A DNA stretch of 62,881 nt from Octadecabacter antarcticus 307 (GTDB lineage: Bacteria > Pseudomonadota > Alphaproteobacteria > Rhodobacterales > Rhodobacteraceae): assembly GCF_000155675.2 (NCBI RefSeq), contig NC_020907.1, forward strand, positions 1 through 62,881. The letters are read 5' to 3'. A model generated the notes under the pieces. That model did no database searches. It was not told the DNA's origin and was given only the letters and a program-made list of their open reading frames with translations. Made by a program: the position numbers and the translations under genes. Within the stretch, counting starts at the first letter, position 1. Each line of letters starts with the position of its first letter. Shown here piece after piece: positions 1 to 62,881 of this stretch.

Positions 1-100
1 TTGGGGGGTATTTGTCAAAGTTCGCCACCTGTAGATATTTCCCTTGACTTAAGAAGGTGAATCGCTGCTTAACTGATGTAAGTTGCGCAAATAAGCAACA

Positions 101-1306
101 ATGAGCGGGAAAAGAGCAACCATGTTTAAGACAGCACCGATTTCGGCCGCGTCTCAATCCGATGTCACCGAACAAATGGCGGCACGGCTCAAGATAGCTT
201 TAGCCACTCATCTAGCGCAAGTTTATGCGCCTGATCAACGCAAATCTTTGAGACTATTTAGTGCAACAGAGACATCTGAGCTGTTGGGCGTGTCGGGACA
301 ATTCCTGCGCAAATGCCATAGCGAGGGAACCTTAGTAGAGCCTGTGGTGAACACAGGCGGCCGACGCTCGTACTCAGGGGATGAAATTTGGGCAATGCGC
401 CAAGCGCTCGAAGTCGGTTCGCGTAGTGTGGGAAAATACGTTCCTGGTCGTCGCAAGGGGGACAAGCTTCAGGTTGTCCAGTTAATGAACTTTAAAGGAG
501 GGTCCGCAAAATCTACTGCGACCATTCATTTGTGTCACTATCTTTGCCTGAGTGGCTATCGTGTGTTGGCGGTGGATCTCGATCCCCAAGGTAGTTTGAC
601 CGGGTTTTGTGGTCTTCAAACGGAATTAGAATTTGATGGGCTAACGATCTACGACGCCTTACGGTATGAAGATCCCCTGCCCTTGTCAGATGTAATCATC
701 GACACGTATTTTCCAGGCCTTGATTTGGCCCCTGCTCGGCTCATACTTAGTGAGTTCGAGACTGAAACAGCTGTTAATGCTGGCCGAGGTGCCGCGTTTT
801 TTGAACGTCTGTCGAATGCGATTGCGCCAATAGAAGATAATTATGATGTTGTCATTATCGATAGCCCCCCTGCCCTCGGATTTTTGACGCTCACGGGGCT
901 TTTTGCTGCAACATCCGTGTTGGTGCCAATGACCCCTAGCATGCTTGACCTTGCCTCAACTCAGCAGTTTATCGAAATGACATCCGCCTATCTTGGGGTG
1001 ATTGAAGATACCGGTGTCCGCATCGACCACGACTTTTTCAGTTTTTTGATTACCCGTGATGACCCAAGCGACATTCCAAGTCAGCAAATCGTGTCCTTGA
1101 TGCGAGCATTATTTCAGGAGCGAATTATTCCATCCACGGCGCTGCGCAGTACTGCTGTTGGCGACGCGTCGATGTTGAAAATGTCGATCTACGAGGTTGC
1201 ACGTTCTGACATGACACGCAGTACCTATGATCGCGCGCGCAAGAGCATGGACGCCGTTGGGTCGGACGTCGCGGACTTAGTTCAACAAGCATGGGGGCGT
1301 ATCTAA
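101..1306 (+). CDS. repA: RepA, ParA-type plasmid partition ATPase
   Basis: Partition ATPase and autorepressor of a repABC replicon; with RepB and parS sites it segregates plasmid copies. An N-terminal MerR-like helix-turn-helix region (about residues 52-100) precedes the deviant Walker A FKGGSAKST (131-139), the DLDPQGS motif (159-165) and VVIIDSPPALG (250-260). At 401 residues it has the usual RepA length. An in-frame ATG at 122 has purine-rich sequence (GGGAAAAGAG) just upstream and is an equally good start. The stop overlaps the repB start (TAATG), so the two are translationally coupled. A possible -35 TTGACT lies at 44-49, with only a weak -10 about 17-19 bases on. Confidence 0.95.
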   Translation: MSGKRATMFKTAPISAASQSDVTEQMAARLKIALATHLAQVYAPDQRKSLRLFSATETSELLGVSGQFLRKCHSEGTLVEPVVNTGGRRSYSGDEIWAMRQALEVGSRSVGKYVPGRRKGDKLQVVQLMNFKGGSAKSTATIHLCHYLCLSGYRVLAVDLDPQGSLTGFCGLQTELEFDGLTIYDALRYEDPLPLSDVIIDTYFPGLDLAPARLILSEFETETAVNAGRGAAFFERLSNAIAPIEDNYDVVIIDSPPALGFLTLTGLFAATSVLVPMTPSMLDLASTQQFIEMTSAYLGVIEDTGVRIDHDFFSFLITRDDPSDIPSQQIVSLMRALFQERIIPSTALRSTAVGDASMLKMSIYEVARSDMTRSTYDRARKSMDAVGSDVADLVQQAWGRI

Positions 1307-2277
1307 TGGCACTCGACAAGAATAAATTTGGTATCTTGGCCGCTATCGCCGCTGCGACTGAAGACGAAGCCTCGTTTGAAAAACCTTCTGTAACGGCTCG
1401 TGCACATCGAACTCTGCCCAAAGGAACCGTGGGTTCGGTTAGAGCTGGTTTAGGTGGCATTCAGGATATTGATACGTCGTTGATCATGCCTTGGGGGCCG
1501 CAAGATCGGTTGGAGTTAACAGCTGTTAACGCTGCTGATGAAGACGTTCAGGACCTTGCAGAAAGTATTAAAAACAGTGGGCAACAAGTTCCAGCTCTAT
1601 TGCGTCCTGCAGAGCATCGGGACGGCAAGTTTGAGGTCATTTATGGCCGACGCCGCATTTTGGCATGCCGGAAGCTGGGCGTTCCCGTCAAAGCACTAAT
1701 CCGAACATTGGACGATAGCGAAGCTTTGATTGCGAAGGGCTTGGAAAACACCAGCAGACAAGACTTGAGTTTTTATGAACGTGCGCGTTTTGCTCAAGCA
1801 ATCCTTGATCAGAGTTACACTCGAGAGCAGGCCCAGCAAGCGCTGACAATCAGCAAGAACACGTTGTCCCAACTTGAACGTGTGGCGCGTCTGATTCCTG
1901 ATTTAGTAGGGGTGGCGATTGGACCTGCGCACGGTGCGGGTCGACCCAAGTGGATGGCCTTAGCTGCCGCTTTCGAGAGCGCTGCGATTTCTGAAGGTGA
2001 TGTGTTCAAGCTGCTAGCAGAGTGCCCAAAGAACGCGGGTTCTGATGCCCGACTGCAAGCGGCACTCGCCAGTTTGACCAAACGTGGTGCTAAAGAGGCG
2101 CGGCCATCCGAAAGAACCCCAGTGAAGGGAGCTATTGTTAGGTCCACCAAGTCGGCGGTTTCGCTGACGGTGAAGCGGGCAGGGGCCACCAAAGGTTTTG
2201 CAGACTGGATCGATAACAACATCGACCGTCTGATCGAGGAATCCCACCAGTCGTTTCAGGACGAAACTGGAGGATAA
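1306..2277 (+). CDS. repB: RepB, ParB-type partition protein
   Basis: DNA-binding partition protein that recognises the plasmid's parS palindromes. It has an N-terminal RepA-interaction segment, a ParB nuclease-like domain with YGRRRILACRKLG about one third of the way in, then a helix-turn-helix region (TREQAQQALTISKNTLSQLERVA). I chose ATG 1306, which overlaps the repA stop by one base, over ATG 1291; starting there the protein begins MALDKNKFG and is 323 residues long, typical for RepB. A perfect parS-type palindrome lies inside this gene at 1515-1530 and another just after it. Confidence 0.94.
   Translation: MALDKNKFGILAAIAAATEDEASFEKPSVTARAHRTLPKGTVGSVRAGLGGIQDIDTSLIMPWGPQDRLELTAVNAADEDVQDLAESIKNSGQQVPALLRPAEHRDGKFEVIYGRRRILACRKLGVPVKALIRTLDDSEALIAKGLENTSRQDLSFYERARFAQAILDQSYTREQAQQALTISKNTLSQLERVARLIPDLVGVAIGPAHGAGRPKWMALAAAFESAAISEGDVFKLLAECPKNAGSDARLQAALASLTKRGAKEARPSERTPVKGAIVRSTKSAVSLTVKRAGATKGFADWIDNNIDRLIEESHQSFQDETGG
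1515..1530. promoter_or_regulatory. parS-type palindrome inside repB
   Basis: GTTAACAGCTGTTAAC is a perfect 16-base palindrome. Rhodobacterales repABC plasmids carry compatibility-group-specific palindromes of this form as RepB-binding centromere sites. Two near-identical copies are at 2283-2298 and 62844-62859. Confidence 0.85.
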
Positions 2278-2282
2278 TGCCA

Positions 2283-2298
2283 GTTAACATCTGTTAAC
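2283..2298. promoter_or_regulatory. parS-type palindrome between repB and repC
   Basis: GTTAACATCTGTTAAC matches the palindrome in repB except at one central base. It lies six bases after the repB stop and upstream of the antisense RNA gene, a usual place for repABC partition sites. Confidence 0.82.
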
Positions 2299-2334
2299 TG
2301 GAGAACTGAGGATAAGAGCAAACAAGGAGGATAA

Positions 2335-2400
2335 CGCAAAAAGAAACCCTCGAAACCGGAGTTCCGAGGGCTGCAACGCCAAAGCGCTGATTGTTCTCAC
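2335..2400 (-). ncRNA. Antisense RNA (ctRNA) controlling repC
   Basis: repABC plasmids encode a short counter-transcribed RNA between repB and repC that limits RepC synthesis and determines incompatibility. Read on the minus strand there is a -35 TTGTGC (2430-2435), a 17-base spacer and a -10 TAAGAT (2407-2412), so transcription should begin near 2400. The transcript would end at a hairpin with stem CCCTCG/CGAGGG (2347-2352 with 2365-2370) followed on this strand by TTTCTTTTTG. The implied RNA is about 60-65 nt, in the range known for such RNAs. Position, promoter and terminator all agree; expression itself is inferred. Confidence 0.8.
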
Positions 2401-2440
2401 ACTTCAATCTTAGCAGTCCCCGAATCGCCGCACAACAAAA

Positions 2441-2475
2441 AAACGCCTTTGGGCGAACGGGTATCTGCGGCGTTT
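2441..2475 (+). promoter_or_regulatory. repC leader stem-loop
   Basis: AAACGCC (2441-2447) can pair with GGCGTTT (2469-2475) just before the repC start, and its CGCC (2444-2447) can alternatively pair with the nearer GGCG at 2452-2455. Mutually exclusive leader structures set by antisense RNA binding are the known mode of repC control; that these two are the switch is inferred. Confidence 0.5.
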
Positions 2476-2483
2476 AGAAACAT

Positions 2484-3830
2484 ATGGGACATTTTAGACA
2501 ACCGCCCTTCGGGGTAACTGGTCCTGTTAGGCACCAGATTGAAAGCAAAAGACCAACTGGCTGGCGCAAACCCACCGCAGGCTTAGCGACAGGAGAGCAA
2601 TTCGCTCAAGCTGGTGAGCGGGCCTCTATAGCCAAATCTAAGGCCTTCGTGGCCGTGAAGCGAGTGGGGGCGCATATAGGCCTGAAAGCCAGCGACATGA
2701 TGCTTCTGGACACGCTTGGAGCCTTCACAAAGGCCCAGGACTGGGAGGAGGGCAGGCGGCCTATCATTTGGGCCTCCAACGCGTATCTGATGGAGCAGAC
2801 TGGGTTTTCTCTGTCAGCCCTAAAACGTCATGCGCGGCGCTTGGCTGAAGCCGGTATCATCGCCTTCAAAGACAGCCCCAATGGCAAACGCTGGGGCCAT
2901 AGGGACGCGGATGGTGTAATTGTTGAGGCTTATGGCTTTGATCTGTCGCCTATGTCGGCTCGTGTGGATGAGTTCGGGCATCTCCACGTCGAACTACAGG
3001 CCGAACGTGAACTCTGCTTACGCCTGAAGCGCCAGATCACAGTGGCGCGCCGTATGATCCGTGCTCGCATCGAGGCAGCTCTCAACGGCACGCTGAGCGG
3101 TCCTTGGGCGCAACTGACAACTGTGTTCGAAGACCTACTGGGGCGGCTACCACGCCGTAAAGAAGCCTCTGAGACGTTAGAGCGACTCTTGGCTTGGTTT
3201 AAAGCACTGCAGGAGCGCGTCGAGGTATCCTTTTTCAAGGCAACTGAAACTTTTGAGGCTGTGGAAAACCTGCCTCTAATTGAAAGTTCAGTTGTTAATA
3301 ATACTAAGAATATGGACCCCAAGGGGGCCACTACTGAACCTCATATACTAAATACAAATCAACTTAATCCTGTAGTGTGTAAGTCCTCAGAAGTAGAGAA
3401 CGTTGAAAGTGTGGTGCTAAATGCTCCACCCGAAGAGCGTGTGGATGTGGGATTGGAAGACTGGGTAACTGAAGCACGCAAAAAGCGTGGGGCAGCTTTA
3501 GATTTACCAACTGTCATGCAGGCTTGTCCTGAATTTGCCTCTTGGGCGCGCAATTTGGGTGGATACCTGAAGGACTGGAGCGATCTTCATCGGATTGTGG
3601 GTCAACTCAGACCGATGATTGGCGTTTCGGACCATGCGTGGAACCTTGCGCAAGCCCGGCTTGGAACACAGGTTGCGACAGCAGCTCTTGTTTTGGTATT
3701 TGACAAACATTGCGCAGGCGAAATCAATTCACCAGGTGGATACCTACGCGGCATGGTCGAAAAGGCCGGGGCAGGGGAGCTGCATCTTGAGCGCAGTTTC
3801 TATGGGCGTTTGAACGGGCAGGCCGCATGA
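2484..3830 (+). CDS. repC: RepC, replication initiator
   Basis: Initiator protein of repABC plasmids; the origin normally lies within the repC coding sequence. The N-terminal half holds the conserved RepC region with TGPVRHQ near residue 12 and a winged-helix segment (residues about 90-125, WASNAYLMEQTGFSLSALKR). A linker rich in Asn/Glu/Thr separates it from a C-terminal domain ending near RLNGQAA. At 448 residues it is slightly longer than many RepC proteins. No clear Shine-Dalgarno precedes ATG 2484, consistent with structure-controlled translation. Confidence 0.93.
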   Translation: MGHFRQPPFGVTGPVRHQIESKRPTGWRKPTAGLATGEQFAQAGERASIAKSKAFVAVKRVGAHIGLKASDMMLLDTLGAFTKAQDWEEGRRPIIWASNAYLMEQTGFSLSALKRHARRLAEAGIIAFKDSPNGKRWGHRDADGVIVEAYGFDLSPMSARVDEFGHLHVELQAERELCLRLKRQITVARRMIRARIEAALNGTLSGPWAQLTTVFEDLLGRLPRRKEASETLERLLAWFKALQERVEVSFFKATETFEAVENLPLIESSVVNNTKNMDPKGATTEPHILNTNQLNPVVCKSSEVENVESVVLNAPPEERVDVGLEDWVTEARKKRGAALDLPTVMQACPEFASWARNLGGYLKDWSDLHRIVGQLRPMIGVSDHAWNLAQARLGTQVATAALVLVFDKHCAGEINSPGGYLRGMVEKAGAGELHLERSFYGRLNGQAA

Positions 3831-4114
3831 ACGGGCCTATTGGCCAGACTGAAACGCAGGTATTTACCGTCAAGATCCAAGGTTGAGCTAAAAATTTGAG
3901 GCATGTCGTGAACAATTTCTTGGTGGATGGGCCAGATGGCGATGGTAATATTTGGGTTTTGTGTGGGCTGTCATCTCATCTTGAAGGTATCAATCGTTAA
4001 ATGCCAATAACCCCGTGTCGTTATGGCACGTTTTTGGAAAGTCCGCCTCAACGACCTTTGCTTGCTTTAATGTCGTTTATAAGGGGGATGCGGCAAAGAC
4101 GCGGGGGCGTTAGA
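3831..4114. other. Intergenic stretch after repC
   Basis: No convincing gene on either strand. Short open frames here lack start signals and family resemblance. The stretch separates repC from the terminator of the converging LysR gene. Confidence 0.6.
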
Positions 4115-4142
4115 CAAAAAAACGCCGGGCACAAGGCCCGGC
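4115..4142 (-). terminator. Rho-independent terminator of the LysR gene
   Basis: Perfect 7-base stem GCCGGGC/GCCCGGC (4124-4130 with 4136-4142), loop of five. On the minus strand it is followed by G and a run of seven T (4116-4122). It lies about 150 bases after the stop of the minus-strand LysR gene. Confidence 0.82.
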
Positions 4143-4298
4143 AAAGTCCAACAGGGAGTTATAAAGCGGCAATGCCACCTTATGCCGCCTAATTATGAGG
4201 CAGCGGTGAGTCGAGCAATCAATAACGGAAGAATTTGACGCATCCCCGCTATGCGGGTGGCACATGGGTCACGACCAAAGCTATGTCATCGGATGTAC

Positions 4299-5210
4299 CT
4301 ACACGACCACTTTGGCGCCATCGCGAATACTTCGGCGGTGGGCGATAATTTCATCCTGAACAAAATCGCGGAAAGCCGTGATGCGTTTGGACTGGCGCAG
4401 CTCCTCAGGAAAGGCGAGGTAAACAGGGACTTCGCCGCTTTCAATCTCGGGCAGAACGCGCACAAGTGTAGGGAAGTCTTCGGTGACATAATCGGGCAGA
4501 ACGCCAATTCCAAGGTTAGACAACACCGCCTGAAGTACGCCGAAGTAGTTGTTTACATACAAAAGGTTGGGTTTGTCATAGCTAAGCAGATGCCCGACGA
4601 GGGTTGCTCCCGCCGCGACCTGGAACGCGCTGGGGCTTTGACAAATGAGCCGATGACGGCCGATATCTTCCATTTCATCAAATCCACCGATCTTGTCGAG
4701 GTATGTCTGGGTTGCATAAAGCCGCATGCGAACGGTCATCAGTTTTTTGCGTATCAGATCGGCCTGTGAAGGTTCTTTCATGCGGATGGCCACGTCAGCT
4801 TCGCGCATCGGCAGGTCCAGCACGCGTTCTTCCAGCATCAGGTCGATGTTCAGGTCGGGATATTTTTCATAAAGCGCAGGCAGACGTGGCGCGAGCCAGA
4901 GAGTGCCAAAGCCTGTGGTGGTGGTGACTTTCAGCTCACCAAAGACTTCCTCGGCAGAATCTTTGATCCGTGCGCTGGCAGCATCAAGGCGGCGCGACAT
5001 GGATTTGGTTGCATCAAACAGCAATTCGCCCTGTTCGGTCAGGATCAGACCACGGGCGTGACGGTGAAACAATATCGTCGACAGTGATTCTTCGAGCGCG
5101 CGAATTTGGCGCGATACCGCCGATTGCGACAAATGTAGTGTGTCGCCCGCCGCCGTCAGTGACCCTGCGTCTGCAACCGCGTGAAAGATTCGTAACTTGT
5201 CCCAGTCCAT
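4299..5210 (-). CDS. LysR-family transcriptional regulator
   Basis: Cytoplasmic DNA-binding regulator with an N-terminal winged helix-turn-helix (SLTAAGDTLHLSQSAVSRQI) and a C-terminal LysR substrate-binding domain including TTTTGFGTLWLAPRLP and YFGVLQAVLSNLGIGVLP. The start was set at MDWDKLRIF (ATG 5210), the usual beginning of this type, although an in-frame ATG lies six codons upstream. It stands alone: no divergent target gene is recognisable in the 600 bases upstream, so its regulon is unknown and may be elsewhere in the cell. Confidence 0.9.
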   Translation of the reverse strand: MDWDKLRIFHAVADAGSLTAAGDTLHLSQSAVSRQIRALEESLSTILFHRHARGLILTEQGELLFDATKSMSRRLDAASARIKDSAEEVFGELKVTTTTGFGTLWLAPRLPALYEKYPDLNIDLMLEERVLDLPMREADVAIRMKEPSQADLIRKKLMTVRMRLYATQTYLDKIGGFDEMEDIGRHRLICQSPSAFQVAAGATLVGHLLSYDKPNLLYVNNYFGVLQAVLSNLGIGVLPDYVTEDFPTLVRVLPEIESGEVPVYLAFPEELRQSKRITAFRDFVQDEIIAHRRSIRDGAKVVV

Positions 5211-5368
5211 CGGATATCCTTGTTGCATTTGTTACCGCTCACATTCTGGCACTTGTTACACGACCTTCATCACTTTTGGCACGCACAAGTGGCGTTCATA
5301 GGCGTTCAACTAACGGTCATTGTTAGAGAGACAAAGCCTAAGAAAAAGCACATGGGATTTTTTTGGAA

Positions 5369-5479
5369 ATGCAGACATATCTGCTTATCGCCACTTACGG
5401 AATTATCATGCCCATTGGTGTGGCGTATACTGTGGCCAAGGGAATACAGTCGGTCATTCAGCAGATCACTGCCAATTAG
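5369..5479 (+). CDS. Possible 36-residue membrane peptide
   Basis: A short frame beginning MQTYLLIATYGIIMPIGVAY, with one hydrophobic segment and ending QQITAN. It lies in an otherwise empty 600-base gap. There is a weak TTTGGAA upstream and no known relative that I recognise. It could be a small membrane protein or chance. Confidence 0.22.
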   Translation: MQTYLLIATYGIIMPIGVAYTVAKGIQSVIQQITAN

Positions 5480-5817
5480 GGCCAGTGATGAGGCGGGCCG
5501 AGTGGCTGCTTAAAACAAACCGATTATGCTGACTGCAACCAGTATGCCAATCGACAGGACAATCGTATGTCTAAACAAGGCAACAGGGTGGTTTTTTGAT
5601 ATGGCAAAATCCACAGCACGCAACGTTCAAATAGAACCAGATTTAGGGGTGGCTTCCAGTCATGGGCAAACACCCAAAGATGGTGAGGGAAAACTCACTT
5701 GAGAGGACAAATATTGCGTCGCACGCGGGCGCACACGAAGACTTGGTACCATAAGGTAACCCAGTTAGAGTGTAAAAGGGAATGGTTTCAGCAAATCAAA
5801 AAAGCAGTTTTCGGCTA
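5480..5817. other. Intergenic stretch without recognised gene
   Basis: No recognisable gene. On the minus strand a short hydrophobic frame near 5515-5620 (ending VLSIGILVAVSIIGLF) has only a GTG start and could be the tail of a lost membrane protein. Confidence 0.45.
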
Positions 5818-5970
5818 AATGAAGGGCTACCGGCTGACGCCGATAGCATTATTTAGAGGAATGTAATTCCAGATACTGTGTAATGACGTCGTCGGTTACA
5901 TTTCCAGAGGTTGTTGAGAAATATTCACGTGCCCAAAACCGCCTACTCCAGTAGCGCTTGCGTAGCTCAG
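5818..5970 (-). pseudogene. 3' end remnant of an IS200/IS605 transposase
   Basis: On the minus strand this matches the last third and right end of the intact IS200/IS605 element at 45.7-46.2 kb: it encodes ELRKRYW, then GRRFWA and DDVITQYLELHSSK with small changes, then the terminal hairpin (GCTACCGGC/GCCGATAGC, imperfect) and CCCTTCAT. The 5' part is missing, and the break abuts the HAF-repeat pseudogene at about 5970. Confidence 0.8.
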
Positions 5971-6339
5971 CGCCGATGGCAGGTTATCGTAGACTACGCA
6001 TTCAACGCAAGCTTCCAAGGGCGTGCCGCCTCATGGGTGGGCTGCAGCACAACAGCAACTGACCTCGGAACTCTGGGAAGTAACACTAGCAGCGCAAAAG
6101 CCGTCAGCGCCGATGGCAGCGTCTTCGTAAGCACCGCAATGAACGCAAGCAGCCAAAATCGAGCCTTCATCTGAAAGACCCAAATTCAGTATCTGGAAAA
6201 TCTGATCCTGTCGTTCCCAATCATGGTCAATGACACCGAAATCGCTATGGCGAAGCACTAATACACCGTAGGCCGCCTGATGGACATGGCCATGCGCGCT
6301 GGACAGAGCGCCTTCGGCAACAAGCCTCAGGTCAGCATA
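5971..6339 (+). pseudogene. HAF-repeat autotransporter-like gene fragment
   Basis: The frame carries the HAF signature DLGTLGSNTSSAKAVSADGS followed by MNASSQNRAF, which belongs to extracellular repeat proteins often fused to autotransporter domains. A roughly two-base deletion disrupts an earlier repeat (SADG..VIVDYAFNAS). Reading on in frame after RAFI, a TGA replaces the expected Trp, then ENLILSFPIMVNDTEIAMAK continues to a TAA and on to GRLMDMAMRAGQSAFGNK. The gene is cut at both sides by transposon remnants. Confidence 0.62.
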
Positions 6340-6618
6340 TGCAGGGCCCAAACTGCGGGACGCACTGAAAGTACTCGGCCGGTGGAGAGTCCAGATTATC
6401 AAGCGCTCGGATACCACAGAGGGCTTTGAAGTGCTGCCGCGCCGGTGGGTCGCTGAACGCAAGTTCGCCTGGCTGAACCGATGTCGCCGCCTATTAAAAG
6501 ATTGGGAAGAATCTAACGCAAGCGCAGAGGCTTAGATCTTCATCGCACACATTAGACGCGTCACACCACATCTCGTAAGAAACTGAAATCGTTCGAAAAG
6601 TTTTTGAATCAGACTATA
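6340..6618 (+). pseudogene. 3' remnant of an IS5-family transposase
   Basis: Closely similar to the end of the intact IS5-family element at 36.1-37.07 kb (its 36.8-37.07 kb part): it encodes RSDTTEGFEVLPRRWV and LNRCRRLLKDW. A stop replaces the Trp of the AEAW motif (GCTTAG). The right inverted repeat is partly kept (GAATCAGACT). The 5' two thirds are absent. Confidence 0.85.
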
Positions 6619-6866
6619 AGACAGTAAATCACACCTGAAGTCCATACGCTGATCCAGATCAGGGCTTTGGGCCCGATAATCGCCGCTAACCTGGTTGTGG
6701 TGCTGTGGGTCGGGTTTACCCTTCAATAGATCGCATCGATGGCTTGCTGCAAGCAATGCGGCTTTAACTGTAAAATGCGAACCAGAACTTTTGAGTCATG
6801 ATCGACATCAGTGCAGGAGTCTCTCAGCGTGTTATTTTTAGAAATCCCTATGAGTAGGAGACGCCG

Positions 6867-7202
6867 ATGGGCGCGCTTTGGCGCTCAGCCCGATATTACG
6901 AGGGAGATCGAAAATTGAATACGTCAGAAACTCAATTTGAGCTGTTTGAAAGTCAACTCGCCGAATGGAAGGTTCAAGTTGTAAAGCTTGAAGCTAAGGC
7001 CGCGGGCGCTGACGATGAGGCAAAACCTGCTTATGTGCGTGAGGTTAATGAGCTGAAGGCGAAGTTTTCAAAAACTGAGAAGCAATACAATGAAGCTCGC
7101 AAGGCGCAAAAAGGCACGTTGCCTGATACCATGGATGGGTTGAGCTCAGCTGGGCGTGACCTTGGCCATGCAGTTGGAAAGCCTATCAGGCGTTTTGGCT
7201 GA
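6867..7202 (+). CDS. Coiled-coil protein of unknown function
   Basis: A charged, helix-forming protein of 111 residues with heptad-like spacing over about residues 25-85 (FELFESQLAEWKVQVVKLEAKA and LKAKFSKTEKQYNEA) and a Gly/Ala-rich tail (DLGHAVGKPIRRFG). A TTG codon just before NTSETQFELF is an alternative start giving about 94 residues. It lies 48 bases upstream of bacterioferritin in the same direction and may be co-transcribed; a stress role is possible but not shown. Confidence 0.7.
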   Translation: MGALWRSARYYEGDRKLNTSETQFELFESQLAEWKVQVVKLEAKAAGADDEAKPAYVREVNELKAKFSKTEKQYNEARKAQKGTLPDTMDGLSSAGRDLGHAVGKPIRRFG

Positions 7203-7250
7203 TCGTTGATCTGCTGATCCGAGCCGATTTAATGAAGAAGGACTGATTAT

Positions 7251-7724
7251 ATGACCAAGAGTACTGAGAATCTTCAAACCGCATTGTCGATGGAACTGAC
7301 TGCGATCCAGCAGTATCTGCTGCACACCCATGTTCTGGACGACTGGGGGCTTGATCGACTGGCTGAAAAAATGCGCGAAGAAATGAGCGAGGAGCTTGAC
7401 CATGCCGGTCGATTTATCGATCGGATCCTTTATCTTGAGGGATTGCCTAGAGTCAAAGCCGCCAAAGCGCCGATCCAAGCACCAGGTCTCGATGCGCTGT
7501 TTCGCGGAGATCTTGGTGAGGAACGCGGTGCTGTGCTGTTCTACACGCAGGCTGCCCAAGATGCTGCCAAAGATAATGATATCGGCACAAGACGTCTTTT
7601 TGAGGACATAGCAATCGAAGAAGAAAGTCATATTGATTGGCTGACCCGCCAGATGAGTTTGCTCGAGAAGATGGGCGAGCCTACATACATGCTTGCCCAG
7701 ATGGAGGACCAACAGGCAGCTTGA
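7251..7724 (+). CDS. bfr: Bacterioferritin-type ferritin
   Basis: Cytoplasmic iron-storage protein that oxidises ferrous iron at a di-iron centre and stores it as mineral inside a 24-subunit shell. The ligands expected for the ferroxidase site are visible: Glu in MELTAIQQY, Glu and His in SEELDHA, and Glu and His in IEEESHIDW. The length of 157 residues and RILYLEGLP fit bacterioferritin. By hand alignment, the Met that normally ligates inter-subunit haem (in EMKHA of E. coli Bfr) is Leu here, so haem binding is doubtful. A Shine-Dalgarno (GAAGAAGGA) precedes the ATG. Confidence 0.92.
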   Translation: MTKSTENLQTALSMELTAIQQYLLHTHVLDDWGLDRLAEKMREEMSEELDHAGRFIDRILYLEGLPRVKAAKAPIQAPGLDALFRGDLGEERGAVLFYTQAAQDAAKDNDIGTRRLFEDIAIEEESHIDWLTRQMSLLEKMGEPTYMLAQMEDQQAA

Positions 7725-8084
7725 CCAAATACAGGCATTGCAACGTTGCGCGAAACCCGACCGATGAACACTAGGTCTAACCTCCAGCTAAACTCCTGTC
7801 CTGGCCCATCTATTAAGCAAGCCGTTAGTATGGAGCGTTCTGACCGCCACAAAAGATTCTCTTCACAGTGCTGCTGAATTAATAACGTCATCCACGAAGA
7901 CGCTTTTGCTCAGCAGTTGTTCGTCGGTGGCATCAGCACAACCTTCTAGGGCCGAAATCGGGTGTTTGGAACAAAATGGCCCAGGTTGCTCAGGCTACCT
8001 GCATAATTATTAATTTACAGACCTATTGGCGGTGGAAACCACTAGCTGATGCATAAAATAGCAAATAGCCAAAAGTGAGGGCCA
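7725..8084. other. Intergenic stretch between bfr and the ALS-like gene
   Basis: 360 bases with no recognised gene, RNA or strong hairpin. It must contain the promoter of the downstream TPP enzyme, but no clear consensus is visible. Confidence 0.6.
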
Positions 8085-9734
8085 ATGATCAAAGCAACTG
8101 ACCTTTTTGTAAAATGCCTTGAAAACGAAGGCATCAAACGCATCTTTGGCGTTCCGGGCGAAGAAAACGCTGATCTGATGCTGTCATTGCAGCACTCTTC
8201 GATTCAGTTTGTTATTACCCGCCACGAGCAGGGCGCCGCATTCATGGCTGCCGTCCATGGGCGCCTAACAGGTACAGTTGGCGTTTGCCTTGGTACACTT
8301 GGGCCCGGTGCCACTAACCTGATGACAGGCGTCGCTGACGGCAATATGGACCGTGCGCCGCTCTTGGTCATTACCGGGCAGGGGGCCACGACGCGGCAGC
8401 ATAAAGAAAGCCATCAGATGATGGATGCCGTTGGGATGTTCCGATCGGTCACCAAGTGGTCGCAGGCGATTCTGACGCCCGATGCGATCCCAGAGATTGT
8501 GCGCAAGGCGGTCAAGCTGGCCGAGGCGGAAAAACCCGGTGCAGTGCATATTGAATTGGCCGAGGATATCGCAGCGATGGAAACTGACGCCGTGCCGCTG
8601 GCCCGCATTGCTGTCCGGCGACCATCCCCGAATGGTGAAGCCGTAGATAAGGCGTGGGCGCTGATCGAAGCGGCAAAGTGCCCATTGATCATCGCGGGCA
8701 ACGGGACAATCAGAACACGGGCTAGCGCCGCCTTGCGGTCATTTTGTGAGACGACGGGCATCGGCGTGTTGATGACCTTCATGGCGAAGGGCGCGCTTGA
8801 TCTGGAGGACCCACACTGTCTTTTCACTATCGGTTTGGGTCAGCGCGATTTTCCGATGTCGGTTGTTGATGGCGCAGACCTGATCATCACAATGGGTTAT
8901 GACATGGTCGAATACCCGCCCCACAAATGGAACCCATCAGGCGACAAGAAAATCGTTCATCTAGATTTTATTCCTGCCGAGGTTGATGGCCGTTATATCC
9001 CTGCGGTGGAGGTTGTCGGCGATTTGGCCGCGTCCATTACCGCATTGAAAGAAAAGGCGGCAATGGGTGACACAGAATTTGATCTTGGTGACCAAAAAGC
9101 CCTGCGTCAGAAGATGCTTGAGGAGTTTGAAGAACATCGTAATCAATCTGATACCGGGCTGATCAAGCCGCAAAAAGCGATCGCGGATGTGCGCGCCTGC
9201 CTCGGGCCTTCGGACATTCTTCTTTGCGGTGTCGGTGCTCACAAAATGTGGGTAGCCCGACAATATCAGTCGCATGAACCAGGGACATGTATTATCTCGA
9301 ACGGCTTCTGTTCTATGGGGATGCCGCTGCCTGGTGCGATTAGCGCCTCAATGAGCTGCCCGAGCAGAAAGGTGCTTGGCCTCGCGGGTGACGGCGATTT
9401 CCTGATGAATGTACAGGAGATGGAAACGGCATCACGGCTGAAATCGGACATCACCATGCTGGTCTGGGAAGACCATTCCTATGGGCTGATCGCATGGAAG
9501 CAGGAGCAGGAGTTTGGGACCCATACCGATCTCAGCTTCTCTAACCCCGACTGGATGCAGTTGGGGCAGAGTTTTGGCTGGAAAGTGGATGTCTGCGACC
9601 AAGCGGCGAGCTTGCAATCCACGCTACGCTCAGCACTTGATCATAAGGGGCCCGCTCTTGTTGTTATCCCCGTCGATTATTCGGAAAATATGAAGCTAAC
9701 CAAACGGCTGGGCCGGCTTACTGCCTGCCTTTGA
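8085..9734 (+). CDS. Acetolactate synthase large-subunit-like TPP enzyme
   Basis: Thiamine-diphosphate enzyme, likely condensing two pyruvates to acetolactate or acting on another 2-oxo acid. Three domains are evident: an N-terminal Pyr domain with the catalytic Glu in RHEQGAAFMA (Glu48), a central domain (about 190-330), and a C-terminal PP domain with the GDG motif at 435-437 (LAGDGDFLMN) and VWEDHSYGLIAWKQ. There is no adjacent ilvN-type small subunit, which fits catabolic or stand-alone forms. The gene appears monocistronic. Substrate is not fixed by sequence; an oxalyl-CoA or glyoxylate enzyme is less likely. Confidence 0.85.
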   Translation: MIKATDLFVKCLENEGIKRIFGVPGEENADLMLSLQHSSIQFVITRHEQGAAFMAAVHGRLTGTVGVCLGTLGPGATNLMTGVADGNMDRAPLLVITGQGATTRQHKESHQMMDAVGMFRSVTKWSQAILTPDAIPEIVRKAVKLAEAEKPGAVHIELAEDIAAMETDAVPLARIAVRRPSPNGEAVDKAWALIEAAKCPLIIAGNGTIRTRASAALRSFCETTGIGVLMTFMAKGALDLEDPHCLFTIGLGQRDFPMSVVDGADLIITMGYDMVEYPPHKWNPSGDKKIVHLDFIPAEVDGRYIPAVEVVGDLAASITALKEKAAMGDTEFDLGDQKALRQKMLEEFEEHRNQSDTGLIKPQKAIADVRACLGPSDILLCGVGAHKMWVARQYQSHEPGTCIISNGFCSMGMPLPGAISASMSCPSRKVLGLAGDGDFLMNVQEMETASRLKSDITMLVWEDHSYGLIAWKQEQEFGTHTDLSFSNPDWMQLGQSFGWKVDVCDQAASLQSTLRSALDHKGPALVVIPVDYSENMKLTKRLGRLTACL

Positions 9735-9806
9735 AAATTGAATGTTTTATAGAAGATGCGCAGCAGGAACATTGATACAAACCAGCATGACAGGCTGCTA
9801 TTTCAG

Positions 9807-9890
9807 ATGGCTTTGTTGCACAACCACTTGCTGGTCGAGCTTCCCCTTACCACAGGCGGACTTAGCCTACTGGCTCAGTGATAGGTATGC
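9807..9890 (+). mobile_element. Probable IS end remnant
   Basis: GGCTTTGTTGCACAA and the following bases resemble the terminal inverted repeat of IS5- or IS6-type elements common in this group, but no transposase frame follows. This makes the short open frame over it unlikely to be a gene. Confidence 0.35.
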
Positions 9891-10019
9891 CAAGAGCAGT
9901 ATAGCGGATGAGGACGGTGAGACGGACCTGGATCTTTCGACCTACCTTTCGAAGTCCCTCTGCGCTAGACAACGCTAGAAAATTTATGTGCAATTGTGCT
10001 TAAGATGTAGGTAATACTA

Positions 10020-10760
10020 ATGAGGAAAACTGATGCTGATCCGGCTGTCGTCGCCGAACTTGCTCCAACTGGGAGGTTACTCGCAGGTATAAACCTGAGT
10101 AATTTTCTGCTTGTGACGGATACTGCTGCAAACGGGGATCCAGTAGGTGTCTCGCCCGATATGGCTACAGAAATTGCACGGCAGTTAGGCGTGGCTGTCG
10201 AATATGTTAGATACCCTGATCCTGGCTCGTTGGCTGATGCTGCGGAAAGCGGCGAATGGAGTATTGGGAATATAGGGGCGGAGCCTCAGCGTGCCCAGAC
10301 GATTACATTCAGCAGCGCTTACTGTGAGATCGTATCAACTTTTTTGGTGCCTGATGGATCGCAAATCAAGTCAATAGCTGATGTTGACCGGCCTGGTATT
10401 CGCATAGTAACGACAGGACGCGCGGCATATGGCCTGTGGCTTGATAATAATCTCAAACATGCCACGCTTTTACGGACTGACAGTATCGAGAGCTCCTTTG
10501 ATGCATTTGTGGAGCACAAAATCGATGCGCTCGCCGGTTTGCGCCCGCGTCTCATCGCAGATGTGGAGCGCTTACCAGGGGCCCGTATCTTAGAGGGTCA
10601 GTTCAGCACTGTGCAGCAGGCAGTTGGGACGCCCCGAAAAAACGTGGCGGCGGCGGCGTGGCTAGCGGTTGTGGTCGAAGACCTCAAATCTTCTGGTTTC
10701 GTTGCTGAATGCATAGCCAAACATGACGTCAAAGGACTTACGGTCGCATCCTTTGTTTGA
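10020..10760 (+). CDS. Family-3 solute-binding-like protein without signal peptide
   Basis: The fold is that of amino-acid-type extracellular solute-binding proteins: LAGINLSNFLLVTDTAANGDPVGVSPDMATEIA at the N-terminus (given here as two adjoining motifs, LAGINLSNFLL and PVGVSPDMATEIA), then DAAESGEWSIGNIGAEPQRA and a C-terminal lobe. The protein begins MRKTDADPAVVAEL and has no signal peptide or lipobox. No permease or ATPase genes adjoin it. It could be a cytoplasmic cyclohexadienyl-dehydratase-like enzyme or sensor, or a gene that lost its leader. Confidence 0.75.
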   Translation: MRKTDADPAVVAELAPTGRLLAGINLSNFLLVTDTAANGDPVGVSPDMATEIARQLGVAVEYVRYPDPGSLADAAESGEWSIGNIGAEPQRAQTITFSSAYCEIVSTFLVPDGSQIKSIADVDRPGIRIVTTGRAAYGLWLDNNLKHATLLRTDSIESSFDAFVEHKIDALAGLRPRLIADVERLPGARILEGQFSTVQQAVGTPRKNVAAAAWLAVVVEDLKSSGFVAECIAKHDVKGLTVASFV

Positions 10761-10859
10761 AGTCAGTGCGGCACACAAACCGCTTTGGCTTTAAAAAGGA
10801 GATGTGGCTCAGAAATGCTCTGATTCTTGCATCTATCTCGCGCCTTTAAATTTCCGATT

Positions 10860-11729
10860 TTATGAACCTATTGAACGACGAGATCTATTTGCTAGTAGGC
10901 CGCATGCTATAATTATGGCCGCACCAGATAACTCCCGCATTGAGGCAACTTCTGCAAAAAGGAAATATCCGATTGTTAGTGCAAAGAGAATTCGCGCGTA
11001 GGGAAATGCAGCAAGCGCAGACACTTCGCCAAATCTGTAGGCTTCGACCGTAAGGAGCATTCCTATTGTTGCAAAGGTTCCTGCAGTCAAAAGTAATAAC
11101 GCATCAGTTAAAGTAAGGTTTGTCCAACCTGCCAAGGCCATGGGCATGGTACCCGCGCTGGCCACCAGCCCGATCCAGAACATGATTGTCGCGGTATGTT
11201 CAGTGCGTGCAAGTAATCGATTTTGAAAGATTAAAATTGCCGCCATAAAGGCTGAACCGAGTCCAAATAGCATGCCTTTTTCCATGTTCAGGCTGTTCAC
11301 GTTGCTGGCTATGATAACTCCGACGAACCCGAGGACGGTGGTGAGGCACCGTACCATACCAATCCTCTCACCCATCACAAATGGTGCCATCGTAACAACG
11401 AAAAGGGACGTAGTAAAAGTTAGTGTGGAAGCGAGCGCGAGGTCTAATGTCAGAAAACTTGCGTAATAGAGCCACCAACAGACCAGACTTGTTATCCCTC
11501 GGACCACCAGCTTTAACCAGAACGTTGAGTGGAATAACGAAGGGCGTGTGCATCCAATCCAAAGGGTGACGATAACAAGCTGGCAAACAGAGCGAAAAAA
11601 GATGATCTGCGAAAATGGTACGTCAGGTGAGAGAAACCTCAAAACAGTCACGTCTATGGTGAAAAGGCCCGCGGCGGCTACGAGAAGGGCCGCGCCATAA
11701 CTATTGTTGATGGCGACATTGCTTGTCAC
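10860..11729 (-). CDS. EamA/DMT-family membrane transporter
   Basis: Ten-helix drug/metabolite-type transporter of 289 residues with two EamA repeats (first about 10-135, including FFRSVCQLVIVTLW; second about 150-280, including FPYARILFALTIGYFLFAE). It probably exports a metabolite across the inner membrane. It is the last gene of a minus-strand operon: its start overlaps the stop of the M20 peptidase gene by four bases. Context suggests it removes a product made by the upstream enzymes. Confidence 0.88.
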   Translation of the reverse strand: MTSNVAINNSYGAALLVAAAGLFTIDVTVLRFLSPDVPFSQIIFFRSVCQLVIVTLWIGCTRPSLFHSTFWLKLVVRGITSLVCWWLYYASFLTLDLALASTLTFTTSLFVVTMAPFVMGERIGMVRCLTTVLGFVGVIIASNVNSLNMEKGMLFGLGSAFMAAILIFQNRLLARTEHTATIMFWIGLVASAGTMPMALAGWTNLTLTDALLLLTAGTFATIGMLLTVEAYRFGEVSALAAFPYARILFALTIGYFLFAEVASMRELSGAAIIIACGLLANRSRRSIGS

Positions 11730-13138
11730 GTGCGGCGATAGGGAGTAAATTCTGAGGGTGTTATTTCAGCAAGCTGGCGGAGAATTTGAACCCACGCTGC
11801 AAGGCCATCGGCAATCGAGGATAGGCGAAAAAACTCATTTGGCGCGTGGAAGTTTTCATCTGACAGTGCAAATGAGAACATCACCGTATCTAACCCTAAC
11901 ACACGCGATACGATCTCGGTTAGTGGTAGAGAGGCGCCAATGCGGACCTTAAGAGGTGATTGCCCTGTCGTGTGTTCAAGGGCTGCCAGGGCGGCCTTCA
12001 ACAGTGGATGATCTGGCGGCACAGCATAGGCCCCGCCTTGGCCCCTGTCGCCGTAGATTTCCATAGTACTCCCAGCGGGAAGTTGCGCCTTAAGGTGTTC
12101 AATCACGGCCTTCTTTGCACGTTGTGGATCTTGGCCTGGGACAAGGCGCATCGTAAGTTTGGCAAAGGCCTCGTTTGGAATTACCGTTTTAGAACCGGCA
12201 CCGGTATACCCCCCCCACATGCCGTTAACGTCCAAGGTGGGCCGCATCCAAAGCCGCTCAAGGGTGGAGAATCCTGCCTCACCACATGGCTGTGCGCCGA
12301 TGGCGGCAAAAGAGCTCTCCTCGTCATAAGGTATCGCGGCGATCTCAGTGCTTTCGTCATGTGTCGGCTCCACCACGCCATCATAAAATCCGGGTGCTGT
12401 GATGTGACCTTGTGCATCGTGCAAGCTTGCGACGAGGGTTGAAAGGACATGCAACGGGTTCGCTACAATGCCGCCATAACGCCCCGAATGCAGGTCTTGC
12501 CCTGCGGTCTGTACGCGCATCTCAAAGCCTGCGTTGCCGCGTGATCCAATATTCAGTGCCACCAGGTCAGGCCGCCAGCGTGCACCGTCCGCTGATAACA
12601 CCGCATCAGCCCCAAGTAGGTCACTATGTGTTTCCAATATGCCTGGCAGGGACGGGGAGCCTGTTTCCTCCTCGCCCTCTATCAGCAACTTAACGTTAAT
12701 TGGCAGCAGCCCCTCGACGGCGACAAAGGCAGCAAGCGTATCTAGTGCGATCATCATCGGGCCTTTATCGTCCGAGATTCCACGGCCATAAAGCCTGCCG
12801 TCCCGCTCAGCAGGCTCGAATGGCGGTGTGTCCCATTTGTTCAACGGGTCTGGCGGCTGCACATCATAATGCGCGTAGATAAGTATCGTTGGCTTGCCAG
12901 GCGCATCCATCCGTTCAGCATAAATAGCAGGCTGCCCGCTCCCATCGCTCGGTGTTAGACGTTTTAAGCGCTTAAAACCCATTGCATCAATGTGTGCTTC
13001 GATCAGTTGTCGGGCATCTTCCATACCTTTTGACATCGCTGGATCGGCCCCGATGGAAGGGCAGGCAACAAGCGTTTTTAAGACTTCGATTAACTGCGGT
13101 TTTCTATTAAGTGCATGGGCAAGGACTGCATCGGTCAT
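11726..13138 (-). CDS. M20-family metallopeptidase (dipeptidase-like)
   Basis: Zinc-dependent exopeptidase or amidohydrolase of the carnosinase/CPG2 type, 470 residues. The metal site is intact: His90 and Asp92 in IYAHYDVQPPDP, the bridging Asp in GRGISDDKGP (about 123), the catalytic and ligand Glu pair in LIEGEEETGSP (about 156-158) and the C-terminal His in DENFHAPNEFF. No signal peptide is present, so it acts in the cytoplasm on imported substrate. It sits in the MarR-controlled operon and overlaps the exporter gene after it. Substrate unknown. Confidence 0.92.
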   Translation of the reverse strand: MTDAVLAHALNRKPQLIEVLKTLVACPSIGADPAMSKGMEDARQLIEAHIDAMGFKRLKRLTPSDGSGQPAIYAERMDAPGKPTILIYAHYDVQPPDPLNKWDTPPFEPAERDGRLYGRGISDDKGPMMIALDTLAAFVAVEGLLPINVKLLIEGEEETGSPSLPGILETHSDLLGADAVLSADGARWRPDLVALNIGSRGNAGFEMRVQTAGQDLHSGRYGGIVANPLHVLSTLVASLHDAQGHITAPGFYDGVVEPTHDESTEIAAIPYDEESSFAAIGAQPCGEAGFSTLERLWMRPTLDVNGMWGGYTGAGSKTVIPNEAFAKLTMRLVPGQDPQRAKKAVIEHLKAQLPAGSTMEIYGDRGQGGAYAVPPDHPLLKAALAALEHTTGQSPLKVRIGASLPLTEIVSRVLGLDTVMFSFALSDENFHAPNEFFRLSSIADGLAAWVQILRQLAEITPSEFTPYRRT

Positions 13139-13149
13139 GGGATCTCTTT

Positions 13150-13893
13150 TCAGGTTATACCGCCATCAACGCTCAGGATTTGACCCGTGATCCATCCAGC
13201 CTCCTGCGACGTCAAAAATGCGGCAGCGGAGGCAATGTCTTCGGGTGACCCTAATCTGCGGGTGTGAATGCGACTGACCAGTTGTGCCTGTTCGTCTGGG
13301 CTGAAAGCGTCCCATTGTCGGCATGTCGCGGGATTAGACAGGATGAAACCAGGAGCGATGGAATTGACGGTTATGCCATGTTGACCCAGCTCAAGGCTGA
13401 GCTGTTTAGTTAGACCGACCAGTGCGTGTTTTGCTGCCGTATAGGCATGAATTCCTGTCAGGCTAGGTCGAAGACCCGCGCCAGAGCTTATAGTCACAAT
13501 CCTGCCCCAACCCGCCGCTTTCATTTTTGGTACAAGGGCTTGGGTTAAATAAAGCGTCGCATCTACGTTGACAGCAAAGATGCTGTGCCACGCTTGCGAA
13601 TCTACATCTTCTAGTGGGGTGCCTACTTGGCCAAGGACACCTCCAGCGGCGTTGACCACAATATCTGGTGCGGCATGGTCAATGGTAATCTGCTGTACGG
13701 CAGCCTTCACCGAAGCTGAATTGGTCAGATCACAGGCAATGGCGGGCAACCCTAATTTGTCAGCAGCATCCTGAAGCGCATCACCGGCCAGATCGCTCAC
13801 TATGACTTTTGCTCCGCTCGCTGAAAGTCGTGTCGCGATTGCGGCCCCGATACCGCCGACAAAACCTGTCACAAGTGCAGTGCGGACCGTCAT
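13150..13893 (-). CDS. Short-chain dehydrogenase/reductase
   Basis: NAD(P)-dependent oxidoreductase of 247 residues. It shows the cofactor motif TGFVGGIG (9-16), NAAGG, the Ser of TISSGAG, the catalytic Tyr and Lys in AYTAAKHA, and the terminal SVDGG. Its start overlaps the stop of the PanE-like gene by four bases, placing it firmly in the operon. It probably oxidises or reduces a hydroxyl/keto group on the compound handled by this locus. Confidence 0.9.
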   Translation of the reverse strand: MTVRTALVTGFVGGIGAAIATRLSASGAKVIVSDLAGDALQDAADKLGLPAIACDLTNSASVKAAVQQITIDHAAPDIVVNAAGGVLGQVGTPLEDVDSQAWHSIFAVNVDATLYLTQALVPKMKAAGWGRIVTISSGAGLRPSLTGIHAYTAAKHALVGLTKQLSLELGQHGITVNSIAPGFILSNPATCRQWDAFSPDEQAQLVSRIHTRRLGSPEDIASAAAFLTSQEAGWITGQILSVDGGIT

Positions 13894-14909
13894 GCCTGCA
13901 CCTTGGTTAGTTCATAGAAGGTGTTGATCGATATGTCGCGTCGACCCTCTTCAATGTCGTGTATTAATTCAACTAACCGGCATAAAAGCGGAGTGTCGAT
14001 GCCGTGTTTTGCGGCAATTTCGGCCACGTTTCCAACCTGTGGGTCGACTTCAGTTTTACGTTTGCGCACTGCCAGATCGCGGTAGATGCCCGTGTGAGTT
14101 TTGGCGGTTTTGGAGTTAAATTCAGCCAAATCTGCAAGGCTCTGTAGGGCTGCGGCATCTGTTGCGCCGGGCATAAAAGCCGCAGGCTCGAATCCGTTGA
14201 AAGGTTTTGGTTCGACTCCTTCAGCTACGGCGGTGCGCATAACTTCGCGTGCAAGACCTATCAATACTGGGCCGCGTGAGGGGTCAGCAAAATTAATGGT
14301 CATGCTGTCATGGGTCAATGCGGTGGCAAACAGCATTGCGCCGTATCCCATCTTTCCCCAAAGATAAGCCCAGATATCTTGGGTCAGCACTGCATCTGGT
14401 TCGAATATCTGCAAAAGCGCGAACATGTCTTTGGTACGTTGACGCTCACTGCCGTCAATTTCGCCTAGCACCACGGCTCCGCGATTGCCAAAGAGTATGC
14501 GACCAGGGCCAACCCAGTCAGCACCATAGTTTACGAAGGCCCCGATGGTACGCTCGGGGCCAGCATGCTTCGCTATCACATGCTCGTTCAACCCGTTTTG
14601 CGCAGATAAGATAAAGCCGTTCTGCGCTAAGTGTGGCATCAACTGCTTGAGCGCGGCTTCAGTTGCTTGGGCTTTTACGGCTAGTACTATGCGACCATAA
14701 GTACCCTTTAGTTGGTCAGTGGTAACGCACGATACAATTTGAGTAAACTCCTCGACGGGCCCCTCGATGGAAAGGCCCCGAGTATTACAAGCAGCCACGT
14801 GTTCCGGAACAATATCAACCATCAAAACTGGGACGCCAGCCCGTGCCCAATATGCGCCAAGGATACCTCCAATGGCACCAGCACCCCAAATCAGAATTGG
14901 CTCATCCAT
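13890..14909 (-). CDS. Ketopantoate reductase-family (PanE/ApbA-like) enzyme
   Basis: Two-domain NADPH-dependent 2-ketoacid reductase family member. It begins with a Rossmann motif WGAGAIGGILGAYWARAG (residues 8-25), has NGLNE near residue 110 and a helical C-terminal domain with KMGYGAM and EVDPQVGNV, where the family's catalytic Lys and Asn/Glu lie. A pantothenate role is unlikely in this catabolic operon; reduction of another 2-oxo acid is inferred. The gene overlaps both neighbours. Confidence 0.85.
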   Translation of the reverse strand: MDEPILIWGAGAIGGILGAYWARAGVPVLMVDIVPEHVAACNTRGLSIEGPVEEFTQIVSCVTTDQLKGTYGRIVLAVKAQATEAALKQLMPHLAQNGFILSAQNGLNEHVIAKHAGPERTIGAFVNYGADWVGPGRILFGNRGAVVLGEIDGSERQRTKDMFALLQIFEPDAVLTQDIWAYLWGKMGYGAMLFATALTHDSMTINFADPSRGPVLIGLAREVMRTAVAEGVEPKPFNGFEPAAFMPGATDAAALQSLADLAEFNSKTAKTHTGIYRDLAVRKRKTEVDPQVGNVAEIAAKHGIDTPLLCRLVELIHDIEEGRRDISINTFYELTKVQA

Positions 14910-15618
14910 TGCGTGTGCTCCCCCAAGGTCCTTCTAATGCGGCGCGCGTCTCTGCCACTCCGGTTTCCCAAATAGCCTGCATTTCTGCATCAGGCCGCTG
15001 CCAAAGGCCGCCGAATGATCCGTCTTCCAAAATTTCACGCACCTGGGTGGGTGTAGCGGCTCGCATCAACGCCATGTCGATGCTCGGCTTTTCGCCGGTC
15101 GGAGCGGGTGCATGAGCTAGTCGAGTCCAGGGAAAATTTTCCATCCAATTGGCATGCGATCCGCTGCTGTCGGTTTCCTGAATTTTCGCCCAAGTTTTAG
15201 GTGCATTCCACCAGTTGTGAAACTTGATAGAAGTATCTGCGTAATCACCCATAAGTTCTTGTGCCAAGGCCGCTACAGGGTTGTTGCCGCCATGCCCGTT
15301 TACGATCAGAATTTGACGGAACCCTGCGCGGCGAACCGATGCTATAACGTCGCGCATCACAGCCATTAGTGTTTCTACTCGTAAACAGATTGTGCCGGGG
15401 TATGCGTTGAAATAGGGGGCTAATCCGTATGGCATTACTGGAAAGACGGGAATATTTAGTGGCCCGGCTGCATCATTAGATACCTTGTCAGCCAAGATCA
15501 TATCCACGCAAAGTGATAGCTGTGCGTGTTGCTCGGTTGATCCGATTGGCAAAATACAGCGTGGATCAAGGGCGGCAGCCTCCTCTACGTCACGCCAGTT
15601 CAAATCGGCAATTCTCAT
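14902..15618 (-). CDS. Creatininase-family amidohydrolase
   Basis: Metal-dependent hydrolase family that opens cyclic amides or cleaves N-formyl and similar bonds. Expected metal ligands are visible: Glu29 and His31 in LPIGSTEQHAQL, Asp39 in CVDMILAD, and His in VNGHGGN (107-112). The usual GPHLP after EQH is AQLSL here, so it is not classical creatininase. Length 238 residues. It starts inside the MarR stop (ATGA overlap). It may linearise a cyclic substrate before the M20 peptidase. Confidence 0.85.
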   Translation of the reverse strand: MRIADLNWRDVEEAAALDPRCILPIGSTEQHAQLSLCVDMILADKVSNDAAGPLNIPVFPVMPYGLAPYFNAYPGTICLRVETLMAVMRDVIASVRRAGFRQILIVNGHGGNNPVAALAQELMGDYADTSIKFHNWWNAPKTWAKIQETDSSGSHANWMENFPWTRLAHAPAPTGEKPSIDMALMRAATPTQVREILEDGSFGGLWQRPDAEMQAIWETGVAETRAALEGPWGSTRNG

Positions 15619-16205
15619 TGAGGTTGTCCTTCGTTTTTAAGGGAGGTAGCTGCTAAAGCCTCCTGTGGCAGCTCGCCTGCCCAGTTTTCTGCTCCTAAGA
15701 CTACTTTTGTCATGAGTTCGGACAGCATTTGGCGTTCCCCGTCAGATAATGCTTTAAGCATGCGCTGCTCTTGAGCCTCGAATACGGGACGGGTCACATT
15801 GAAGAGTGACAAGCCCTTTTGGGAAAGTTGCAACGCCTGTTTACGTCCCCCACCTGGTGTCTGCACACGCGCCTCGATCATGCCCATAAGCTCAAGCCGT
15901 TTTACTGCACGGCTGAGCGTATTCTTTGGAAAGCCGGAGGTCCTCGAAATGTCGCTCGCGCTACCGCCTTCGGCTAAGGCTAGGGAATAAATAACAACAT
16001 ACTCGGGCCGCTTCAGTCCGTAGGTGTCCTGCACCCAATTATAGAGCGGGGTATTATACAGCAGCGCCAAATAGTTAATTCGAAATGTGAAAGGGCAGGG
16101 GTTACCCCATAATTTTGCATCCAGCATTCCTGGACTGATTTCAGCTTCACCCCCTATCTCGGGTTTGCCCAATTCTTCATCAAAGTTTGGCTGCGAACCT
16201 GACAT
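15615..16205 (-). CDS. MarR-family transcriptional regulator
   Basis: Winged-helix regulator of 196 residues: YVVIYSLALAEGGSASDISR and GFPKNTLSRAVKRLELMGMIE form the DNA-binding part, followed by the wing and dimer helices. It is the first gene of the minus-strand catabolic operon and divergent from the ABC importer operon. Two near-identical dyads in the shared promoter region (16235-16248 and 16288-16301) are probable operators. Such proteins usually repress until a substrate-like ligand binds. Confidence 0.9.
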   Translation of the reverse strand: MSGSQPNFDEELGKPEIGGEAEISPGMLDAKLWGNPCPFTFRINYLALLYNTPLYNWVQDTYGLKRPEYVVIYSLALAEGGSASDISRTSGFPKNTLSRAVKRLELMGMIEARVQTPGGGRKQALQLSQKGLSLFNVTRPVFEAQEQRMLKALSDGERQMLSELMTKVVLGAENWAGELPQEALAATSLKNEGQPQ

Positions 16206-16234
16206 AAGCGCTTCGTCCTTATATTAGATAGTGA

Positions 16235-16301
16235 GTTCCAAATTGAACTTGACTGGAACTTTATCTCGCTACATGTTGTGAATGCAAGTTCCAAATGGAA
16301 C
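16235..16301. promoter_or_regulatory. Paired MarR operators and divergent promoter
   Basis: GTTCCAAATTGAAC (16235-16248) and GTTCCAAATGGAAC (16288-16301). The second is a perfect GTTCCA/TGGAAC dyad with an AA centre; the first has one mismatch. A TTGACT at 16249-16254 is a possible -35 for the rightward operon, with only a weak -10 (CATGTT) 17 bases on, so the dyads would bracket that promoter. Confidence 0.65.
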
Positions 16302-16366
16302 AAGAAATTTACAAGTTCAACCGTAGTAGGCATGTTGCCTACTTCTACTATCTGAAAGGGAAAATT

Positions 16367-17953
16367 ATGAGATACCAGAAATTCCTTGCACCATTGGTGT
16401 TCGGACTAGGTGTAGTAACAGCGGGTGTAGCAACTGCACAGACGCTAACAATAGGGGTCCGCGGCGGCCCCGAGTCGATGGATCCTCATTTCTCCGCGCT
16501 TGGCTCTCACGCAGAAGCGGCCAAGCATATCTTTGATACCTTGGTCTGGTCCGGTGACGACCTGCAGATTGAACCAGGTTTGGCGGTTAGCTGGACATCG
16601 GTAGATGAAGATACGTGGGAATTTAAGCTGCGCGAAGGCGTGAAGTTCCACGACGGATCCGATTTTGATGCCGAGGACGTGAAGTTTTCGATTGAGCGTA
16701 TACCGGTTGTGACCGGTCCGACCACCACGGCAATCTATGTGCGCAGAGTTGAGAGTGTTGACATCATTGACCCTTATACACTGCACATCAACACGGACGG
16801 TCAAGCGGCAACACTGCCTAATGATTTCATCCGATTATTTATCGTCTCGTCCGACGCGGCGGCAGATTATTCCACACTTGAGACATCTGCTGAAGGCTTC
16901 AACTCGGGCGTGGCCACTATCGGTACCGGCCCCTACAAATACACCAGCTGGGAACCAAAAGGTGATCTGGTGTTAGACAGAAATTCGGATTACTGGCGCG
17001 GCGAAGGCGCTTGGGAAACCGTGATCCGTAGAGAAATCCCTAACGACAGTTCGCGTCTGGCGGCGTTGAAGGCGGGCCAAGTCGACCTGATCAACTATGT
17101 CTCATCAGTGGATTACCTCGCCCTTGAGCGTGACGCCAACATTGATGCGGTCAAGGGTGACAGTGTCTATATCATGAACCTGCAATTGGATCAGCGCGAA
17201 GACACACCTCTAGTGCGCGCCATCGACGGATCAGACCTGGCTGAAAACCCTTTTCGTGATCTTAGGGTGCGTCAGGCTGTAGATCATGCCATAGATCGTC
17301 AGACGATGGTGGATATCGTTCTGGAAGGTTTAGGCAGGCCAGCAAATCAAATGATGCCAGCGGGTTTCTTTGGTTCAAGTGAGAACATCCCGATGCCGGA
17401 GTACAGCCCTACTAAAGCAAGGGAATTGCTTGCGGATGCCGGATATCCAGATGGGTTTGAAGTGGATTTATATTGCACGGCGGACCGATTGCCTGGGGAT
17501 GGCGCAATTTGCCAAGGTCTGGGCCAGATGCTGACACAAGTGGGAATAAAAACCAACGTGAACGCGATCTCTAAGACTGTCTACTTCCCTGCACAAGCTC
17601 GGCTGGAGTACTCGATGTTCTTGAATGGTTGGGGCACGCTAACTGGTGAGGCCTCTTACACACTCGGTGGTTTAGCGCACTCTAACGATCCAGAGGTGAA
17701 CCTTGGTGCATATAACCGCATTGAATACGAAAACGACGATGTGGATATGTTGCTGCAAACTGGAGCGACGATGATGGACGAGGCAGAGCGCCGCGCAACC
17801 TATGAAGAAGCGATGGAGAAGGTGATGGCGGACAAGGCTTATATCTCTGTGGTGCAACTTCAGACAGTTTGGGGGGCGAAGGCTGGCATGTTCGAGTTTA
17901 ATCCACGCCTCGACGAAGACACGCTGGCTTTCTTTATTAGGCCCGCGCCTTAA
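16367..17953 (+). CDS. Peptide-type ABC importer, solute-binding protein (family 5)
   Basis: Periplasmic binding protein of the DppA/OppA class. The start is ATG 16367, preceded by GAAAGGGA, giving MRYQKFLAPLVFG and a signal peptide with likely cleavage after VATAQ. The family hallmark KLREGVKFHDGSDFDAEDVK is present, as are TGPYKYTSWEP and LRVRQAVDHAIDRQ. The mature size of about 505 residues is standard. It is first in the importer operon and followed by a strong hairpin before the permease genes. Ligand unknown; a peptide or cyclic amide fits the neighbouring hydrolases. Confidence 0.93.
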   Translation: MRYQKFLAPLVFGLGVVTAGVATAQTLTIGVRGGPESMDPHFSALGSHAEAAKHIFDTLVWSGDDLQIEPGLAVSWTSVDEDTWEFKLREGVKFHDGSDFDAEDVKFSIERIPVVTGPTTTAIYVRRVESVDIIDPYTLHINTDGQAATLPNDFIRLFIVSSDAAADYSTLETSAEGFNSGVATIGTGPYKYTSWEPKGDLVLDRNSDYWRGEGAWETVIRREIPNDSSRLAALKAGQVDLINYVSSVDYLALERDANIDAVKGDSVYIMNLQLDQREDTPLVRAIDGSDLAENPFRDLRVRQAVDHAIDRQTMVDIVLEGLGRPANQMMPAGFFGSSENIPMPEYSPTKARELLADAGYPDGFEVDLYCTADRLPGDGAICQGLGQMLTQVGIKTNVNAISKTVYFPAQARLEYSMFLNGWGTLTGEASYTLGGLAHSNDPEVNLGAYNRIEYENDDVDMLLQTGATMMDEAERRATYEEAMEKVMADKAYISVVQLQTVWGAKAGMFEFNPRLDEDTLAFFIRPAP

Positions 17954-17974
17954 GCAATGTGACCTTCCAAACTT

Positions 17975-18007
17975 CCGGGCGGCGTCTTTGCCGCCCGGTT
18001 TTAATTT
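17975..18007 (+). terminator. Intra-operon terminator/attenuator
   Basis: Perfect 9-base stem CCGGGCGGC/GCCGCCCGG (17975-17983 with 17990-17998), loop of six, then TTTTAATTTT. It sits between the binding-protein gene and the permease genes, an arrangement that yields more binding protein than membrane components. Confidence 0.85.
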
Positions 18008-18025
18008 TGCCCAAAGGGATAGCTG

Positions 18026-19000
18026 ATGCTCGGCTTTATTATACAGCGTTTCTTACAAGCCGTTGGCGTCATGGCCGTGATGTCCGTGATAGTATTTTGC
18101 GGCGTCTATGCGATTGGCAATCCCATCGACATAGTGATCCCACCGGAAGCCACTCAGGAAATCCGCGAAGAAGTGATCCGTCGTCTTGGTCTCGATCTGC
18201 CGCTGTATAAGCAGTACTTTATTTTTATGGGCAACTTATTACAGGGTGATCTGGGCAGGTCTTTCATTTACAATGTACCTGTGCTGGAATTAATCGGAGG
18301 ACGGATGCCCGCGACGTTGGAGCTCGTTCTGATTTCGGTAATCTCAGCCACGGTTCTTGGCGTAAGCCTTGGCATCTACGCAGGCTACCGCCCTGACAGC
18401 TGGATATCCAAAACTATCATGGCAGTTTCTGTGCTAGGGTTTTCTGTACCGTCCTTTTGGGTAGGGCTAATACTGATACTATTCTTTGCCGTCAAATTAG
18501 GTTGGTTGCCAGCTGGTGGGCGTGGCGACACTCTCGAAATTTGGGGTGTTGCTTGGTCCTTTCCCACGCTGAACGGTTTGTCGCATATCGTCCTTCCCGC
18601 GTTGAACCTTGCGCTGTTCAAGCTGGCGATGATGATCCGCCTAGCCCGTGCAGGTACGCGCGAGATTATGCTTACTGACACAATTAAATTCGCCCGTGCT
18701 GCGGGACTATCAGAAGGTACGATTCTGCGCCGTCATTTGCTAAAATTAATTTCTATTCCGATAATCACAGTCTTCGGACTTGAGCTCGGCTCAACTCTTG
18801 CATTCGCGGTGGTAACCGAAACTATTTTCTCTTGGCCCGGCGTGGGAAAACTGATTATCGATAGCATTGCCGTACTCGACCGCCCAGTAATGGTTGCCTA
18901 CCTGATCCTTGTGGCTTTTCTCTTTGTCACTATCAATTTTGTTATTGATTTGGTCTTTGCCCTGATTGATCCTCGCGTCCGGGCGGGAGCCGTGCAATGA
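18026..19000 (+). CDS. Peptide-type ABC importer permease (DppB-like)
   Basis: Inner-membrane permease of 324 residues with six predicted helices. It has the DppB N-terminal motif GNPIDIVIPPEAT and the cytoplasmic ATPase-coupling (EAA) loop region RAAGLSEGTILRRHLL, then ETIFSWPGVGKLI. The start follows AAAGGGATAGCTG. The stop overlaps the next permease start (ATGA), so the two are coupled. Confidence 0.92.
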   Translation: MLGFIIQRFLQAVGVMAVMSVIVFCGVYAIGNPIDIVIPPEATQEIREEVIRRLGLDLPLYKQYFIFMGNLLQGDLGRSFIYNVPVLELIGGRMPATLELVLISVISATVLGVSLGIYAGYRPDSWISKTIMAVSVLGFSVPSFWVGLILILFFAVKLGWLPAGGRGDTLEIWGVAWSFPTLNGLSHIVLPALNLALFKLAMMIRLARAGTREIMLTDTIKFARAAGLSEGTILRRHLLKLISIPIITVFGLELGSTLAFAVVTETIFSWPGVGKLIIDSIAVLDRPVMVAYLILVAFLFVTINFVIDLVFALIDPRVRAGAVQ

Positions 19001-19878
19001 AAGATAATAGCACACCACTGCGCCGTTTTTGGGTTGAATATCGCGAGAACAAGGTCGCAATGCTTGCAATGTTCTTCTTAGTCGCTTTGATCCTGTTGGC
19101 AGTATTTGCGGGGTTTGTTTCACCACAGAACCCGTATGATTTGGCAAATTTGTCGTTGATGGATAGTCGTAGGCCACCTGGTTTTGTTGGCTCTGGTGGA
19201 TATACGCATATTCTTGGCACTGACCCGCAGGGCAGAGATCTGCTGTCAGCAATATTTTACGGTCTGCGCATTTCCATCATGATCGGGCTAGCAGCGGGCT
19301 TCATCTCACTGACCCTTGGTACTGCGCTTGGCATAACAGCAGCTTATGTCGGCGGGCGCGTTGAATCGCTAATCATGCGGTTGATCGACCTACAATTGTC
19401 CTTTCCTGCAATTCTCCTGGCGTTGGTGATAGTGGCTCTTTTGGGGCAGGGAAAGATACAGCTAATTAGCGCACTAGTTGCCGCACAATATGCCTATTTC
19501 GCCAGAACTGCATATGGTGCTGCTAAGGCTGAGCGCGGCAAGGATTACATCGAAGCAGCGCTTGCCACCCCACTGAGTGGTCGATTGGTTGTTTGGCGGC
19601 ACCTGTTGCCAAACTGCACTCCGCCTCTAATTGTGGTGGCAACCGTGCAAATAGCCAACGCAATTTCACTTGAGGCGACGCTTAGCTTTCTAGGCCTAGG
19701 CCTCCCAGTCACAGAACCATCGCTAGGCATGCTGATTTCAAATGGTTTCCCCTATATGATGAGTGGGCGGTACTGGATTTCCGTATATCCTGGCGTCGCC
19801 CTAATTGTTCTAATTGTGGCCATCAACATCGTGGGCGATCAGGTGCGCGATCAATTCAATCCAAGGCTACGAAAATGA
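18997..19878 (+). CDS. Peptide-type ABC importer permease (DppC-like)
   Basis: Second inner-membrane permease, 293 residues. It contains the DppC-type LGTDPQGRDLLSAIFYG, the EAA-loop sequence YIEAALATPLSGRLVVWRHLLPN (key part EAALATPLS) and LSFLGLGLPVTEPSLG. It overlaps genes on both sides by four bases. Confidence 0.92.
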   Translation: MKDNSTPLRRFWVEYRENKVAMLAMFFLVALILLAVFAGFVSPQNPYDLANLSLMDSRRPPGFVGSGGYTHILGTDPQGRDLLSAIFYGLRISIMIGLAAGFISLTLGTALGITAAYVGGRVESLIMRLIDLQLSFPAILLALVIVALLGQGKIQLISALVAAQYAYFARTAYGAAKAERGKDYIEAALATPLSGRLVVWRHLLPNCTPPLIVVATVQIANAISLEATLSFLGLGLPVTEPSLGMLISNGFPYMMSGRYWISVYPGVALIVLIVAINIVGDQVRDQFNPRLRK

Positions 19879-20858
19879 CTAATCCCGTTTTAAGCGTTAC
19901 AAATCTGAGCACTCATTTCTTCACTCGCAATGGTGTGGTCAAAGCGGTGGATGGCGTGTCCTTTGATTTGGCCCGCGGGGAAATTATGGGGCTGGTTGGC
20001 GAGAGCGGATCTGGCAAAACTGTTACTGGCTTTTCGTTGCTGGGACTGGTCGATGCGCCGGGACGGATCGTTGAAGGCTCGGTCAAGCTTAACGGAACCG
20101 AGCTGACTACGTTGTCTGAAAAAGAGCTGCGTACTCGTCGAGGTCGAGAGATTTCTATGATATTTCAGGACCCAATTGCAACGCTGAATCCGATGCTGAC
20201 TATCGGCCAGCAGATGCGCATGGCGATTGACGCACACGAGCGGTTGAGTGCGCGCGCGGCTAATGCACGGGCTGCGGAATTGCTAACACAAGTCGGCATC
20301 CCGTCTGCCTCTGTAAGGTTGCGGTCTTACCCACACGAATTTTCAGGCGGTATGCGGCAACGCGTGGCAATTGCGATTGCGTTATTGCACCGACCGACAG
20401 TTATTGTCGCCGATGAGCCGACAACAGCTCTGGATGTCTCCATTCAGGCGCAAATCCTGTTCCAGATGCGCGACCTTGCACGTGAAACGGGCACTGCAAT
20501 GATATGGATTAGTCATGATCTGGCTGTGGTATCTAGCCTCGCCAGCAAACTGGCAGTGATGTATGCGGGCCGCATAGTAGAACAGGGTCCAACGGCCAAC
20601 TTACTCCGTGATCCGCGTCATCCATATACCGCCGGTCTGATCGCCTCGCTTCCTGCGACGGCGAAACCCGGCACCCCGCTCACCCAAATTCCCGGAGCCA
20701 CACCGTCGCTGCTGTCTCTGCCTCCTGGCTGCCCTTTCGAGCCGCGCTGCAATCACGCCACCGGTAGATGTGGCACCGAACCCAACATTACCCTTAAAGA
20801 CAGCCGTGGTTGGCGCTGTTTTCACCCGATTGGGCAAAATGCAGAGGTGCTGACATGA
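19875..20858 (+). CDS. Peptide-type ABC importer ATPase (DppD-like)
   Basis: Cytoplasmic ATPase, 327 residues: Walker A GESGSGKT, Q-loop FQDP, signature FSGGMRQRV, Walker [13 protein letters not shown] and switch His in WISHDL. The C-terminal oligopeptide/dipeptide extension with the four-Cys cluster region (PPGCPFEPRCNHATGRC) marks the DppD/OppD class. It is translationally coupled to the next ATPase. Confidence 0.93.
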   Translation: MTNPVLSVTNLSTHFFTRNGVVKAVDGVSFDLARGEIMGLVGESGSGKTVTGFSLLGLVDAPGRIVEGSVKLNGTELTTLSEKELRTRRGREISMIFQDPIATLNPMLTIGQQMRMAIDAHERLSARAANARAAELLTQVGIPSASVRLRSYPHEFSGGMRQRVAIAIALLHRPTVIVADEPTTALDVSIQAQILFQMRDLARETGTAMIWISHDLAVVSSLASKLAVMYAGRIVEQGPTANLLRDPRHPYTAGLIASLPATAKPGTPLTQIPGATPSLLSLPPGCPFEPRCNHATGRCGTEPNITLKDSRGWRCFHPIGQNAEVLT

Positions 20859-21868
20859 GCGAGTGTATAGTCGTAAATAATGTGAGCCGACTGTTTGGTC
20901 CAAACCTGAGCACGGGCGAAAAGATTGCTACCAAGCTGGGTGCGAAAGTTGAGACCCGTTCAGTCCGCGCAGTATCAGACGTCACTTTGTCGATCCGTAG
21001 GGGGGAGACCTTAGGTTTGGTCGGCGAATCTGGTTGTGGTAAATCCACGCTCGGTCGAATGTTTGCAGGAATTCTGCCTCCAACCTCTGGCACTGTGACT
21101 TTAGATGGGAAACCACTGATGGAGCGTGGCACCAAGGTAACGACCCGTGTGCAGACTGTTTTCCAAGACCCATTCGCAAGCCTTGATCCGCGCATGAAAG
21201 TGGGCGAGACAGTGGCTGAAGGCCCTATAGCCCATGGACTAACCACAAAGTCAGAAGCTCGAAGATACGTTGGAGAATGGTTTGAGCGTGTCGGATTGGA
21301 TCCTGTATGGGGTGATCGCTACCCGCATCAGTTCTCAGGCGGCCAGCGGCAACGGATCGCAATTGCCCGCGCGCTTGCTATGCAGCCTGACGTGCTAATC
21401 TGTGATGAGCCCGTCGCTTCGCTTGACGTGTCGATCCAAGCCCAGATTATAAACCTGTTTTTAAAACTGACCAAAGACCTTGAACTGACCACTGTCTTTA
21501 TCAGCCATGATCTCAGCGTTGTACAACATATAAGTGACCGCGTGGCGGTCATGTATCTGGGCAGAATTGTGGAACTGGGGCCTGTTGCTGAAGTCTTTGG
21601 CATGCCTGCGCACCCATACACAGCAGCTTTGTTTAACAGCGTGCCCAAGCTGGTGCTGGATGCGGATGAATTGGTCCATTTTGACACTATCGAAGGCGAA
21701 GTGCCTTCTCCACTCTCCCCGCCTTCAGGGTGTTATTACCACCCACGTTGCCCCCTAGCGAGTGAGGCTTGTCTTGAGAGTCAGCCGATCATACGGCCGG
21801 TGTTGGACATGCGAGCCGTGGCTTGTCACCATTTTGAAGCTCAGCTTGACATTAGGGCGAATGATTAA
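20855..21868 (+). CDS. Peptide-type ABC importer ATPase (DppF-like)
   Basis: Partner ATPase of the importer: Walker [10 protein letters not shown], signature FSGGQRQRI, Walker B LICDEPVASLDVS, switch His in FISHDL, and the C-terminal Cys-containing tail (SGCYYHPRCPLASEAC). I set the start at ATG 20855 (MSECIVVNN), overlapping the previous stop, rather than the in-frame ATG at 20810. From there the protein is 337 residues. Confidence 0.92.
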   Translation: MSECIVVNNVSRLFGPNLSTGEKIATKLGAKVETRSVRAVSDVTLSIRRGETLGLVGESGCGKSTLGRMFAGILPPTSGTVTLDGKPLMERGTKVTTRVQTVFQDPFASLDPRMKVGETVAEGPIAHGLTTKSEARRYVGEWFERVGLDPVWGDRYPHQFSGGQRQRIAIARALAMQPDVLICDEPVASLDVSIQAQIINLFLKLTKDLELTTVFISHDLSVVQHISDRVAVMYLGRIVELGPVAEVFGMPAHPYTAALFNSVPKLVLDADELVHFDTIEGEVPSPLSPPSGCYYHPRCPLASEACLESQPIIRPVLDMRAVACHHFEAQLDIRAND

Positions 21869-21919
21869 GCGCTTGTGTGCGCGATACTTGAACTGTGACT
21901 CTTATCTTGCCCTACACGA

Positions 21920-22110
21920 CCTATGCTCGGCTTCAAGGCGTTCCATTCTGCAACCGCAACGTTAGCTGGGATCGAAACCGCGCATATGATCCGCAAAGGC
22001 CAGCTTGGTTAAGCTGGGGTCTCACCATTCACGCAGTTTGCCACCCTCGCTGCATAATTGTGTTCAATGAAGACCGTCCTTCAGCCAAACTGAAACTTTG
22101 CGACAGAACC
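21920..22110 (+). pseudogene. C-terminal remnant and right end of an IS6-family element
   Basis: The frame from about 21920 reads PMLGFKAFHSATATLAGIE then AHMIRKGQL and ends TQFATLAA, the typical tail of IS6-family DDE transposases, with an in-frame TAA after GQLG. About 35 bases later TTTGCGACAGAACC (ending 22110) looks like the right inverted repeat (GGTTCTGTCGCAAA inward). The N-terminal part and left end are gone. Confidence 0.75.
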
Positions 22111-22164
22111 ACCAAAAGTGATTGGTTTTCCTACACTACTTTGGTTTTAGCATTGAACTTCCTA

Positions 22165-23040
22165 TCAATCCATTTTGAACGCCTTCGCGATTCCGTAGAA
22201 GGCTTCAACAATCCTACCTTGTGTTTCTTTCAAGCTAAATACGGTTTCGTGGGTTACCACGCCGCGCATCTCAACAATGGGTAGCCGGACAACTCCGTCC
22301 GTCCGGCTGGTGCTGGCGCGCCACATGAAACCGATTCCCAGTCCGTTTACAACAGCCTCATAAAGCCCATCTCGCGCATCAAGTGTCAGGAATGGGTGGG
22401 GGGTCAATTTTGCCCGTATGAACATCCGCTCCAGCGTCCGTTGTGTAGAAGAGCCTGACGCCCGGAAAATCAGAGGTTCAGATGAAAGCTGAACAGCGGT
22501 AACCTCATGTTCATGCGCAAGTTTATGGTTTGATGGCACGATCGCAATCACTTCGGAGATGGACACATGATTGCGCCGAAAACGAGGATTAGTTGGAACA
22601 TCTGGAAGTACACCAATGTCACACTCGTGTGTCAGGACTGATCGGGCGATCTTTTGGTGAGTCCCAGTTTCAACTTCAAGTTTTACGCCTGGATAGGCTC
22701 GATGGAACGCTGCGATAATTGCCATGCCGGGCATCGCGTTGCCAAGACCGATTGTAATCTTGCCTTCACGAAGCGAAGAGCGGCTAAGCAGCAGCCGTTC
22801 AGCCTCGCTTCGCGCCTCCGCCAGGCGTTCGGCTGAGTCGCAAAGTTTGAGGCAAAGCCCAGTCGGCTGTAGGCGCCCTGATTCCCGTAGAAAAAGACAT
22901 ACACCGAATTGCGTCTCAAGGGCGCGTACTTGCGCTGAGACATTTGGTTGCGTGACACCCAGTATACGGGCGGCACCAGCATATGATCCGGCTTCGGCGA
23001 CTGCGCGAACTGCGTCAAGGCGGGCATTACTCAGAGTCAT
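22165..23040 (-). CDS. LysR-family regulator of the adjacent organophosphorus-type operon
   Basis: LysR regulator of 291 residues: helix-turn-helix GSYAGAARILGVTQPNVSAQV at the N-terminus (core AARILGVTQPNVSAQ) and an effector domain with LTLDARDGLYEAVVNGLGIG. It is divergent from the HAD phosphatase/ABC operon, with about 135 bases between the two start codons. The gap holds the dyad CAAAG-TGAAG-CTTTG (23053-23067), a candidate binding site. The overall look recalls LysR proteins tied to phosphonate use, which is a weak hint about the effector. Confidence 0.88.
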   Translation of the reverse strand: MTLSNARLDAVRAVAEAGSYAGAARILGVTQPNVSAQVRALETQFGVCLFLRESGRLQPTGLCLKLCDSAERLAEARSEAERLLLSRSSLREGKITIGLGNAMPGMAIIAAFHRAYPGVKLEVETGTHQKIARSVLTHECDIGVLPDVPTNPRFRRNHVSISEVIAIVPSNHKLAHEHEVTAVQLSSEPLIFRASGSSTQRTLERMFIRAKLTPHPFLTLDARDGLYEAVVNGLGIGFMWRASTSRTDGVVRLPIVEMRGVVTHETVFSLKETQGRIVEAFYGIAKAFKMD

Positions 23041-23174
23041 TTAACGACAATCCAAAGTGAAGCTTTGTATAAACCATATCCTAGCTTTGCTTTGTTACAG
23101 CCATGTTACGATGTACTTTCAAATGTCTCCATAGAAGCAGGGTCGCCACCCTGGAGCTATCAGGAGACACTGTC

Positions 23175-23930
23175 TTGAACGCTACAACGACACTTATTTC
23201 GACTGTGACCGGATATCCAACACTTGATCCCAAAGCGGTAGCGGGCGCGCGCCTGGTTATTTGTGATCTTGATGGTTGCCTGATCTCAGAAGGAGAACCC
23301 TTTGACGACACCGCTGCATTCGTGGATGCCTGTGGGTCGCGCCTTTGGATCGTCTCAAATTGCTCGGACACTACGGCTGATACTATTTCAGAGCGTCTTG
23401 CAGGAATGGGGTTCGATGTGCCAGCCGCGCGGATCCTTCTGGCGGGAGAGATTGCGATGCATCACTTAATAAAGGTTGAACAGGTCCATCGCCTTAGGCT
23501 GTATGCGGCTGCCCCAATCGTGGAACAGGCAGTAGTTTTTGGAATGGATCTTGAGGCACATAATCCGGAGGCGATCTTGCTGTGTCGCGACCTGAACGTG
23601 TCTGTCGAAACGTTTGGACTGATCTTGTCAGAAGTCGCACATGGCGTCCCACTTTGGGTGGCGAACGAAGACCTCTCGCACCCCGGACATGACAACCAGC
23701 CCGTGGCTGAGACAGGGGCATTGTTGGCTGCATTGTGCGCAATCCGTCCCAGCCTTACGTGGCAGAGCCTAGGCAAACCGAACCCCACGATGCTGGCCAT
23801 GGCGCTTGAGCGTACCGGGATGAACCCAACAGATGCAGTTTTTGTTGGTGATAATGCGCTGACCGACGGTCGTGCTGCTGCCGCGATCGGCATGGCTTTT
23901 ATTCACATTCAAAGGAGCCCCGCCCGATGA
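23175..23930 (+). CDS. HAD-IIA-type phosphatase (NagD-like)
   Basis: Phosphohydrolase with the HAD motifs: ICDLDGCL (motif I, nucleophile Asp), IVSNCSD (motif II), the Lys in LGKPNPTML (motif III) and VFVGDNALTDGRAA (motif IV). I chose TTG 23175 because GGAG lies eight bases upstream, whereas the in-frame ATG at 23103 has none and would add residues unlike the family. From TTG it is 251 residues. Its stop overlaps the permease start by four bases. It probably dephosphorylates the product of the phosphoesterase encoded downstream. Confidence 0.85.
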   Translation: MNATTTLISTVTGYPTLDPKAVAGARLVICDLDGCLISEGEPFDDTAAFVDACGSRLWIVSNCSDTTADTISERLAGMGFDVPAARILLAGEIAMHHLIKVEQVHRLRLYAAAPIVEQAVVFGMDLEAHNPEAILLCRDLNVSVETFGLILSEVAHGVPLWVANEDLSHPGHDNQPVAETGALLAALCAIRPSLTWQSLGKPNPTMLAMALERTGMNPTDAVFVGDNALTDGRAAAAIGMAFIHIQRSPAR

Positions 23931-24853
23931 TCCCATATCTCACGCGCGTTGCAGTAAAATCCCTAGTCACACTTTTCGCAATTGTAACAGTGACCTTCAT
24001 CGTAACCCGGCTGTCCGGTAATCCTATTGATACCTTTTTGGGTGAAGGCCTGACAACTGAAGGGCGTGAGGAACTGATCCGCTATTTCCAGCTTGAGGGA
24101 ACAGTGTGGCAGCAATACGTCGCCTTTCTTCGGGGAGTTGTATCGGGCGAATTTGGCCTCAGTTTCATCGACCGCCGCCCGGTCACAGAGGTGGTGGGGG
24201 ACCGGCTTTGGGCCTCTGGGCAGCTCTTGCTGGCGTCGGTGGCACTAACGATCACTGTGTCAATTCCCTTGGGAGTGCTCGGTGCAATCTACCAAAAAAG
24301 CTGGATTGGCTCAGCCGTCATGATGATTGCTTTCGCAGGCTATGCCGTGCCGTCCTTTATCCTCGCCATTCTGATGGTTCTGGTCTTCTCCTACTGGCTT
24401 AACTGGTTACCAGTGGTGGGGAACGGGACGTTTTTGCACTTTGTTATGCCGACCATCGCAATGTCTGGTGTTCTTGTTGCCGCCCTGACTCGGTTTACCC
24501 GCAACGCCATGCTTGATGTGCTTGGACAAGACTTTATCCGTACCGCCCGCGCCAAAGGACTGACCGAAGCCCGCGTAGTTTTACGGCACGGGCTGGGCAA
24601 TGCCGGAGTCACAGTGATTTCGGTCATCGGATTGCAGGTAGCGGGGCTGGCCGCTGCAGGCAGCGTTGTGGTCGAGAGCATCTTTTCTTGGCCCGGGATA
24701 GGGCAGTTGTTGGTGACCGCCGCGCTAATGCGAGATTACCCGGTACTTCAATTCGGGGTCATCACTGTGGCGATTGCTGTTGTTGCGATCAACGCCTTTA
24801 CCGACATTGCTTATGCGCTCGTAGACCCGCGCATCCGTCTTGCCAGCACCTAA
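23927..24853 (+). CDS. Second peptide-type ABC importer permease (DppB-like)
   Basis: Inner-membrane permease, 308 residues, with GNPIDTFLGEGLTTEGREEL near the N-terminus, coupling loop RTARAKGLTEARVVLRHGLG and VVVESIFSWPGIGQLL. It overlaps the phosphatase gene, so the import and phosphatase functions are expressed together. Confidence 0.92.
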   Translation: MIPYLTRVAVKSLVTLFAIVTVTFIVTRLSGNPIDTFLGEGLTTEGREELIRYFQLEGTVWQQYVAFLRGVVSGEFGLSFIDRRPVTEVVGDRLWASGQLLLASVALTITVSIPLGVLGAIYQKSWIGSAVMMIAFAGYAVPSFILAILMVLVFSYWLNWLPVVGNGTFLHFVMPTIAMSGVLVAALTRFTRNAMLDVLGQDFIRTARAKGLTEARVVLRHGLGNAGVTVISVIGLQVAGLAAAGSVVVESIFSWPGIGQLLVTAALMRDYPVLQFGVITVAIAVVAINAFTDIAYALVDPRIRLAST

Positions 24854-24861
24854 GGAAAGAG

Positions 24862-25740
24862 ATGATGACCACATTCGCTGACTCCGATATCCTCCCACGC
24901 TGCAAGAAGAACAGATTAGATTTTATCCAGACGATCGCAATTACAATCTCAGTAATTCTGTTTGCCGCAGCCCTGTTTGCGCCACTTGTCGTTCCCTTCG
25001 ATCCCTTGTCACAAAGCCTCATGACTAGGTTACGCCCACCGATGGGGTTTGAGCGCTTTGCCTCAGGCCACTTTGCAGGAACAGACGCATTGGGCCGCGA
25101 TGTACTGTCACGGTCGCTATATGGCCTTCGGCTCACACTGGGATTGGCGTTTGCAGGGGCGGTGATCGGATTGTTGATCGGCGGTACACTTGGCCTGATC
25201 GCTGGACTCATGCAGGGATGGGTTGAGGATACAATCATGTCGCTGGTCGACATGCAGATTGCGATTCCCTTCACCCTCGTGGCGCTGCTAATCCTGTCAC
25301 TGATGGGGTCGACCCTTACCGTGCTTGTCTTCGTCCTTGGCATCGCTGGGTGGGAACAATATGCGCGAATTGTGCGTGCTGAAGTGCGGCGCCTGTCATC
25401 ACTTCCGTTCATTGAAGCCGCATGGACTACGGGGGCAGGGCCCATTTACATCGCGTGGCATCACGTGTTGCCAAACCTCATTTCGCCACTCGTGGTGCAG
25501 TTCACGCTGGCGCTGTCCAACATCGTTATCCTTGAAAGCACGCTCAGCTTTCTTGGCCTTGGCGTACAGCCCCCGCAGCCGTCGCTTGGCTCCATGGTGG
25601 GGCTTGGAAGGGATTACATGCCGACTGCGCCTTGGATCGTGCTGACCCCTGTGGTGCTGATCGTGGCGCTTACCTTTTCTGTGCAGATTCTTGGCGACTG
25701 GGTGCGTGATCGTGCCGACGTCCGTCTGCGCGACCGATAA
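24862..25740 (+). CDS. Second peptide-type ABC importer permease (DppC-like)
   Basis: Inner-membrane permease of 292 residues. ATG 24862 follows AAGGAAAGAG, a good ribosome site, and starts MMTTFADSDILPR; a longer open frame upstream merely runs through the previous gene. Typical features are FAGTDALGRDVLSRSLYG, the loop FIEAAWTTGAGPIYIAWHH and LSFLGLGVQPPQPSLGSM. Confidence 0.92.
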   Translation: MMTTFADSDILPRCKKNRLDFIQTIAITISVILFAAALFAPLVVPFDPLSQSLMTRLRPPMGFERFASGHFAGTDALGRDVLSRSLYGLRLTLGLAFAGAVIGLLIGGTLGLIAGLMQGWVEDTIMSLVDMQIAIPFTLVALLILSLMGSTLTVLVFVLGIAGWEQYARIVRAEVRRLSSLPFIEAAWTTGAGPIYIAWHHVLPNLISPLVVQFTLALSNIVILESTLSFLGLGVQPPQPSLGSMVGLGRDYMPTAPWIVLTPVVLIVALTFSVQILGDWVRDRADVRLRDR

Positions 25741-25799
25741 CAAACCAAAGAGCCGACCCAAACGGCCAAAAAATTTCTGACACATAAATGGAGAACCTC

Positions 25800-27350
25800 A
25801 TGTTTCGACTGATGCTAACAACTGCTCTCGCTGCGCTGCCGCTTGTCGCCACCGCACAGGAAATAACTGTAGGGGCCGCCAACATGGCACCTTATATTGA
25901 CCCGGGCCGCGACCATTCCAACGTAGGGTCGCAGTTTTATTACAATAGCTTTGATACACTGATTGATCGCGACCATAGCAAGCTTGACCCTGAATGGGTT
26001 CCTGCACTCGCCACGTCATGGGAGCTTATTGAGCCGACGGTGATGGAACTAAAGCTGCGCGAAGGCGTCACGTTCCACAACGGCGATCTGATGACGGCCG
26101 ATGATGTTATCTTTTCGCTGAACCGAATGATGCAGGCAACTTTCCCACCCTATATCGTGCGCGCCAAGGACCGGTTAGCAAACTTTCCCAATGCCGAAAA
26201 AGTCGATGAAAACACGATCCGGATTTTTGCAAATCGTGAAGAACCTCTTTGGGAAACACTGATCTCCCTTCAGCAGGTTATGATCATCCCCGAAAAATAC
26301 ACTAAAGCGCTGACGGGCGACCCAGACATAGCCGAAGATAGCGATTTTGAGGCTTTTGCACTCGCTCCTATCGGCACTGGTCCTTACAAGATCGAATCCT
26401 TCCAGCCGGGCGAAAGACTAGTTTGGGAAAGGTATGATAGTTTCTGGGGTGAAAAAGCACCGTTAGAGCGCGTTAATGTGGTCCAAATTTCGGAAACCGC
26501 CAGTCGCTTAACTGCTTTGAAGACCGGCGAGGTTGATATCATCACCAATATTGCGCCTGATCTGCTTTCACTGATCGACACCGACCCCAACCTTAAGACT
26601 GCAGGATCAGCGACAGCTCTGTTTCACGTTATGATTATGAATCAGAACCACCCAAAGCTGGAAGATCCGCGTATCCGTCAAGCAATGAGCCTTGCGATCG
26701 ACCGAGATGCTCTGAACGAAGCACTTTGGCTTGGCAAGGCTGTCGTTCCGTCGACCCACACGATGGTAGAAATGGGAGCACTGCATCAGCCTGATCTGGT
26801 GACGTTTGAATTCGATCCGGAGCGGGCAAAGAAGCTTTTGCAAGAAGCTGGATATGATGGGTTCGAGATCACGTATGATACTGCGCCCAGTTACTATACA
26901 AACGGGCTATTGGCCGCGCAGGCGATCATGGAAATGTGGGCCAATGTCGGTATTAACGGCAAAGTGGTGGTAGGCGACAAATGGACTGGTAATTCGCCAG
27001 ATTTGATGGTGCGCAACTGGTCGAACCCGATGTATTTTGCTGACCCGTTCGGGTCCTTTGGTGTCATGTGGGCCCCTGACGGTCCGTCGCAAAGCGAGGG
27101 ACGCTTCAACACCGACGCAGACTACGCCGAAAAGTGGGAACGCTTCCGCTTCTCGACCGATGTCTCGGTACGCATGACAGCATATGCCGAACTGATGGAC
27201 CGTGTGGAAGCAGATCCGGCGGTCCTGCCTCTTTATCGCCCGTTCGAAAGCTGGGGCATGAAAACCTCAATCAACTGGGCTCCGATGCCTGGCCATATCC
27301 CCTATGTTCTCGACTTTCGCGCAGGCAGCATCTCGCTTGCTGACAGTTAA
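25800..27350 (+). CDS. Second peptide-type ABC importer, solute-binding protein (family 5)
   Basis: Periplasmic binding protein of 516 residues starting MFRLMLTTALAALPLVATAQ, a clear signal peptide. GGAG lies seven bases before the ATG. Family-5 hallmarks: KLREGVTFHNGDLMTADDV and GTGPYKIESFQPGE. Unlike the first importer, the binding protein comes after the permeases. A perfect 14-base hairpin follows the stop. Ligand inferred to be an organophosphorus ester from the two flanking phosphatases. Confidence 0.92.
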   Translation: MFRLMLTTALAALPLVATAQEITVGAANMAPYIDPGRDHSNVGSQFYYNSFDTLIDRDHSKLDPEWVPALATSWELIEPTVMELKLREGVTFHNGDLMTADDVIFSLNRMMQATFPPYIVRAKDRLANFPNAEKVDENTIRIFANREEPLWETLISLQQVMIIPEKYTKALTGDPDIAEDSDFEAFALAPIGTGPYKIESFQPGERLVWERYDSFWGEKAPLERVNVVQISETASRLTALKTGEVDIITNIAPDLLSLIDTDPNLKTAGSATALFHVMIMNQNHPKLEDPRIRQAMSLAIDRDALNEALWLGKAVVPSTHTMVEMGALHQPDLVTFEFDPERAKKLLQEAGYDGFEITYDTAPSYYTNGLLAAQAIMEMWANVGINGKVVVGDKWTGNSPDLMVRNWSNPMYFADPFGSFGVMWAPDGPSQSEGRFNTDADYAEKWERFRFSTDVSVRMTAYAELMDRVEADPAVLPLYRPFESWGMKTSINWAPMPGHIPYVLDFRAGSISLADS

Positions 27351-27355
27351 ATTGA

Positions 27356-27384
27356 ACGGGTTGGGCGCTGAGCGCCCAACCCGT
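27356..27384 (+). terminator. Intercistronic hairpin after the binding-protein gene
   Basis: ACGGGTTGGGCGCT (27356-27369) is perfectly complementary to 27371-27384. There is no T-run after it, so it is more likely an mRNA 3' end stabiliser or pause site than a full terminator. Confidence 0.6.
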
Positions 27385-27405
27385 CACACCATAGGAACTG
27401 AACCC

Positions 27406-28251
27406 ATGACCCGGATTGCCATCGTCACCGACATTCATCACGGCGCACCTTCCAATACCAAGCGGGGGGATACCGCGCTTAAATTGCTCAGCCAGTTCAC
27501 TGACTGGGCTAATGCCGAAAAGCCAGATCTTGTTCTCGATCTTGGAGACCGCATTTCAGATATTGATAGCCAGATTGATGCCGGGCTCGAACGCGAAGTG
27601 GCGGAAGTCTTCACTCGTCTTGAAATGCCTGTGCATCACATCTGTGGTAACCATGACCGCGACCATCTGAGCGTGGCCGAAAATGCAGAATTTTTAAGGG
27701 CGGAACTGGGCAACCAGCTGATTGATATTGGCGTATGGCAACTGGCCCTTTGGCGCGCAGATGCAAAAATACACCGTGACAACACGCGCGAGGGTTTTGA
27801 TTTGCCAGAGGCGGATCTGCTGTGGCTGTCGCAAATGGCGCAGTTGGCCGAAAAGCCGACACTTGTTGCCAGCCACGTGCCGTTCTCAGGCCACAGCCAA
27901 ATCGGAAACTATTACTTTCAGCGTAATGCTTTGGTCTCGACTTACCCACAATCAGACCGCGCGCGAACCGCTCTTGCACAGGCGCGCGTGCCCGTTGCCT
28001 GTATTGCAGGCCATGTCCATTGGAACACAGTGACTACAGTGGATGGCATTCCGCATATGACCCAGCAAAGCCTGACCGAAAGTTTTACAACTGCGGGTAA
28101 CCCCGCACGCGCTTGGGGCATGCTGACGCTGGGCGACACGGTTCATTGGCAGGTGTTGGGAGACGATCCCTTTGAAGCGCGACTAACACCGTCACGTCAA
28201 CGCTGGACTCCGCCGCTGGCACCCTTTCTTCAGGAGTTTAACACGGAATGA
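27406..28251 (+). CDS. Calcineurin-like (GpdQ/Icc-type) phosphoesterase
   Basis: Binuclear-metal phosphoesterase with all five blocks: DIHHG (D-x-H), LDLGDRI (GD), GNHDRDH (GNH[DE]), ASHVPFSGH and AGHVHWN (GHxH). The start ATG 27406 (MTRIAIVTDIHHG) is preceded by TAGGAA. Length 281 residues, no signal peptide, so it acts on imported substrate. It overlaps the following ATPase gene by four bases. The family includes glycerophosphodiesterases and cAMP phosphodiesterases. With the HAD phosphatase in the same operon, stepwise release of phosphate from a phosphodiester is a reasonable inference. Confidence 0.9.
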   Translation: MTRIAIVTDIHHGAPSNTKRGDTALKLLSQFTDWANAEKPDLVLDLGDRISDIDSQIDAGLEREVAEVFTRLEMPVHHICGNHDRDHLSVAENAEFLRAELGNQLIDIGVWQLALWRADAKIHRDNTREGFDLPEADLLWLSQMAQLAEKPTLVASHVPFSGHSQIGNYYFQRNALVSTYPQSDRARTALAQARVPVACIAGHVHWNTVTTVDGIPHMTQQSLTESFTTAGNPARAWGMLTLGDTVHWQVLGDDPFEARLTPSRQRWTPPLAPFLQEFNTE

Positions 28252-29870
28252 CCCTGCAGCCCCCCAACCCACTCGTCCTGTCGGTCAGGGACCTGCACGT
28301 TGCGTTCGGTGAGACGACAGCAGTACAAGGCCTGTCCTTTGACATTCACCGTGGCGAAACGCTGGCGCTGGTCGGCGAAAGTGGCTCTGGCAAGAGCGCA
28401 ACTGCGTTGTCGATATTGCGTCTGATCGAAAGAGAGGGGGGGCAGATTACCCGGGGCTCTATTCGTCTGGAGGGTGATCGCCCAGACGAAATCACCACAC
28501 TGTCCGCCGCTGCGCTGCGGGCCCTGCGTGGTGATCGTGTGGCGATGGTGTTTCAAGAACCAATGACGTCGCTGAATCCTGTGATGAAGATTGGAGCGCA
28601 GATTAGCGAAACCCTGTCGCTACACCTCGGCCTGCGTGGCCAGGCCGCGCGCGACGCGGCGCGGGCTGCATTGGAACGGGTGAAGGTACCTGAACCTGAG
28701 TTGCGACTCGATCAGTATCCTCATGAGTTGTCGGGTGGCTTGCGCCAGCGCGTAATGATTGCCATGGCGCTGACCTGTGAACCCGAGCTCTTGATCGCTG
28801 ATGAGCCGACCACTGCGCTTGATGTGACCACGCAAGCAGGGATCTTGCAGCTTATCGCATCTTTGCAGGCCAAAATGGGTATGGCTGTGCTGTTCATCAC
28901 CCATGATCTTGGCGTCGTCAGTGAGATTGCTGACCGTGTCGTCGTCTTGAAAGATGGGCTAAAGGTAGAGGAAGGTTATACTGCTGAAATCTTTAGTGTA
29001 CCCCGTGCGGCCTACACTCGGGAATTGATGGCGGCCTCGCCCAGACTGGGGGAAGGTGCGCCGTTACCACTGAAAAAGCCGGAGACGGTTCTACAACTTT
29101 CAGGACTAACGACCACCTATGGCGGTGGACTTTTTGCGAGCCACAGCGCCGTTGCAGCAGTACGCGACGTATCAATCACGCTAGGCCGAGGGGAAACCTT
29201 GGGTCTTGTTGGTGAATCGGGTTGCGGGAAATCAACACTTGCCCGGTCGATCATGCGCTTGGTTGATCCGTCAAAGGGTCACATCGACCTACTGGGTACT
29301 CACATCGAAGGGCTATCGCGGGCTGCACTCAAACCGCATAGGCGCTCTATCCAGATGGTGTTTCAGGATCCCTATGCATCGCTTAACCCGCGCATGTCGA
29401 TTGGAGACGCGGTGACGGAACCAGCGTTCATAGCTGGAATGGTTACCTCTAGCGACCGCAAGGCCCTTGCCCTTGCGCTACTGGTACGTGTCGGACTGCC
29501 CACAGACTGTGTCGCGCGGTACCCGCATCAGTTCTCAGGCGGCCAGCGACAGCGCATCTGCATCGCGCGTGCGCTGTCTGTTGAACCACAGATTATTGTT
29601 GCGGATGAGGCGGTTTCCGCACTCGATGTCTCAAACGCTCGGAGGATCACCGACCTGATGGCGGATATTCAAAACAGCGATGGGGTTTCGATGCTGTTCA
29701 TTAGCCATGACATTGCCGTGGTGGAGCGGGTCAGTCATCGTATTGCAATTATGCTCAATGGCGAGATCGTGGAGACTGGGCCGACCGACTGCGTCTTGAA
29801 CGATCCGCAACATCCTTACACCAAACGGCTGCTGTCGGCAGTGCCGCGTCTGGATCGGATTGGAGCATAA
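28248..29870 (+). CDS. Fused double ATPase of the second peptide-type importer
   Basis: One 540-residue protein holding two ABC ATPase domains in tandem, equal to DppD plus DppF. The first has [30 protein letters not shown] and FITHDL; the second has [30 protein letters not shown] and FISHDI. The second Walker B has Ala instead of the usual Pro after DE, a common variant. It is the last gene of the operon. Confidence 0.92.
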
Positions 29871-30519
29871 CGGGTTCAAGTGGACGCACTATCTTTTCTG
29901 CGTGTGTGAATGTGAATGAAATTAAGAAATGTCACTAAAGGTGCTGGTGGAATAAAGCCTTAGCAGCTCTGAGGTCTCATCGAAACTAAAAGAGCGAACA
30001 GGGTACCCGTTCACAAGCTGACATGCCGAGTGCTTTACGTAACAGCCTTCTATTCACGACTTTTGGCCGGCGTTGTTGCCCCATCGCTTTGAGCTTTGGG
30101 TGCGCATAGGCTGTTGTGGGTGCCTCAGCTCACGTTCGCTCATGATCATCAAATTCCACGTCCACACTCCAATCCTGGTCCAGACAGGGAAGTGTGACAC
30201 TTCTACTTTGCAGATGTGGGACATTCTAACTTTGTGCGTACAGGTTTGTTTCGTATAATGAACATTATGTTAAATATACTGAAGAGTTTGCTAATATTCA
30301 GGCCCATAAAGAAACTCCCGGGCGACCGGAGGCGTGGGGTTTCCCTGCCTATTTGAGGCAAAATCCCTGCATGAGTATGAAAAGTTCCGTCGCTTTGTCA
30401 TTCTCGTATCTATTCGTTCATATTGGATACATCTTAGCACGCTGTCCAATTTTGCCGGACCACTTCACCTATGATTTTATTCTTGTTTTGTGAGACATTT
30501 AAGACTTGCCATTTCAACC
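29871..30519. other. Gene-free stretch with possible IS21-type end
   Basis: About 650 bases without a credible gene. TGTGACACTTCTACTTTGC (30193-30211) and TGTGGGACATTCTAACTTTG (30215-30234) are related repeats resembling the multiple terminal repeats of IS21-family elements, but no istA or istB frame is visible. Low confidence for the IS assignment. Confidence 0.35.
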
Positions 30520-31256
30520 CTACTTTCACCAATTTTTGATAAGCACATTATGTGCCACGTCATCAAGAGGCTGCAAAGGCGAACGTGTCATATGCCAGCT
30601 GTCGTCGCCAGTCCTATGCGCCACCGCCGCCTTCAGCGCGGGTATCATCGGATAAGTTTGAAAAATGTCGCGAAAATCGATCAGGTCTTGTTGCGTTTGG
30701 GGCGCGTCGTCCGAACACCAGTTTTCATTTCCTGCGAAAATATGGAAAACATTCCATTGCGGATCCAGCATGCCTTGGGTGTCGGATCACCCACCATTGC
30801 TGTCCTTGATACCGACGACCGTGCCCGGATAGGTCGTCACTAATCTTTCGATCAGATCATGAGATAAGCCAACCTGTTCGATGATTTCAACGTAATTGCG
30901 AAAAAGCCCTTCATCGAAACGCATTTGTAAAAGAACGGCGGCAGCATCAACGTGCCCCCCACTCCAAGCTTCACCGTACGGCGCGTCAGACGGATAGAAT
31001 CTGGCAACGCACAATACCCTGTTCTGGGCATCATCGTTGCGGGCTCAATCCCACCTTCGATTAATTCCTCCATCAAGACGATCTTTTCATCCACTGATAA
31101 CGAGTTGGCTTCGCTCTTGGTGCCAAAAATGGCAAGTTGCACCTGTTGGGACAGCAGTCACCTACACTGCGAAATCAGCCGCTGTGAATCGGGTTTCAGG
31201 TCAAACGTAAAAGGTGTGAAGACCGGCGCCAGGATGCCCGAGAACCGCTTATGCAA
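30520..31256 (-). pseudogene. Dihydrodipicolinate-synthase-family aldolase/lyase, broken
   Basis: On the minus strand the gene starts at TTG 31256 (GGAG seven bases upstream) with LHKRFSGILAPVFTPFTFD. A TGA replaces the expected Trp after CR. It continues AIFGTKSEANSLSVDE, GGTLMLPPFFYK, then a frameshift to GLFRNYVEIIEQVG. A deletion then leads to LIERLVTTYPGTVVGIKDS and, after another break, NVFHIFAGNE and a final ALKAAVAHRTGD. These are DHDPS-family landmarks (barrel aldolase forming a Schiff base), but the segment that should carry the catalytic Tyr and Lys is damaged. It lies downstream of matB in the same direction. Confidence 0.8.
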
Positions 31257-31294
31257 AGTAATTCTCCTAATGAATTCAGGCCCTCAGATACGGG

Positions 31295-32842
31295 TTAATT
31301 AAAAACATTTTCAAACTGGGCGCGCAGTTCGTTTTTCTGCACCTTGCCCATGGTATTGCGCGGCAACGTTTCCAGAACCTCGAAATGGCGGGGACGTTTG
31401 AAACCCGCCAGCTTGTCTTTGACCTCCGCCTCGATAGCCGCTATGTTAAGTGTTGCCCTTGTGACAGGCACGATCACCGCAACCACGCTTTCCCCAAAAT
31501 CAGGATGTGGCGCGCCAATCACGGCGCTTTCCAGTACGTCGGGTAGATTGTCCAGAAACATCTCTATCTCTTTGGGGTAGATGTTGAAACCACCCGAAAT
31601 GATCAGGTCCTTGCCACGCCCCACAATCGAAATATAGCCATTTTCGTCTTTTTGGGCGAGGTCACCCGTGATGAAAAAGCCGTCCTCGCGCAGTTCTTCG
31701 GCAGTCTTTTTGGGCATTTTCCAATATCCTTTGAACACATTGGGGCCACGCACCTCCAGCATGCCAACCTTGCCCACTGGCAGGCTAGCGCCAGTTTTAG
31801 GGTCGCATATCTTAGCCTCCACATCAGGCAATGGGAACCCGACGGTGCCTGCGCGACGCGCTCCATCATAAGGGTTTGAGGTGTTCATGCTAGTTTCTGT
31901 CATCCCGTAACGTTCCAGAATCAGGTGGCCAGTACGGGCTTCAAAACGCTCGTGCGTTTCACTGAGTAATGGGGCCGAACCTGAGATGAACAGACGCATG
32001 TGTTGCGTCAGGTCCTTGTCGAACCGCGCGTCGCCCAGAAGTCGGGTATAGAATGTCGGCACGCCCATCATCGTCGTGGCATTGGGTAGCTGAGAGAGGA
32101 CCTTATCCGTGTCGAACTTCGCCAACCAGATCATCGACCCACCAGCCAACAAGGTGACATTCGAGGCTACGAACAGTCCGTGACTGTGAAAGATCGGTAA
32201 GGCGTGCAGCAAAACGTCGGTGTCGCTAAAGCGCCAGATGTCAACTAAGACCTGCGCATTGGACAGCAAGTTGCGGTGGGTCAACATCGCGCCTTTTGAA
32301 CGCCCTGTCGTGCCAGATGTATACAGCAGTGCCGCGATGTCATCTTGTTCGCGCGTTGCCACGTTTGTCCGTGGCGGGAGGCACAAAGCTGCGTCTTTCA
32401 ACGACCCCTCGCCCGCAGCCCCCATCGTGCGCAATGTCGCGCCTGTGGACTTCGCAATTGCTGCGACTTCGTTGATTTCACCCGGGTCACATATAACAAC
32501 CGAAGCGTCGCTGTCAGAGATAAAATATTCCAGTTCGGTTGGCGTGTAAGCGGTGTTGAGAGGAAGGAACACTGCACCCAATTGTAAACATGCCGCATAC
32601 AGCGCCAACGCATCTGCCGATTTCTGGATGTGCACTGCCACGCGGTCCCCCGCCATGACATCAAGATCGTTCAACGCCGCAGCATAGCGCCCCGCCAGAT
32701 CGATGAAATTGGTGTGTGACAAAAGCGTATCATCCGGCAAATGTAAAAATGTAGTGGATCGACCGTTATGGGGTTTGATTAAAGCATCATAAAGGGGGTT
32801 GCTCACGTCGAAATTCTCCAAGCTTGATGTGCGGGTCAGCAA
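31295..32842 (-). CDS. matB: Malonyl-CoA synthetase-like acyl-CoA ligase
   Basis: ANL-superfamily ligase that activates a dicarboxylate (malonate or methylmalonate in MatB) with ATP and CoA. The P-loop YTSGTTGRSKG is at 174-184, the A5 motif ERYGMTETSMN near 310, the hinge GRGKDLIISGGFNIYPKEIE in the C-terminal part, and the catalytic Lys in RNTMGKVQKNELR near the end. The 515-residue length and LPLNTAYTPTELEYFI are characteristic of MatB. It is encoded 18 bases downstream of the GntR regulator gene, as in MatR-MatB loci. Activity on a related acid is possible. Confidence 0.85.
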   Translation of the reverse strand: MLTRTSSLENFDVSNPLYDALIKPHNGRSTTFLHLPDDTLLSHTNFIDLAGRYAAALNDLDVMAGDRVAVHIQKSADALALYAACLQLGAVFLPLNTAYTPTELEYFISDSDASVVICDPGEINEVAAIAKSTGATLRTMGAAGEGSLKDAALCLPPRTNVATREQDDIAALLYTSGTTGRSKGAMLTHRNLLSNAQVLVDIWRFSDTDVLLHALPIFHSHGLFVASNVTLLAGGSMIWLAKFDTDKVLSQLPNATTMMGVPTFYTRLLGDARFDKDLTQHMRLFISGSAPLLSETHERFEARTGHLILERYGMTETSMNTSNPYDGARRAGTVGFPLPDVEAKICDPKTGASLPVGKVGMLEVRGPNVFKGYWKMPKKTAEELREDGFFITGDLAQKDENGYISIVGRGKDLIISGGFNIYPKEIEMFLDNLPDVLESAVIGAPHPDFGESVVAVIVPVTRATLNIAAIEAEVKDKLAGFKRPRHFEVLETLPRNTMGKVQKNELRAQFENVFN

Positions 32843-32860
32843 CGCCGAGCCGATTGGATG

Positions 32861-33544
32861 TCAGTCTCGTGTCGCGGTGGCCATGTAGCGGCCAAATCCA
32901 CGCCGGATATGTTCGTTTGCCGCATCACGCGCGGCTTCCTCGTCTCCTGCAGTAACTGCGTCTGCGATCGCACGGTGTTCTTCCAACGATAGAGCAATGT
33001 TTGTAGCAATCGACAGGCCTTGGCGGCGGAACAGATGCATCTCGCGCTTGAGGCTGTCGTAGATGGTTTTCGCTTTGGGATTATTTGCAGCAGTCAAAAG
33101 TAGATCATGGAATTCAATGTTTAGTGTATAATAATGGGAAATCTCCTTAGTATCGTTGGCCGCTGTCATTTCATCAATATTGCGGGACAGATCGTCAGCA
33201 AGCGTTGGCTGCGCGCCCTCTCCAAAGTGGCGCGCAGCGTCGCCACAGGCCAGTGCAAAAATCGCACCACGCAAATCATACAGGTTTTGAACTTCGGCTA
33301 AGGTTATCTCATGAACGAACGCTCCACGGTTGGCCACTAGATCGACCAACCCCGATCCACCGAGGGACCGGATCGCTTCGCGCACGGTGCCTCGGCTGAC
33401 ACCCATCAGGTTAGATAAACCAAGCTCGTTAAGCTTTTCACCACCCTTCAGTTCGCCGTCAGTAATCATACGCTCTATCTCTACGCGCGCCTCTTCCGAC
33501 AGCGTCGCACGCCCAATTCCAATTAATTTCGCCTTCATTTTCAT
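32861..33544 (-). CDS. GntR-family (FadR-type, FCD) regulator
   Basis: Winged-helix GntR regulator: LNELGLSNLMGVSRGTVREAIRSL is the DNA-binding helix pair (core SNLMGVSRGTVREAIR), followed by an all-helical FCD ligand domain with EFHDLLLTAA and a late EEHRAIADAV that supply metal-binding His residues. I chose ATG 33544 (MKMKAKLIG), preceded by AAAAGG; farther ATGs at 33562 and 33589 would put the likely operator inside the gene. It is co-directional with matB and divergent from the CoA-transferase operon, and probably controls both. Confidence 0.86.
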   Translation of the reverse strand: MKMKAKLIGIGRATLSEEARVEIERMITDGELKGGEKLNELGLSNLMGVSRGTVREAIRSLGGSGLVDLVANRGAFVHEITLAEVQNLYDLRGAIFALACGDAARHFGEGAQPTLADDLSRNIDEMTAANDTKEISHYYTLNIEFHDLLLTAANNPKAKTIYDSLKREMHLFRRQGLSIATNIALSLEEHRAIADAVTAGDEEAARDAANEHIRRGFGRYMATATRD

Positions 33545-33572
33545 ATGCCTTTTATTTGTCATATTTAATTTT

Positions 33573-33582
33573 TTGTCAACAA
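33573..33582. promoter_or_regulatory. Candidate GntR operator
   Basis: TTGTCAACAA is a TTGT/ACAA dyad of the kind bound by FCD-type GntR proteins, located between the divergent gntR and CoA-transferase genes. A related TTGTCATATT is at 33556-33565. Similar TTGTCAA elements occur before the tct operon at 42502-42533. Confidence 0.45.
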
Positions 33583-33653
33583 TCAACATTTAGTTGTTAT
33601 TTGATAAGTGATGATCTATAAATTATAGGAACGAAGCCACTTCGGGAAGCAAA

Positions 33654-34868
33654 ATGGTACAATCTGACCCTCCTTTCGCAACCAGCCCGGCTGTCCTTCC
33701 AAGTTCCGCCCTCAAAGGCCTGCGTATACTCGATCTTACGCGTGTGCGCTCGGGCCCGACTTGTGTACGCCAGTTCGCCGATTGGGGCGCAGACGTGATC
33801 AAAGTCGAAGCACCCGTGGACAAGGCACAATTCGGTGGGCCGCGATCTGGTGCAGATTTCCAGAATCTGCACCGCAACAAGCGTAGCCTGACACTTGATT
33901 TAAAAACCAAAGCAGGACTGGCGGCCTTTCGTAAGCTGGCTGATACCGCCGATATTATTGTCGAGAATTTCCGCCCCGCAGTGAAAACCCGTCTCGGCAT
34001 TGATTATGACACGCTGTCAAAAACCAATCCCGGCCTTATTTACGCTTCGATATCTGGCTTCGGTCAGGATGGTCCCTTGGCAGATCGGCCTGGGTTCGAT
34101 CAGATCGCACAGGGTATGGGCGGCTTGATGTCGATCACTGGAACCCCTGGCGAAGGGCCGATGCGCGTTGGCATTCCGATTGCGGATTTGTGCGCTGGGT
34201 TATTTGCAGCACAAGGCATTATGATCGCTTTGTTGGAGCGCGCGACATCCGGCAAAGGGCAGTGGATTCAGACATCGCTTTTGCAAGCGCAGGTATTTAT
34301 GCTCGATTTTCAGGCAGCACGATATCTAATGGATGGCGACGTGCCCAAGCAGGCGGGGAACAACCACCCTACTTCCATCCCAACAGGTGTGTTTCGCACT
34401 GCCAACGGGCACATGAATATTGCTGTTACGGGTAACATCATCTGGGACAGTTTTGCCAAAATCATGAGCCGCGAAGATTGGCTGACAGATGAACGGTACG
34501 CGACACCTCTAGCTCGATCCGAAAACCGCGACGCACTTGGTGAGGAAATCCAAGCGATTTTAGAACAAGAAACCACAGCTCGTTGGATCGATTTATTAAC
34601 CAGTGTGGGAGTTCCCGCTGGAGAAATAAACGATATCGGTCAGGTGTTTGCCGAACCGCAAGTGCGTCACCTTGGCCTTGCCCAACCTGTTACCAGTCAG
34701 GAACGTGGTAAGACAGAACTCGTGGGTCAACCCATCATCATGAGCCGCACACCGAGCCACATCGCAACTCCACCCCCGACAGCGGGTCAGCACAGTGCGC
34801 AAATCTTGTCTGAAATAGGCTTATCAAGCGATGAAATAGCGCAAATGAAGGCCTCAGGGGCCACCTGA
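33654..34868 (+). CDS. Family III CoA-transferase (CaiB/BaiF)
   Basis: Moves CoA between carboxylic acids through an aspartyl intermediate. It begins the domain with ALKGLRILDLTRVRSGP and DWGADVIKVEAP, continues with ENFRPAVKTRLGIDYD and ISGFGQDGPLADRPGFD, and holds the likely catalytic Asp in GIPIADLCAGL (near residue 177). At 404 residues it is a full-length family member. First gene of a rightward CoA-enzyme operon, divergent from gntR. Confidence 0.92.
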   Translation: MVQSDPPFATSPAVLPSSALKGLRILDLTRVRSGPTCVRQFADWGADVIKVEAPVDKAQFGGPRSGADFQNLHRNKRSLTLDLKTKAGLAAFRKLADTADIIVENFRPAVKTRLGIDYDTLSKTNPGLIYASISGFGQDGPLADRPGFDQIAQGMGGLMSITGTPGEGPMRVGIPIADLCAGLFAAQGIMIALLERATSGKGQWIQTSLLQAQVFMLDFQAARYLMDGDVPKQAGNNHPTSIPTGVFRTANGHMNIAVTGNIIWDSFAKIMSREDWLTDERYATPLARSENRDALGEEIQAILEQETTARWIDLLTSVGVPAGEINDIGQVFAEPQVRHLGLAQPVTSQERGKTELVGQPIIMSRTPSHIATPPPTAGQHSAQILSEIGLSSDEIAQMKASGAT

Positions 34869-34889
34869 CAACCAAAAGGAAATCTAGCC

Positions 34890-35675
34890 ATGACTGAAAA
34901 AATCATTGTCGAGCAAGCGGGCAACATCGCTCGTATCATTTTTAACCAACCCGAAAAGCGCAATGCCGTTTCGCTTGAAATGTGGGAAGCCGTCGAAGCG
35001 GCCACCACACGTTTTGCCAATGATGACAGTGTCCGTATCCTCATCCTGTCGGGTGCGGGTGGCAAAGCCTTTGTATCCGGCGCCGATGTTTCGAAATTCG
35101 AAACCGAACGTTCCAGCGTTGAGTCAGTGGCCCATTACAACGCGACGACAAAACGCGTCTATGACGCTATTGAGGCGTTCCCCAAGCCGACCATTGCCCA
35201 GATCAACGGATTCTGCATTGGTGGTGGTGTCGCTCTATCGCTCAGTTGTGATTTGCGTATTTGCGGTGATGGATCGCAATTTGCAGTTCCTGCCGCCAAG
35301 CTGGGCCTAGGCTATGGCTATCAGGGGATCAACCGACTGGCCAATGTGGTCGGCCCGTCCTTCGCCAAAGAGATTTTCTTTACCGCGCGGCGGTTCACAT
35401 CCAGCGAAGCCAAGGACATGGGGCTGGTCAACCGGGTGGTGCCCGATGACCAAGTAGCAACTGTTGCTAAAGAGACCGCACAAATGATCGCATCCAATGC
35501 GCCGATGACTGTGGATTCCGTCAAATACATCGTTAGTCAGATTGTTGCCTCTGAAAGCGAAACCAACCTCGATGAATGCGCGCGTATGGTTCAGGCCTGC
35601 TTTGAAAGCGAAGACTACAAAGAGGGGCGCAAAGCCTTCATGGAAAAACGCACTCCTAATTTTATCGGGTCATGA
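34890..35675 (+). CDS. Crotonase-family enzyme (enoyl-CoA hydratase-like)
   Basis: Crotonase fold of 261 residues. The oxyanion-hole segments are SGADVSKF and GFCIGGGVALSLSCDLRI. At the place of the second hydratase glutamate (usually PEI.LG) it reads PAAKLGLGYG, and an obvious first catalytic Glu is not apparent, so it may be a decarboxylase, hydrolase or isomerase rather than a hydratase. GGAAATC precedes the start, 21 bases after the CoA-transferase stop; its stop overlaps the thioesterase start. Confidence 0.9.
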   Translation: MTEKIIVEQAGNIARIIFNQPEKRNAVSLEMWEAVEAATTRFANDDSVRILILSGAGGKAFVSGADVSKFETERSSVESVAHYNATTKRVYDAIEAFPKPTIAQINGFCIGGGVALSLSCDLRICGDGSQFAVPAAKLGLGYGYQGINRLANVVGPSFAKEIFFTARRFTSSEAKDMGLVNRVVPDDQVATVAKETAQMIASNAPMTVDSVKYIVSQIVASESETNLDECARMVQACFESEDYKEGRKAFMEKRTPNFIGS

Positions 35676-36139
35676 TGGGAAACAACATACCCAAAAAGGT
35701 CGATGAATCTGCTGCACAGGCGCATTTTGACACTGTGTTGAACGATCATGAGCAAGCGTTTGAAAAATTCTTTCTGGCCCGTTTTCTTGGGCTGGACTTT
35801 GAATATCTGCCCGGTGATGCCGCCGACGCAGACAAGGACACCTGCCGCGTCAGCTTTGAGGTGACGGATATGTTGCGCAACCCACAAGGATCGCTGCACG
35901 GTGGGGCGATGGCCTGTGCGATGGATATTTCCATGGGGCATCTGGTTAATAAAACCCAAGGTCCCGGCGCGACCATTGAGATGAAATTGCAATTCATGAG
36001 GCCAGTGGTAACAGGTCGTGCGACCTGCGAAGGGCGGTTTTTGAAGAGCGGTAGTTCTATTTCGTTTATGGAAAGTCGATTGTGGGATGCGCAAGGCAAG
36101 CTAGCCACCATCGCAACCGCGACGTGGAAAATGCCTTAG
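35672..36139 (+). CDS. PaaI-type hotdog thioesterase
   Basis: Hydrolyses an acyl-CoA to free acid and CoA. Hotdog fold with the HGG motif in GSLHGGAMACAMDISMG near residue 75 and ATIEMKLQFMRPV. The 155-residue length fits PaaI-like enzymes. Its TAG stop (36137-36139) lies exactly at the junction with an IS5-family element; the stop would also exist without the insertion. Confidence 0.88.
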   Translation: MMGNNIPKKVDESAAQAHFDTVLNDHEQAFEKFFLARFLGLDFEYLPGDAADADKDTCRVSFEVTDMLRNPQGSLHGGAMACAMDISMGHLVNKTQGPGATIEMKLQFMRPVVTGRATCEGRFLKSGSSISFMESRLWDAQGKLATIATATWKMP

Positions 36140-37067
36140 AGCCTGATTTAAACTAGTTGAGTGAGTTCAATAGGTTGTAATTCTATTCTGTTATGAAGCT
36201 GAATGGAGATCTCAATGGCCTGGACTAAACTCACCCGTCGCCAACATGATTGAAAAAGCGATAAGTACGCCAGCGATATGAGCGACGCAGAGTGGGCGTT
36301 GATAGCGCCTTCGATGCCGCCACCCAAGACAACAGGCCGGCCTCGCACGACATGTTTACGCGAAGTATTTGACGCGATCCTCTACATTGCAGCGACCAGC
36401 TGCCAGTGGTGCATGTTGCCCAATGAATTCCTGCCAGTTTCGACGGTGCGGAGTTATTTTTACGCGTGGCGCGATGGTGGCTTGTTGGATGAGATAAACC
36501 GTAAGCTGGTGGAAGTCGCGCGTCTGGCCGAGGGCCGTAAGGCCCAGCCAACCGCCGGGGTCATAGATACTCAGAGCGTGAACAAAACTGAAAGTGGTCG
36601 GGTTAGAGGGTACGATACGGGAAAACAGATCAAAGGACGCAAGCGCCATATCGTCACCGACACGGTCGGATTGTTGGTGGGCCTTGTGGTTTATAGCGCC
36701 GGAATTCAGGATCGGGATGGCGCGCCCGATGTGTTGAAATCTTTCGTCTCGTGTTATCTATCATTGCGGCATGTATTTGCAGACGGCGGATACTCAGGGC
36801 CAAAATTGAGGCACGTACTAAAAGTCCTCGGCCGATGGACCGTCCAGATAAACAAGCGCTCTGATACTACAGAGGGCTTTGAAGTGCTGCCGCGCCGGTG
36901 GGTCGTTGAACGCACCTTCCTTTGGCTGAACCGACGTCGCCGCCTATCAAAAGATTGGGGAAAATCTATCGCGAGCGCAGAGGCTTGGATCCTCATCGCA
37001 CACATTAGACGCGTCACAAGACATCTCGCAAGGAACTAAAATCGCTCAAATAGTTTGAATCAGACTC
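36139..37067 (+). mobile_element. IS5-family insertion sequence
   Basis: Imperfect terminal repeats read inward as GAGCCTGATTTAAACTAG and GAGTCTGATTCAAACTAT. The element is flanked by TTA on both sides (36136-36138 and 37068-37070), a likely target duplication. It inserted where the stop codons of two converging genes meet. Length about 929 bases with one transposase gene. A truncated relative is at 6340-6618. Confidence 0.88.
36278..37039 (+). CDS. IS5-family transposase, N-terminus interrupted by a stop
   Basis: DDE transposase: first Asp in AGVIDTQSVNKTES, second in HVFADGGYSGPKL, Glu in WVVERTFLWLNRRRRLSKDW. The natural start appears to be ATG 36215 (MAWTKLTRRQHD), but codon 13 is TGA. 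Translation could only restart at ATG 36278 (MSDAEWALIAPSMPP), losing 21 residues. The rest of the frame is open to 253 residues, so function is uncertain. Confidence 0.85.
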   Translation: MSDAEWALIAPSMPPPKTTGRPRTTCLREVFDAILYIAATSCQWCMLPNEFLPVSTVRSYFYAWRDGGLLDEINRKLVEVARLAEGRKAQPTAGVIDTQSVNKTESGRVRGYDTGKQIKGRKRHIVTDTVGLLVGLVVYSAGIQDRDGAPDVLKSFVSCYLSLRHVFADGGYSGPKLRHVLKVLGRWTVQINKRSDTTEGFEVLPRRWVVERTFLWLNRRRRLSKDWGKSIASAEAWILIAHIRRVTRHLARN

Positions 37068-37696
37068 TTAGGCGCCTGCCAGTTTTTCCAACTGTGCTAA
37101 CAGCGGAGCGGACAGTCTAAGCCCGGCCCGTTCTGATTTGCGTATCTGTGACACTGCCCGCGCATTGGGCAATCGCACTGCCGCCGCAGGATCAGCGGGC
37201 TCATTGTTTTCGATTTGTTTCAAGGCATCCGCAATGGTTTCTCCGGAGCTATTTACCTCCTCTAGCGCCTTAGGATCGACCAGCAAAAACATCAGGCTCA
37301 GATCTTGCTGGCGTGATGGACCTTTGTGTTGATCTGCAACTTTGCCCAATATAACACCGCCGGACAATCTGCCTTGAAACAAGTCCAGACACATCGATAA
37401 GTTCGCGCCCTTGGCTCCACCAATCGCCTGCAAAATGCCGCTTAACGCCGCCACTGGGTCCCGCGTCGGTTGACCCTTCGCGTCTAGCGCCTAATCCAGC
37501 GGTATCGCATCGCCCTCATCGCGCGCAGCCCGGACACGTGAACGAGCACCCATCGACAACGCAATATCCATGAGGACTGGATCGCGGCCCGACAGTGGCA
37601 CGCCGATCCTGACAGGGTTGTTGCCGATCAAGGCTTCACGCCCACCCGCTGTCGCAATCATCGGAGCGGTGGCAGTTGTAATAATCGCGGCCTAGC

Positions 37697-38707
37697 TGTT
37701 TGATCCCATGGTTTGATGGTGCGATCTGTTCTTTGGAATGGAAGGAAGCATTATGGGACAAGTACGTCATGGCTGCGCCACGACCACGCACGCTATCAGA
37801 GCAAAAATACAGCGATCGCAAGCTACAACCGCGGCGCTGAGCCGAGAACTTGGGATCAATGTCAAAACGGTTGCCAAATGGCGCAAGCGCGAGACTCTGG
37901 AAGATCGCAAGACCGGTCCCACTGAGCCGAGCTCCACAGTCCTGACCACTTCAGAGGAAGCGATGGTCGTGGCTTTCCGGCGTTATACACTATTGCCGTT
38001 GGATGATTGTCTCTATGCCCTGCAACCTTCGATCCCGCATCTAACGCGTTCTTCATTGCATCGTTGTTTGCAACGGAATGGGATATCCCGCTTGCCAGAT
38101 ATGGAGGGCAACAAACCCAAGCGGCAAAAGTTCAAACGCTATCCTATCGGCTATTTTCACATAGACATCGCAGAGCTGCGCACGAACGAAGGTAAACTCT
38201 ATCTCTTTGTAGCCATTGACCGAACCAGCAAATACGCCGTTGCGCAGTTGGTCGACAAAGCAAACCGCAAGACGGCCTGGGAGTTTCTAGAGGCTGTGTT
38301 GGAAGTGGTGCCGTATAAGATCCACACAATATTGACGGACAACGGCATCCAGTTTTGTGAGCAACCTCGCAACCGGAACACCGCCTATTCTCGGTCCATG
38401 CGGTTCGACATGATTTGCGAGGCAAATGGCATTGAGCATCGCCTGACCAAGCCAAACCACCCTTGGACAAACGGTCAGGTCGAGCGCATGAACCGCACGA
38501 TCAAAGAAGCGACCGTCAAGCGGTATCACTACGATAGCCACGAACAACTTCGAACCCATCTCAGCGACTTCCTTGACGCCTACGATTACGCGCGCCGCCT
38601 CAAGACACTCAGCGGTCTCACGCCTTACGAATTCATTTGCAAGATATGGACTTCTGAACCAAATCGATTCATCTTAAATCCGATCCACCAGATGCCGGGA
38701 CTGAACA
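37697..38707 (+). mobile_element. IS481-family insertion sequence
   Basis: About 1011 bases flanked by CCTAGC at 37691-37696 and 38708-38713, a six-base target duplication. Ends read inward TGTTTGATCCC and TGTTCAGTCCC. It carries one transposase gene and splits the Ldh_2 gene. Confidence 0.85.
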
Positions 38708-38712
38708 CCTAG
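37738..38712 (+). CDS. IS481-family transposase
   Basis: Integrase-core transposase of 324 residues: an N-terminal helix-turn-helix (TAALSRELGINVKTVAKWRKR), then the rve core with GYFHIDIAELRTNEGKLYLFVAIDR (first Asp in HIDIAEL), second Asp in TILTDNGIQF, and Glu in NGQVERMNRTIKEATVKRYHY (core QVERMNRTIKEAT). The TAG stop lies outside the element, within the CCTAGC target duplication. Frame intact, probably functional. Confidence 0.9.
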   Translation: MEGSIMGQVRHGCATTTHAIRAKIQRSQATTAALSRELGINVKTVAKWRKRETLEDRKTGPTEPSSTVLTTSEEAMVVAFRRYTLLPLDDCLYALQPSIPHLTRSSLHRCLQRNGISRLPDMEGNKPKRQKFKRYPIGYFHIDIAELRTNEGKLYLFVAIDRTSKYAVAQLVDKANRKTAWEFLEAVLEVVPYKIHTILTDNGIQFCEQPRNRNTAYSRSMRFDMICEANGIEHRLTKPNHPWTNGQVERMNRTIKEATVKRYHYDSHEQLRTHLSDFLDAYDYARRLKTLSGLTPYEFICKIWTSEPNRFILNPIHQMPGLNT

Positions 38713-39105
38713 CCTGCTTACGTTGCATACCAGAGATACGGCGCAAGTGCGCCAACATGTGTGCCACCGCGCACAAAAACAGCACCAACACCCGCCCTGC
38801 GCGCAGCGTCGCGACCTGCCTCTAGAGCCCGCATCGCAATAAGCGGACAAAGGCCGCCGCATCCATCCATATGGCGCAGAGCAATAGTTGGTGCGTGCAC
38901 CTTGGCTACTGCATAAGGATCAATCCTACCGGAAGTAATACGGTCGCAATAGGTCGCGACTCGGCTTAGTCCATGGGTGGTGATCCCCATCATTTCCGTT
39001 AACACCAGCACATCGGTCGTCGCTTTCGCGGCTTCCTCACTTACCCCGAGTTGGCGAAAGCATAATTTAATAAGGCCGCGTGTATCTTCGACCTTGATGG
39101 TCACG

Positions 39106-40629
39106 TCAAATACCAGATTTCTTTGCCGCGTCAGCTTTCGAGCTAAACCGGTTCAAAAGCGGTAGGAACACCACCAGCACAATCGTCACGCCGATAATCC
39201 AAAGCGATGCGGGCCGCTCAATGAAGATTGAGAAAGAGCCACGCGAAATCGCCAGCGTTTGTCGCAACGCTTCTTCGGCTAAGGGGCCGAGGACCAGCGC
39301 AAGCACAAGTGCCGCAGCTGAAAAGCCGTAAAGCCGCATGAAGAACCCCACAATTCCCGCTGTAATCATGATGTAAAGCTCTACAAACGACGCATTAACG
39401 CTGAACGTTCCAAGGGCGCAGACTACAACAACTGTCGGCCCAAGGATGCGATAGGGCACTTTGATAATCTGCACGAACAGCGGGATCGCAAAGATACTGA
39501 TCGCCAAAAGCGCTATATTACCGAGATACATTGACGCAATAAGGCCCCATGCCAGTTCCGGGTTCTGCTCCATGAACAATGGGCCTGGACGCAACCCCCA
39601 CATCAAGAACGCAGCCAGCAATACAGCCGTCGAGGCCGATCCGGGTATGCCCAGAGTCAACAGCGGAATCATCGCACCAGAGGACGCTGCGTTATTGGCC
39701 GTCTCAGGCGCAACAAGGCCCGCCATTTCACCTTTGCCAAAATTCTCGGAGTTTTTCGAAAGTGAGCGTTCGGTTGAATACGCCATCAGGGACGCAATGG
39801 TTGCACCTGCCCCCGGTATAACGCCGACAATGAACCCAAGTATTGAATGACGTATCATTGTCATGCGCGTCGATATAAAGTCCAATTTTGTGGGCCAGAA
39901 CCGCTCCTCGTTCTCGTAATTGACGATTCCGCCCGATCCAGTGCGATGAAGCCCCTTGTAAAAGGCGAAGAACAGCTCTCCCAGGCCGAACAGACCGATA
40001 GCGATCGGGATAAAGTAAATACCACCGATCAGCTCAGCGGATCCAAAAGTGTAACGCCCCTGCCCCGTCTCAAGATCGACCCCGACAGTACCAAGTGCAA
40101 AACCGATCAACGCCGAGATAATCCCCAACCGCCAGTTTTCTCCGATCATCACGATTAGCGTCAACATGCCCATAAGTGCGAGTAAAAAGTATTCTGGTGG
40201 TCCAAAACTGCGCGATACCTGCGCGAACATCGGCGCTAATAGCGTGATCAGGATCACGCCAACTGTACCCCCAACAAACGACGACACCGCCTGCATGACC
40301 AATGCCGGACCAGCACGGCCTTTTTTGGCCAGCGGGAACCCGTCAAATGTACTGGCTACCGTTGCGCTTTCGCCAGGTGTGTTGAGCAGGATAGAGGTAA
40401 TCGTTCCGCCATACATCGCCCCGTAATAAATCGCCGCCAGCATCACAATTGCACTAGTGGGCTCCATGCCGAAGGTCATTGGCAACAAGATTGCCAGACC
40501 TGCAGATGGCCCGAAACCTGGAATGACCCCAACCACCATGCCGAGGGCCGCACCAATCAACAAATATATTAGATTGATTGGTGTTACCGCAATCGCCAGC
40601 CCCATCAAGAGGTCACTAAAAATGTCCAT
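39106..40629 (-). CDS. tctA: Tripartite tricarboxylate transporter, large membrane subunit
   Basis: TctA-type inner-membrane protein of 507 residues with about 12 helices and the family motifs GVIPGFGPSAGLAILLP (near residue 35), TSILLNTPGESATVASTFDG (near 80) and IPLLTLGIPGSASTAVLLAA (near 315). It uses an ion gradient to import a carboxylate delivered by TctC. It follows tctB by about 40 bases and is followed directly by the broken dehydrogenase. Confidence 0.94.
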   Translation of the reverse strand: MDIFSDLLMGLAIAVTPINLIYLLIGAALGMVVGVIPGFGPSAGLAILLPMTFGMEPTSAIVMLAAIYYGAMYGGTITSILLNTPGESATVASTFDGFPLAKKGRAGPALVMQAVSSFVGGTVGVILITLLAPMFAQVSRSFGPPEYFLLALMGMLTLIVMIGENWRLGIISALIGFALGTVGVDLETGQGRYTFGSAELIGGIYFIPIAIGLFGLGELFFAFYKGLHRTGSGGIVNYENEERFWPTKLDFISTRMTMIRHSILGFIVGVIPGAGATIASLMAYSTERSLSKNSENFGKGEMAGLVAPETANNAASSGAMIPLLTLGIPGSASTAVLLAAFLMWGLRPGPLFMEQNPELAWGLIASMYLGNIALLAISIFAIPLFVQIIKVPYRILGPTVVVVCALGTFSVNASFVELYIMITAGIVGFFMRLYGFSAAALVLALVLGPLAEEALRQTLAISRGSFSIFIERPASLWIIGVTIVLVVFLPLLNRFSSKADAAKKSGI

Positions 40630-40668
40630 TATTTGTACTCCAGAGGGTCAATTTCACGGCGCGGTATA

Positions 40669-41121
40669 TCAGAAAGGCAGATCAAGAAGGGCAGGGGGCA
40701 TATTCGCGTTCAACACAGTGTCAAATAAAATATAGACTCCACCCGGAACGGTGAGCGCAAGAATGCAATTTAGCAAATACCGTCTGCGATTGAGCAAAGA
40801 CAGCGTCACCGTAAGGTAGATGACCGTCGCGATTAATCCGCCAAAGAGGCGCAACAAGACAGCATATCCAACGGCAAGTGCAATCAAAATGGCCGTATCT
40901 GTCCAACCTCCGTCAGGTGCTTCGCCCACAAATGCCTGCCCTTCCCGCAGTGCGTCCAAAATGGACCAGCTGACGAATACTACCATGAAACTGCCAACAA
41001 TACGTGGGAAGAAACCAGGGCCAAGTCTGCCGGAACGGGTCATGAATGACAGGTCCACGAAGGCGACATAGGAATAAAATATCGCACCAGCCAAAACAAC
41101 CAGCAGAAAAGCGAGCCTCAT
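40669..41121 (-). CDS. tctB: Tripartite tricarboxylate transporter, small membrane subunit
   Basis: TctB family: 150 residues, four predicted helices, with FMTRSGRLGPGFFPRIVGSF near residue 30 as the recognisable motif (core RLGPGFFPRI). It is placed between tctC and tctA, the standard order, and is poorly conserved otherwise. Confidence 0.88.
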   Translation of the reverse strand: MRLAFLLVVLAGAIFYSYVAFVDLSFMTRSGRLGPGFFPRIVGSFMVVFVSWSILDALREGQAFVGEAPDGGWTDTAILIALAVGYAVLLRLFGGLIATVIYLTVTLSLLNRRRYLLNCILALTVPGGVYILFDTVLNANMPPALLDLPF

Positions 41122-41135
41122 TCTAGTTCTCCGGT

Positions 41136-41171
41136 GAAAAAGTCAAAACCGGCCGCGCACAATGCGCGACC
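41136..41171 (-). terminator. Attenuator between tctC and tctB
   Basis: On the minus strand a nine-base stem GGTCGCGCA/TGCGCGGCC (one G-T pair, 41151-41171) is followed by GGTTTTGACTTTTT. Just upstream a second hairpin GACCGAA/TTCGGTC (41178-41194) occurs. The pair would give extra binding protein relative to membrane subunits. Confidence 0.65.
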
Positions 41172-41209
41172 GAAGCAGACCGAAACCTTCGGTCTTTTTA
41201 AAGCCATTT

Positions 41210-42202
41210 TCAGTCAATCGCACCGATTGAGATCAGAACCGTTTCAAAGCCATTTTTCGTTTTGACTAGAAAATCACGGAACTCTTCGCCGTAGATCACA
41301 GTCGGCGTCAGCGTGTTGGATTCGATGTAGGTTGCCCACTCAGGCGTTTCGACAACTTGCTTCATCGTTTCGATCCACCACTGCTGCACTTCATTAGGGG
41401 CGTTTGGTGCAAGAATCAGGCCGCGAGGCATCGACACACCGATGTCGAAACCGATGTCGCCCATTGTAGGGACATCACCTAAGGCAGCCGGCGTGCTTTG
41501 ACCGGAATACACCAGAGGGCGCAGCTCACCGGACTCGATCAAGCCAAGGACTTCGCCGGGGTTACTGACCATCGAATCCAGTGCACCTGACAAAAGGGCT
41601 GTTGTCTGGTCTGCCATAGAATTGAAAGACACATAGTCAAATTCAAACCCAGCTGCCTGCGCAAACAGAGACGGCACGATGAAATCAACGTTTACAGTGC
41701 CTGTGCCACCGATGTTCATCGGGTTGGCTTTGGCCATTTCAATGAACTGATCGATGTTTTGGACTTTGGAATCTCCGTTCACGACCAGAACAAGGTCATC
41801 TGTCGCCAAAAGCGCGACCGGTGTGAAGTCTTCTGGCTGCCAAGGCGTATCGGCCTGCAGCGGTGTTGTCACAAAGCTGCCCGAAGTGGTCGAAATTCCG
41901 TAGGACTCTCCGTCTTGGCTAAACAAATAACCCCAACCGACTGCACCGGATCCACCGGCACGGTTTTCGGGTGCAATATCACCTGGATACAGGTCATATT
42001 TGGTTAGAATGTTGATAATGGTACGCGCCATAATATCGTTGCCGCCACCAGGGCCAAACGCAATAGTCCAGTCCAGCGTCTCGTCGGCAGACGGATAGGC
42101 ATCCTGTGCGATTGCAGGTGCGGCAAGTGCGATAGAGCAGGCCGCAATTGTGGCCGTCATGCTGCTTGGCAACCAGTTGGTAATTTGAAATTGTGTGATC
42201 AT
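41210..42202 (-). CDS. tctC: Tripartite tricarboxylate transporter, solute-binding protein
   Basis: Periplasmic TctC (Bug) family protein of 330 residues, with a signal peptide ending AAPAIAQDA (cleavage near residue 33). It has TIAFGPGGGNDIMARTI, ENRAGGSGAVGWGYL and GALDSMVSNPGEVLGLI, which line the carboxylate pocket in this family. First gene of the tct operon. Substrate is probably an organic acid used by the neighbouring CoA and dehydratase enzymes. Confidence 0.93.
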   Translation of the reverse strand: MITQFQITNWLPSSMTATIAACSIALAAPAIAQDAYPSADETLDWTIAFGPGGGNDIMARTIINILTKYDLYPGDIAPENRAGGSGAVGWGYLFSQDGESYGISTTSGSFVTTPLQADTPWQPEDFTPVALLATDDLVLVVNGDSKVQNIDQFIEMAKANPMNIGGTGTVNVDFIVPSLFAQAAGFEFDYVSFNSMADQTTALLSGALDSMVSNPGEVLGLIESGELRPLVYSGQSTPAALGDVPTMGDIGFDIGVSMPRGLILAPNAPNEVQQWWIETMKQVVETPEWATYIESNTLTPTVIYGEEFRDFLVKTKNGFETVLISIGAID

Positions 42203-42641
42203 TTTTGAGGTCCTCCCGTTGATCTCTTTTTTGGCATCTCTGAATGTGCCGTTCTTTTGGTGCGAGCTATATTTCTTCCTTTGAAATGAGCCCGTAGCTA
42301 CACCTTATCCCTTCATTTATAGTGTAGCACTTTCGACTAAAGTGCGCTTAAGGTTTGGTTGTCTGCCATCATCTATTGAAACGTATTTTTCACATCCACA
42401 ATTCCCGCTGTCCTTCTGAAAATGTGCAAAACCGCCTCCACACGGCCCTTCAATCGGCAAAAACCACTTACCTATACGTTAAAGAAATGATGTTATCTGC
42501 CAATTGTCAACATTTTTCTACCGATTGACAATTTTCCTTCGGGGGTCTTTCTTCATTTCGTTGGACGCGCTCTACCATGTCTGACTCGCGTCGCACCCAA
42601 TGCGCGACCAAAAAATGGGGTGGTCGAAGGAGAATAGCCAA
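42203..42641. promoter_or_regulatory. Divergent control region of the tct operon and SDR gene
   Basis: No gene. It holds two dyads: GCACTTT-cgact-AAAGTGC (42327-42345) and AATTGTCAA (42502-42510) with TTGACAATT (42525-42533). The second resembles the TTGTCAACAA element near gntR, suggesting shared control. Confidence 0.5.
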
Positions 42642-43382
42642 ATGATCGAACGGTCACTTACAGGTAAAACAGCTTTTGTATCGGGATCTGGGCAGAACAT
42701 TGGCCGTGCTGTCGCGCTGCGCTTTGCGCAAATGGGATGTAATGTCATCGTCAACGGATCCTCCAACACCAAACTTGTCGAAGACACCGCCGCCGAAGTG
42801 GAGGCCGCGGGGGTCAAGACACTCGTGGCTATGGGGGACATGGGCAGTTCTGACGCTATCAAAAACATCGCCGAAACAGCTCTGTCGCAATTTGGTCGTA
42901 TTGATATTGTCGTAAACAACGCCGCACGTCGACCCCATAAGCCCTTCCTTGAAATGACGGGCAAGGACTGGCATAGCGTGATCGACGTCGCACTCACGGC
43001 GGTGTTCCATACCTCTCAAGCATTTATGCCCGGTATGGTCGATGCTGGCTGGGGTCGGATTATTAACTTCACTGGGATGAAAGCCATTAAAGGCTATTAT
43101 GAAGGTGCGCCAATATCTGTGGCCAAACACGGCATTTGGGGTGTGACCAAAGCACTTTCGACCGAATTTGCATCAAAGGGGATCACGGTAAACGCAATTT
43201 CACCAGGTCAAATCCGCAAAGATTCCGCTATCGAGGATGACCCTGCCCGCGCCGCTAACATCCCGACAGGTGTGATGGGGCAATCGTGTGATATAGCGTC
43301 CATGGCGGGATATTTAGCCTCTCCCGAAGCGCGGTTCATTAGCGGCCAGATGATTGCGGTGAACGGTGGGCAGACGACGTGA
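42642..43382 (+). CDS. SDR-family protein with altered catalytic site
   Basis: Short-chain dehydrogenase fold: cofactor motif SGSGQNIGRA near residue 10, NNAA, INFTGMKA (the usual Ser is Thr) and terminal AVNGGQ. Where the active-site YxxxK is expected it reads APISVAKHG, so the Tyr position holds Ile; two Tyr residues lie five and six residues earlier in KGYYEGAP. Start ATG 42642 follows AAGGAGAAT. First gene of a rightward pair with the AbrB-type gene. Confidence 0.88.
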   Translation: MIERSLTGKTAFVSGSGQNIGRAVALRFAQMGCNVIVNGSSNTKLVEDTAAEVEAAGVKTLVAMGDMGSSDAIKNIAETALSQFGRIDIVVNNAARRPHKPFLEMTGKDWHSVIDVALTAVFHTSQAFMPGMVDAGWGRIINFTGMKAIKGYYEGAPISVAKHGIWGVTKALSTEFASKGITVNAISPGQIRKDSAIEDDPARAANIPTGVMGQSCDIASMAGYLASPEARFISGQMIAVNGGQTT

Positions 43383-43425
43383 CCAACCTGGTTCATGGCC
43401 TAAATATCAACATAAGGTTTCTGTG

Positions 43426-44535
43426 ATGCGGCCAACATTGGGCTCATGGCTTGCGCGAAGCATGTGGCGCAAACAAGGCTTGACGGTCGCGTTGGCGGTG
43501 GCAGGCACAGTGATCTTCTGGTGGGCTGACTTTCCTTTACCGTTCTTGTTTGGTCCACTGGTCGCATGCGTTATCGGGGCCCTGGCGGGGATGCCACTGG
43601 TCGCGGCGGGAAACGTTAGCCAATGGATGCGCACAATTTTGGGGGTGGCGATTGGTGCTTCGCTCACCCCACAGGTTATTTCGGAACTACCGAAAATGGC
43701 CGCGTCGGTTGCTTTGATCCCACTTTTCGTTCTGTGCATCGCCCTGCTTGGCGTTCCGTTCTTTCGCTATGTCTATCGGTTTGACGGCGTTACTGCATGG
43801 TATGCCGCCATGCCCGGTGGATTGCAGGACATGGTCATGTTCGGCAAAGAAGCCGGCGGCGACGTTCGGGCGCTATCGTTAATCCATGCGACGCGACTGT
43901 TAATTATCATTACTATCGCACCCATCATTTTGACGCAGGTGTTTGACGCAGATATCAAAAACCCCATCGGGCAACCAGCATCCGAAATTCCGCCCTATGA
44001 GCTTGTCATTATGGCCCTTACCGCCATCATCGGCTGGCACGTTGCGAAACGTCTGAGAATTTTTGGTGCCCCCATGATCGGCCCCATGATTTTGGCAGGG
44101 GCACTGTCTATAACAGGCATTATTAACTACCGCCCCCCCGCCGAAGCGATACTGACGGCACAGTTCTTCATCGGTATCGCACTCGGTGCGGGGTATGTGG
44201 GCGTAACGTTGGCGGATATTCGGCGCGACGTGGCTGCTGGTATATTTTTTGTCATAATCCTCGCAATTTTGACGTTCATTTTCACTGAAATCGCGACACT
44301 CATTGCGGCCGTACCGCCCGTGGATGCGTTTTTAGCTTTCGCACCTGCGGGTCAGGCCGAAATGACGGTTTTTGCCATCATTGTCGGCGCTGACCTCGGC
44401 TATGTAGTGGTGCATCATCTTAGCCGCGTTTTTCTGGTCGTCATCGGGGCACCGGTTGCGGCGCGTGTGTTCGGTGCAAGCCCAACCAATACGGAAACGC
44501 CAGATGATCCGCCCCACAAGCCCCCACCAAATTAA
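43426..44535 (+). CDS. AbrB-family integral membrane protein
   Basis: Member of the membrane AbrB/AmoA-like family (PF05145 type), not the DNA-binding AbrB. It has two homologous halves with LPFLFGPLVACVIGALAG and FGAPMIGPMILAGALSITG, and MPGGLQDMVMFG and APAGQAEMTVFAII as paired motifs; about ten helices. ATG 43426 (MRPTLGSWLA) is preferred over the longer frame from 43366. Transport of a carboxylate or product is likely but unproven. It converges on the enolase-superfamily gene eight bases away. Confidence 0.85.
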   Translation: MRPTLGSWLARSMWRKQGLTVALAVAGTVIFWWADFPLPFLFGPLVACVIGALAGMPLVAAGNVSQWMRTILGVAIGASLTPQVISELPKMAASVALIPLFVLCIALLGVPFFRYVYRFDGVTAWYAAMPGGLQDMVMFGKEAGGDVRALSLIHATRLLIIITIAPIILTQVFDADIKNPIGQPASEIPPYELVIMALTAIIGWHVAKRLRIFGAPMIGPMILAGALSITGIINYRPPAEAILTAQFFIGIALGAGYVGVTLADIRRDVAAGIFFVIILAILTFIFTEIATLIAAVPPVDAFLAFAPAGQAEMTVFAIIVGADLGYVVVHHLSRVFLVVIGAPVAARVFGASPTNTETPDDPPHKPPPN

Positions 44536-44542
44536 AACCACG

Positions 44543-45658
44543 TCAACCGACGCGACAGCGCGCCAGTTCTTTATCGTCGAGGTTAAGGCCAAGACCAGCG
44601 GCATCTGACATCCACAGCCTTCCATTGCGCAGTACATGGGAAGGACGCAAAAGGCGGCTGATGCGCGCCTGCGCGCGGTGCAATTCAACCGCGCCGTTAT
44701 TCATCGCGCCGCACATCCAATGTAGATTGATCGCGTCCCAACCTCCGGCCGGAGACACCTGCAGGTTCGCAGCTATAGCCCGCTGCGCAGCGTTGATCGC
44801 CGCATTGAACCCACCGGTGAAAACAGCATTGGGCTGTATCATAGATACCCCTGCCCCGATCAACTGATCAAAACGGTTGTTGCTTTGTTCCATCTGTCCG
44901 GCCCCGATAGGCACACCCCCCATTACCACCAAAGCTGCCAAATCGGCAGCGTCATTGTTGCGCACAGGTTCTTCGAGCCATGACAGATATAATCCGTCAA
45001 CCGCTCTCACCATGTCTTGCGCCGTTTCGCGCGACCAAGCGCAGTTGGCATCTGCAATCAGGTCAATGCCCTCTCCGACTGCTTCACGCACGAGGGTCAG
45101 CCGCGCAACGTCTTCACCCAACGTGCGGCCCTGCGCGCCCACCAAAACCTTTATGCCGCCAGCACCCGCCGCGACCTCAGCAGCGCAGGCTGCAACAAGG
45201 GCGCCGTTATCCAGAGCGGGAAAGCCGCACGTCACGTGCACGGGGGCGTTGTCGCGCTTGCCGCCCAACATCCGCCATGCAGCAATGCCCGTGCGGCGTC
45301 CGCACAAATCAACCAGCGCAATTTCAAGCGCTCCCAACGCCGAAACGACCACTCCCGTCATACCCCGCGGATTAAAGCGACGCATGGCGGCAGCAATGGC
45401 ATCGCCTTCTTGCCCATTAATTTCGCCACCAACGCGGTTAAGGAAACTGGCCACCTCGGGCGCAAGGAACCTGCCAGTAAACCCATCGCCTACCATGCCA
45501 TCTGAGTCACGCACGCGAACATGCACAAACGTAAAGCTGTCGCGCCCGGCGTAGGGCGCGGGATCATCGGCCAATGCTTCCGGCCTATGGACGCTCGCCT
45601 CTACAGAAACCGGCCATCTGATGCCGCTGTATATGTGATCTGCCTTTTGTTCTGACAT
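44543..45658 (-). CDS. Mandelate racemase/enolase-superfamily enzyme
   Basis: Dehydratase or racemase acting by abstracting the proton alpha to a carboxylate. An N-terminal capping domain precedes a barrel with KVLVGAQ (Lys general base region), the metal ligand Asp in LIADANCAW, Glu in WLEEPV and a third site reading PIGAGQMEQ, where many relatives have GE; Gln there marks a subgroup or a shift of the ligand to the next Glu. 371 residues. It probably dehydrates or epimerises a hydroxy acid brought in by TctABC. Confidence 0.88.
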   Translation of the reverse strand: MSEQKADHIYSGIRWPVSVEASVHRPEALADDPAPYAGRDSFTFVHVRVRDSDGMVGDGFTGRFLAPEVASFLNRVGGEINGQEGDAIAAAMRRFNPRGMTGVVVSALGALEIALVDLCGRRTGIAAWRMLGGKRDNAPVHVTCGFPALDNGALVAACAAEVAAGAGGIKVLVGAQGRTLGEDVARLTLVREAVGEGIDLIADANCAWSRETAQDMVRAVDGLYLSWLEEPVRNNDAADLAALVVMGGVPIGAGQMEQSNNRFDQLIGAGVSMIQPNAVFTGGFNAAINAAQRAIAANLQVSPAGGWDAINLHWMCGAMNNGAVELHRAQARISRLLRPSHVLRNGRLWMSDAAGLGLNLDDKELARCRVG

Positions 45659-45745
45659 AAAAATACTCTACCCAATGTCTCACTGCCTGTGGAAGTAGCA
45701 AATAAGATCAGTTAAATGTTCCAGCTGAAATCACTCAATTCATTT

Positions 45746-46236
45746 TCTCTCCTGAATATTGAAACCCGCATTAGCAGTATGGTTTCAGTATTCAGGAGAG
45801 AAGATCACGCTTTACTCCTCGTCCGTGCACACGCGATTTTACCATAGATTTCACGTCGTGTGGGTCACAAAATATAGATACAGGGTATTGCAGGGTGCGA
45901 TGCGAGAGAGGATACGCGAGATTATCATGCAAACATGTGCCGAAATAGGCGTCCATGACGTGAAAGGTGTGCTAAGAGGCGGTCATGTGCACATGTTACT
46001 GTCAATTCCACTAAAACTGTTCCTGTCCAACTTTATGCAACTCGTAAAGGGCCGCTCGTCACGCCGCATCGAGATGGAATTCCCTGAGCTGTGCAAGCGC
46101 TACTGGGGCAGGCGGTTTTGGGCATGCGGATATTTCTCACCCACCTCTGGAAATGTGACTGACGACATCATCACGCAGTATCTGAAATTGCATTCCTCTA
46201 AATGAGACTACCGGCCTCAGCCGGTAGTCCTTCACT
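45746..46236 (+). mobile_element. IS200/IS605-family element
   Basis: Left-end stem-loop: a 21-base arm at 45746-45766 pairs with 45781-45801 with one mismatch. Right-end hairpin GACTACCGGC/GCCGGTAGTC at 46206-46229. These flank a Y1 (HUH) transposase gene; such elements lack inverted repeats and target duplications and move as single strands. It has inserted into, or beside, a resolvase gene. Confidence 0.85.
45759..46205 (+). CDS. tnpA: IS200/IS605-family TnpA (HUH transposase)
   Basis: Single-strand transposase: YHRFHVVWVTKYRYRVL at the N-terminus, the metal-binding His pair in GGHVHMLLSIP, and the nucleophile Tyr in DDIITQYLKLH. The open frame begins inside the left-end hairpin at ATG 45759. 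The conserved protein starts near YSSSVHTRFYH (about 45813), where no ATG is present, so the true start is uncertain. Conserved length about 130 residues, normal for the family. Confidence 0.88.
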   Translation: MKPALAVWFQYSGEKITLYSSSVHTRFYHRFHVVWVTKYRYRVLQGAMRERIREIIMQTCAEIGVHDVKGVLRGGHVHMLLSIPLKLFLSNFMQLVKGRSSRRIEMEFPELCKRYWGRRFWACGYFSPTSGNVTDDIITQYLKLHSSK

Positions 46237-46611
46237 TGCACGACGGGTGATACGTTCCCACTCTACTTCCGCTAATGCAGATAGAAACGCGAGGACTCCT
46301 TTCCCCACCGGGGTCGTCAGATCAAGCCAAGGTTTGTCCAATACTTTGACGGTCGCGGATCGGTCAGCAACGTGATGAATGATACCTATCCCGTCCATCA
46401 TTGATCTGGTGGCCCGATCCCATTCGGCGATGAGTAATACGTCCCCTGCCCCCAAAGCATCAATGGTACGTTCCAATTGAGGTCAGGCTTTGATCGTTCG
46501 TCCAGATGCCACTTCACGGAAGATCTTATTGGCTTTGACTGCATTCAAAGCACTGATCTGACGATCGAGGGATTATCCCTGACTGTACACTCTGGCGTAA
46601 TCGATAAGCAT
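46237..46611 (-). pseudogene. Serine recombinase (resolvase) fragment
   Basis: Starting at ATG 46611 the minus strand reads MLIDYARVYSQG, stop, SLDRQISALNAVKANKIFRE, another stop, then ERTIDALGAGDVLLIAEWDR and FLSALAEVEWERITRRA. This is the catalytic domain of a Tn3/Hin-type resolvase. It carries two nonsense codons, and its C-terminal DNA-binding part is cut off by the IS200/IS605 right end. Confidence 0.85.
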
Positions 46612-46680
46612 ATTGAAAGCCTGATTCAGTGGGATTAATTTTGCATCTGATATACGCACCACATGTAGGGCTCAGTTTAT

Positions 46681-47016
46681 ATGATTAGCCCAAGTTGTTG
46701 CAAATATCATCAAATTTGCACCTCAATGCACAGCGGTCATTGCTTTGATTTTACCGTGGAACTACGCCGCATAGCTGTGATCAAGACAACGTTTACGGCA
46801 AAAGAGGCATGGACCGACGCGGTGGGTCGCCCCGAAACACAATACGACGCTCGGATGCAATCGCTAATGGGACTCGCGTTGGCGCAAATAGACATCCTCT
46901 ATAAGCCAAAACTCATACGGGTAAACGGTACGCGGACGCGGCGGTATTACCGCATAGGGACCAACTCTGGCGACGAGTGGATGCCCTTACCGGAAGGTCA
47001 CGAGACCCCAAAGTAG
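46681..47016 (+). CDS. Hypothetical protein, possibly truncated
   Basis: 111-residue frame; only the part from about residue 30 (LRRIAVIKTTFTAKEAW) to the end (RYYRIGTNSGDEWMPLPEG) looks like ordinary protein, whereas the first 28 residues are Cys/His-rich and may be read-through. It is followed by a strong terminator, which supports transcription of something here. I do not recognise the family. Confidence 0.45.
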   Translation: MISPSCCKYHQICTSMHSGHCFDFTVELRRIAVIKTTFTAKEAWTDAVGRPETQYDARMQSLMGLALAQIDILYKPKLIRVNGTRTRRYYRIGTNSGDEWMPLPEGHETPK

Positions 47017-47063
47017 AGGACCCCAAAAACGGTTCTCCATTATCACTTGGATCGGACATTATT

Positions 47064-47097
47064 AAGCCCGCGCGGGACCTCCGTAGCGGGCTTTTTC
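47064..47097 (+). terminator. Rho-independent terminator
   Basis: Stem AAGCCCGC/GCGGGCTT (47064-47071 with 47086-47093), then TTTTT. It lies 47 bases after the hypothetical gene and faces the same way. Confidence 0.8.
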
Positions 47098-47299
47098 GTG
47101 CCCGACGTCACCACCTAATTACACCTCCTGTGAGCGATTTTTGAGGCCCACGAAGTGAAAGGACTCGACTCCTAATATCTTTCTACTGGCAGTGGAGAAC
47201 CGTCGGTTGTCTATTCGTAGTGGAGAAAATTATTGAAAAGCGCAATTCAAACCGACGCGGAAACGCGAAAAACGAAAAACGAAAAAATTCGGTCGATTT

Positions 47300-47586
47300 T
47301 GTCACGAGGTCTACATACCTAGTGACAGGACCTCGTGACAGCATTTGCGTCATATAAACAAGGGCGATGGCAGACCGTGGCACTAGGTGAGGCTAGTGGC
47401 ACTAGGGGGGTAGCTATGTAGCGGCTGTGGGGGAACTTGAAATACTGTACTTTTATTTCTTTTCTATTCTCACAATCTAAACAGCTACCCCCCTAGAGCC
47501 ACTAGAACCACCTCGTGACAACCCCTTATTTATATGACGCAAAAGGGTGTCACGAGGTGTGTCACGAGGTATAGACCTAGTGCCAC
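47300..47586. repeat. Nested inverted-repeat region with iterons
   Basis: Five exact copies of TGTCACGAGGT: plus-oriented at 47300-47310, 47548-47558 and 47560-47570, inverted at 47330-47340 and 47510-47520. GTGGCACTAG occurs at 47377-47386 and 47396-47405, inverted at 47577-47586. An outer arm at 47330-47364 matches the reverse complement of 47522-47558 closely; an inner 23-base arm at 47393-47415 matches the reverse complement of 47483-47505 with one mismatch. The centre (47416-47482) is AT-rich. No gene overlaps. It resembles an origin or a multi-protein binding platform. Confidence 0.85.
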
Positions 47587-47907
47587 CCCCCGTTGTCTAG
47601 CGGCAGTGGAAACATTGGGCTTCTGGCTCTGGGGCGGACCCTCCGATCACCACCTAAAACCCGCTCGTCTAAGACCCCCAAAAAATCCCAGAGTACCATC
47701 CCCCGAGACCGTTTGCGCGGCGCTCCAACAGTACAAACAATGAGTGTCTAAGGCAGCAAATAGAAACGTCTGCTACGTCGCGCTCTGCGCCCCCCGCGAC
47801 GGCTGAAAATCGCTGGGAAGGACCCGAAGCCAGATGTGAGGAAAACGCATAGGTTCTCTATTGGAAACAGACAACCGGACAATGTGGCGACGCTTCGCAG
47901 TCTGGCG

Positions 47908-47947
47908 CACCCTGACACCCTGACACCCTGACACCCTGCCACCCTGA
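47908..47947. repeat. Five tandem 8-base repeats
   Basis: CACCCTGA repeated five times in a row, the fourth unit ending in C. No gene covers it; it looks like a variable-number repeat. Confidence 0.9.
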
Positions 47948-48012
47948 TCCCGAGTCCATCGGCGTCAGACAACCTAGGCGACACGCGACACCACGACTCA
48001 GGCGCAACGCGA

Positions 48013-48315
48013 TTGGGCACACTAGGCACTTCAGCTTATGAGGCACTGGCCAATGGCCGAGTTGATTTCACGCTTGAAGTCAGCACATGGGAATGCGTGA
48101 ATTCGACTTTGCTGGACCGTCCACAACGGGCCTTTCGATATGCCGATTACGGCGTTCCAGACCAGGATACGACTTTCTTGGGTTGCAATGGGACTTGGTT
48201 GGCCGCCAACCCAGAAATAGCACGCGCATTCGTACAGGCGGCCCAGCGAGGCTATGAATACGCGGCCAACAATCCAGCAGATGCCGCTGAAATTCTGATT
48301 GTCGGTTGGGTTTGA
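48013..48315 (+). pseudogene. NMT1/THI5-type solute-binding protein fragment
   Basis: About 100 residues from the second half of an ABC-type binding protein for thiamine-precursor-like or other nitrogenous substrates: GTSAYEALANGRVDFTLEV, YADYGVPDQDTTFLGCN and ARAFVQAAQRGYEYAANNP. N- and C-terminal portions and partner genes are missing, so this is an orphan fragment. Confidence 0.72.
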
Positions 48316-48707
48316 GCCGGTGCGATCGGGTCAAAATCCAACCCCTAGTCCACGCGCAGAAAGGGTGGTTTGTTGAACACAATAATTGTCGTTGATTAGA
48401 TATCCACAAACTGGCTTTTCTCTGGGATTATGTGGTTTTTTAAGTCCTAATTGGTGGGCAACAGCGACCAGTGCTTTGTTGAATTTCCCTTCAAAGGCTC
48501 GGTCTGTGGCGCAATGACGGGAAGAGACATAACAATTGCACGATTGCCATCTACTTAGTAAATTTGTCACGTAAAAACCTAAAGCTATCCAAGAACACTT
48601 AGAAGCTCTCCTTTGTGGAATATGCGTCTCCCCTGCCCTGTTTTGCGCCACCACAAACCCCGTTCAAAAATAACTGAGTTGCTGACATTTTGTGGAGTAT
48701 GTCGTGG
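48316..48707. other. Intergenic stretch without recognised gene
   Basis: Short frames on the minus strand lack family resemblance and start signals. Nothing else stands out. Confidence 0.5.
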
Positions 48708-48923
48708 TCAATCATAGCCCCGCTTCGCCTTAGTCATGTGAAGGGCAAAACGGGCACCTTTCGCATCATGCTCAGTCTCAAACCAATCAGTGCGTAACTG
48801 CCCCGAGCTGCCGATCCGACCCCATTCCCGCACCAACCCCCAGTCTCCAAAGAGACCTTTTACAATATCCATATGATAATACCGATAGAGGTTAGCATCT
48901 GGGTTTGTCTTGGTCAGATGCAT
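48708..48923 (-). CDS. Small WGR-domain protein
   Basis: 71 residues forming little more than one WGR domain: NLYRYYHMDIVKGLFGDWGL, VREWGRIGSSGQLRTD and ARFALHMTKAKRGY. WGR modules are thought to bind nucleic acid and also occur in PARP-like and MolR-type proteins. It starts three bases after the recombinase stop, so the two are one operon. A decayed copy of the same pair lies at 62.4-62.6 kb. Confidence 0.88.
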   Translation of the reverse strand: MHLTKTNPDANLYRYYHMDIVKGLFGDWGLVREWGRIGSSGQLRTDWFETEHDAKGARFALHMTKAKRGYD

Positions 48924-48926
48924 CAG

Positions 48927-49532
48927 TTAACCCCACATCTTGGCAGCGATGTCCTGCTCTTCTTTGCCGATGGCATCTGCGTAGATCGTCGTTGTGGAAA
49001 GCTGCGCGTGGCCCATCCACTTTTGTAGCATGTGCAGTGGAATACCTTTCACAACGGCATTGACACCGAACCCGTGCCGCAAGCCTTTTGGACTTCTGTG
49101 TCCAGCGTCGACAATTTTGGCCTCGATCATGACATCTTTAACGATCTGCCAGACCCTAACGCGGGACAGCGCCCAGATCGGTACATGCGCCAGCTTGCGT
49201 GATTTCTGCGTTTCTCTGATGCCGTGTGCTATGTTCAGGGTGTCAAGATAGTCCGGTGGCACTGGAATTGCGCGGTAGACAGCCTTTTGCTCACCAGAGC
49301 GGTCCTTGCGCTTCTTGAGCGACCTGATGGTCACAGCGCCACCAGAGAGGTCTATACGGGCGGGGGTGATCTCGATCAACTCTGACGGCCTGCACCCAGT
49401 ATAGTGCAGCGTTTCGCAGAGTGTGCGGTCGCGGGCGGGTCGTTGACGCGCAACATGCAAGAATGCTGCTCTCTCCTCAGCATTGAGGTACAGGCGGTTT
49501 CCTTTAGGATCATAGAGGGTCATTTCACTCAT
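48927..49532 (-). CDS. Tyrosine recombinase (phage-integrase family)
   Basis: 201-residue catalytic-core recombinase without a large N-terminal arm domain: first Arg in TGCRPSELIEI, the box II segment SPKGLRHGFG (HxxR position reads KxxR), His in KWMGHAQLSTTTIYADA and the nucleophile Tyr in the same segment. Possible jobs are resolving plasmid multimers or integrating cassettes. The gene is coupled to the WGR gene. Inverted repeats directly upstream (49535-49560 and 49613-49626) are candidate binding sites. Confidence 0.88.
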   Translation of the reverse strand: MSEMTLYDPKGNRLYLNAEERAAFLHVARQRPARDRTLCETLHYTGCRPSELIEITPARIDLSGGAVTIRSLKKRKDRSGEQKAVYRAIPVPPDYLDTLNIAHGIRETQKSRKLAHVPIWALSRVRVWQIVKDVMIEAKIVDAGHRSPKGLRHGFGVNAVVKGIPLHMLQKWMGHAQLSTTTIYADAIGKEEQDIAAKMWG

Positions 49533-49534
49533 AT

Positions 49535-49626
49535 TTAACAGTTTATCCGAAGACTGTTAAGCAAAGAAGTAAAAAACAACTTTATCTGTTCGATAAATAG
49601 TGGATCGGTGGCGTGTTATTTAACAC
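49535..49626. promoter_or_regulatory. Inverted repeats upstream of the recombinase
   Basis: TTAACAGT (49535-49542) pairs with ACTGTTAA (49553-49560), and GTGTTATTTAACAC (49613-49626) is a GTGTTA/TAACAC dyad. Both carry TTAACA-type half sites. They could be recombination core or arm sites, or operators. Confidence 0.45.
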
Positions 49627-49650
49627 TATCACTCATTGTGTTAACTAGCA

Positions 49651-50430
49651 GTGCCGGCTCCCCCCTTGGTCAGGGATGTTTTCCACACGCAGTCTCTGCA
49701 AATGTTGGTCTTGCTCTGCATTGTCTCCGCGGGCACAACTGCCACTCAGTTAACTTTTGACTTGGATATACCTTTGAGTTTCTTTTCGGTCACGTCAGTT
49801 CCAAAGCTTCGATGGAGCTCGCCAAAGGCTTTCACATTGAAACCGCCATTGGCATCAGTCACGTTTCTCATCCTCGGCTTGGTGGTATTTGGCTTGGGAG
49901 AGGCAATACTGGTCACCGCAGGTGTCGGCGTGAGCCCCTGGACTATGTTCGCGGAAGGCGTGACCAATGTCACAGGTTTGAGCTTGGGATTTGCTACATT
50001 TGTCATCAGTGCAATCGTCTTGGTCTTGTGGATTCCACTTAAGCAAACACCTGGCATTGGAACGATCCTGAACGCGATCATCATAGCCTTGGTGTTGGAA
50101 TACGTGCTGCCCTTTTTGCCAACATTTGAGACGTATGTTGCAAATGCCTTGCTGGCTTTAGTGGGTGTGTTGGTAACCGGATTTGGCGGAGCCATATATC
50201 TGGTTGCTAACTTAGGACCTGGACCCCGAGATGGCCTCATGACCGGGTTTCAGACGGTCACACATCAACCCATCGCGCTCGTGCGCATGATTCTTGAGTT
50301 GACCGTTGTCGCGATCGGTTGGGCCTTGGGTGGCACGCTTGGCTTGGGCACAGTTTTCTTTGCCTTGGGAATTGGACCAGCAATGGCGATTGGGATGCAA
50401 ATTCTACAACTTCGCAGTAGCGCGCATTAG
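49651..50430 (+). CDS. YczE/YitT-type membrane protein
   Basis: Integral membrane protein with about five or six helices. The conserved part starts near TSVPKLRWSS and includes GLGEAILVTAGVGVSPWTMF, GFATFVISAIVLVLWIPLKQ, VTGFGGAIYLVANLGPGPRDGL (key part NLGPGPRDG) and FALGIGPAMAIGMQIL. Only GTG 49651 or ATG 49702 are obvious starts, and the first 35 residues look unlike the family, so the 5' end may be altered. Function unknown. Confidence 0.78.
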   Translation: MPAPPLVRDVFHTQSLQMLVLLCIVSAGTTATQLTFDLDIPLSFFSVTSVPKLRWSSPKAFTLKPPLASVTFLILGLVVFGLGEAILVTAGVGVSPWTMFAEGVTNVTGLSLGFATFVISAIVLVLWIPLKQTPGIGTILNAIIIALVLEYVLPFLPTFETYVANALLALVGVLVTGFGGAIYLVANLGPGPRDGLMTGFQTVTHQPIALVRMILELTVVAIGWALGGTLGLGTVFFALGIGPAMAIGMQILQLRSSAH

Positions 50431-50440
50431 CATCTGTCGC

Positions 50441-50509
50441 AAAGCCCAACGGTCTTCCTCTCCGACTTCATGCTCGCAGCAACCGTTATATTTTGGTTAT
50501 GAGTCCAAA
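50441..50509 (+). repeat. 69-base dispersed repeat, copy 1
   Basis: Starts AAAGCCCAACGGTCTTCC and ends GGTTATGAGTCCAAA. A nearly identical copy is at 59752-59820 in the same orientation. Both end in a possible start codon (MSP...). In this copy the frame continues MSPKPKALPKTV and is cut after 20 codons by IS66. Confidence 0.85.
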
Positions 50510-50641
50510 ACCTAAGGCTCTTCCAAAAACGGTTCTCTGTTTGCGGCTATCTCTAGGTAAGCATACAGGGAACCTCCTCTATTTTGGCATGATTTGAAGT
50601 GCGATATTGCGCGAGGCTGGCGATTTGCCTGGCGCAATATG

Positions 50642-51013
50642 AGGATTTTGATGATGAACACACGGCAGCGCGGGCGCGGTTCCAAATACACGGATGATTT
50701 TAAACGCCAGCTTGTAGGGGAAAGCCGGGGGTATGGCGTGAGCGTTCCTATAGTGTCGAAGCGCCACGGTGTGCCAACGAACCAGATATATGCGTGGCGC
50801 GGCGATGAACGGTTTCAGCCCGACGGCTCAGCGATCGATGCGTTCACGCCTGTTGAGGTTGCGGATGAACCGGACGCGCCAGCGCCGCCTAGATCAGTTA
50901 TATTGCCAGCCCCGCGCATAGAGATAACGCTTGAGAATGGGCGCAGGCTGAGCGTGAGCGACGGGGTTGATGCCCGGTTTGTGCTGGAACTGGCGCGAGG
51001 GTTGGCTGCATGA
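50642..51013 (+). CDS. tnpA: IS66 accessory protein TnpA
   Basis: About 123 residues with a helix-turn-helix ([20 protein letters not shown] and [17 protein letters not shown]) that is typical for the IS66 first gene. The start is probably ATG 50642 ([14 protein letters not shown]) or the ATG at 50654; an upstream frame from 50594 is unlikely. Its stop overlaps the tnpB start by four bases. Confidence 0.85.
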
Positions 51014-51357
51014 TCCCTGTCTTGGCTGATGCGAAGATCTGGCTTGCGGCAGGTGTTACGGATATGCGGCGTGGGTTCAACGGACTTGCAGCTCAAACCG
51101 ATCAAGTTCTGGCAGGTGATCCATACTCGGGCCATCTGTTTTTGTTCCGAGGTCGTAGAGGCGATCAGATCAAAGTCATATGGTGGGATGGACAGGGCGC
51201 ATGCCTGTTTACCAAGCGCCTTGAGCGAGGTCGATTTGTGTGGCCCGCTGCTCGTGAGGGCAAGATCAGCTTAAGCCGTGCACAACTCGCCATGCTGATG
51301 GAGGGCATAGACTGGCGCATGCCGCAAAAAAAATGGCAACCTAGCAAGGTAGGATAA
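51010..51357 (+). CDS. tnpB: IS66 accessory protein TnpB (Orf2)
   Basis: 115 residues with the family landmarks [33 protein letters not shown] and [16 protein letters not shown]66 elements need this protein together with TnpC for transposition. Frame intact. Confidence 0.92.
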
Positions 51358-51425
51358 CGCTATGTTTTGTTGTGGTTTGGCTGTTCTTGGATTCCCATGA
51401 GGCCCCTGATCTGGTAGAGAATGGC

Positions 51426-53165
51426 ATGAGTAACACCCCTTCCAATCTGGCTGATTTGCCCCCCCCGACGTGCAGGCTTTTATTGCTGCGCAAGCGGCTG
51501 AGTTGTCGGATGTGAAGAAGCAGTTCCTGGGCCTCTCGCTGTCTCAAGGGACGACACAAAAGCGGGTCGCATCAGAAGTGGCATCTCTGAATGCCGCCCT
51601 GAGTGTCGAGCGCACTGCCCATGCGCGCGCCATACAGAACCGAGATACCATCATCGCTGACCTGCGCCTGCAATTGCATGGACGCAAAAAAACCGCTTTG
51701 GATCAAAATCAGAAAGCAGCGCACAGCTGGCGCTGGAGTTGATCCTTGAAGAACTTGAGATCGAACAGGCGGCCGAAGCCGAAGATGTGTCATCTGACGT
51801 TGAAGGTACAAAGCCGCCGCGTACTCCACGCAAGCGCAAACCTTTCCCAAAACACCTCAAGCGAGTCCAAAAGACCATCACCCCCAGTGATGCCTGCACC
51901 GATTGCGGTGGGAGCTTCAAAGTACTGGGATCCGATGTGTTGGAAGAACTGGAATATGTGCTTGGCCACTACATTGTGAACCAGATTACCCGCCCGCGTC
52001 TGGCCTGCACCTGTTGTGAGGCTGTTGTTCAAGCCGAGATGCCAAGCCGCCCCATCCCCAAGAGCTTTGTTGGTCCGGCCCTGCTGGCCCACATCCTGTG
52101 CTGCAAATACGGGTATCACCTGCCGCTGTATCGCCAGAGCCAGATGTTTGCCAATGAGGGCATTGATCTGAGCGGGTCGCTCATGGCGGGATGGGTTGGT
52201 AAATGCGCCAAGCTGCTGGAACGCGTGGCGGGCGCAATCCGCGATCATGTGTTTGAGGCGCAGGCGATCTTCATGCCCTCTCGGCAGATTGCGAAGCAAT
52301 CGCCTGTCGGGTAATAGACGACACAACCGTCAAGCTGCTCCAGAAGGGTAATGGCCGTGGAAAGAACAAGACCAAAACCGCGCGGCTGTGGGTCTATGCC
52401 AGAAAAGAAGACACTTGGGCCAGCGGAGCACCACCTGCGGTGTGGTATCAGTTCTCCACCAGCCGAGGGGCTGAACATCCCAGCCAGCATCTGGCAACTT
52501 ATGAAGGCTTTGCCCACGCGGATGCCTATGCAGGGTATAACGATGCATACCGCACGGGGCGGGTTAAAGAGATGGCCTGTATGGCGCACGTGCGGCGTGA
52601 GTTCTTCACCCTTTGGGAAAGCGTCAAGCTGCCTGTGGCGGGTGAAGCCGTTCTGCGTATTCGCAAGCTCTACGACGTTGAGACACAAGCGCGGTTCCTG
52701 CCAGCATCGGAACGCGTGGCCCTGCGTCAGGAATACGCCAAGCCGATCTTTGACGACCTAGAGGTTTGGTTCAAAGAACAACTGGGTAAAACCTCCAGCA
52801 AGACGCCGCTGGCCAAGGCGATCAAATATGCGCTCGCGCGCCTGCCCAAGGCACTGCCCTATCTCGATCACGGCTTTCTTGAGCTGGACAACAACATAGC
52901 TGAGCGCGCAGTGCGCCCTGTGGCCGTTGGACGCAAAAACTATCTTTTCATGGGATCAGAGGCGGACGGTAAATCGGACGCTATAGCATATACGCTCATT
53001 GAGACCGCCAAGATGAACAAGGTAAATCCCGAGGCCTGGCTTGCATGGGTCCTCGAACGCATCCAAGACCACCCAGCAAACCGTATCCACGATCTCATGC
53101 CGTGGGCCTATCAGGACATGATTGATGCGAAGAACGCCGAGGCCGAGGCAAAAGATGCAGCTTGA
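51426..53165 (+). pseudogene. tnpC: IS66 transposase TnpC, three frameshifts
   Basis: The DDE transposase begins at ATG 51426 (MSNTPSNLADLP). An eight-base C run at 51459-51466 shifts the frame before VQAFIAAQAAELSD. A one-base loss near 51694 shifts it again, recovered as LALELILEELEIEQ and a zinc-binding CTDCGGSF/LACTCCEA region. Then a 41-base palindromic insertion at about 52273-52313 moves the frame a third time before DDTTVKLLQKG. The last part holds HADAYAGYNDAY, MAHVRREF and ELDNNIAERAVRPVAVGRKN. It cannot make a functional protein without recoding. Confidence 0.9.
52273..52313. repeat. 41-base palindromic insertion in tnpC
   Basis: Between IFATC-type codons for QAIF and DDTT an extra segment runs from ATGCCCTCTCGGCAG to CGCCTGTCGGGTA, with the hairpin GATTGC-GAA-GCAATC (52287-52301) at its centre. 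Removing 41 bases joins the two frames exactly. It resembles REP-like palindromes; I recall similar elements in roseobacters but cannot verify that here. Confidence 0.7.
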
Positions 53166-53204
53166 TCAAGAACAGCGTTGATGCTTACACTCAATGTCGA
53201 AAGA

Positions 53205-53804
53205 TCAGTCAGACAGAAATTTCTGGGTTATTTCTAAAAGATAGTCCCGCTCATTTATATGCTCTTTGAGCGTCCCTGTCTTCTGGTCGATTTCCAGAAA
53301 AGCGTGACCATGCACGAACGTCCATAGCATACGCGCCCGTTTTTGAGTGACGAGGTCATTGACGTCTCGACCAAGAAACTCTGCGACTTTATCGACCAGC
53401 ACGCCGTAAGTTTGCTCACCTGCTTGCTTTGATTCGAGTTTATCATGATCGTTCGTTAGGCCAAACATCAGTCGGAACACACCTGGCTCGGCGCGTGCAA
53501 AATTTATATAGGCTTGGCCGATGGTATCAATGCCAGATGGATGGCGCGCTGCCGGATCATCGCGCGCCGCCCGCATTTGATCTCCCAGACGGCGCATCCC
53601 TTCGAGGGCAACGTGGTGAAGGATGTGTGGTTTGTCTCGAAAATGCTTGTATGGCGCAGCAGAGCTTACCCCCGCCTTACGGCTGGCCTGAGAAACTGAA
53701 AATCCGTCAGGGCCGTGCGATTCGACTAATTCTCTCACAGATTCAATAAGTTGTGCGCGAAGATTGCCGTGATGATAGGGCGCTTTGGTGTGCTGTTCTG
53801 CCAT
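53205..53804 (-). CDS. TetR-family repressor
   Basis: 199 residues. N-terminal helix-turn-helix DGFSVSQASRKAGVSSAAPYKHF (core ASRKAGVSSAAPYKHF) and a TetR C-terminal ligand domain with GQAYINFARAEPGVFRLMF, typical of the WHG-type subgroup. It is divergent from the RND pump genes. A 19-base dyad at 53847-53865 in the gap is the likely operator. Confidence 0.9.
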   Translation of the reverse strand: MAEQHTKAPYHHGNLRAQLIESVRELVESHGPDGFSVSQASRKAGVSSAAPYKHFRDKPHILHHVALEGMRRLGDQMRAARDDPAARHPSGIDTIGQAYINFARAEPGVFRLMFGLTNDHDKLESKQAGEQTYGVLVDKVAEFLGRDVNDLVTQKRARMLWTFVHGHAFLEIDQKTGTLKEHINERDYLLEITQKFLSD

Positions 53805-53846
53805 GGGTCGGACTTTTTTCTTTTCTAATAGTCATCCAGACCTAAA

Positions 53847-53865
53847 GTAAGTTAGTATAACTTAC
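53847..53865. promoter_or_regulatory. Probable TetR operator
   Basis: GTAAGTTAGTATAACTTAC is a perfect eight-base inverted repeat with a three-base centre. It lies between the divergent tetR-type and membrane-fusion genes. Confidence 0.75.
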
Positions 53866-53901
53866 ATACGTTCAGAACATCTGACAAGTTTGGATCTTAC
53901 G

Positions 53902-55062
53902 ATGGCTAAATTTAACACCGAACCAAAATTATACAAGCGCGTGCTCAAACGGCTTGGGATCCTGACTGGCACTGGAATCGTGATTGGTGGCTGTGTAGTG
54001 GCAACAATCAGCGCAACAAGTCTGATCGCTGATCGCGCAAATGCCGTAGATGCACCGGCACCGGTGCCATTGATTTCTGTCGCTGCCGTTCCTGCCCAGC
54101 TTTTGGATGGATACGACGTGCAACGGAGTTTTGCAGGCCTCACAGAGGCAAACCGAAGCGTTTCTGTCTCGTTTGAGCAGGGTGGGACCGTCGATCAGAT
54201 TCTCGTGGACGAAGGCGATATCGTCTCGCAAGGAGATGTGCTTGCCATTCTCGATACCGGTCTGCTGGACGCGGAACGTCATACCTTGGGGGCCACCCGA
54301 AGCGCTGTGTCCGTGCGGCTGGAATTGGCCATCACGACGCAACAGCGCCACTTGGCTTTGCGCAACAGTGGAAATATTTCACAGCAAAGCGTAGATGAGG
54401 CGGACGCTGCGGTAAATGATCTGACCGCGCAGCTTGCACAGGTCGACGCGCAACTTGCGACGCTGGATGTGCGTGTTGCGAAATCACAGATCACCGCACC
54501 TTTTGACGGGCAAATCGCGACCCGCGCAATTGACGAGGGCACAGCCTTGTCAGCGGGCGTTCCTGTTGTGACCATTCTGGAAAGTGGCAGTGTTTTGTTC
54601 CGTGTGGGGGTGGACCCAAGGCTCGCCGATACGCTTGAGGTCGGGTCCCGACACCGGGTGGAGGTGTCGGGCCAGACCCACGATGTGATACTGGAATCTG
54701 TGCGGCCTGATCTGGACCCGCAAACCCGCACACGCACCCTTGTGTTTTCATTTGATGGCGAAAGCCCCACGCTGCGCCAGGCTGGCGTTCTGAATCTGAC
54801 ACAGCGCATTTCACAAAGTGGTTTCAGCTTGCCGCTCACAGCCCTAAAAGAAGGGGTGCGTGGTTTGTGGACTGTTCAGGCGCTGGTTCCGGATGATGCC
54901 GGATCTTTTCGTGTCCAGAGTGAGGCGATCGAGATCATCCATGCGGACGAAGCCCGCGTTTTTGTGCGCGGCACGTTGCAGGACGGCGTGCAGATCGTCG
55001 AAGGGGGCACCCATCGGCTGGTATCCGGGCAACTGGTTCGCCTGCTGGACGGATCTGTCTGA
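53902..55062 (+). CDS. RND efflux membrane-fusion protein (HlyD-like adaptor)
   Basis: Periplasmic adaptor anchored by an N-terminal helix (LGILTGTGIVIGGCVVATIS). The split lipoyl domain is seen in VDQILVDEGDIVSQGDVLAIL and ITAPFDGQIATRAIDEGTAL (cores VDEGDIVSQGD and APFDGQIATR) around a coiled-coil hairpin. ATG 53902 is preferred to TTG 53890. 386 residues. Its stop overlaps the pump start. Confidence 0.9.
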   Translation: MAKFNTEPKLYKRVLKRLGILTGTGIVIGGCVVATISATSLIADRANAVDAPAPVPLISVAAVPAQLLDGYDVQRSFAGLTEANRSVSVSFEQGGTVDQILVDEGDIVSQGDVLAILDTGLLDAERHTLGATRSAVSVRLELAITTQQRHLALRNSGNISQQSVDEADAAVNDLTAQLAQVDAQLATLDVRVAKSQITAPFDGQIATRAIDEGTALSAGVPVVTILESGSVLFRVGVDPRLADTLEVGSRHRVEVSGQTHDVILESVRPDLDPQTRTRTLVFSFDGESPTLRQAGVLNLTQRISQSGFSLPLTALKEGVRGLWTVQALVPDDAGSFRVQSEAIEIIHADEARVFVRGTLQDGVQIVEGGTHRLVSGQLVRLLDGSV

Positions 55063-58000
55063 TGGAAACGCTCACATTCCGCCAACCCCGCCTCGTCGCT
55101 CTTACACTCTTGGTCATCCTGGCAGCTGGCATGGCCGCATTGTTTTCTATTGGACGCCAAGAGGACCCGACGATTACGAATCTCTTCGGGTCTGTGCAGA
55201 CGGTGTTTCCGGGGGCAGATCCTGAACGGGTCGAAACATTGGTCACAGCCGAGATCGAAGAGGCCCTGCGTGAAATCGCGGAAGTCGACGTCATCAGTTC
55301 CAATTCAAACACCGGCATTTCCATAGTGTCTGTGGAACTGGGCGCGCTAACGCCAAACGATGAAATCCCCCGTGTCTGGGCCGATATCCGCGAAGCACTT
55401 GATGAGCTGACGCCTGATTTGCCAGCCGATGCGTTGGAGCCCGAATTCTCGACTGATGGCGGCGGGGCTTTTGCGGCGATTGTGGCTTTGTCCGCCGATC
55501 ATGACGGCGTACCGCTCACGATCATGCGACGCTATGGAGACGATCTGGCCGCAGAGCTGCGCAGCATCCCCGGCACCGAACAGGTTGAGTTGTTTGGCAT
55601 TCCCAACGAAGAAGTCCTTGTGACGTTGAATGTCGAGGCGACCGTGGCCTTGGGGCTTGATGCGCGGCTGGTTTCTGCCGCAATTGCCGCTGCCGACAGC
55701 AAGGCGCAATCGGGGCGCGTGCGCGGGGCTAATAGTGATTTTCTGATTACGGTGACGGGAGAAGTAGCCGCACTTGACAGGCTGCGCGATGTCGTGGTGC
55801 TGCAAGGCGCGGATGGGCAAACCGTGCGTTTGAGCCAGATCGCCGAGATCACCCGTGGCGCACAGCAGCCGCTGTCTGAACTTGCAATGCATGACGGACA
55901 GCGCACAATTCTGGTTGCGGCCAAGTTGCAGTCGGGGTTGCAGGTCGACGTTTGGGCGGGCTTTGTCCGTGATGTTCTGGCGGAGTTTGAGCTGACCGTT
56001 CCGGGTGGCATGACGCAAGAACTGGTCTTTGATCAAAGTGGATATACCGCTGAACGTCTGACCGAGGTGGCCACAAACATGGCCATCGGCGTATCACTGG
56101 TGGTTGTCGTCTTATTCATTACGCTGGGTGCGCGCTCGGCACTTATCGTGGCCCTGATCCTGCCCGTCGTGACCCTTGCATCACTGGCGACGATGATGTC
56201 GTTCGGTTTGTCGATCCAGCAGATGTCGGTGACCGGTCTGATTGTGGCGCTTGGCCTGCTGGTCGATGCGGGTATCGTGATGACCGACGATATCGGGCAA
56301 CGATTGCGCACAGGCGTCGCCAGATTGGAGGCGGTGAAAGCCGCCGTGCGCCGCCTGTTTGCGCCTTTGTTGGCATCGACCGTCACGACAGCCCTGTCCT
56401 TTACGCCGCTGATCTTGTTGCCAGGTGGCGCTGGAGATTTCGTTGGCTCTATTGCCATCGCGGTGGTGATCATGCTGATATGGTCGTTCATCATCGCCGT
56501 CACGCTGACCCCTGCTATTGCGGGGTGGTTGCTGCCGTTGTCCGATACCGACGGCTCTGCGCGCAAAACATCCCGTTTGGGGCGCATGTTTGCTGCGACG
56601 TTAACATGGTCCATCGCAAACCCATTTAAGTCTGTCGCCCTTGCGCTGGTGTTGCCCGTAACCGGCATACTGAGTTTGCCGAGCCTTGAGGCGCAATTTT
56701 TCCCCGGTGTGGACCGCGATCAATTCTCGATCGAAGTGGACATGGCCCCCGGCGCATCGCTTGCGCGAACCGAAGCGACTGTCGATGCGCTGGACGCTGT
56801 GTTGCGTAGCGACGAAAGAATTGAGGCGGTCACTTGGGTGATGGGCCGCTCCGCGCCGGCGTTCTATTACAATATTGTTGGTGGCCGAAATAACGCGCCG
56901 GGATATGCACAGGCGCTTGTTCTGACAACATCCGCCGCTGCGACCGAAGCGGTCCTTCCGGAACTTCAACGGACCTTGTCGGAGACTGCGCCAGATGCAC
57001 AGGTTCTGATCAACGGTCTTGTTCAGGGGCCACCCGTGTCGGCCCCGGTTGAATTGCGCCTGATCGGGTCTGATCTCGGGCAATTACAGCAAGCTGGTGA
57101 CGAGGCGCGACGTATTATGGCAGGCGTGGACAGCGTGACGCTGGCACGCAGCACAATCGGCAGCCCCGCCCCCAAAGCCTCCGTGGATGTGAATGAGGCA
57201 ACAGCGCGTCAGCTCGGGCTCGATCTCACAGGCATCAGCCGCCAGTTGCAGGCCGCGTTGGAAGGCGTCACGGGCGGGTCTTTGGTTGAGGGCACTGAAC
57301 AACTCCCGATCCGTGTGCGCTTGGGGGATGCAGTTCGCGGCGATCTGACTGCGATCAGTGATATCCCCATTTTGTTACCCAATGCGGCGCAGATGGTGTC
57401 GGATGGTGTGTGGCCCGCAGTCCCACTGTCGGCCATCGCCACAACAGAACTGGTCCCCGGCGCCAGTTCGATCACACGGCGCAATGGCGAACGCGTCAAT
57501 ATCGTTCAAGGGTTCATTCTGCGCGATGTGCTTCCCGAAGAGGCGTTGAAACAGGTTCAGGCCAAATTTGATGCCCAGGGGTTCACCGTGCCCGATGGTG
57601 TGCGCCTTGAATTTGGCGGCGATAGCGATGCGCGGGCCAACACGCTGGGCAATCTGTTTGCCTCTTTGCCGATTATCATCACCCTGTCGATTGCGGCGAT
57701 CGTTGTAACGTTCAATTCGTTCCGCCTGTCGGCAATCGCTTTGGTCGTCTGTGGCCTGTCTGCGGGGCTGAGCCTGTTTTCGCTGGCGGTGTTCCAATAT
57801 CCGTTCGGCCTGAACGCGATCATCGGCGTGATCGGATCAATCGGCGTGTCGATCAATGCAGCCATCATCATTCTGACGGGTCTGCGCGACGACGATGCGG
57901 CAGCGGGTGGCGATAAATTGGCCATAGTTGACGTCGTTATGGGGTCCAGCCGCCACATCGTGTCCACCACGATTACCACCTTTGGTGGCTTCCTACCGCT

Positions 58001-58205
58001 GATCTTGCAGGGCGGTGGGTTCTGGCCCCCGTTTGCGATGGCGGTCGCGGGTGGTGTGCTGTTGTCCACAATCGTGTCGTTCTACTTTACGCCCCCGCTG
58101 TTCGCCTTGCTCTACGCGGGCCGCAAGACGCGCAATACCGAGGAAAAACAGGAAACTTCAGACCTCATTCTCCTAAAAGCCGACATGAGAACTGCCGCTG
58201 AATAA
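55062..58205 (+). CDS. RND-family efflux transporter
   Basis: Proton-driven inner-membrane pump of 1047 residues (AcrB/HAE-type length) with two large periplasmic loops. Helix-4-type motif GLIVALGLLVDAGIVMTDDI carries the proton-relay acids (core LGLLVDAGIVMTDDI); AGDFVGSIAIAVVIMLIWSF and GVIGSIGVSINAAIIILTGL are further membrane segments. The N-terminus METLTFRQPRLVALTLL is a first membrane segment. No outer-membrane channel gene follows. It probably exports drugs, detergents or metabolites under TetR control. Confidence 0.93.
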   Translation: METLTFRQPRLVALTLLVILAAGMAALFSIGRQEDPTITNLFGSVQTVFPGADPERVETLVTAEIEEALREIAEVDVISSNSNTGISIVSVELGALTPNDEIPRVWADIREALDELTPDLPADALEPEFSTDGGGAFAAIVALSADHDGVPLTIMRRYGDDLAAELRSIPGTEQVELFGIPNEEVLVTLNVEATVALGLDARLVSAAIAAADSKAQSGRVRGANSDFLITVTGEVAALDRLRDVVVLQGADGQTVRLSQIAEITRGAQQPLSELAMHDGQRTILVAAKLQSGLQVDVWAGFVRDVLAEFELTVPGGMTQELVFDQSGYTAERLTEVATNMAIGVSLVVVVLFITLGARSALIVALILPVVTLASLATMMSFGLSIQQMSVTGLIVALGLLVDAGIVMTDDIGQRLRTGVARLEAVKAAVRRLFAPLLASTVTTALSFTPLILLPGGAGDFVGSIAIAVVIMLIWSFIIAVTLTPAIAGWLLPLSDTDGSARKTSRLGRMFAATLTWSIANPFKSVALALVLPVTGILSLPSLEAQFFPGVDRDQFSIEVDMAPGASLARTEATVDALDAVLRSDERIEAVTWVMGRSAPAFYYNIVGGRNNAPGYAQALVLTTSAAATEAVLPELQRTLSETAPDAQVLINGLVQGPPVSAPVELRLIGSDLGQLQQAGDEARRIMAGVDSVTLARSTIGSPAPKASVDVNEATARQLGLDLTGISRQLQAALEGVTGGSLVEGTEQLPIRVRLGDAVRGDLTAISDIPILLPNAAQMVSDGVWPAVPLSAIATTELVPGASSITRRNGERVNIVQGFILRDVLPEEALKQVQAKFDAQGFTVPDGVRLEFGGDSDARANTLGNLFASLPIIITLSIAAIVVTFNSFRLSAIALVVCGLSAGLSLFSLAVFQYPFGLNAIIGVIGSIGVSINAAIIILTGLRDDDAAAGGDKLAIVDVVMGSSRHIVSTTITTFGGFLPLILQGGGFWPPFAMAVAGGVLLSTIVSFYFTPPLFALLYAGRKTRNTEEKQETSDLILLKADMRTAAE

Positions 58206-58226
58206 CTTTAATCAAAAGGCAAAACT

Positions 58227-58301
58227 ATGAAGCTGACTTCAACTCTTCTGCCTATCATCTCTAGCGCGGGTGCCGCAGGGGTCTGGCTGGAATTATTTTG
58301 A
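58227..58301 (+). CDS. Possible 24-residue peptide after the pump gene
   Basis: MKLTSTLLPIISSAGAAGVW..., preceded by AAAAGG at good spacing, looks like the start of an exported protein cut short by TGA. It may be a remnant or a real small membrane peptide. Confidence 0.3.
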   Translation: MKLTSTLLPIISSAGAAGVWLELF

Positions 58302-58367
58302 GGCGTAGTTGGCTGCCAAGCTCTTGCAAATTTCACGGTGCTTGGCAGCGCCAATAGTTTACTTAGC

Positions 58368-58850
58368 TCACAGCTGGAAACAGATAGCGGACACCCATAT
58401 TCCTGCCCCAAAACTCAGGTGTGCCAACAGGCTCTTCAGGCGTGCAATACTGGGGCGGGGTGTAAGCCTTGCGGCTAGTCCTGCACCCATTCCAGGCTGA
58501 AGGATGAGGAAGGGGACTATTACAGTCAGTGCGCCGAACGCGAGCGCCGGTCCAAGACGTGGAGTTATGAGCCATTCATCACCAACAAAGGACAGAAAGA
58601 TGAGAACAAACACCACTCCTATTAGGTAATGCAAAGTCCAGCCGATCAAGCTCTCATACGAGCGCGCCGGGCTGGCGGTGATCGGGTTATGGCGAACACG
58701 GCCTTGTAGCAGGTGAACGAACAATCGCCCAACCAAAGAATAATTGAGTGGTTGAATGCTTAAACTTTGTTTTAGAAACAGGGCGACAAGGTCCATAAAC
58801 AGAGTGGCACCAATGCCGATGGCAAAACCGTCGAGTAGAACCTTATCCAT
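58368..58850 (-). CDS. DUF2938-type membrane protein
   Basis: 160 residues, about four membrane helices, with FAIGIGATLFMDLVALFLK, NYSLVGRLFVHLLQG, ESLIGWTLHYLIGVVFVLIF and QPGMGAGLAARLTP. The family is uncharacterised. Its start overlaps the stop of the upstream short MFS-like gene. Divergent from a MerR regulator, which probably controls it. Confidence 0.85.
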   Translation of the reverse strand: MDKVLLDGFAIGIGATLFMDLVALFLKQSLSIQPLNYSLVGRLFVHLLQGRVRHNPITASPARSYESLIGWTLHYLIGVVFVLIFLSFVGDEWLITPRLGPALAFGALTVIVPFLILQPGMGAGLAARLTPRPSIARLKSLLAHLSFGAGIWVSAICFQL

Positions 58851-59094
58851 TTTTGCGCACTTTCTGTCCGAATGCTGCGTAGAGAGCTATCACAAGGGCT
58901 GTATATGGCAGCCCATAAGAGACTTGCAGCAGTATAAGTTCGGACGTGTTGAGCCCAAACTCTGTTCCAATGTGGGGTAATGGCACCGCAATAAGAGCGA
59001 TTGTGAAAATCAGAACCGTTTTGACCAGCGCCAGCAACATAAAGGCAAGCAGCGGCGATTTGCTTGGTGGATTGGTGGTATGTGAGACTGTCAT
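58843..59094 (-). CDS. N-terminal fragment of an MFS-type transporter
   Basis: 83 residues with two hydrophobic helices: LLALVKTVLIFTIALIAVPL then ELILLQVSYGLPYTALVIAL, matching the first two helices of an MFS efflux protein. It ends AFGQKVRKNG where the first cytoplasmic loop should begin. It is either a truncated gene or a small membrane protein. An MFS C-terminal-like remnant lies at 62.2-62.4 kb on the same strand. Confidence 0.6.
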   Translation of the reverse strand: MTVSHTTNPPSKSPLLAFMLLALVKTVLIFTIALIAVPLPHIGTEFGLNTSELILLQVSYGLPYTALVIALYAAFGQKVRKNG

Positions 59095-59131
59095 GGACCT
59101 AAAACTCCGTTGATATTTTGCTGAAGTACTA

Positions 59132-59162
59132 TACGTACAACTTCAAGCCAACTTGAGGTCAA
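59132..59162 (-). promoter_or_regulatory. MerR/SoxR-type operator and promoter
   Basis: On the minus strand -35 TTGACC (59157-59162), a 19-base spacer and -10 TACGTA (59132-59137). The spacer carries the dyad CCTCAAG-TTGG-CTTGAAG (59141-59158), close to a SoxR box. The long spacer is the hallmark of MerR-activated promoters; it would drive the two membrane genes. Confidence 0.65.
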
Positions 59163-59166
59163 GGCC

Positions 59167-59559
59167 ATGTTAGATATTTCTGAACTTTCCCGACGTACCG
59201 GGTTCCCCGCGTCGAAGCTGCGGTACTACGAAGAGGTCGGACTTATCCGATCAATAGGACGTAAAGGGTTGAAACGGCTGTTTGAAGAGGAGGTAACAAC
59301 GCGACTGGCGTTGATCGCAGTCGGGCAGACGGCAGGCTTTTCTCTTGCTGAGATACGCGCATTGATCGGCGTGGAGGGGCAACCTGATTTGGATCGCTCC
59401 GCCCTGGGACAGAAAGCCGATATGCTTGACTCGCAAATCCACGAGTTGGCCGCCCTAAGAGACGGAATTCGGCATATTATGAATTGTTCCGCAGAGCACC
59501 ACTTGGACTGCCCTCGATTCCAACGCATTTTGCGGGTGGCAATGAAGAGAAAAGCGTAA
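59167..59559 (+). CDS. MerR-family regulator
   Basis: 130 residues: helix-turn-helix LDISELSRRTGFPASKLRYYEEVGL (core SRRTGFPASKLRYYEEVG), a dimer coiled coil (about 75-108), and a C-terminal CSAEHHLDCPRF that may bind a metal or redox signal. The protein lacks the SoxR four-Cys cluster. Divergent from the MFS-like and DUF2938 genes with a MerR-type promoter between. Confidence 0.88.
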   Translation: MLDISELSRRTGFPASKLRYYEEVGLIRSIGRKGLKRLFEEEVTTRLALIAVGQTAGFSLAEIRALIGVEGQPDLDRSALGQKADMLDSQIHELAALRDGIRHIMNCSAEHHLDCPRFQRILRVAMKRKA

Positions 59560-60448
59560 AGCGGAGCTTCTCCACGACGACAGAGATGTTTGCATTAAAG
59601 TGAGCGGCGATATCCGTAGTTTTAACGTCATAGCGACGTGCATAAAACAACCATGCAAAGATGATCCTGTCGTTCGCTAACCACAGATTTGATGAATTAA
59701 TTCAACCTTTTATACAAATACTATCTGAAACCACACTGTCTTCTTCGTCTGAAAGCCCAACGGTCTTCCTCTCCGACTTCATGCTCGCAGCAACTGGTAT
59801 ATTTTGGTTATGAGTCCAAATCCGTATAACGCCCCACCTGTTTCGGGACGCCGCTGCGACGAGTTTGGCACGTCTATCGCCAAATGCGGCTCGTTTAATC
59901 CCGCCCGTACTGGGGCACTCAAGAAACCGGACCGCAGAGTGCCATGACATGCAAGCGGGCAGCATCGATGCAGGGAGGGGGACCACGCATCGCTGATCAA
60001 GCAGTTGAAGAGTTAGAATGGCGTCGTGAACCGGTAATGTGAAGTGCCTGCGTTCGAACGGAAGCCGATGCGTGTAACCTCCCCCTGATTTTGAGACAAA
60101 ATTATCACCCTTTGGGCTTAGCTCTCAAATATTATCGGCTCACATTTTTGTGTTCATACTGTGCCTGTGAGGCTTGGAAATATTCGTTTGTGCCAAGCTG
60201 CACCACCGTGGTTCCACATATGTGCATAATCGCACACATGTGCCAAATTAATTGACCTCATGTTTTTTCAATAACTTAAACCCACCGCCAATCATCATTT
60301 TTTTGTGACCATAAGCGGGGCTTTCAAGCGACGTTTTTATACCCAAATGCAACTCATCGAAACGCAGCAACCCGCTGCAAACATTCAAACGCTCCAGACG
60401 AACAGGGGCACAACCTACCAGCCCAAACGGGCAGAAAAGAAGTATATC
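59560..60448. other. Gene-poor stretch with a dispersed repeat
   Basis: No firm gene. It contains copy 2 of the 69-base repeat and, from ATG 59810, a 45-codon frame MSPNPYNAPPVSGRRCDE that starts inside it. Two dyads, CACATATGTG (60215-60224) and CACATGTG (60235-60242), centred 19 bases apart, lie upstream of the next gene and may be regulatory. Confidence 0.5.
59752..59820 (+). repeat. 69-base dispersed repeat, copy 2
   Basis: Matches 50441-50509 except at about two or three central positions. Same orientation, 9.3 kb apart. The shared end includes ATGAGTCCAAA, after which the copies diverge. Confidence 0.85.
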
Positions 60449-60787
60449 ATGTTTAAATCCATCACACTTGCAGCCGTTGTAATCGCAGCTTCCGCATCGA
60501 TCGCTTCCGCTAGCAGCAACTACATCAGCACTTTCGCCCCATCACAAGAGCGCACCACAGAAGTTGAACTGGGCCTCGTTGTTGCCGAAGCGAACGGCGT
60601 TGTTGAAATCCGTGACTACCGCAACGGCCAAATCGGCAAGTTGCTTGGCTCTGAAGTCGTTAAAGCCGGTGGCAACCCAGCTGTTGACGTCGAAATCACA
60701 CCATCCTTCGGCAATGCTATCGCAATCTTGAAAGTTGGTGACAACGTTGTGGACACACAAGCGCTGAACTTCAGCCAACATAACTAA
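60449..60787 (+). CDS. Small secreted protein of unknown function
   Basis: 112 residues starting MFKSITLAAVVIAASASIAS, a classical signal peptide with cleavage after ASA. The mature part is short and beta-rich: SSNYISTFAPSQERTTEVEL, then AEANGVVEIRDYRNGQIGKLL. I set the start at ATG 60449 because the longer frame upstream has no signal features. A GC-rich terminator follows. Paired CACATRTG dyads lie about 210-235 bases upstream. Family resemblance is to small roseobacter exported proteins, function unknown. Confidence 0.8.
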   Translation: MFKSITLAAVVIAASASIASASSNYISTFAPSQERTTEVELGLVVAEANGVVEIRDYRNGQIGKLLGSEVVKAGGNPAVDVEITPSFGNAIAILKVGDNVVDTQALNFSQHN

Positions 60788-60819
60788 ACTGCCCTCCCCC
60801 CCCTCAGTCCCTTCTAGCT

Positions 60820-60848
60820 ACGGGTCGCCCATTCGGGCGGCCCGTTTG
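60820..60848 (+). terminator. Terminator after the small secreted protein
   Basis: Eleven-base stem ACGGGTCGCCC/GGGCGGCCCGT (60820-60830 with 60835-60845, one G-T pair), loop ATTC, followed by TTTG. Confidence 0.7.
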
Positions 60849-61283
60849 CGTTCCAGGACGTGGCAGAGTTATTCCTCAGCATTGGCGCTACACTGGCCAC
60901 AGAGGCGATGGCGTGTTTTGATAAACAATCAAGATAATCAAGTCTGACAAGTCCGAACAGAGGCCCTGAGATCACCCTAAGGTTAGGCATGACGACCATG
61001 GCCGCCATGCCTACTAGCTTATTAAAGTGGAGCAACACACCATTTGCATCGGCGAGACTAAGAACGCCAAAAATTTTGCACCCATAACTTACGCGGGTAC
61101 GAACCACTTTAAACTAGGTATCAATAGATAAATCTACAGATACTAAGCAAACGCGAAGGTCTGGTATTGGTAAAGGCTGATGTTTGCCGTCCCTCAGTAC
61201 TTCGCAAAACCATACATTGCGGCACGATATGCGCACCGGAGTTCGTGCCCCCGAACGCGCCAACAAGCTTGATCGAGGACACC
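60849..61283. other. Intergenic stretch without recognised gene
   Basis: Open frames on both strands are short and unlike known proteins. A plus-strand piece FQDVAELFLSIGATLATEAM (60853-60912) could be a relic of a lost gene. Confidence 0.45.
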
Positions 61284-61517
61284 TTAGGCGATGTATGCGC
61301 CCAGCCTGTAAAGACCGTAGCTAAGTCCCATCATAGCGGTGTAGTACAATGCCAAAAATTTGGGGATGCCAAGGGTGTAGACAAGAAGCGTACTTTCTTC
61401 CTCCAACGCAAATATGCAAGCGACTAGCGATAACCCAATAATAAACCAAAAGCTCACACCCATAAAGCCTAAGGCGAACGCTACACACAGAAAAAATATG
61501 GCAATAACGCTAGACAT
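61284..61517 (-). CDS. Small membrane protein, 77 residues
   Basis: MSSVIAIFFLCVAFALGFMG starts a protein with two or three hydrophobic helices, including WFIIGLSLVACIFAL and YYTAMMGLSYGLYRLG. AGAGGG lies five bases before the ATG. I do not recognise a family. It is isolated between remnants, but the ribosome site and composition argue that it is real. Confidence 0.5.
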   Translation of the reverse strand: MSSVIAIFFLCVAFALGFMGVSFWFIIGLSLVACIFALEEESTLLVYTLGIPKFLALYYTAMMGLSYGLYRLGAYIA

Positions 61518-61578
61518 AACCGCCCTCTAAGCAAGTAACTTTGAGAAAACATAATTTGACGGATCGGATTCGACAATC

Positions 61579-62030
61579 GTGCGAGTGGTCGCAGGTACCC
61601 AGATCAACGCACTAGCAGTTGCAGGAGCTGGCAAGTTATTTGCTGATAAGTTCAGTGGATCGAAGAAGGAACGGCCTGAATTGGACAAGATGTCGGACCA
61701 GCTCTGTGACGGCGATGTTGTGACCGTTACTAGATACGACAGATTGGCTCGGTCTCTAAAAGACCTCTTGGAAATTGTAGAGATTATCAACAAGCAAGAT
61801 TCCTGCTTCCGCTCTTTGGTTGAGGACATCGACACAACGACCTCGGCAGGACATCTCGTGTTTCACGTCTTTGCGTCTATCGCCCAGTTTGAGCGATAGC
61901 GAATTTCGGAGCGCACAAGGGAGAGATTGGCACCTGCACGCAAACGTGGCCGGATTGGTGGTAGCCCCCCTGACCTAACGGCATCCCAGAAGGGCGAAGT
62001 GCGCCGTTTGCGCGATGAAGAGCAATGGCC
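61579..62030 (+). pseudogene. Serine recombinase remnant
   Basis: Reads QINALAVAGAGKLFADKFSG, RPELDKMSDQLCDGDVVTVT, RYDRLARSLKDLLEIVE and FASIAQFER, then TAG, then ISERTRERLAPARKRGRIGG and ASQKGEVRRLRDEEQ. This is a Tn3-type resolvase whose first catalytic-Ser segment is deleted and whose frame has a nonsense codon. Confidence 0.85.
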
Positions 62031-62094
62031 CTTGCCATCGGGTGGCATGGCTATTGTACTTCATGGCGATCTTCTCCCCGCTTGGCCGCACTTC

Positions 62095-62222
62095 GGGCAG
62101 CGGTCGATAAGGACCGCAGTGGCGAGCGCGGGGCTGAGGATGTTTGCAGATAAGATCAGCGGTTCAACGCGTGAATGGCACGAACTGGACAAGTTGCTCG
62201 AGCAGCTAAGGAAATCGGTCAT
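62095..62222 (+). pseudogene. Second resolvase N-terminal scrap
   Basis: Reads AGLRMFADKISGSTREWHEL followed by DKLLEQLRKS, a separate and more decayed copy of the resolvase segment seen at 61640-61710. Confidence 0.7.
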
Positions 62223-62378
62223 ACCAGCTGTAACCCCAAGCTCCATCGCAGTGTTCATAACATCAGCATTAAGACCCATTCGTTCAGGTGTTATGTTCTG
62301 CGTTAGCAGCACGGCAGATGCCGTATACATCAGGGATGTTCCTGCGGGCAAGATTATTAATCCCGGTAAAATTTGCTG
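62222..62378 (-). pseudogene. MFS-transporter fragment
   Basis: Minus strand reads LPGLIILPAGTSLMYTASAV then LLTQNITPERMGLNADVMNT and AMELGVTAG, resembling helices 10-11 of an MFS efflux protein. No start or remaining domains are nearby; the short N-terminal MFS piece at 58.8-59.1 kb may be from the same kind of gene. Confidence 0.5.
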
Positions 62379-62394
62379 AATCTATATTCATCGG

Positions 62395-62610
62395 GCGGCC
62401 CTTGAGCTGCCGATCCGGTCCCATTCCCGGACCAATCACCAGCCGCCAAAAAGACCTTCGATGATATCCATGTGATAATATCGATAAAGGTTGGCATCTG
62501 AGTCTGTCTTGGTCAGCTCCACCTTTTTGCAGCGTCGGCCTGTCCTTTTTTGCCGATGGTAGCTGCCTAGATCTTCGTTGCGGAAAGTTGAGCATGATCG
62601 CCTTAAGCAG
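62395..62610 (-). pseudogene. Decayed copy of the recombinase-WGR gene pair
   Basis: The minus strand encodes LTKTDSDANLYRYYHMDIIE and GLFGGW, then VREWDRIGSSR, equivalent to the N-terminal half of the WGR protein at 48.7 kb. Upstream on the same strand, bases around 62520-62605 match the last codons of the tyrosine recombinase (ending near STTTIYADAIGK in the intact gene) with indels. Both genes are truncated. Confidence 0.82.
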
Positions 62611-62843
62611 TCGCAGATAGGCACATGCCGCTTTGTGTTTCCCCTGCGTCAACATATCTGATTTCCATGTTCAATATTTAAGGCGAAGTGGTTGCCTTCT
62701 CAACAATTTGAACACTTGGCGATATACTAACCCGACTTCAATAAAACTTTGCATCCTACTTTCTAGCCTAGAGGTTTAGCCGCCACTTCTCACCCTTAAG
62801 CGCTCGCAGCATTGTAGTTGCGGCCCCTGCCCGGCAAATCGTT
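62611..62843. other. Region upstream of the partition palindrome
   Basis: No gene recognised. If the window is circular this stretch lies 140-370 bases upstream of repA. Confidence 0.5.
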
Positions 62844-62859
62844 GTTAACAACTGTTAAC
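62844..62859. promoter_or_regulatory. parS-type palindrome upstream of repA (across the window ends)
   Basis: GTTAACAACTGTTAAC matches the two palindromes at 1515 and 2283. If the molecule is circular it is about 120 bases before the repA start, a normal site for autoregulation and partition. Confidence 0.82.
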
Positions 62860-62881
62860 CGGGCTGTATTTATAGCATATC

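Follow-up and report, generated by a model that had tools for sequence, protein, structure and literature searches.

The 286-bp palindrome at positions 47300-47585 is most probably an origin of replication left behind on a repABC plasmid of Octadecabacter antarcticus 307; its source would be a chi-like (Casjensviridae) phage or a PICMI-like satellite that shares the end module of such phages. The window, that is the whole stretch of DNA that was analysed, is a 62,881-bp contig, one of two in the genome, and has repABC at 101-3830. Chi-like phages and elements integrated in Rhodobacterales genomes show a recurring order in which a VapE/DUF5906 replicase gene is followed by an iteron-bearing palindrome and then by cos. 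Sequence comparison is the basis of this reading.

The first-pass annotation described nested inverted repeats with five iterons in a gene-free zone. The structure is real and was understated: the nested repeats belong to a single continuous imperfect palindrome (comparison of 47300-47585 with its own reverse complement) with nine TGKCACKAGGT sites. The palindrome aligns to its reverse complement over the full length with 69% identity (E 1.7e-21), and its self-score is 131 bits against 31.1 for the highest of 40 shuffles. The fold z of 47300-47585 is -12.7 as DNA and -11.5 as RNA, and none of 100 shuffles equalled either value. With at most one mismatch, all nine TGKCACKAGGT sites of the 62,881-bp window lie within 47300-47585. 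Five of these are exact copies of TGTCACGAGGT, at 47300(+), 47330(-), 47510(-), 47548(+) and 47560(+), and zero exact copies are present on the 4.81-Mb chromosome. The two arms, of about 120 bases each, carry identical boxes in mirror order by arm alignment, and the inner 23-base repeat (47393-47415 and 47483-47505) with its 67-base centre is as first described. The centre is AT-rich (35% GC over 47422-47483), and a 12-mer within it, TTTTCTATTCTC at 47460-47471, recurs in the palindrome of the viral contig L121. The palindrome is present as a single copy in its own genome. Its features are as follows.

47300-47585, no strand: imperfect palindrome of 286 bp, proposed iteron origin (self-alignment, folds, arm alignment, shuffles)
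47300-47310, plus: iteron TGTCACGAGGT (motif scan)
47317-47327, minus: iteron variant TGTCACTAGGT (motif scan)
47330-47340, minus: iteron TGTCACGAGGT (motif scan)
47344-47364, plus: AT-rich box of the left arm, 95% complementary to the right-arm box
47378-47388, plus: iteron variant TGGCACTAGGT (motif scan)
47393-47415, plus: inner inverted repeat, left copy, 23 bp (read off the sequence; arm alignment)
47397-47407, plus: iteron variant TGGCACTAGGG with one mismatch (motif scan)
47416-47482, no strand: AT-rich centre of 67 bases, proposed melting region (GC content)
47483-47505, minus: inner inverted repeat, right copy, 23 bp (read off the sequence; arm alignment)
47510-47520, minus: iteron TGTCACGAGGT (motif scan)
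47520-47535, minus: 16-nt AT box ATATAAATAAGGGGTT, identical in the palindrome region of Ruegeria phage V11
47548-47558, plus: iteron TGTCACGAGGT (motif scan)
47560-47570, plus: iteron TGTCACGAGGT (motif scan)
47575-47585, minus: iteron variant TGGCACTAGGT (motif scan)

The description as gene-free holds for the palindrome proper, but a 96-aa ORF that stops 283 bases earlier is taken to be related to it. This ORF and the features to the right of the palindrome are listed here.

46726-47016, plus: ORF of 96 aa, interpreted as what is left of the C terminus of a VapE-type replicase (profile score)
47052-47105, plus: terminator-like inverted repeat and T run (inverted-repeat scan; T run read off the sequence)
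47585-48028, plus: right flank with a 72% identical relative on the host's own chromosome
47778-47798, plus: cos-like core TCGCGCTCTGCGCCCCCCGCG, with a 12-nt piece resembling a cohesive end at 47782-47793 (pattern and chi end)
47815-47826, plus: GGGAAGGACCCG box after the core, present in relatives too with base changes
47908-47947, plus: 8-bp tandem repeats CACCCTGA

The 96-aa ORF had zero matches in Pfam, PHROG and NCBIfam, and a homologue search returned two entries, the ORF itself and a metagenome relative, P0002 (83%), which is identical over the first 45 residues and divergent after them. When scored with a profile HMM of 10 VapE C-termini, the ORF reached 14.3 bits and P0002 18.9 bits, whereas the top of 5000 shuffles was 9.5. 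Its pairwise scores against four replicases were matched by 32, 37, 113 and 1266 of 2000 shuffles. The ORF reads as a VapE C-terminal remnant, an assignment that rests on the profile score, the pairwise scores being within reach of shuffles. Measured from its stop, the palindrome lies at +284 to +569 and the core at +762, and the orientation of the ORF, remnant though it is, fits a replicase reading towards cos. The first-pass annotation advised testing small plasmids with this array for a linked rep gene; here the element's own replicase gene appears to persist as a fragment only: at the window locus no intact primase or rep gene was found beyond the 96-aa C-terminal piece, and the host genome has zero matches to the VapE replicase P0003 at E <= 1e-10. 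Among the 20 window ORFs scanned with Pfam there is no virion gene, and the scanned ORFs near the window element do not include the combination of int, alpA and primase.

The cos-like core sits about 190 bp downstream of the palindrome. For phage chi, the cohesive end has been published as GGTGCGCAGAGC (PMC4342425); its reverse complement lies 929 nt past the stop of the chi primase and aligns with the core, so that GCTCTGCGCCCC at 47782-47793 of the window agrees with chi GCTCTGCGCACC at 11 of 12 bases. Two of the four Ruegeria phage records, DSS3-P1 and V16, terminate inside the core, while V11 extends beyond it and V18 stops short. Since the Ruegeria phage paper is silent on how the genome ends were set (PMC6256702), these record ends are support, not proof. 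The core pattern TCGCGCTCYGCGCCCCCCGCG, with at most one mismatch, was found at 12 sites in 11 of 390 genomes of the order, against one for the reversed pattern used as a control. Nine of the sites (8 genomes) are followed by a GGACCC box; the three without it (G637, G101 and G627) were dropped. A VapE/DUF5906-type replicase lies upstream in four of the nine core loci (G584, G556, G615 and G575), while the window has the remnant, G107 and G412 have no such replicase upstream, and the host's own chromosomal copy is cut off. The core of G437, a genome of the window's genus, lies in a phage-like region with a GpA-type terminase gene about 450 bp away. BLAST placed similar cores between genes of the Casjensviridae phages Ruegeria V11, Marinobacter PS6 and Klebsiella YMC16, and also on plasmid phiTHAF39; these matches are weak (E 0.1 to 2) and take their weight only from place, family and the GGACCC box. 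Viral contigs yielded 0 matches to the core pattern. Because of the chi-end match, the record ends and the terminase gene near the G437 core, we read the core as a cos site of the chi-like type.

A second cos-like core lies on the host chromosome (G000:C2:2900817-2900837). This chromosomal copy is cut on its left, upstream side by an apparent IS end. Beside the flank the plasmid carries a fragment of an NMT1-type transporter gene (window 48015-48299 against L038:8157-8441) that is 93% identical to the chromosomal gene, which lies about 3 kb from the chromosomal cos-like relic. Thus, plasmid and chromosome share a rearranged segment, with uneven identity between the flank copy (72%) and the adjoining transporter fragment (93%). 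At the place of the 47908-47947 repeats, other short tandem repeats are present in the chromosomal copy, G584 and V11, and the repeats are possibly the terminase-binding part of cos.

The first-pass annotation advised a search for the iteron in other plasmids and phages. The iteron word was not found there, and only the architecture recurs. The palindrome sequence gave no matches or chance-sized ones in plasmid and phage collections and in 394 genomes of the family and 390 of the order; a match in G224 was rejected, as it lies in coding-looking sequence taken by eye for a carboxylase gene. The paired-iteron pattern had no relative in viral contigs, and in genome contigs it gave 9 stretches against about 7 by a rough chance estimate. 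With the chromosomal flank copy as the query, 17 of 380 genomes had matches, mostly IS ends and simple repeats. Three of those matches fell within the flank block: in G584 and G556 a palindrome precedes a GC-rich core that both share, and G260 was dropped since inspection found no alignment.

At E <= 1e-10, 57 of 390 genomes contain relatives of the VapE replicase P0003, which comes from G615. Stretches were taken around the closer of these relatives, a few distant ones and one viral contig, giving 24 loci that include the window and five phage records and that extend 1.4 kb past the replicase stop, or less where the record ends. The best palindrome exceeded all 40 shuffles in 11 of the 24 (the window, V11, P1, chi, G645, G639a, G556, G630, V121, G584 and G472), a count in which V11 and P1 are near-identical phages with a small margin over shuffles. 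It was not above shuffles in the other 13, of which V18 and G405 tied. Palindromes of at least 58 bits were present in seven of the 24 loci and in none of 210 stretches taken as controls from 14 of these loci. Three control stretches reached at least 44 bits, all within chi, and the chi palindrome (39.7 bits) is above its own shuffles but below these three. In the seven relatives with palindromes of at least 44 bits, the palindrome starts 129-832 bp past the replicase stop.

Repeated words accompany the palindromes. A repeated 9-mer exceeded 40 shuffles in 13 of the 24 loci (the window, V11, V18, P1, G615a, G645, G459, G575, G556, G630, V121, G472 and G405). The iteron word varies by lineage: TGTTCCAGTG in V11, V121 and G556, TGTTCCATCA in G615a, TGTCGGATG in G630, TGGTCCGATG in G645, TGTCCCGGGG in G472 and TGTCACGAGGT in the window. 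V16 (TCGGAC six times) and chi (TTGTAAC five times forward and twice in reverse) fail the 9-mer test. An AT box of the ATATAAATAAGGGGTT type is found in nine loci. The core, with at most four mismatches, is present in 11 of the 24; two further records terminate within it, chi has an end of its own, three records are too short, and seven loci (G472, G445, G405, G457, G006, G332 and G397) lack it. G472 has no core, yet its palindrome is among the strongest.

Of the new evidence, the comparison of the phages V11 and V16 (L142 and L143) is the strongest. The two are 97% identical across 86% of the genome (PMC6256702), and the first 360 amino acids of their VapE proteins are 98% identical. The VapE-domain half, the small ORF of V11 and the palindrome are unalignable as DNA except for one 64-nt patch, and the last 100 residues of VapE are only 36% identical, whereas from just past the palindrome to cos the DNA is again 94-99% identical. 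The replaced block ends just past the palindrome, so the replicase half and the iterons travel together. Similarity of the VapE C terminus does not simply track the iteron word in these sequences: V121 and G556 (76% identical) share an iteron, as do V11 and V121 (32%), and V121 and G645 (58%) have different ones.

The V11/V16 pair also bears on the alternative that the palindrome is a regulatory or packaging part of the phage end, such as an extended cos or an operator array, and not an origin. Palindromic operator arrays exist, and the palindrome, where present, lies between the replicase and cos. However, V11 and V16 keep the cos side and differ jointly in palindrome and helicase half, a pattern that links the palindrome with the replicase and not with packaging, and the chi terminase genes are more than 10 kb away. 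A regulatory or packaging role is therefore unlikely.

A second replication origin was among the roles first proposed, and of these it fits best, as an origin of a phage or satellite beside cos. That it should be a second origin of the plasmid itself, with Rep supplied from elsewhere, is improbable. Such an origin would account for iterons and an AT-rich centre on a plasmid, but the plasmid owns repABC, the linked replicase is only a fragment, the host genome has no match to P0003 at the threshold given above, and the core and the replicase fragment indicate a phage or satellite source. The notion that the palindrome represents transposon or MITE ends, with two terminal repeats of about 120 bp, transposase sites and a short centre, draws on the long inverted arms, the several sites and the TG...CA ends. 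It has very little chance of being right, given the single genomic copy, the chance-sized matches in the family and order genomes, the lack of a target duplication at the ends by eye and the same architecture in phage relatives; nothing was found in support of the ends of a described transposon, which the first-pass annotation had named as a refutation. A structured RNA gene, also suggested there, is equally remote despite a very stable RNA fold, since the DNA fold z is equally strong, the Rfam matches are all below the gathering score (miRNA hairpin families, on both strands), and the repeated words occur in both orientations and change between relatives.

The phage or satellite origin can be compared with those of known systems. 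PICI origins are immediately 3' of the initiator gene and have two sets of iterons around an AT-rich region (available portion of PMC6092414), and the SaPI Rep recognises its origin through its C-terminal domain (available portion of PMC7581432). In the window, too, the palindrome is 3' of the replicase remnant, and two sets of short iterons flank an AT-rich centre. Several features set the present module apart from the SaPI and PICI origins, as far as those portions describe them: in the stronger cases the arms join into an almost unbroken inverted repeat, some 200-410 bp long; no more than about 1.4 kb separates the replicase stop from a cos-like core; and full chi-like phages have this plan too. 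The ends of the Casjensviridae phages chi, V11, V16 and DSS3-P1 have the order replicase, iteron region and cos, and the window shares their core and AT box. It differs from them in that its replicase is a fragment and the scanned ORFs include no virion gene.

The PICMI satellites of Vibrionaceae (PMC10803314, whose main text mentions neither "Rhodobact" nor "Alphaproteobacteria") offer another comparison. Like PICMI, G472 and G445 combine AlpA (PF05930) with a VapE-type replicase and, judged by eye, an integrase-like gene. They lie beside tRNA-Phe and are without a core, whereas PICMI115 is integrated downstream of fis. Within about 7 kb, G615 has an integrase, a gene overlapping the integrase by 4 nt (like iolg in PICMI), a VapE gene, a region of iterons and a core; its palindrome is not above shuffles, and its iteron count is. 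G615 is unlike PICMI in having a chi-like core, as no cos or pac was found in the genome of the PICMI helper phage according to the same text. Of the satellite genes, the window has only the replicase fragment. VapE-type elements near a tRNA-Phe gene (L085, L129, L130 and L133) make up 4 of 18 oriented loci in Rhodobacterales, and these tRNA-Phe-associated elements are an apparent satellite family. No paper on such satellites was found at the level of titles and listings, in literature short of most subscription journals.

The intact module has, in this order, the VapE/DUF5906 replicase gene, in some cases a small ORF, the palindrome and cos. The replicase would bind the iterons of both inverted arms, probably via its C-terminal part. 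The AT-rich centre would then melt, the helicase would load and priming would begin there, and terminase would cut the replicated DNA at cos, a few hundred bases away. Binding, melting, origin activity and packaging are all steps that we infer from the sequence. Since only a C-terminal fragment of its replicase is left, the window copy would be unable to start replication from its own locus alone.

The palindrome is a candidate origin for chi-like phages, none having been reported in the literature searched, which was short of most subscription journals. With it, the origin plan of SaPI/PICI would apply to whole phages as well, and to the apparent PICMI-like satellites of Rhodobacterales, for which chi-like phages are possible helpers via the shared cos. 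The V11/V16 pair makes the matching of replicase and origin directly testable. A further, unlikely proposal is that the plasmid is a natural cosmid that chi-like phages could package and transduce, and, more broadly, that the VapE helicase half and the palindromic origin form a swappable specificity cassette. The cosmid reading is suggested by the retained cos-like core, with its close match to the chi end, and by the length of the plasmid (62.9 kb), which is near the genome length of chi-like Ruegeria phages (59-61 kb). If the cassette reading is true, the cassette would decide whose replicase uses whose origin among chi-like phages and satellites of Rhodobacterales.

A tyrosine recombinase near the palindrome groups with plasmid recombinases, and the recombinase/WGR pair was set aside as a partner of the palindrome because a conserved site of its own lies upstream of the recombinase. 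Among seven plasmid recombinase loci, the best palindrome (114 bp, 46.8 bits) was at the Pontibrevibacter recombinase. A partial serine resolvase gene with the N-terminal domain only (46198-46476, minus strand) adjoins an IS200-type transposase gene (45759-46205). Upstream of the tyrosine recombinase gene (48927-49532), two dyads, TTAACACTAT..ATAGTGTTAA and, near the start codon, TTAACAGT..ACTGTTAA, lie at 49533-49660. In the six other plasmids compared, both are found again before the related recombinase, altered at some bases, and they are likely a plasmid resolution site.
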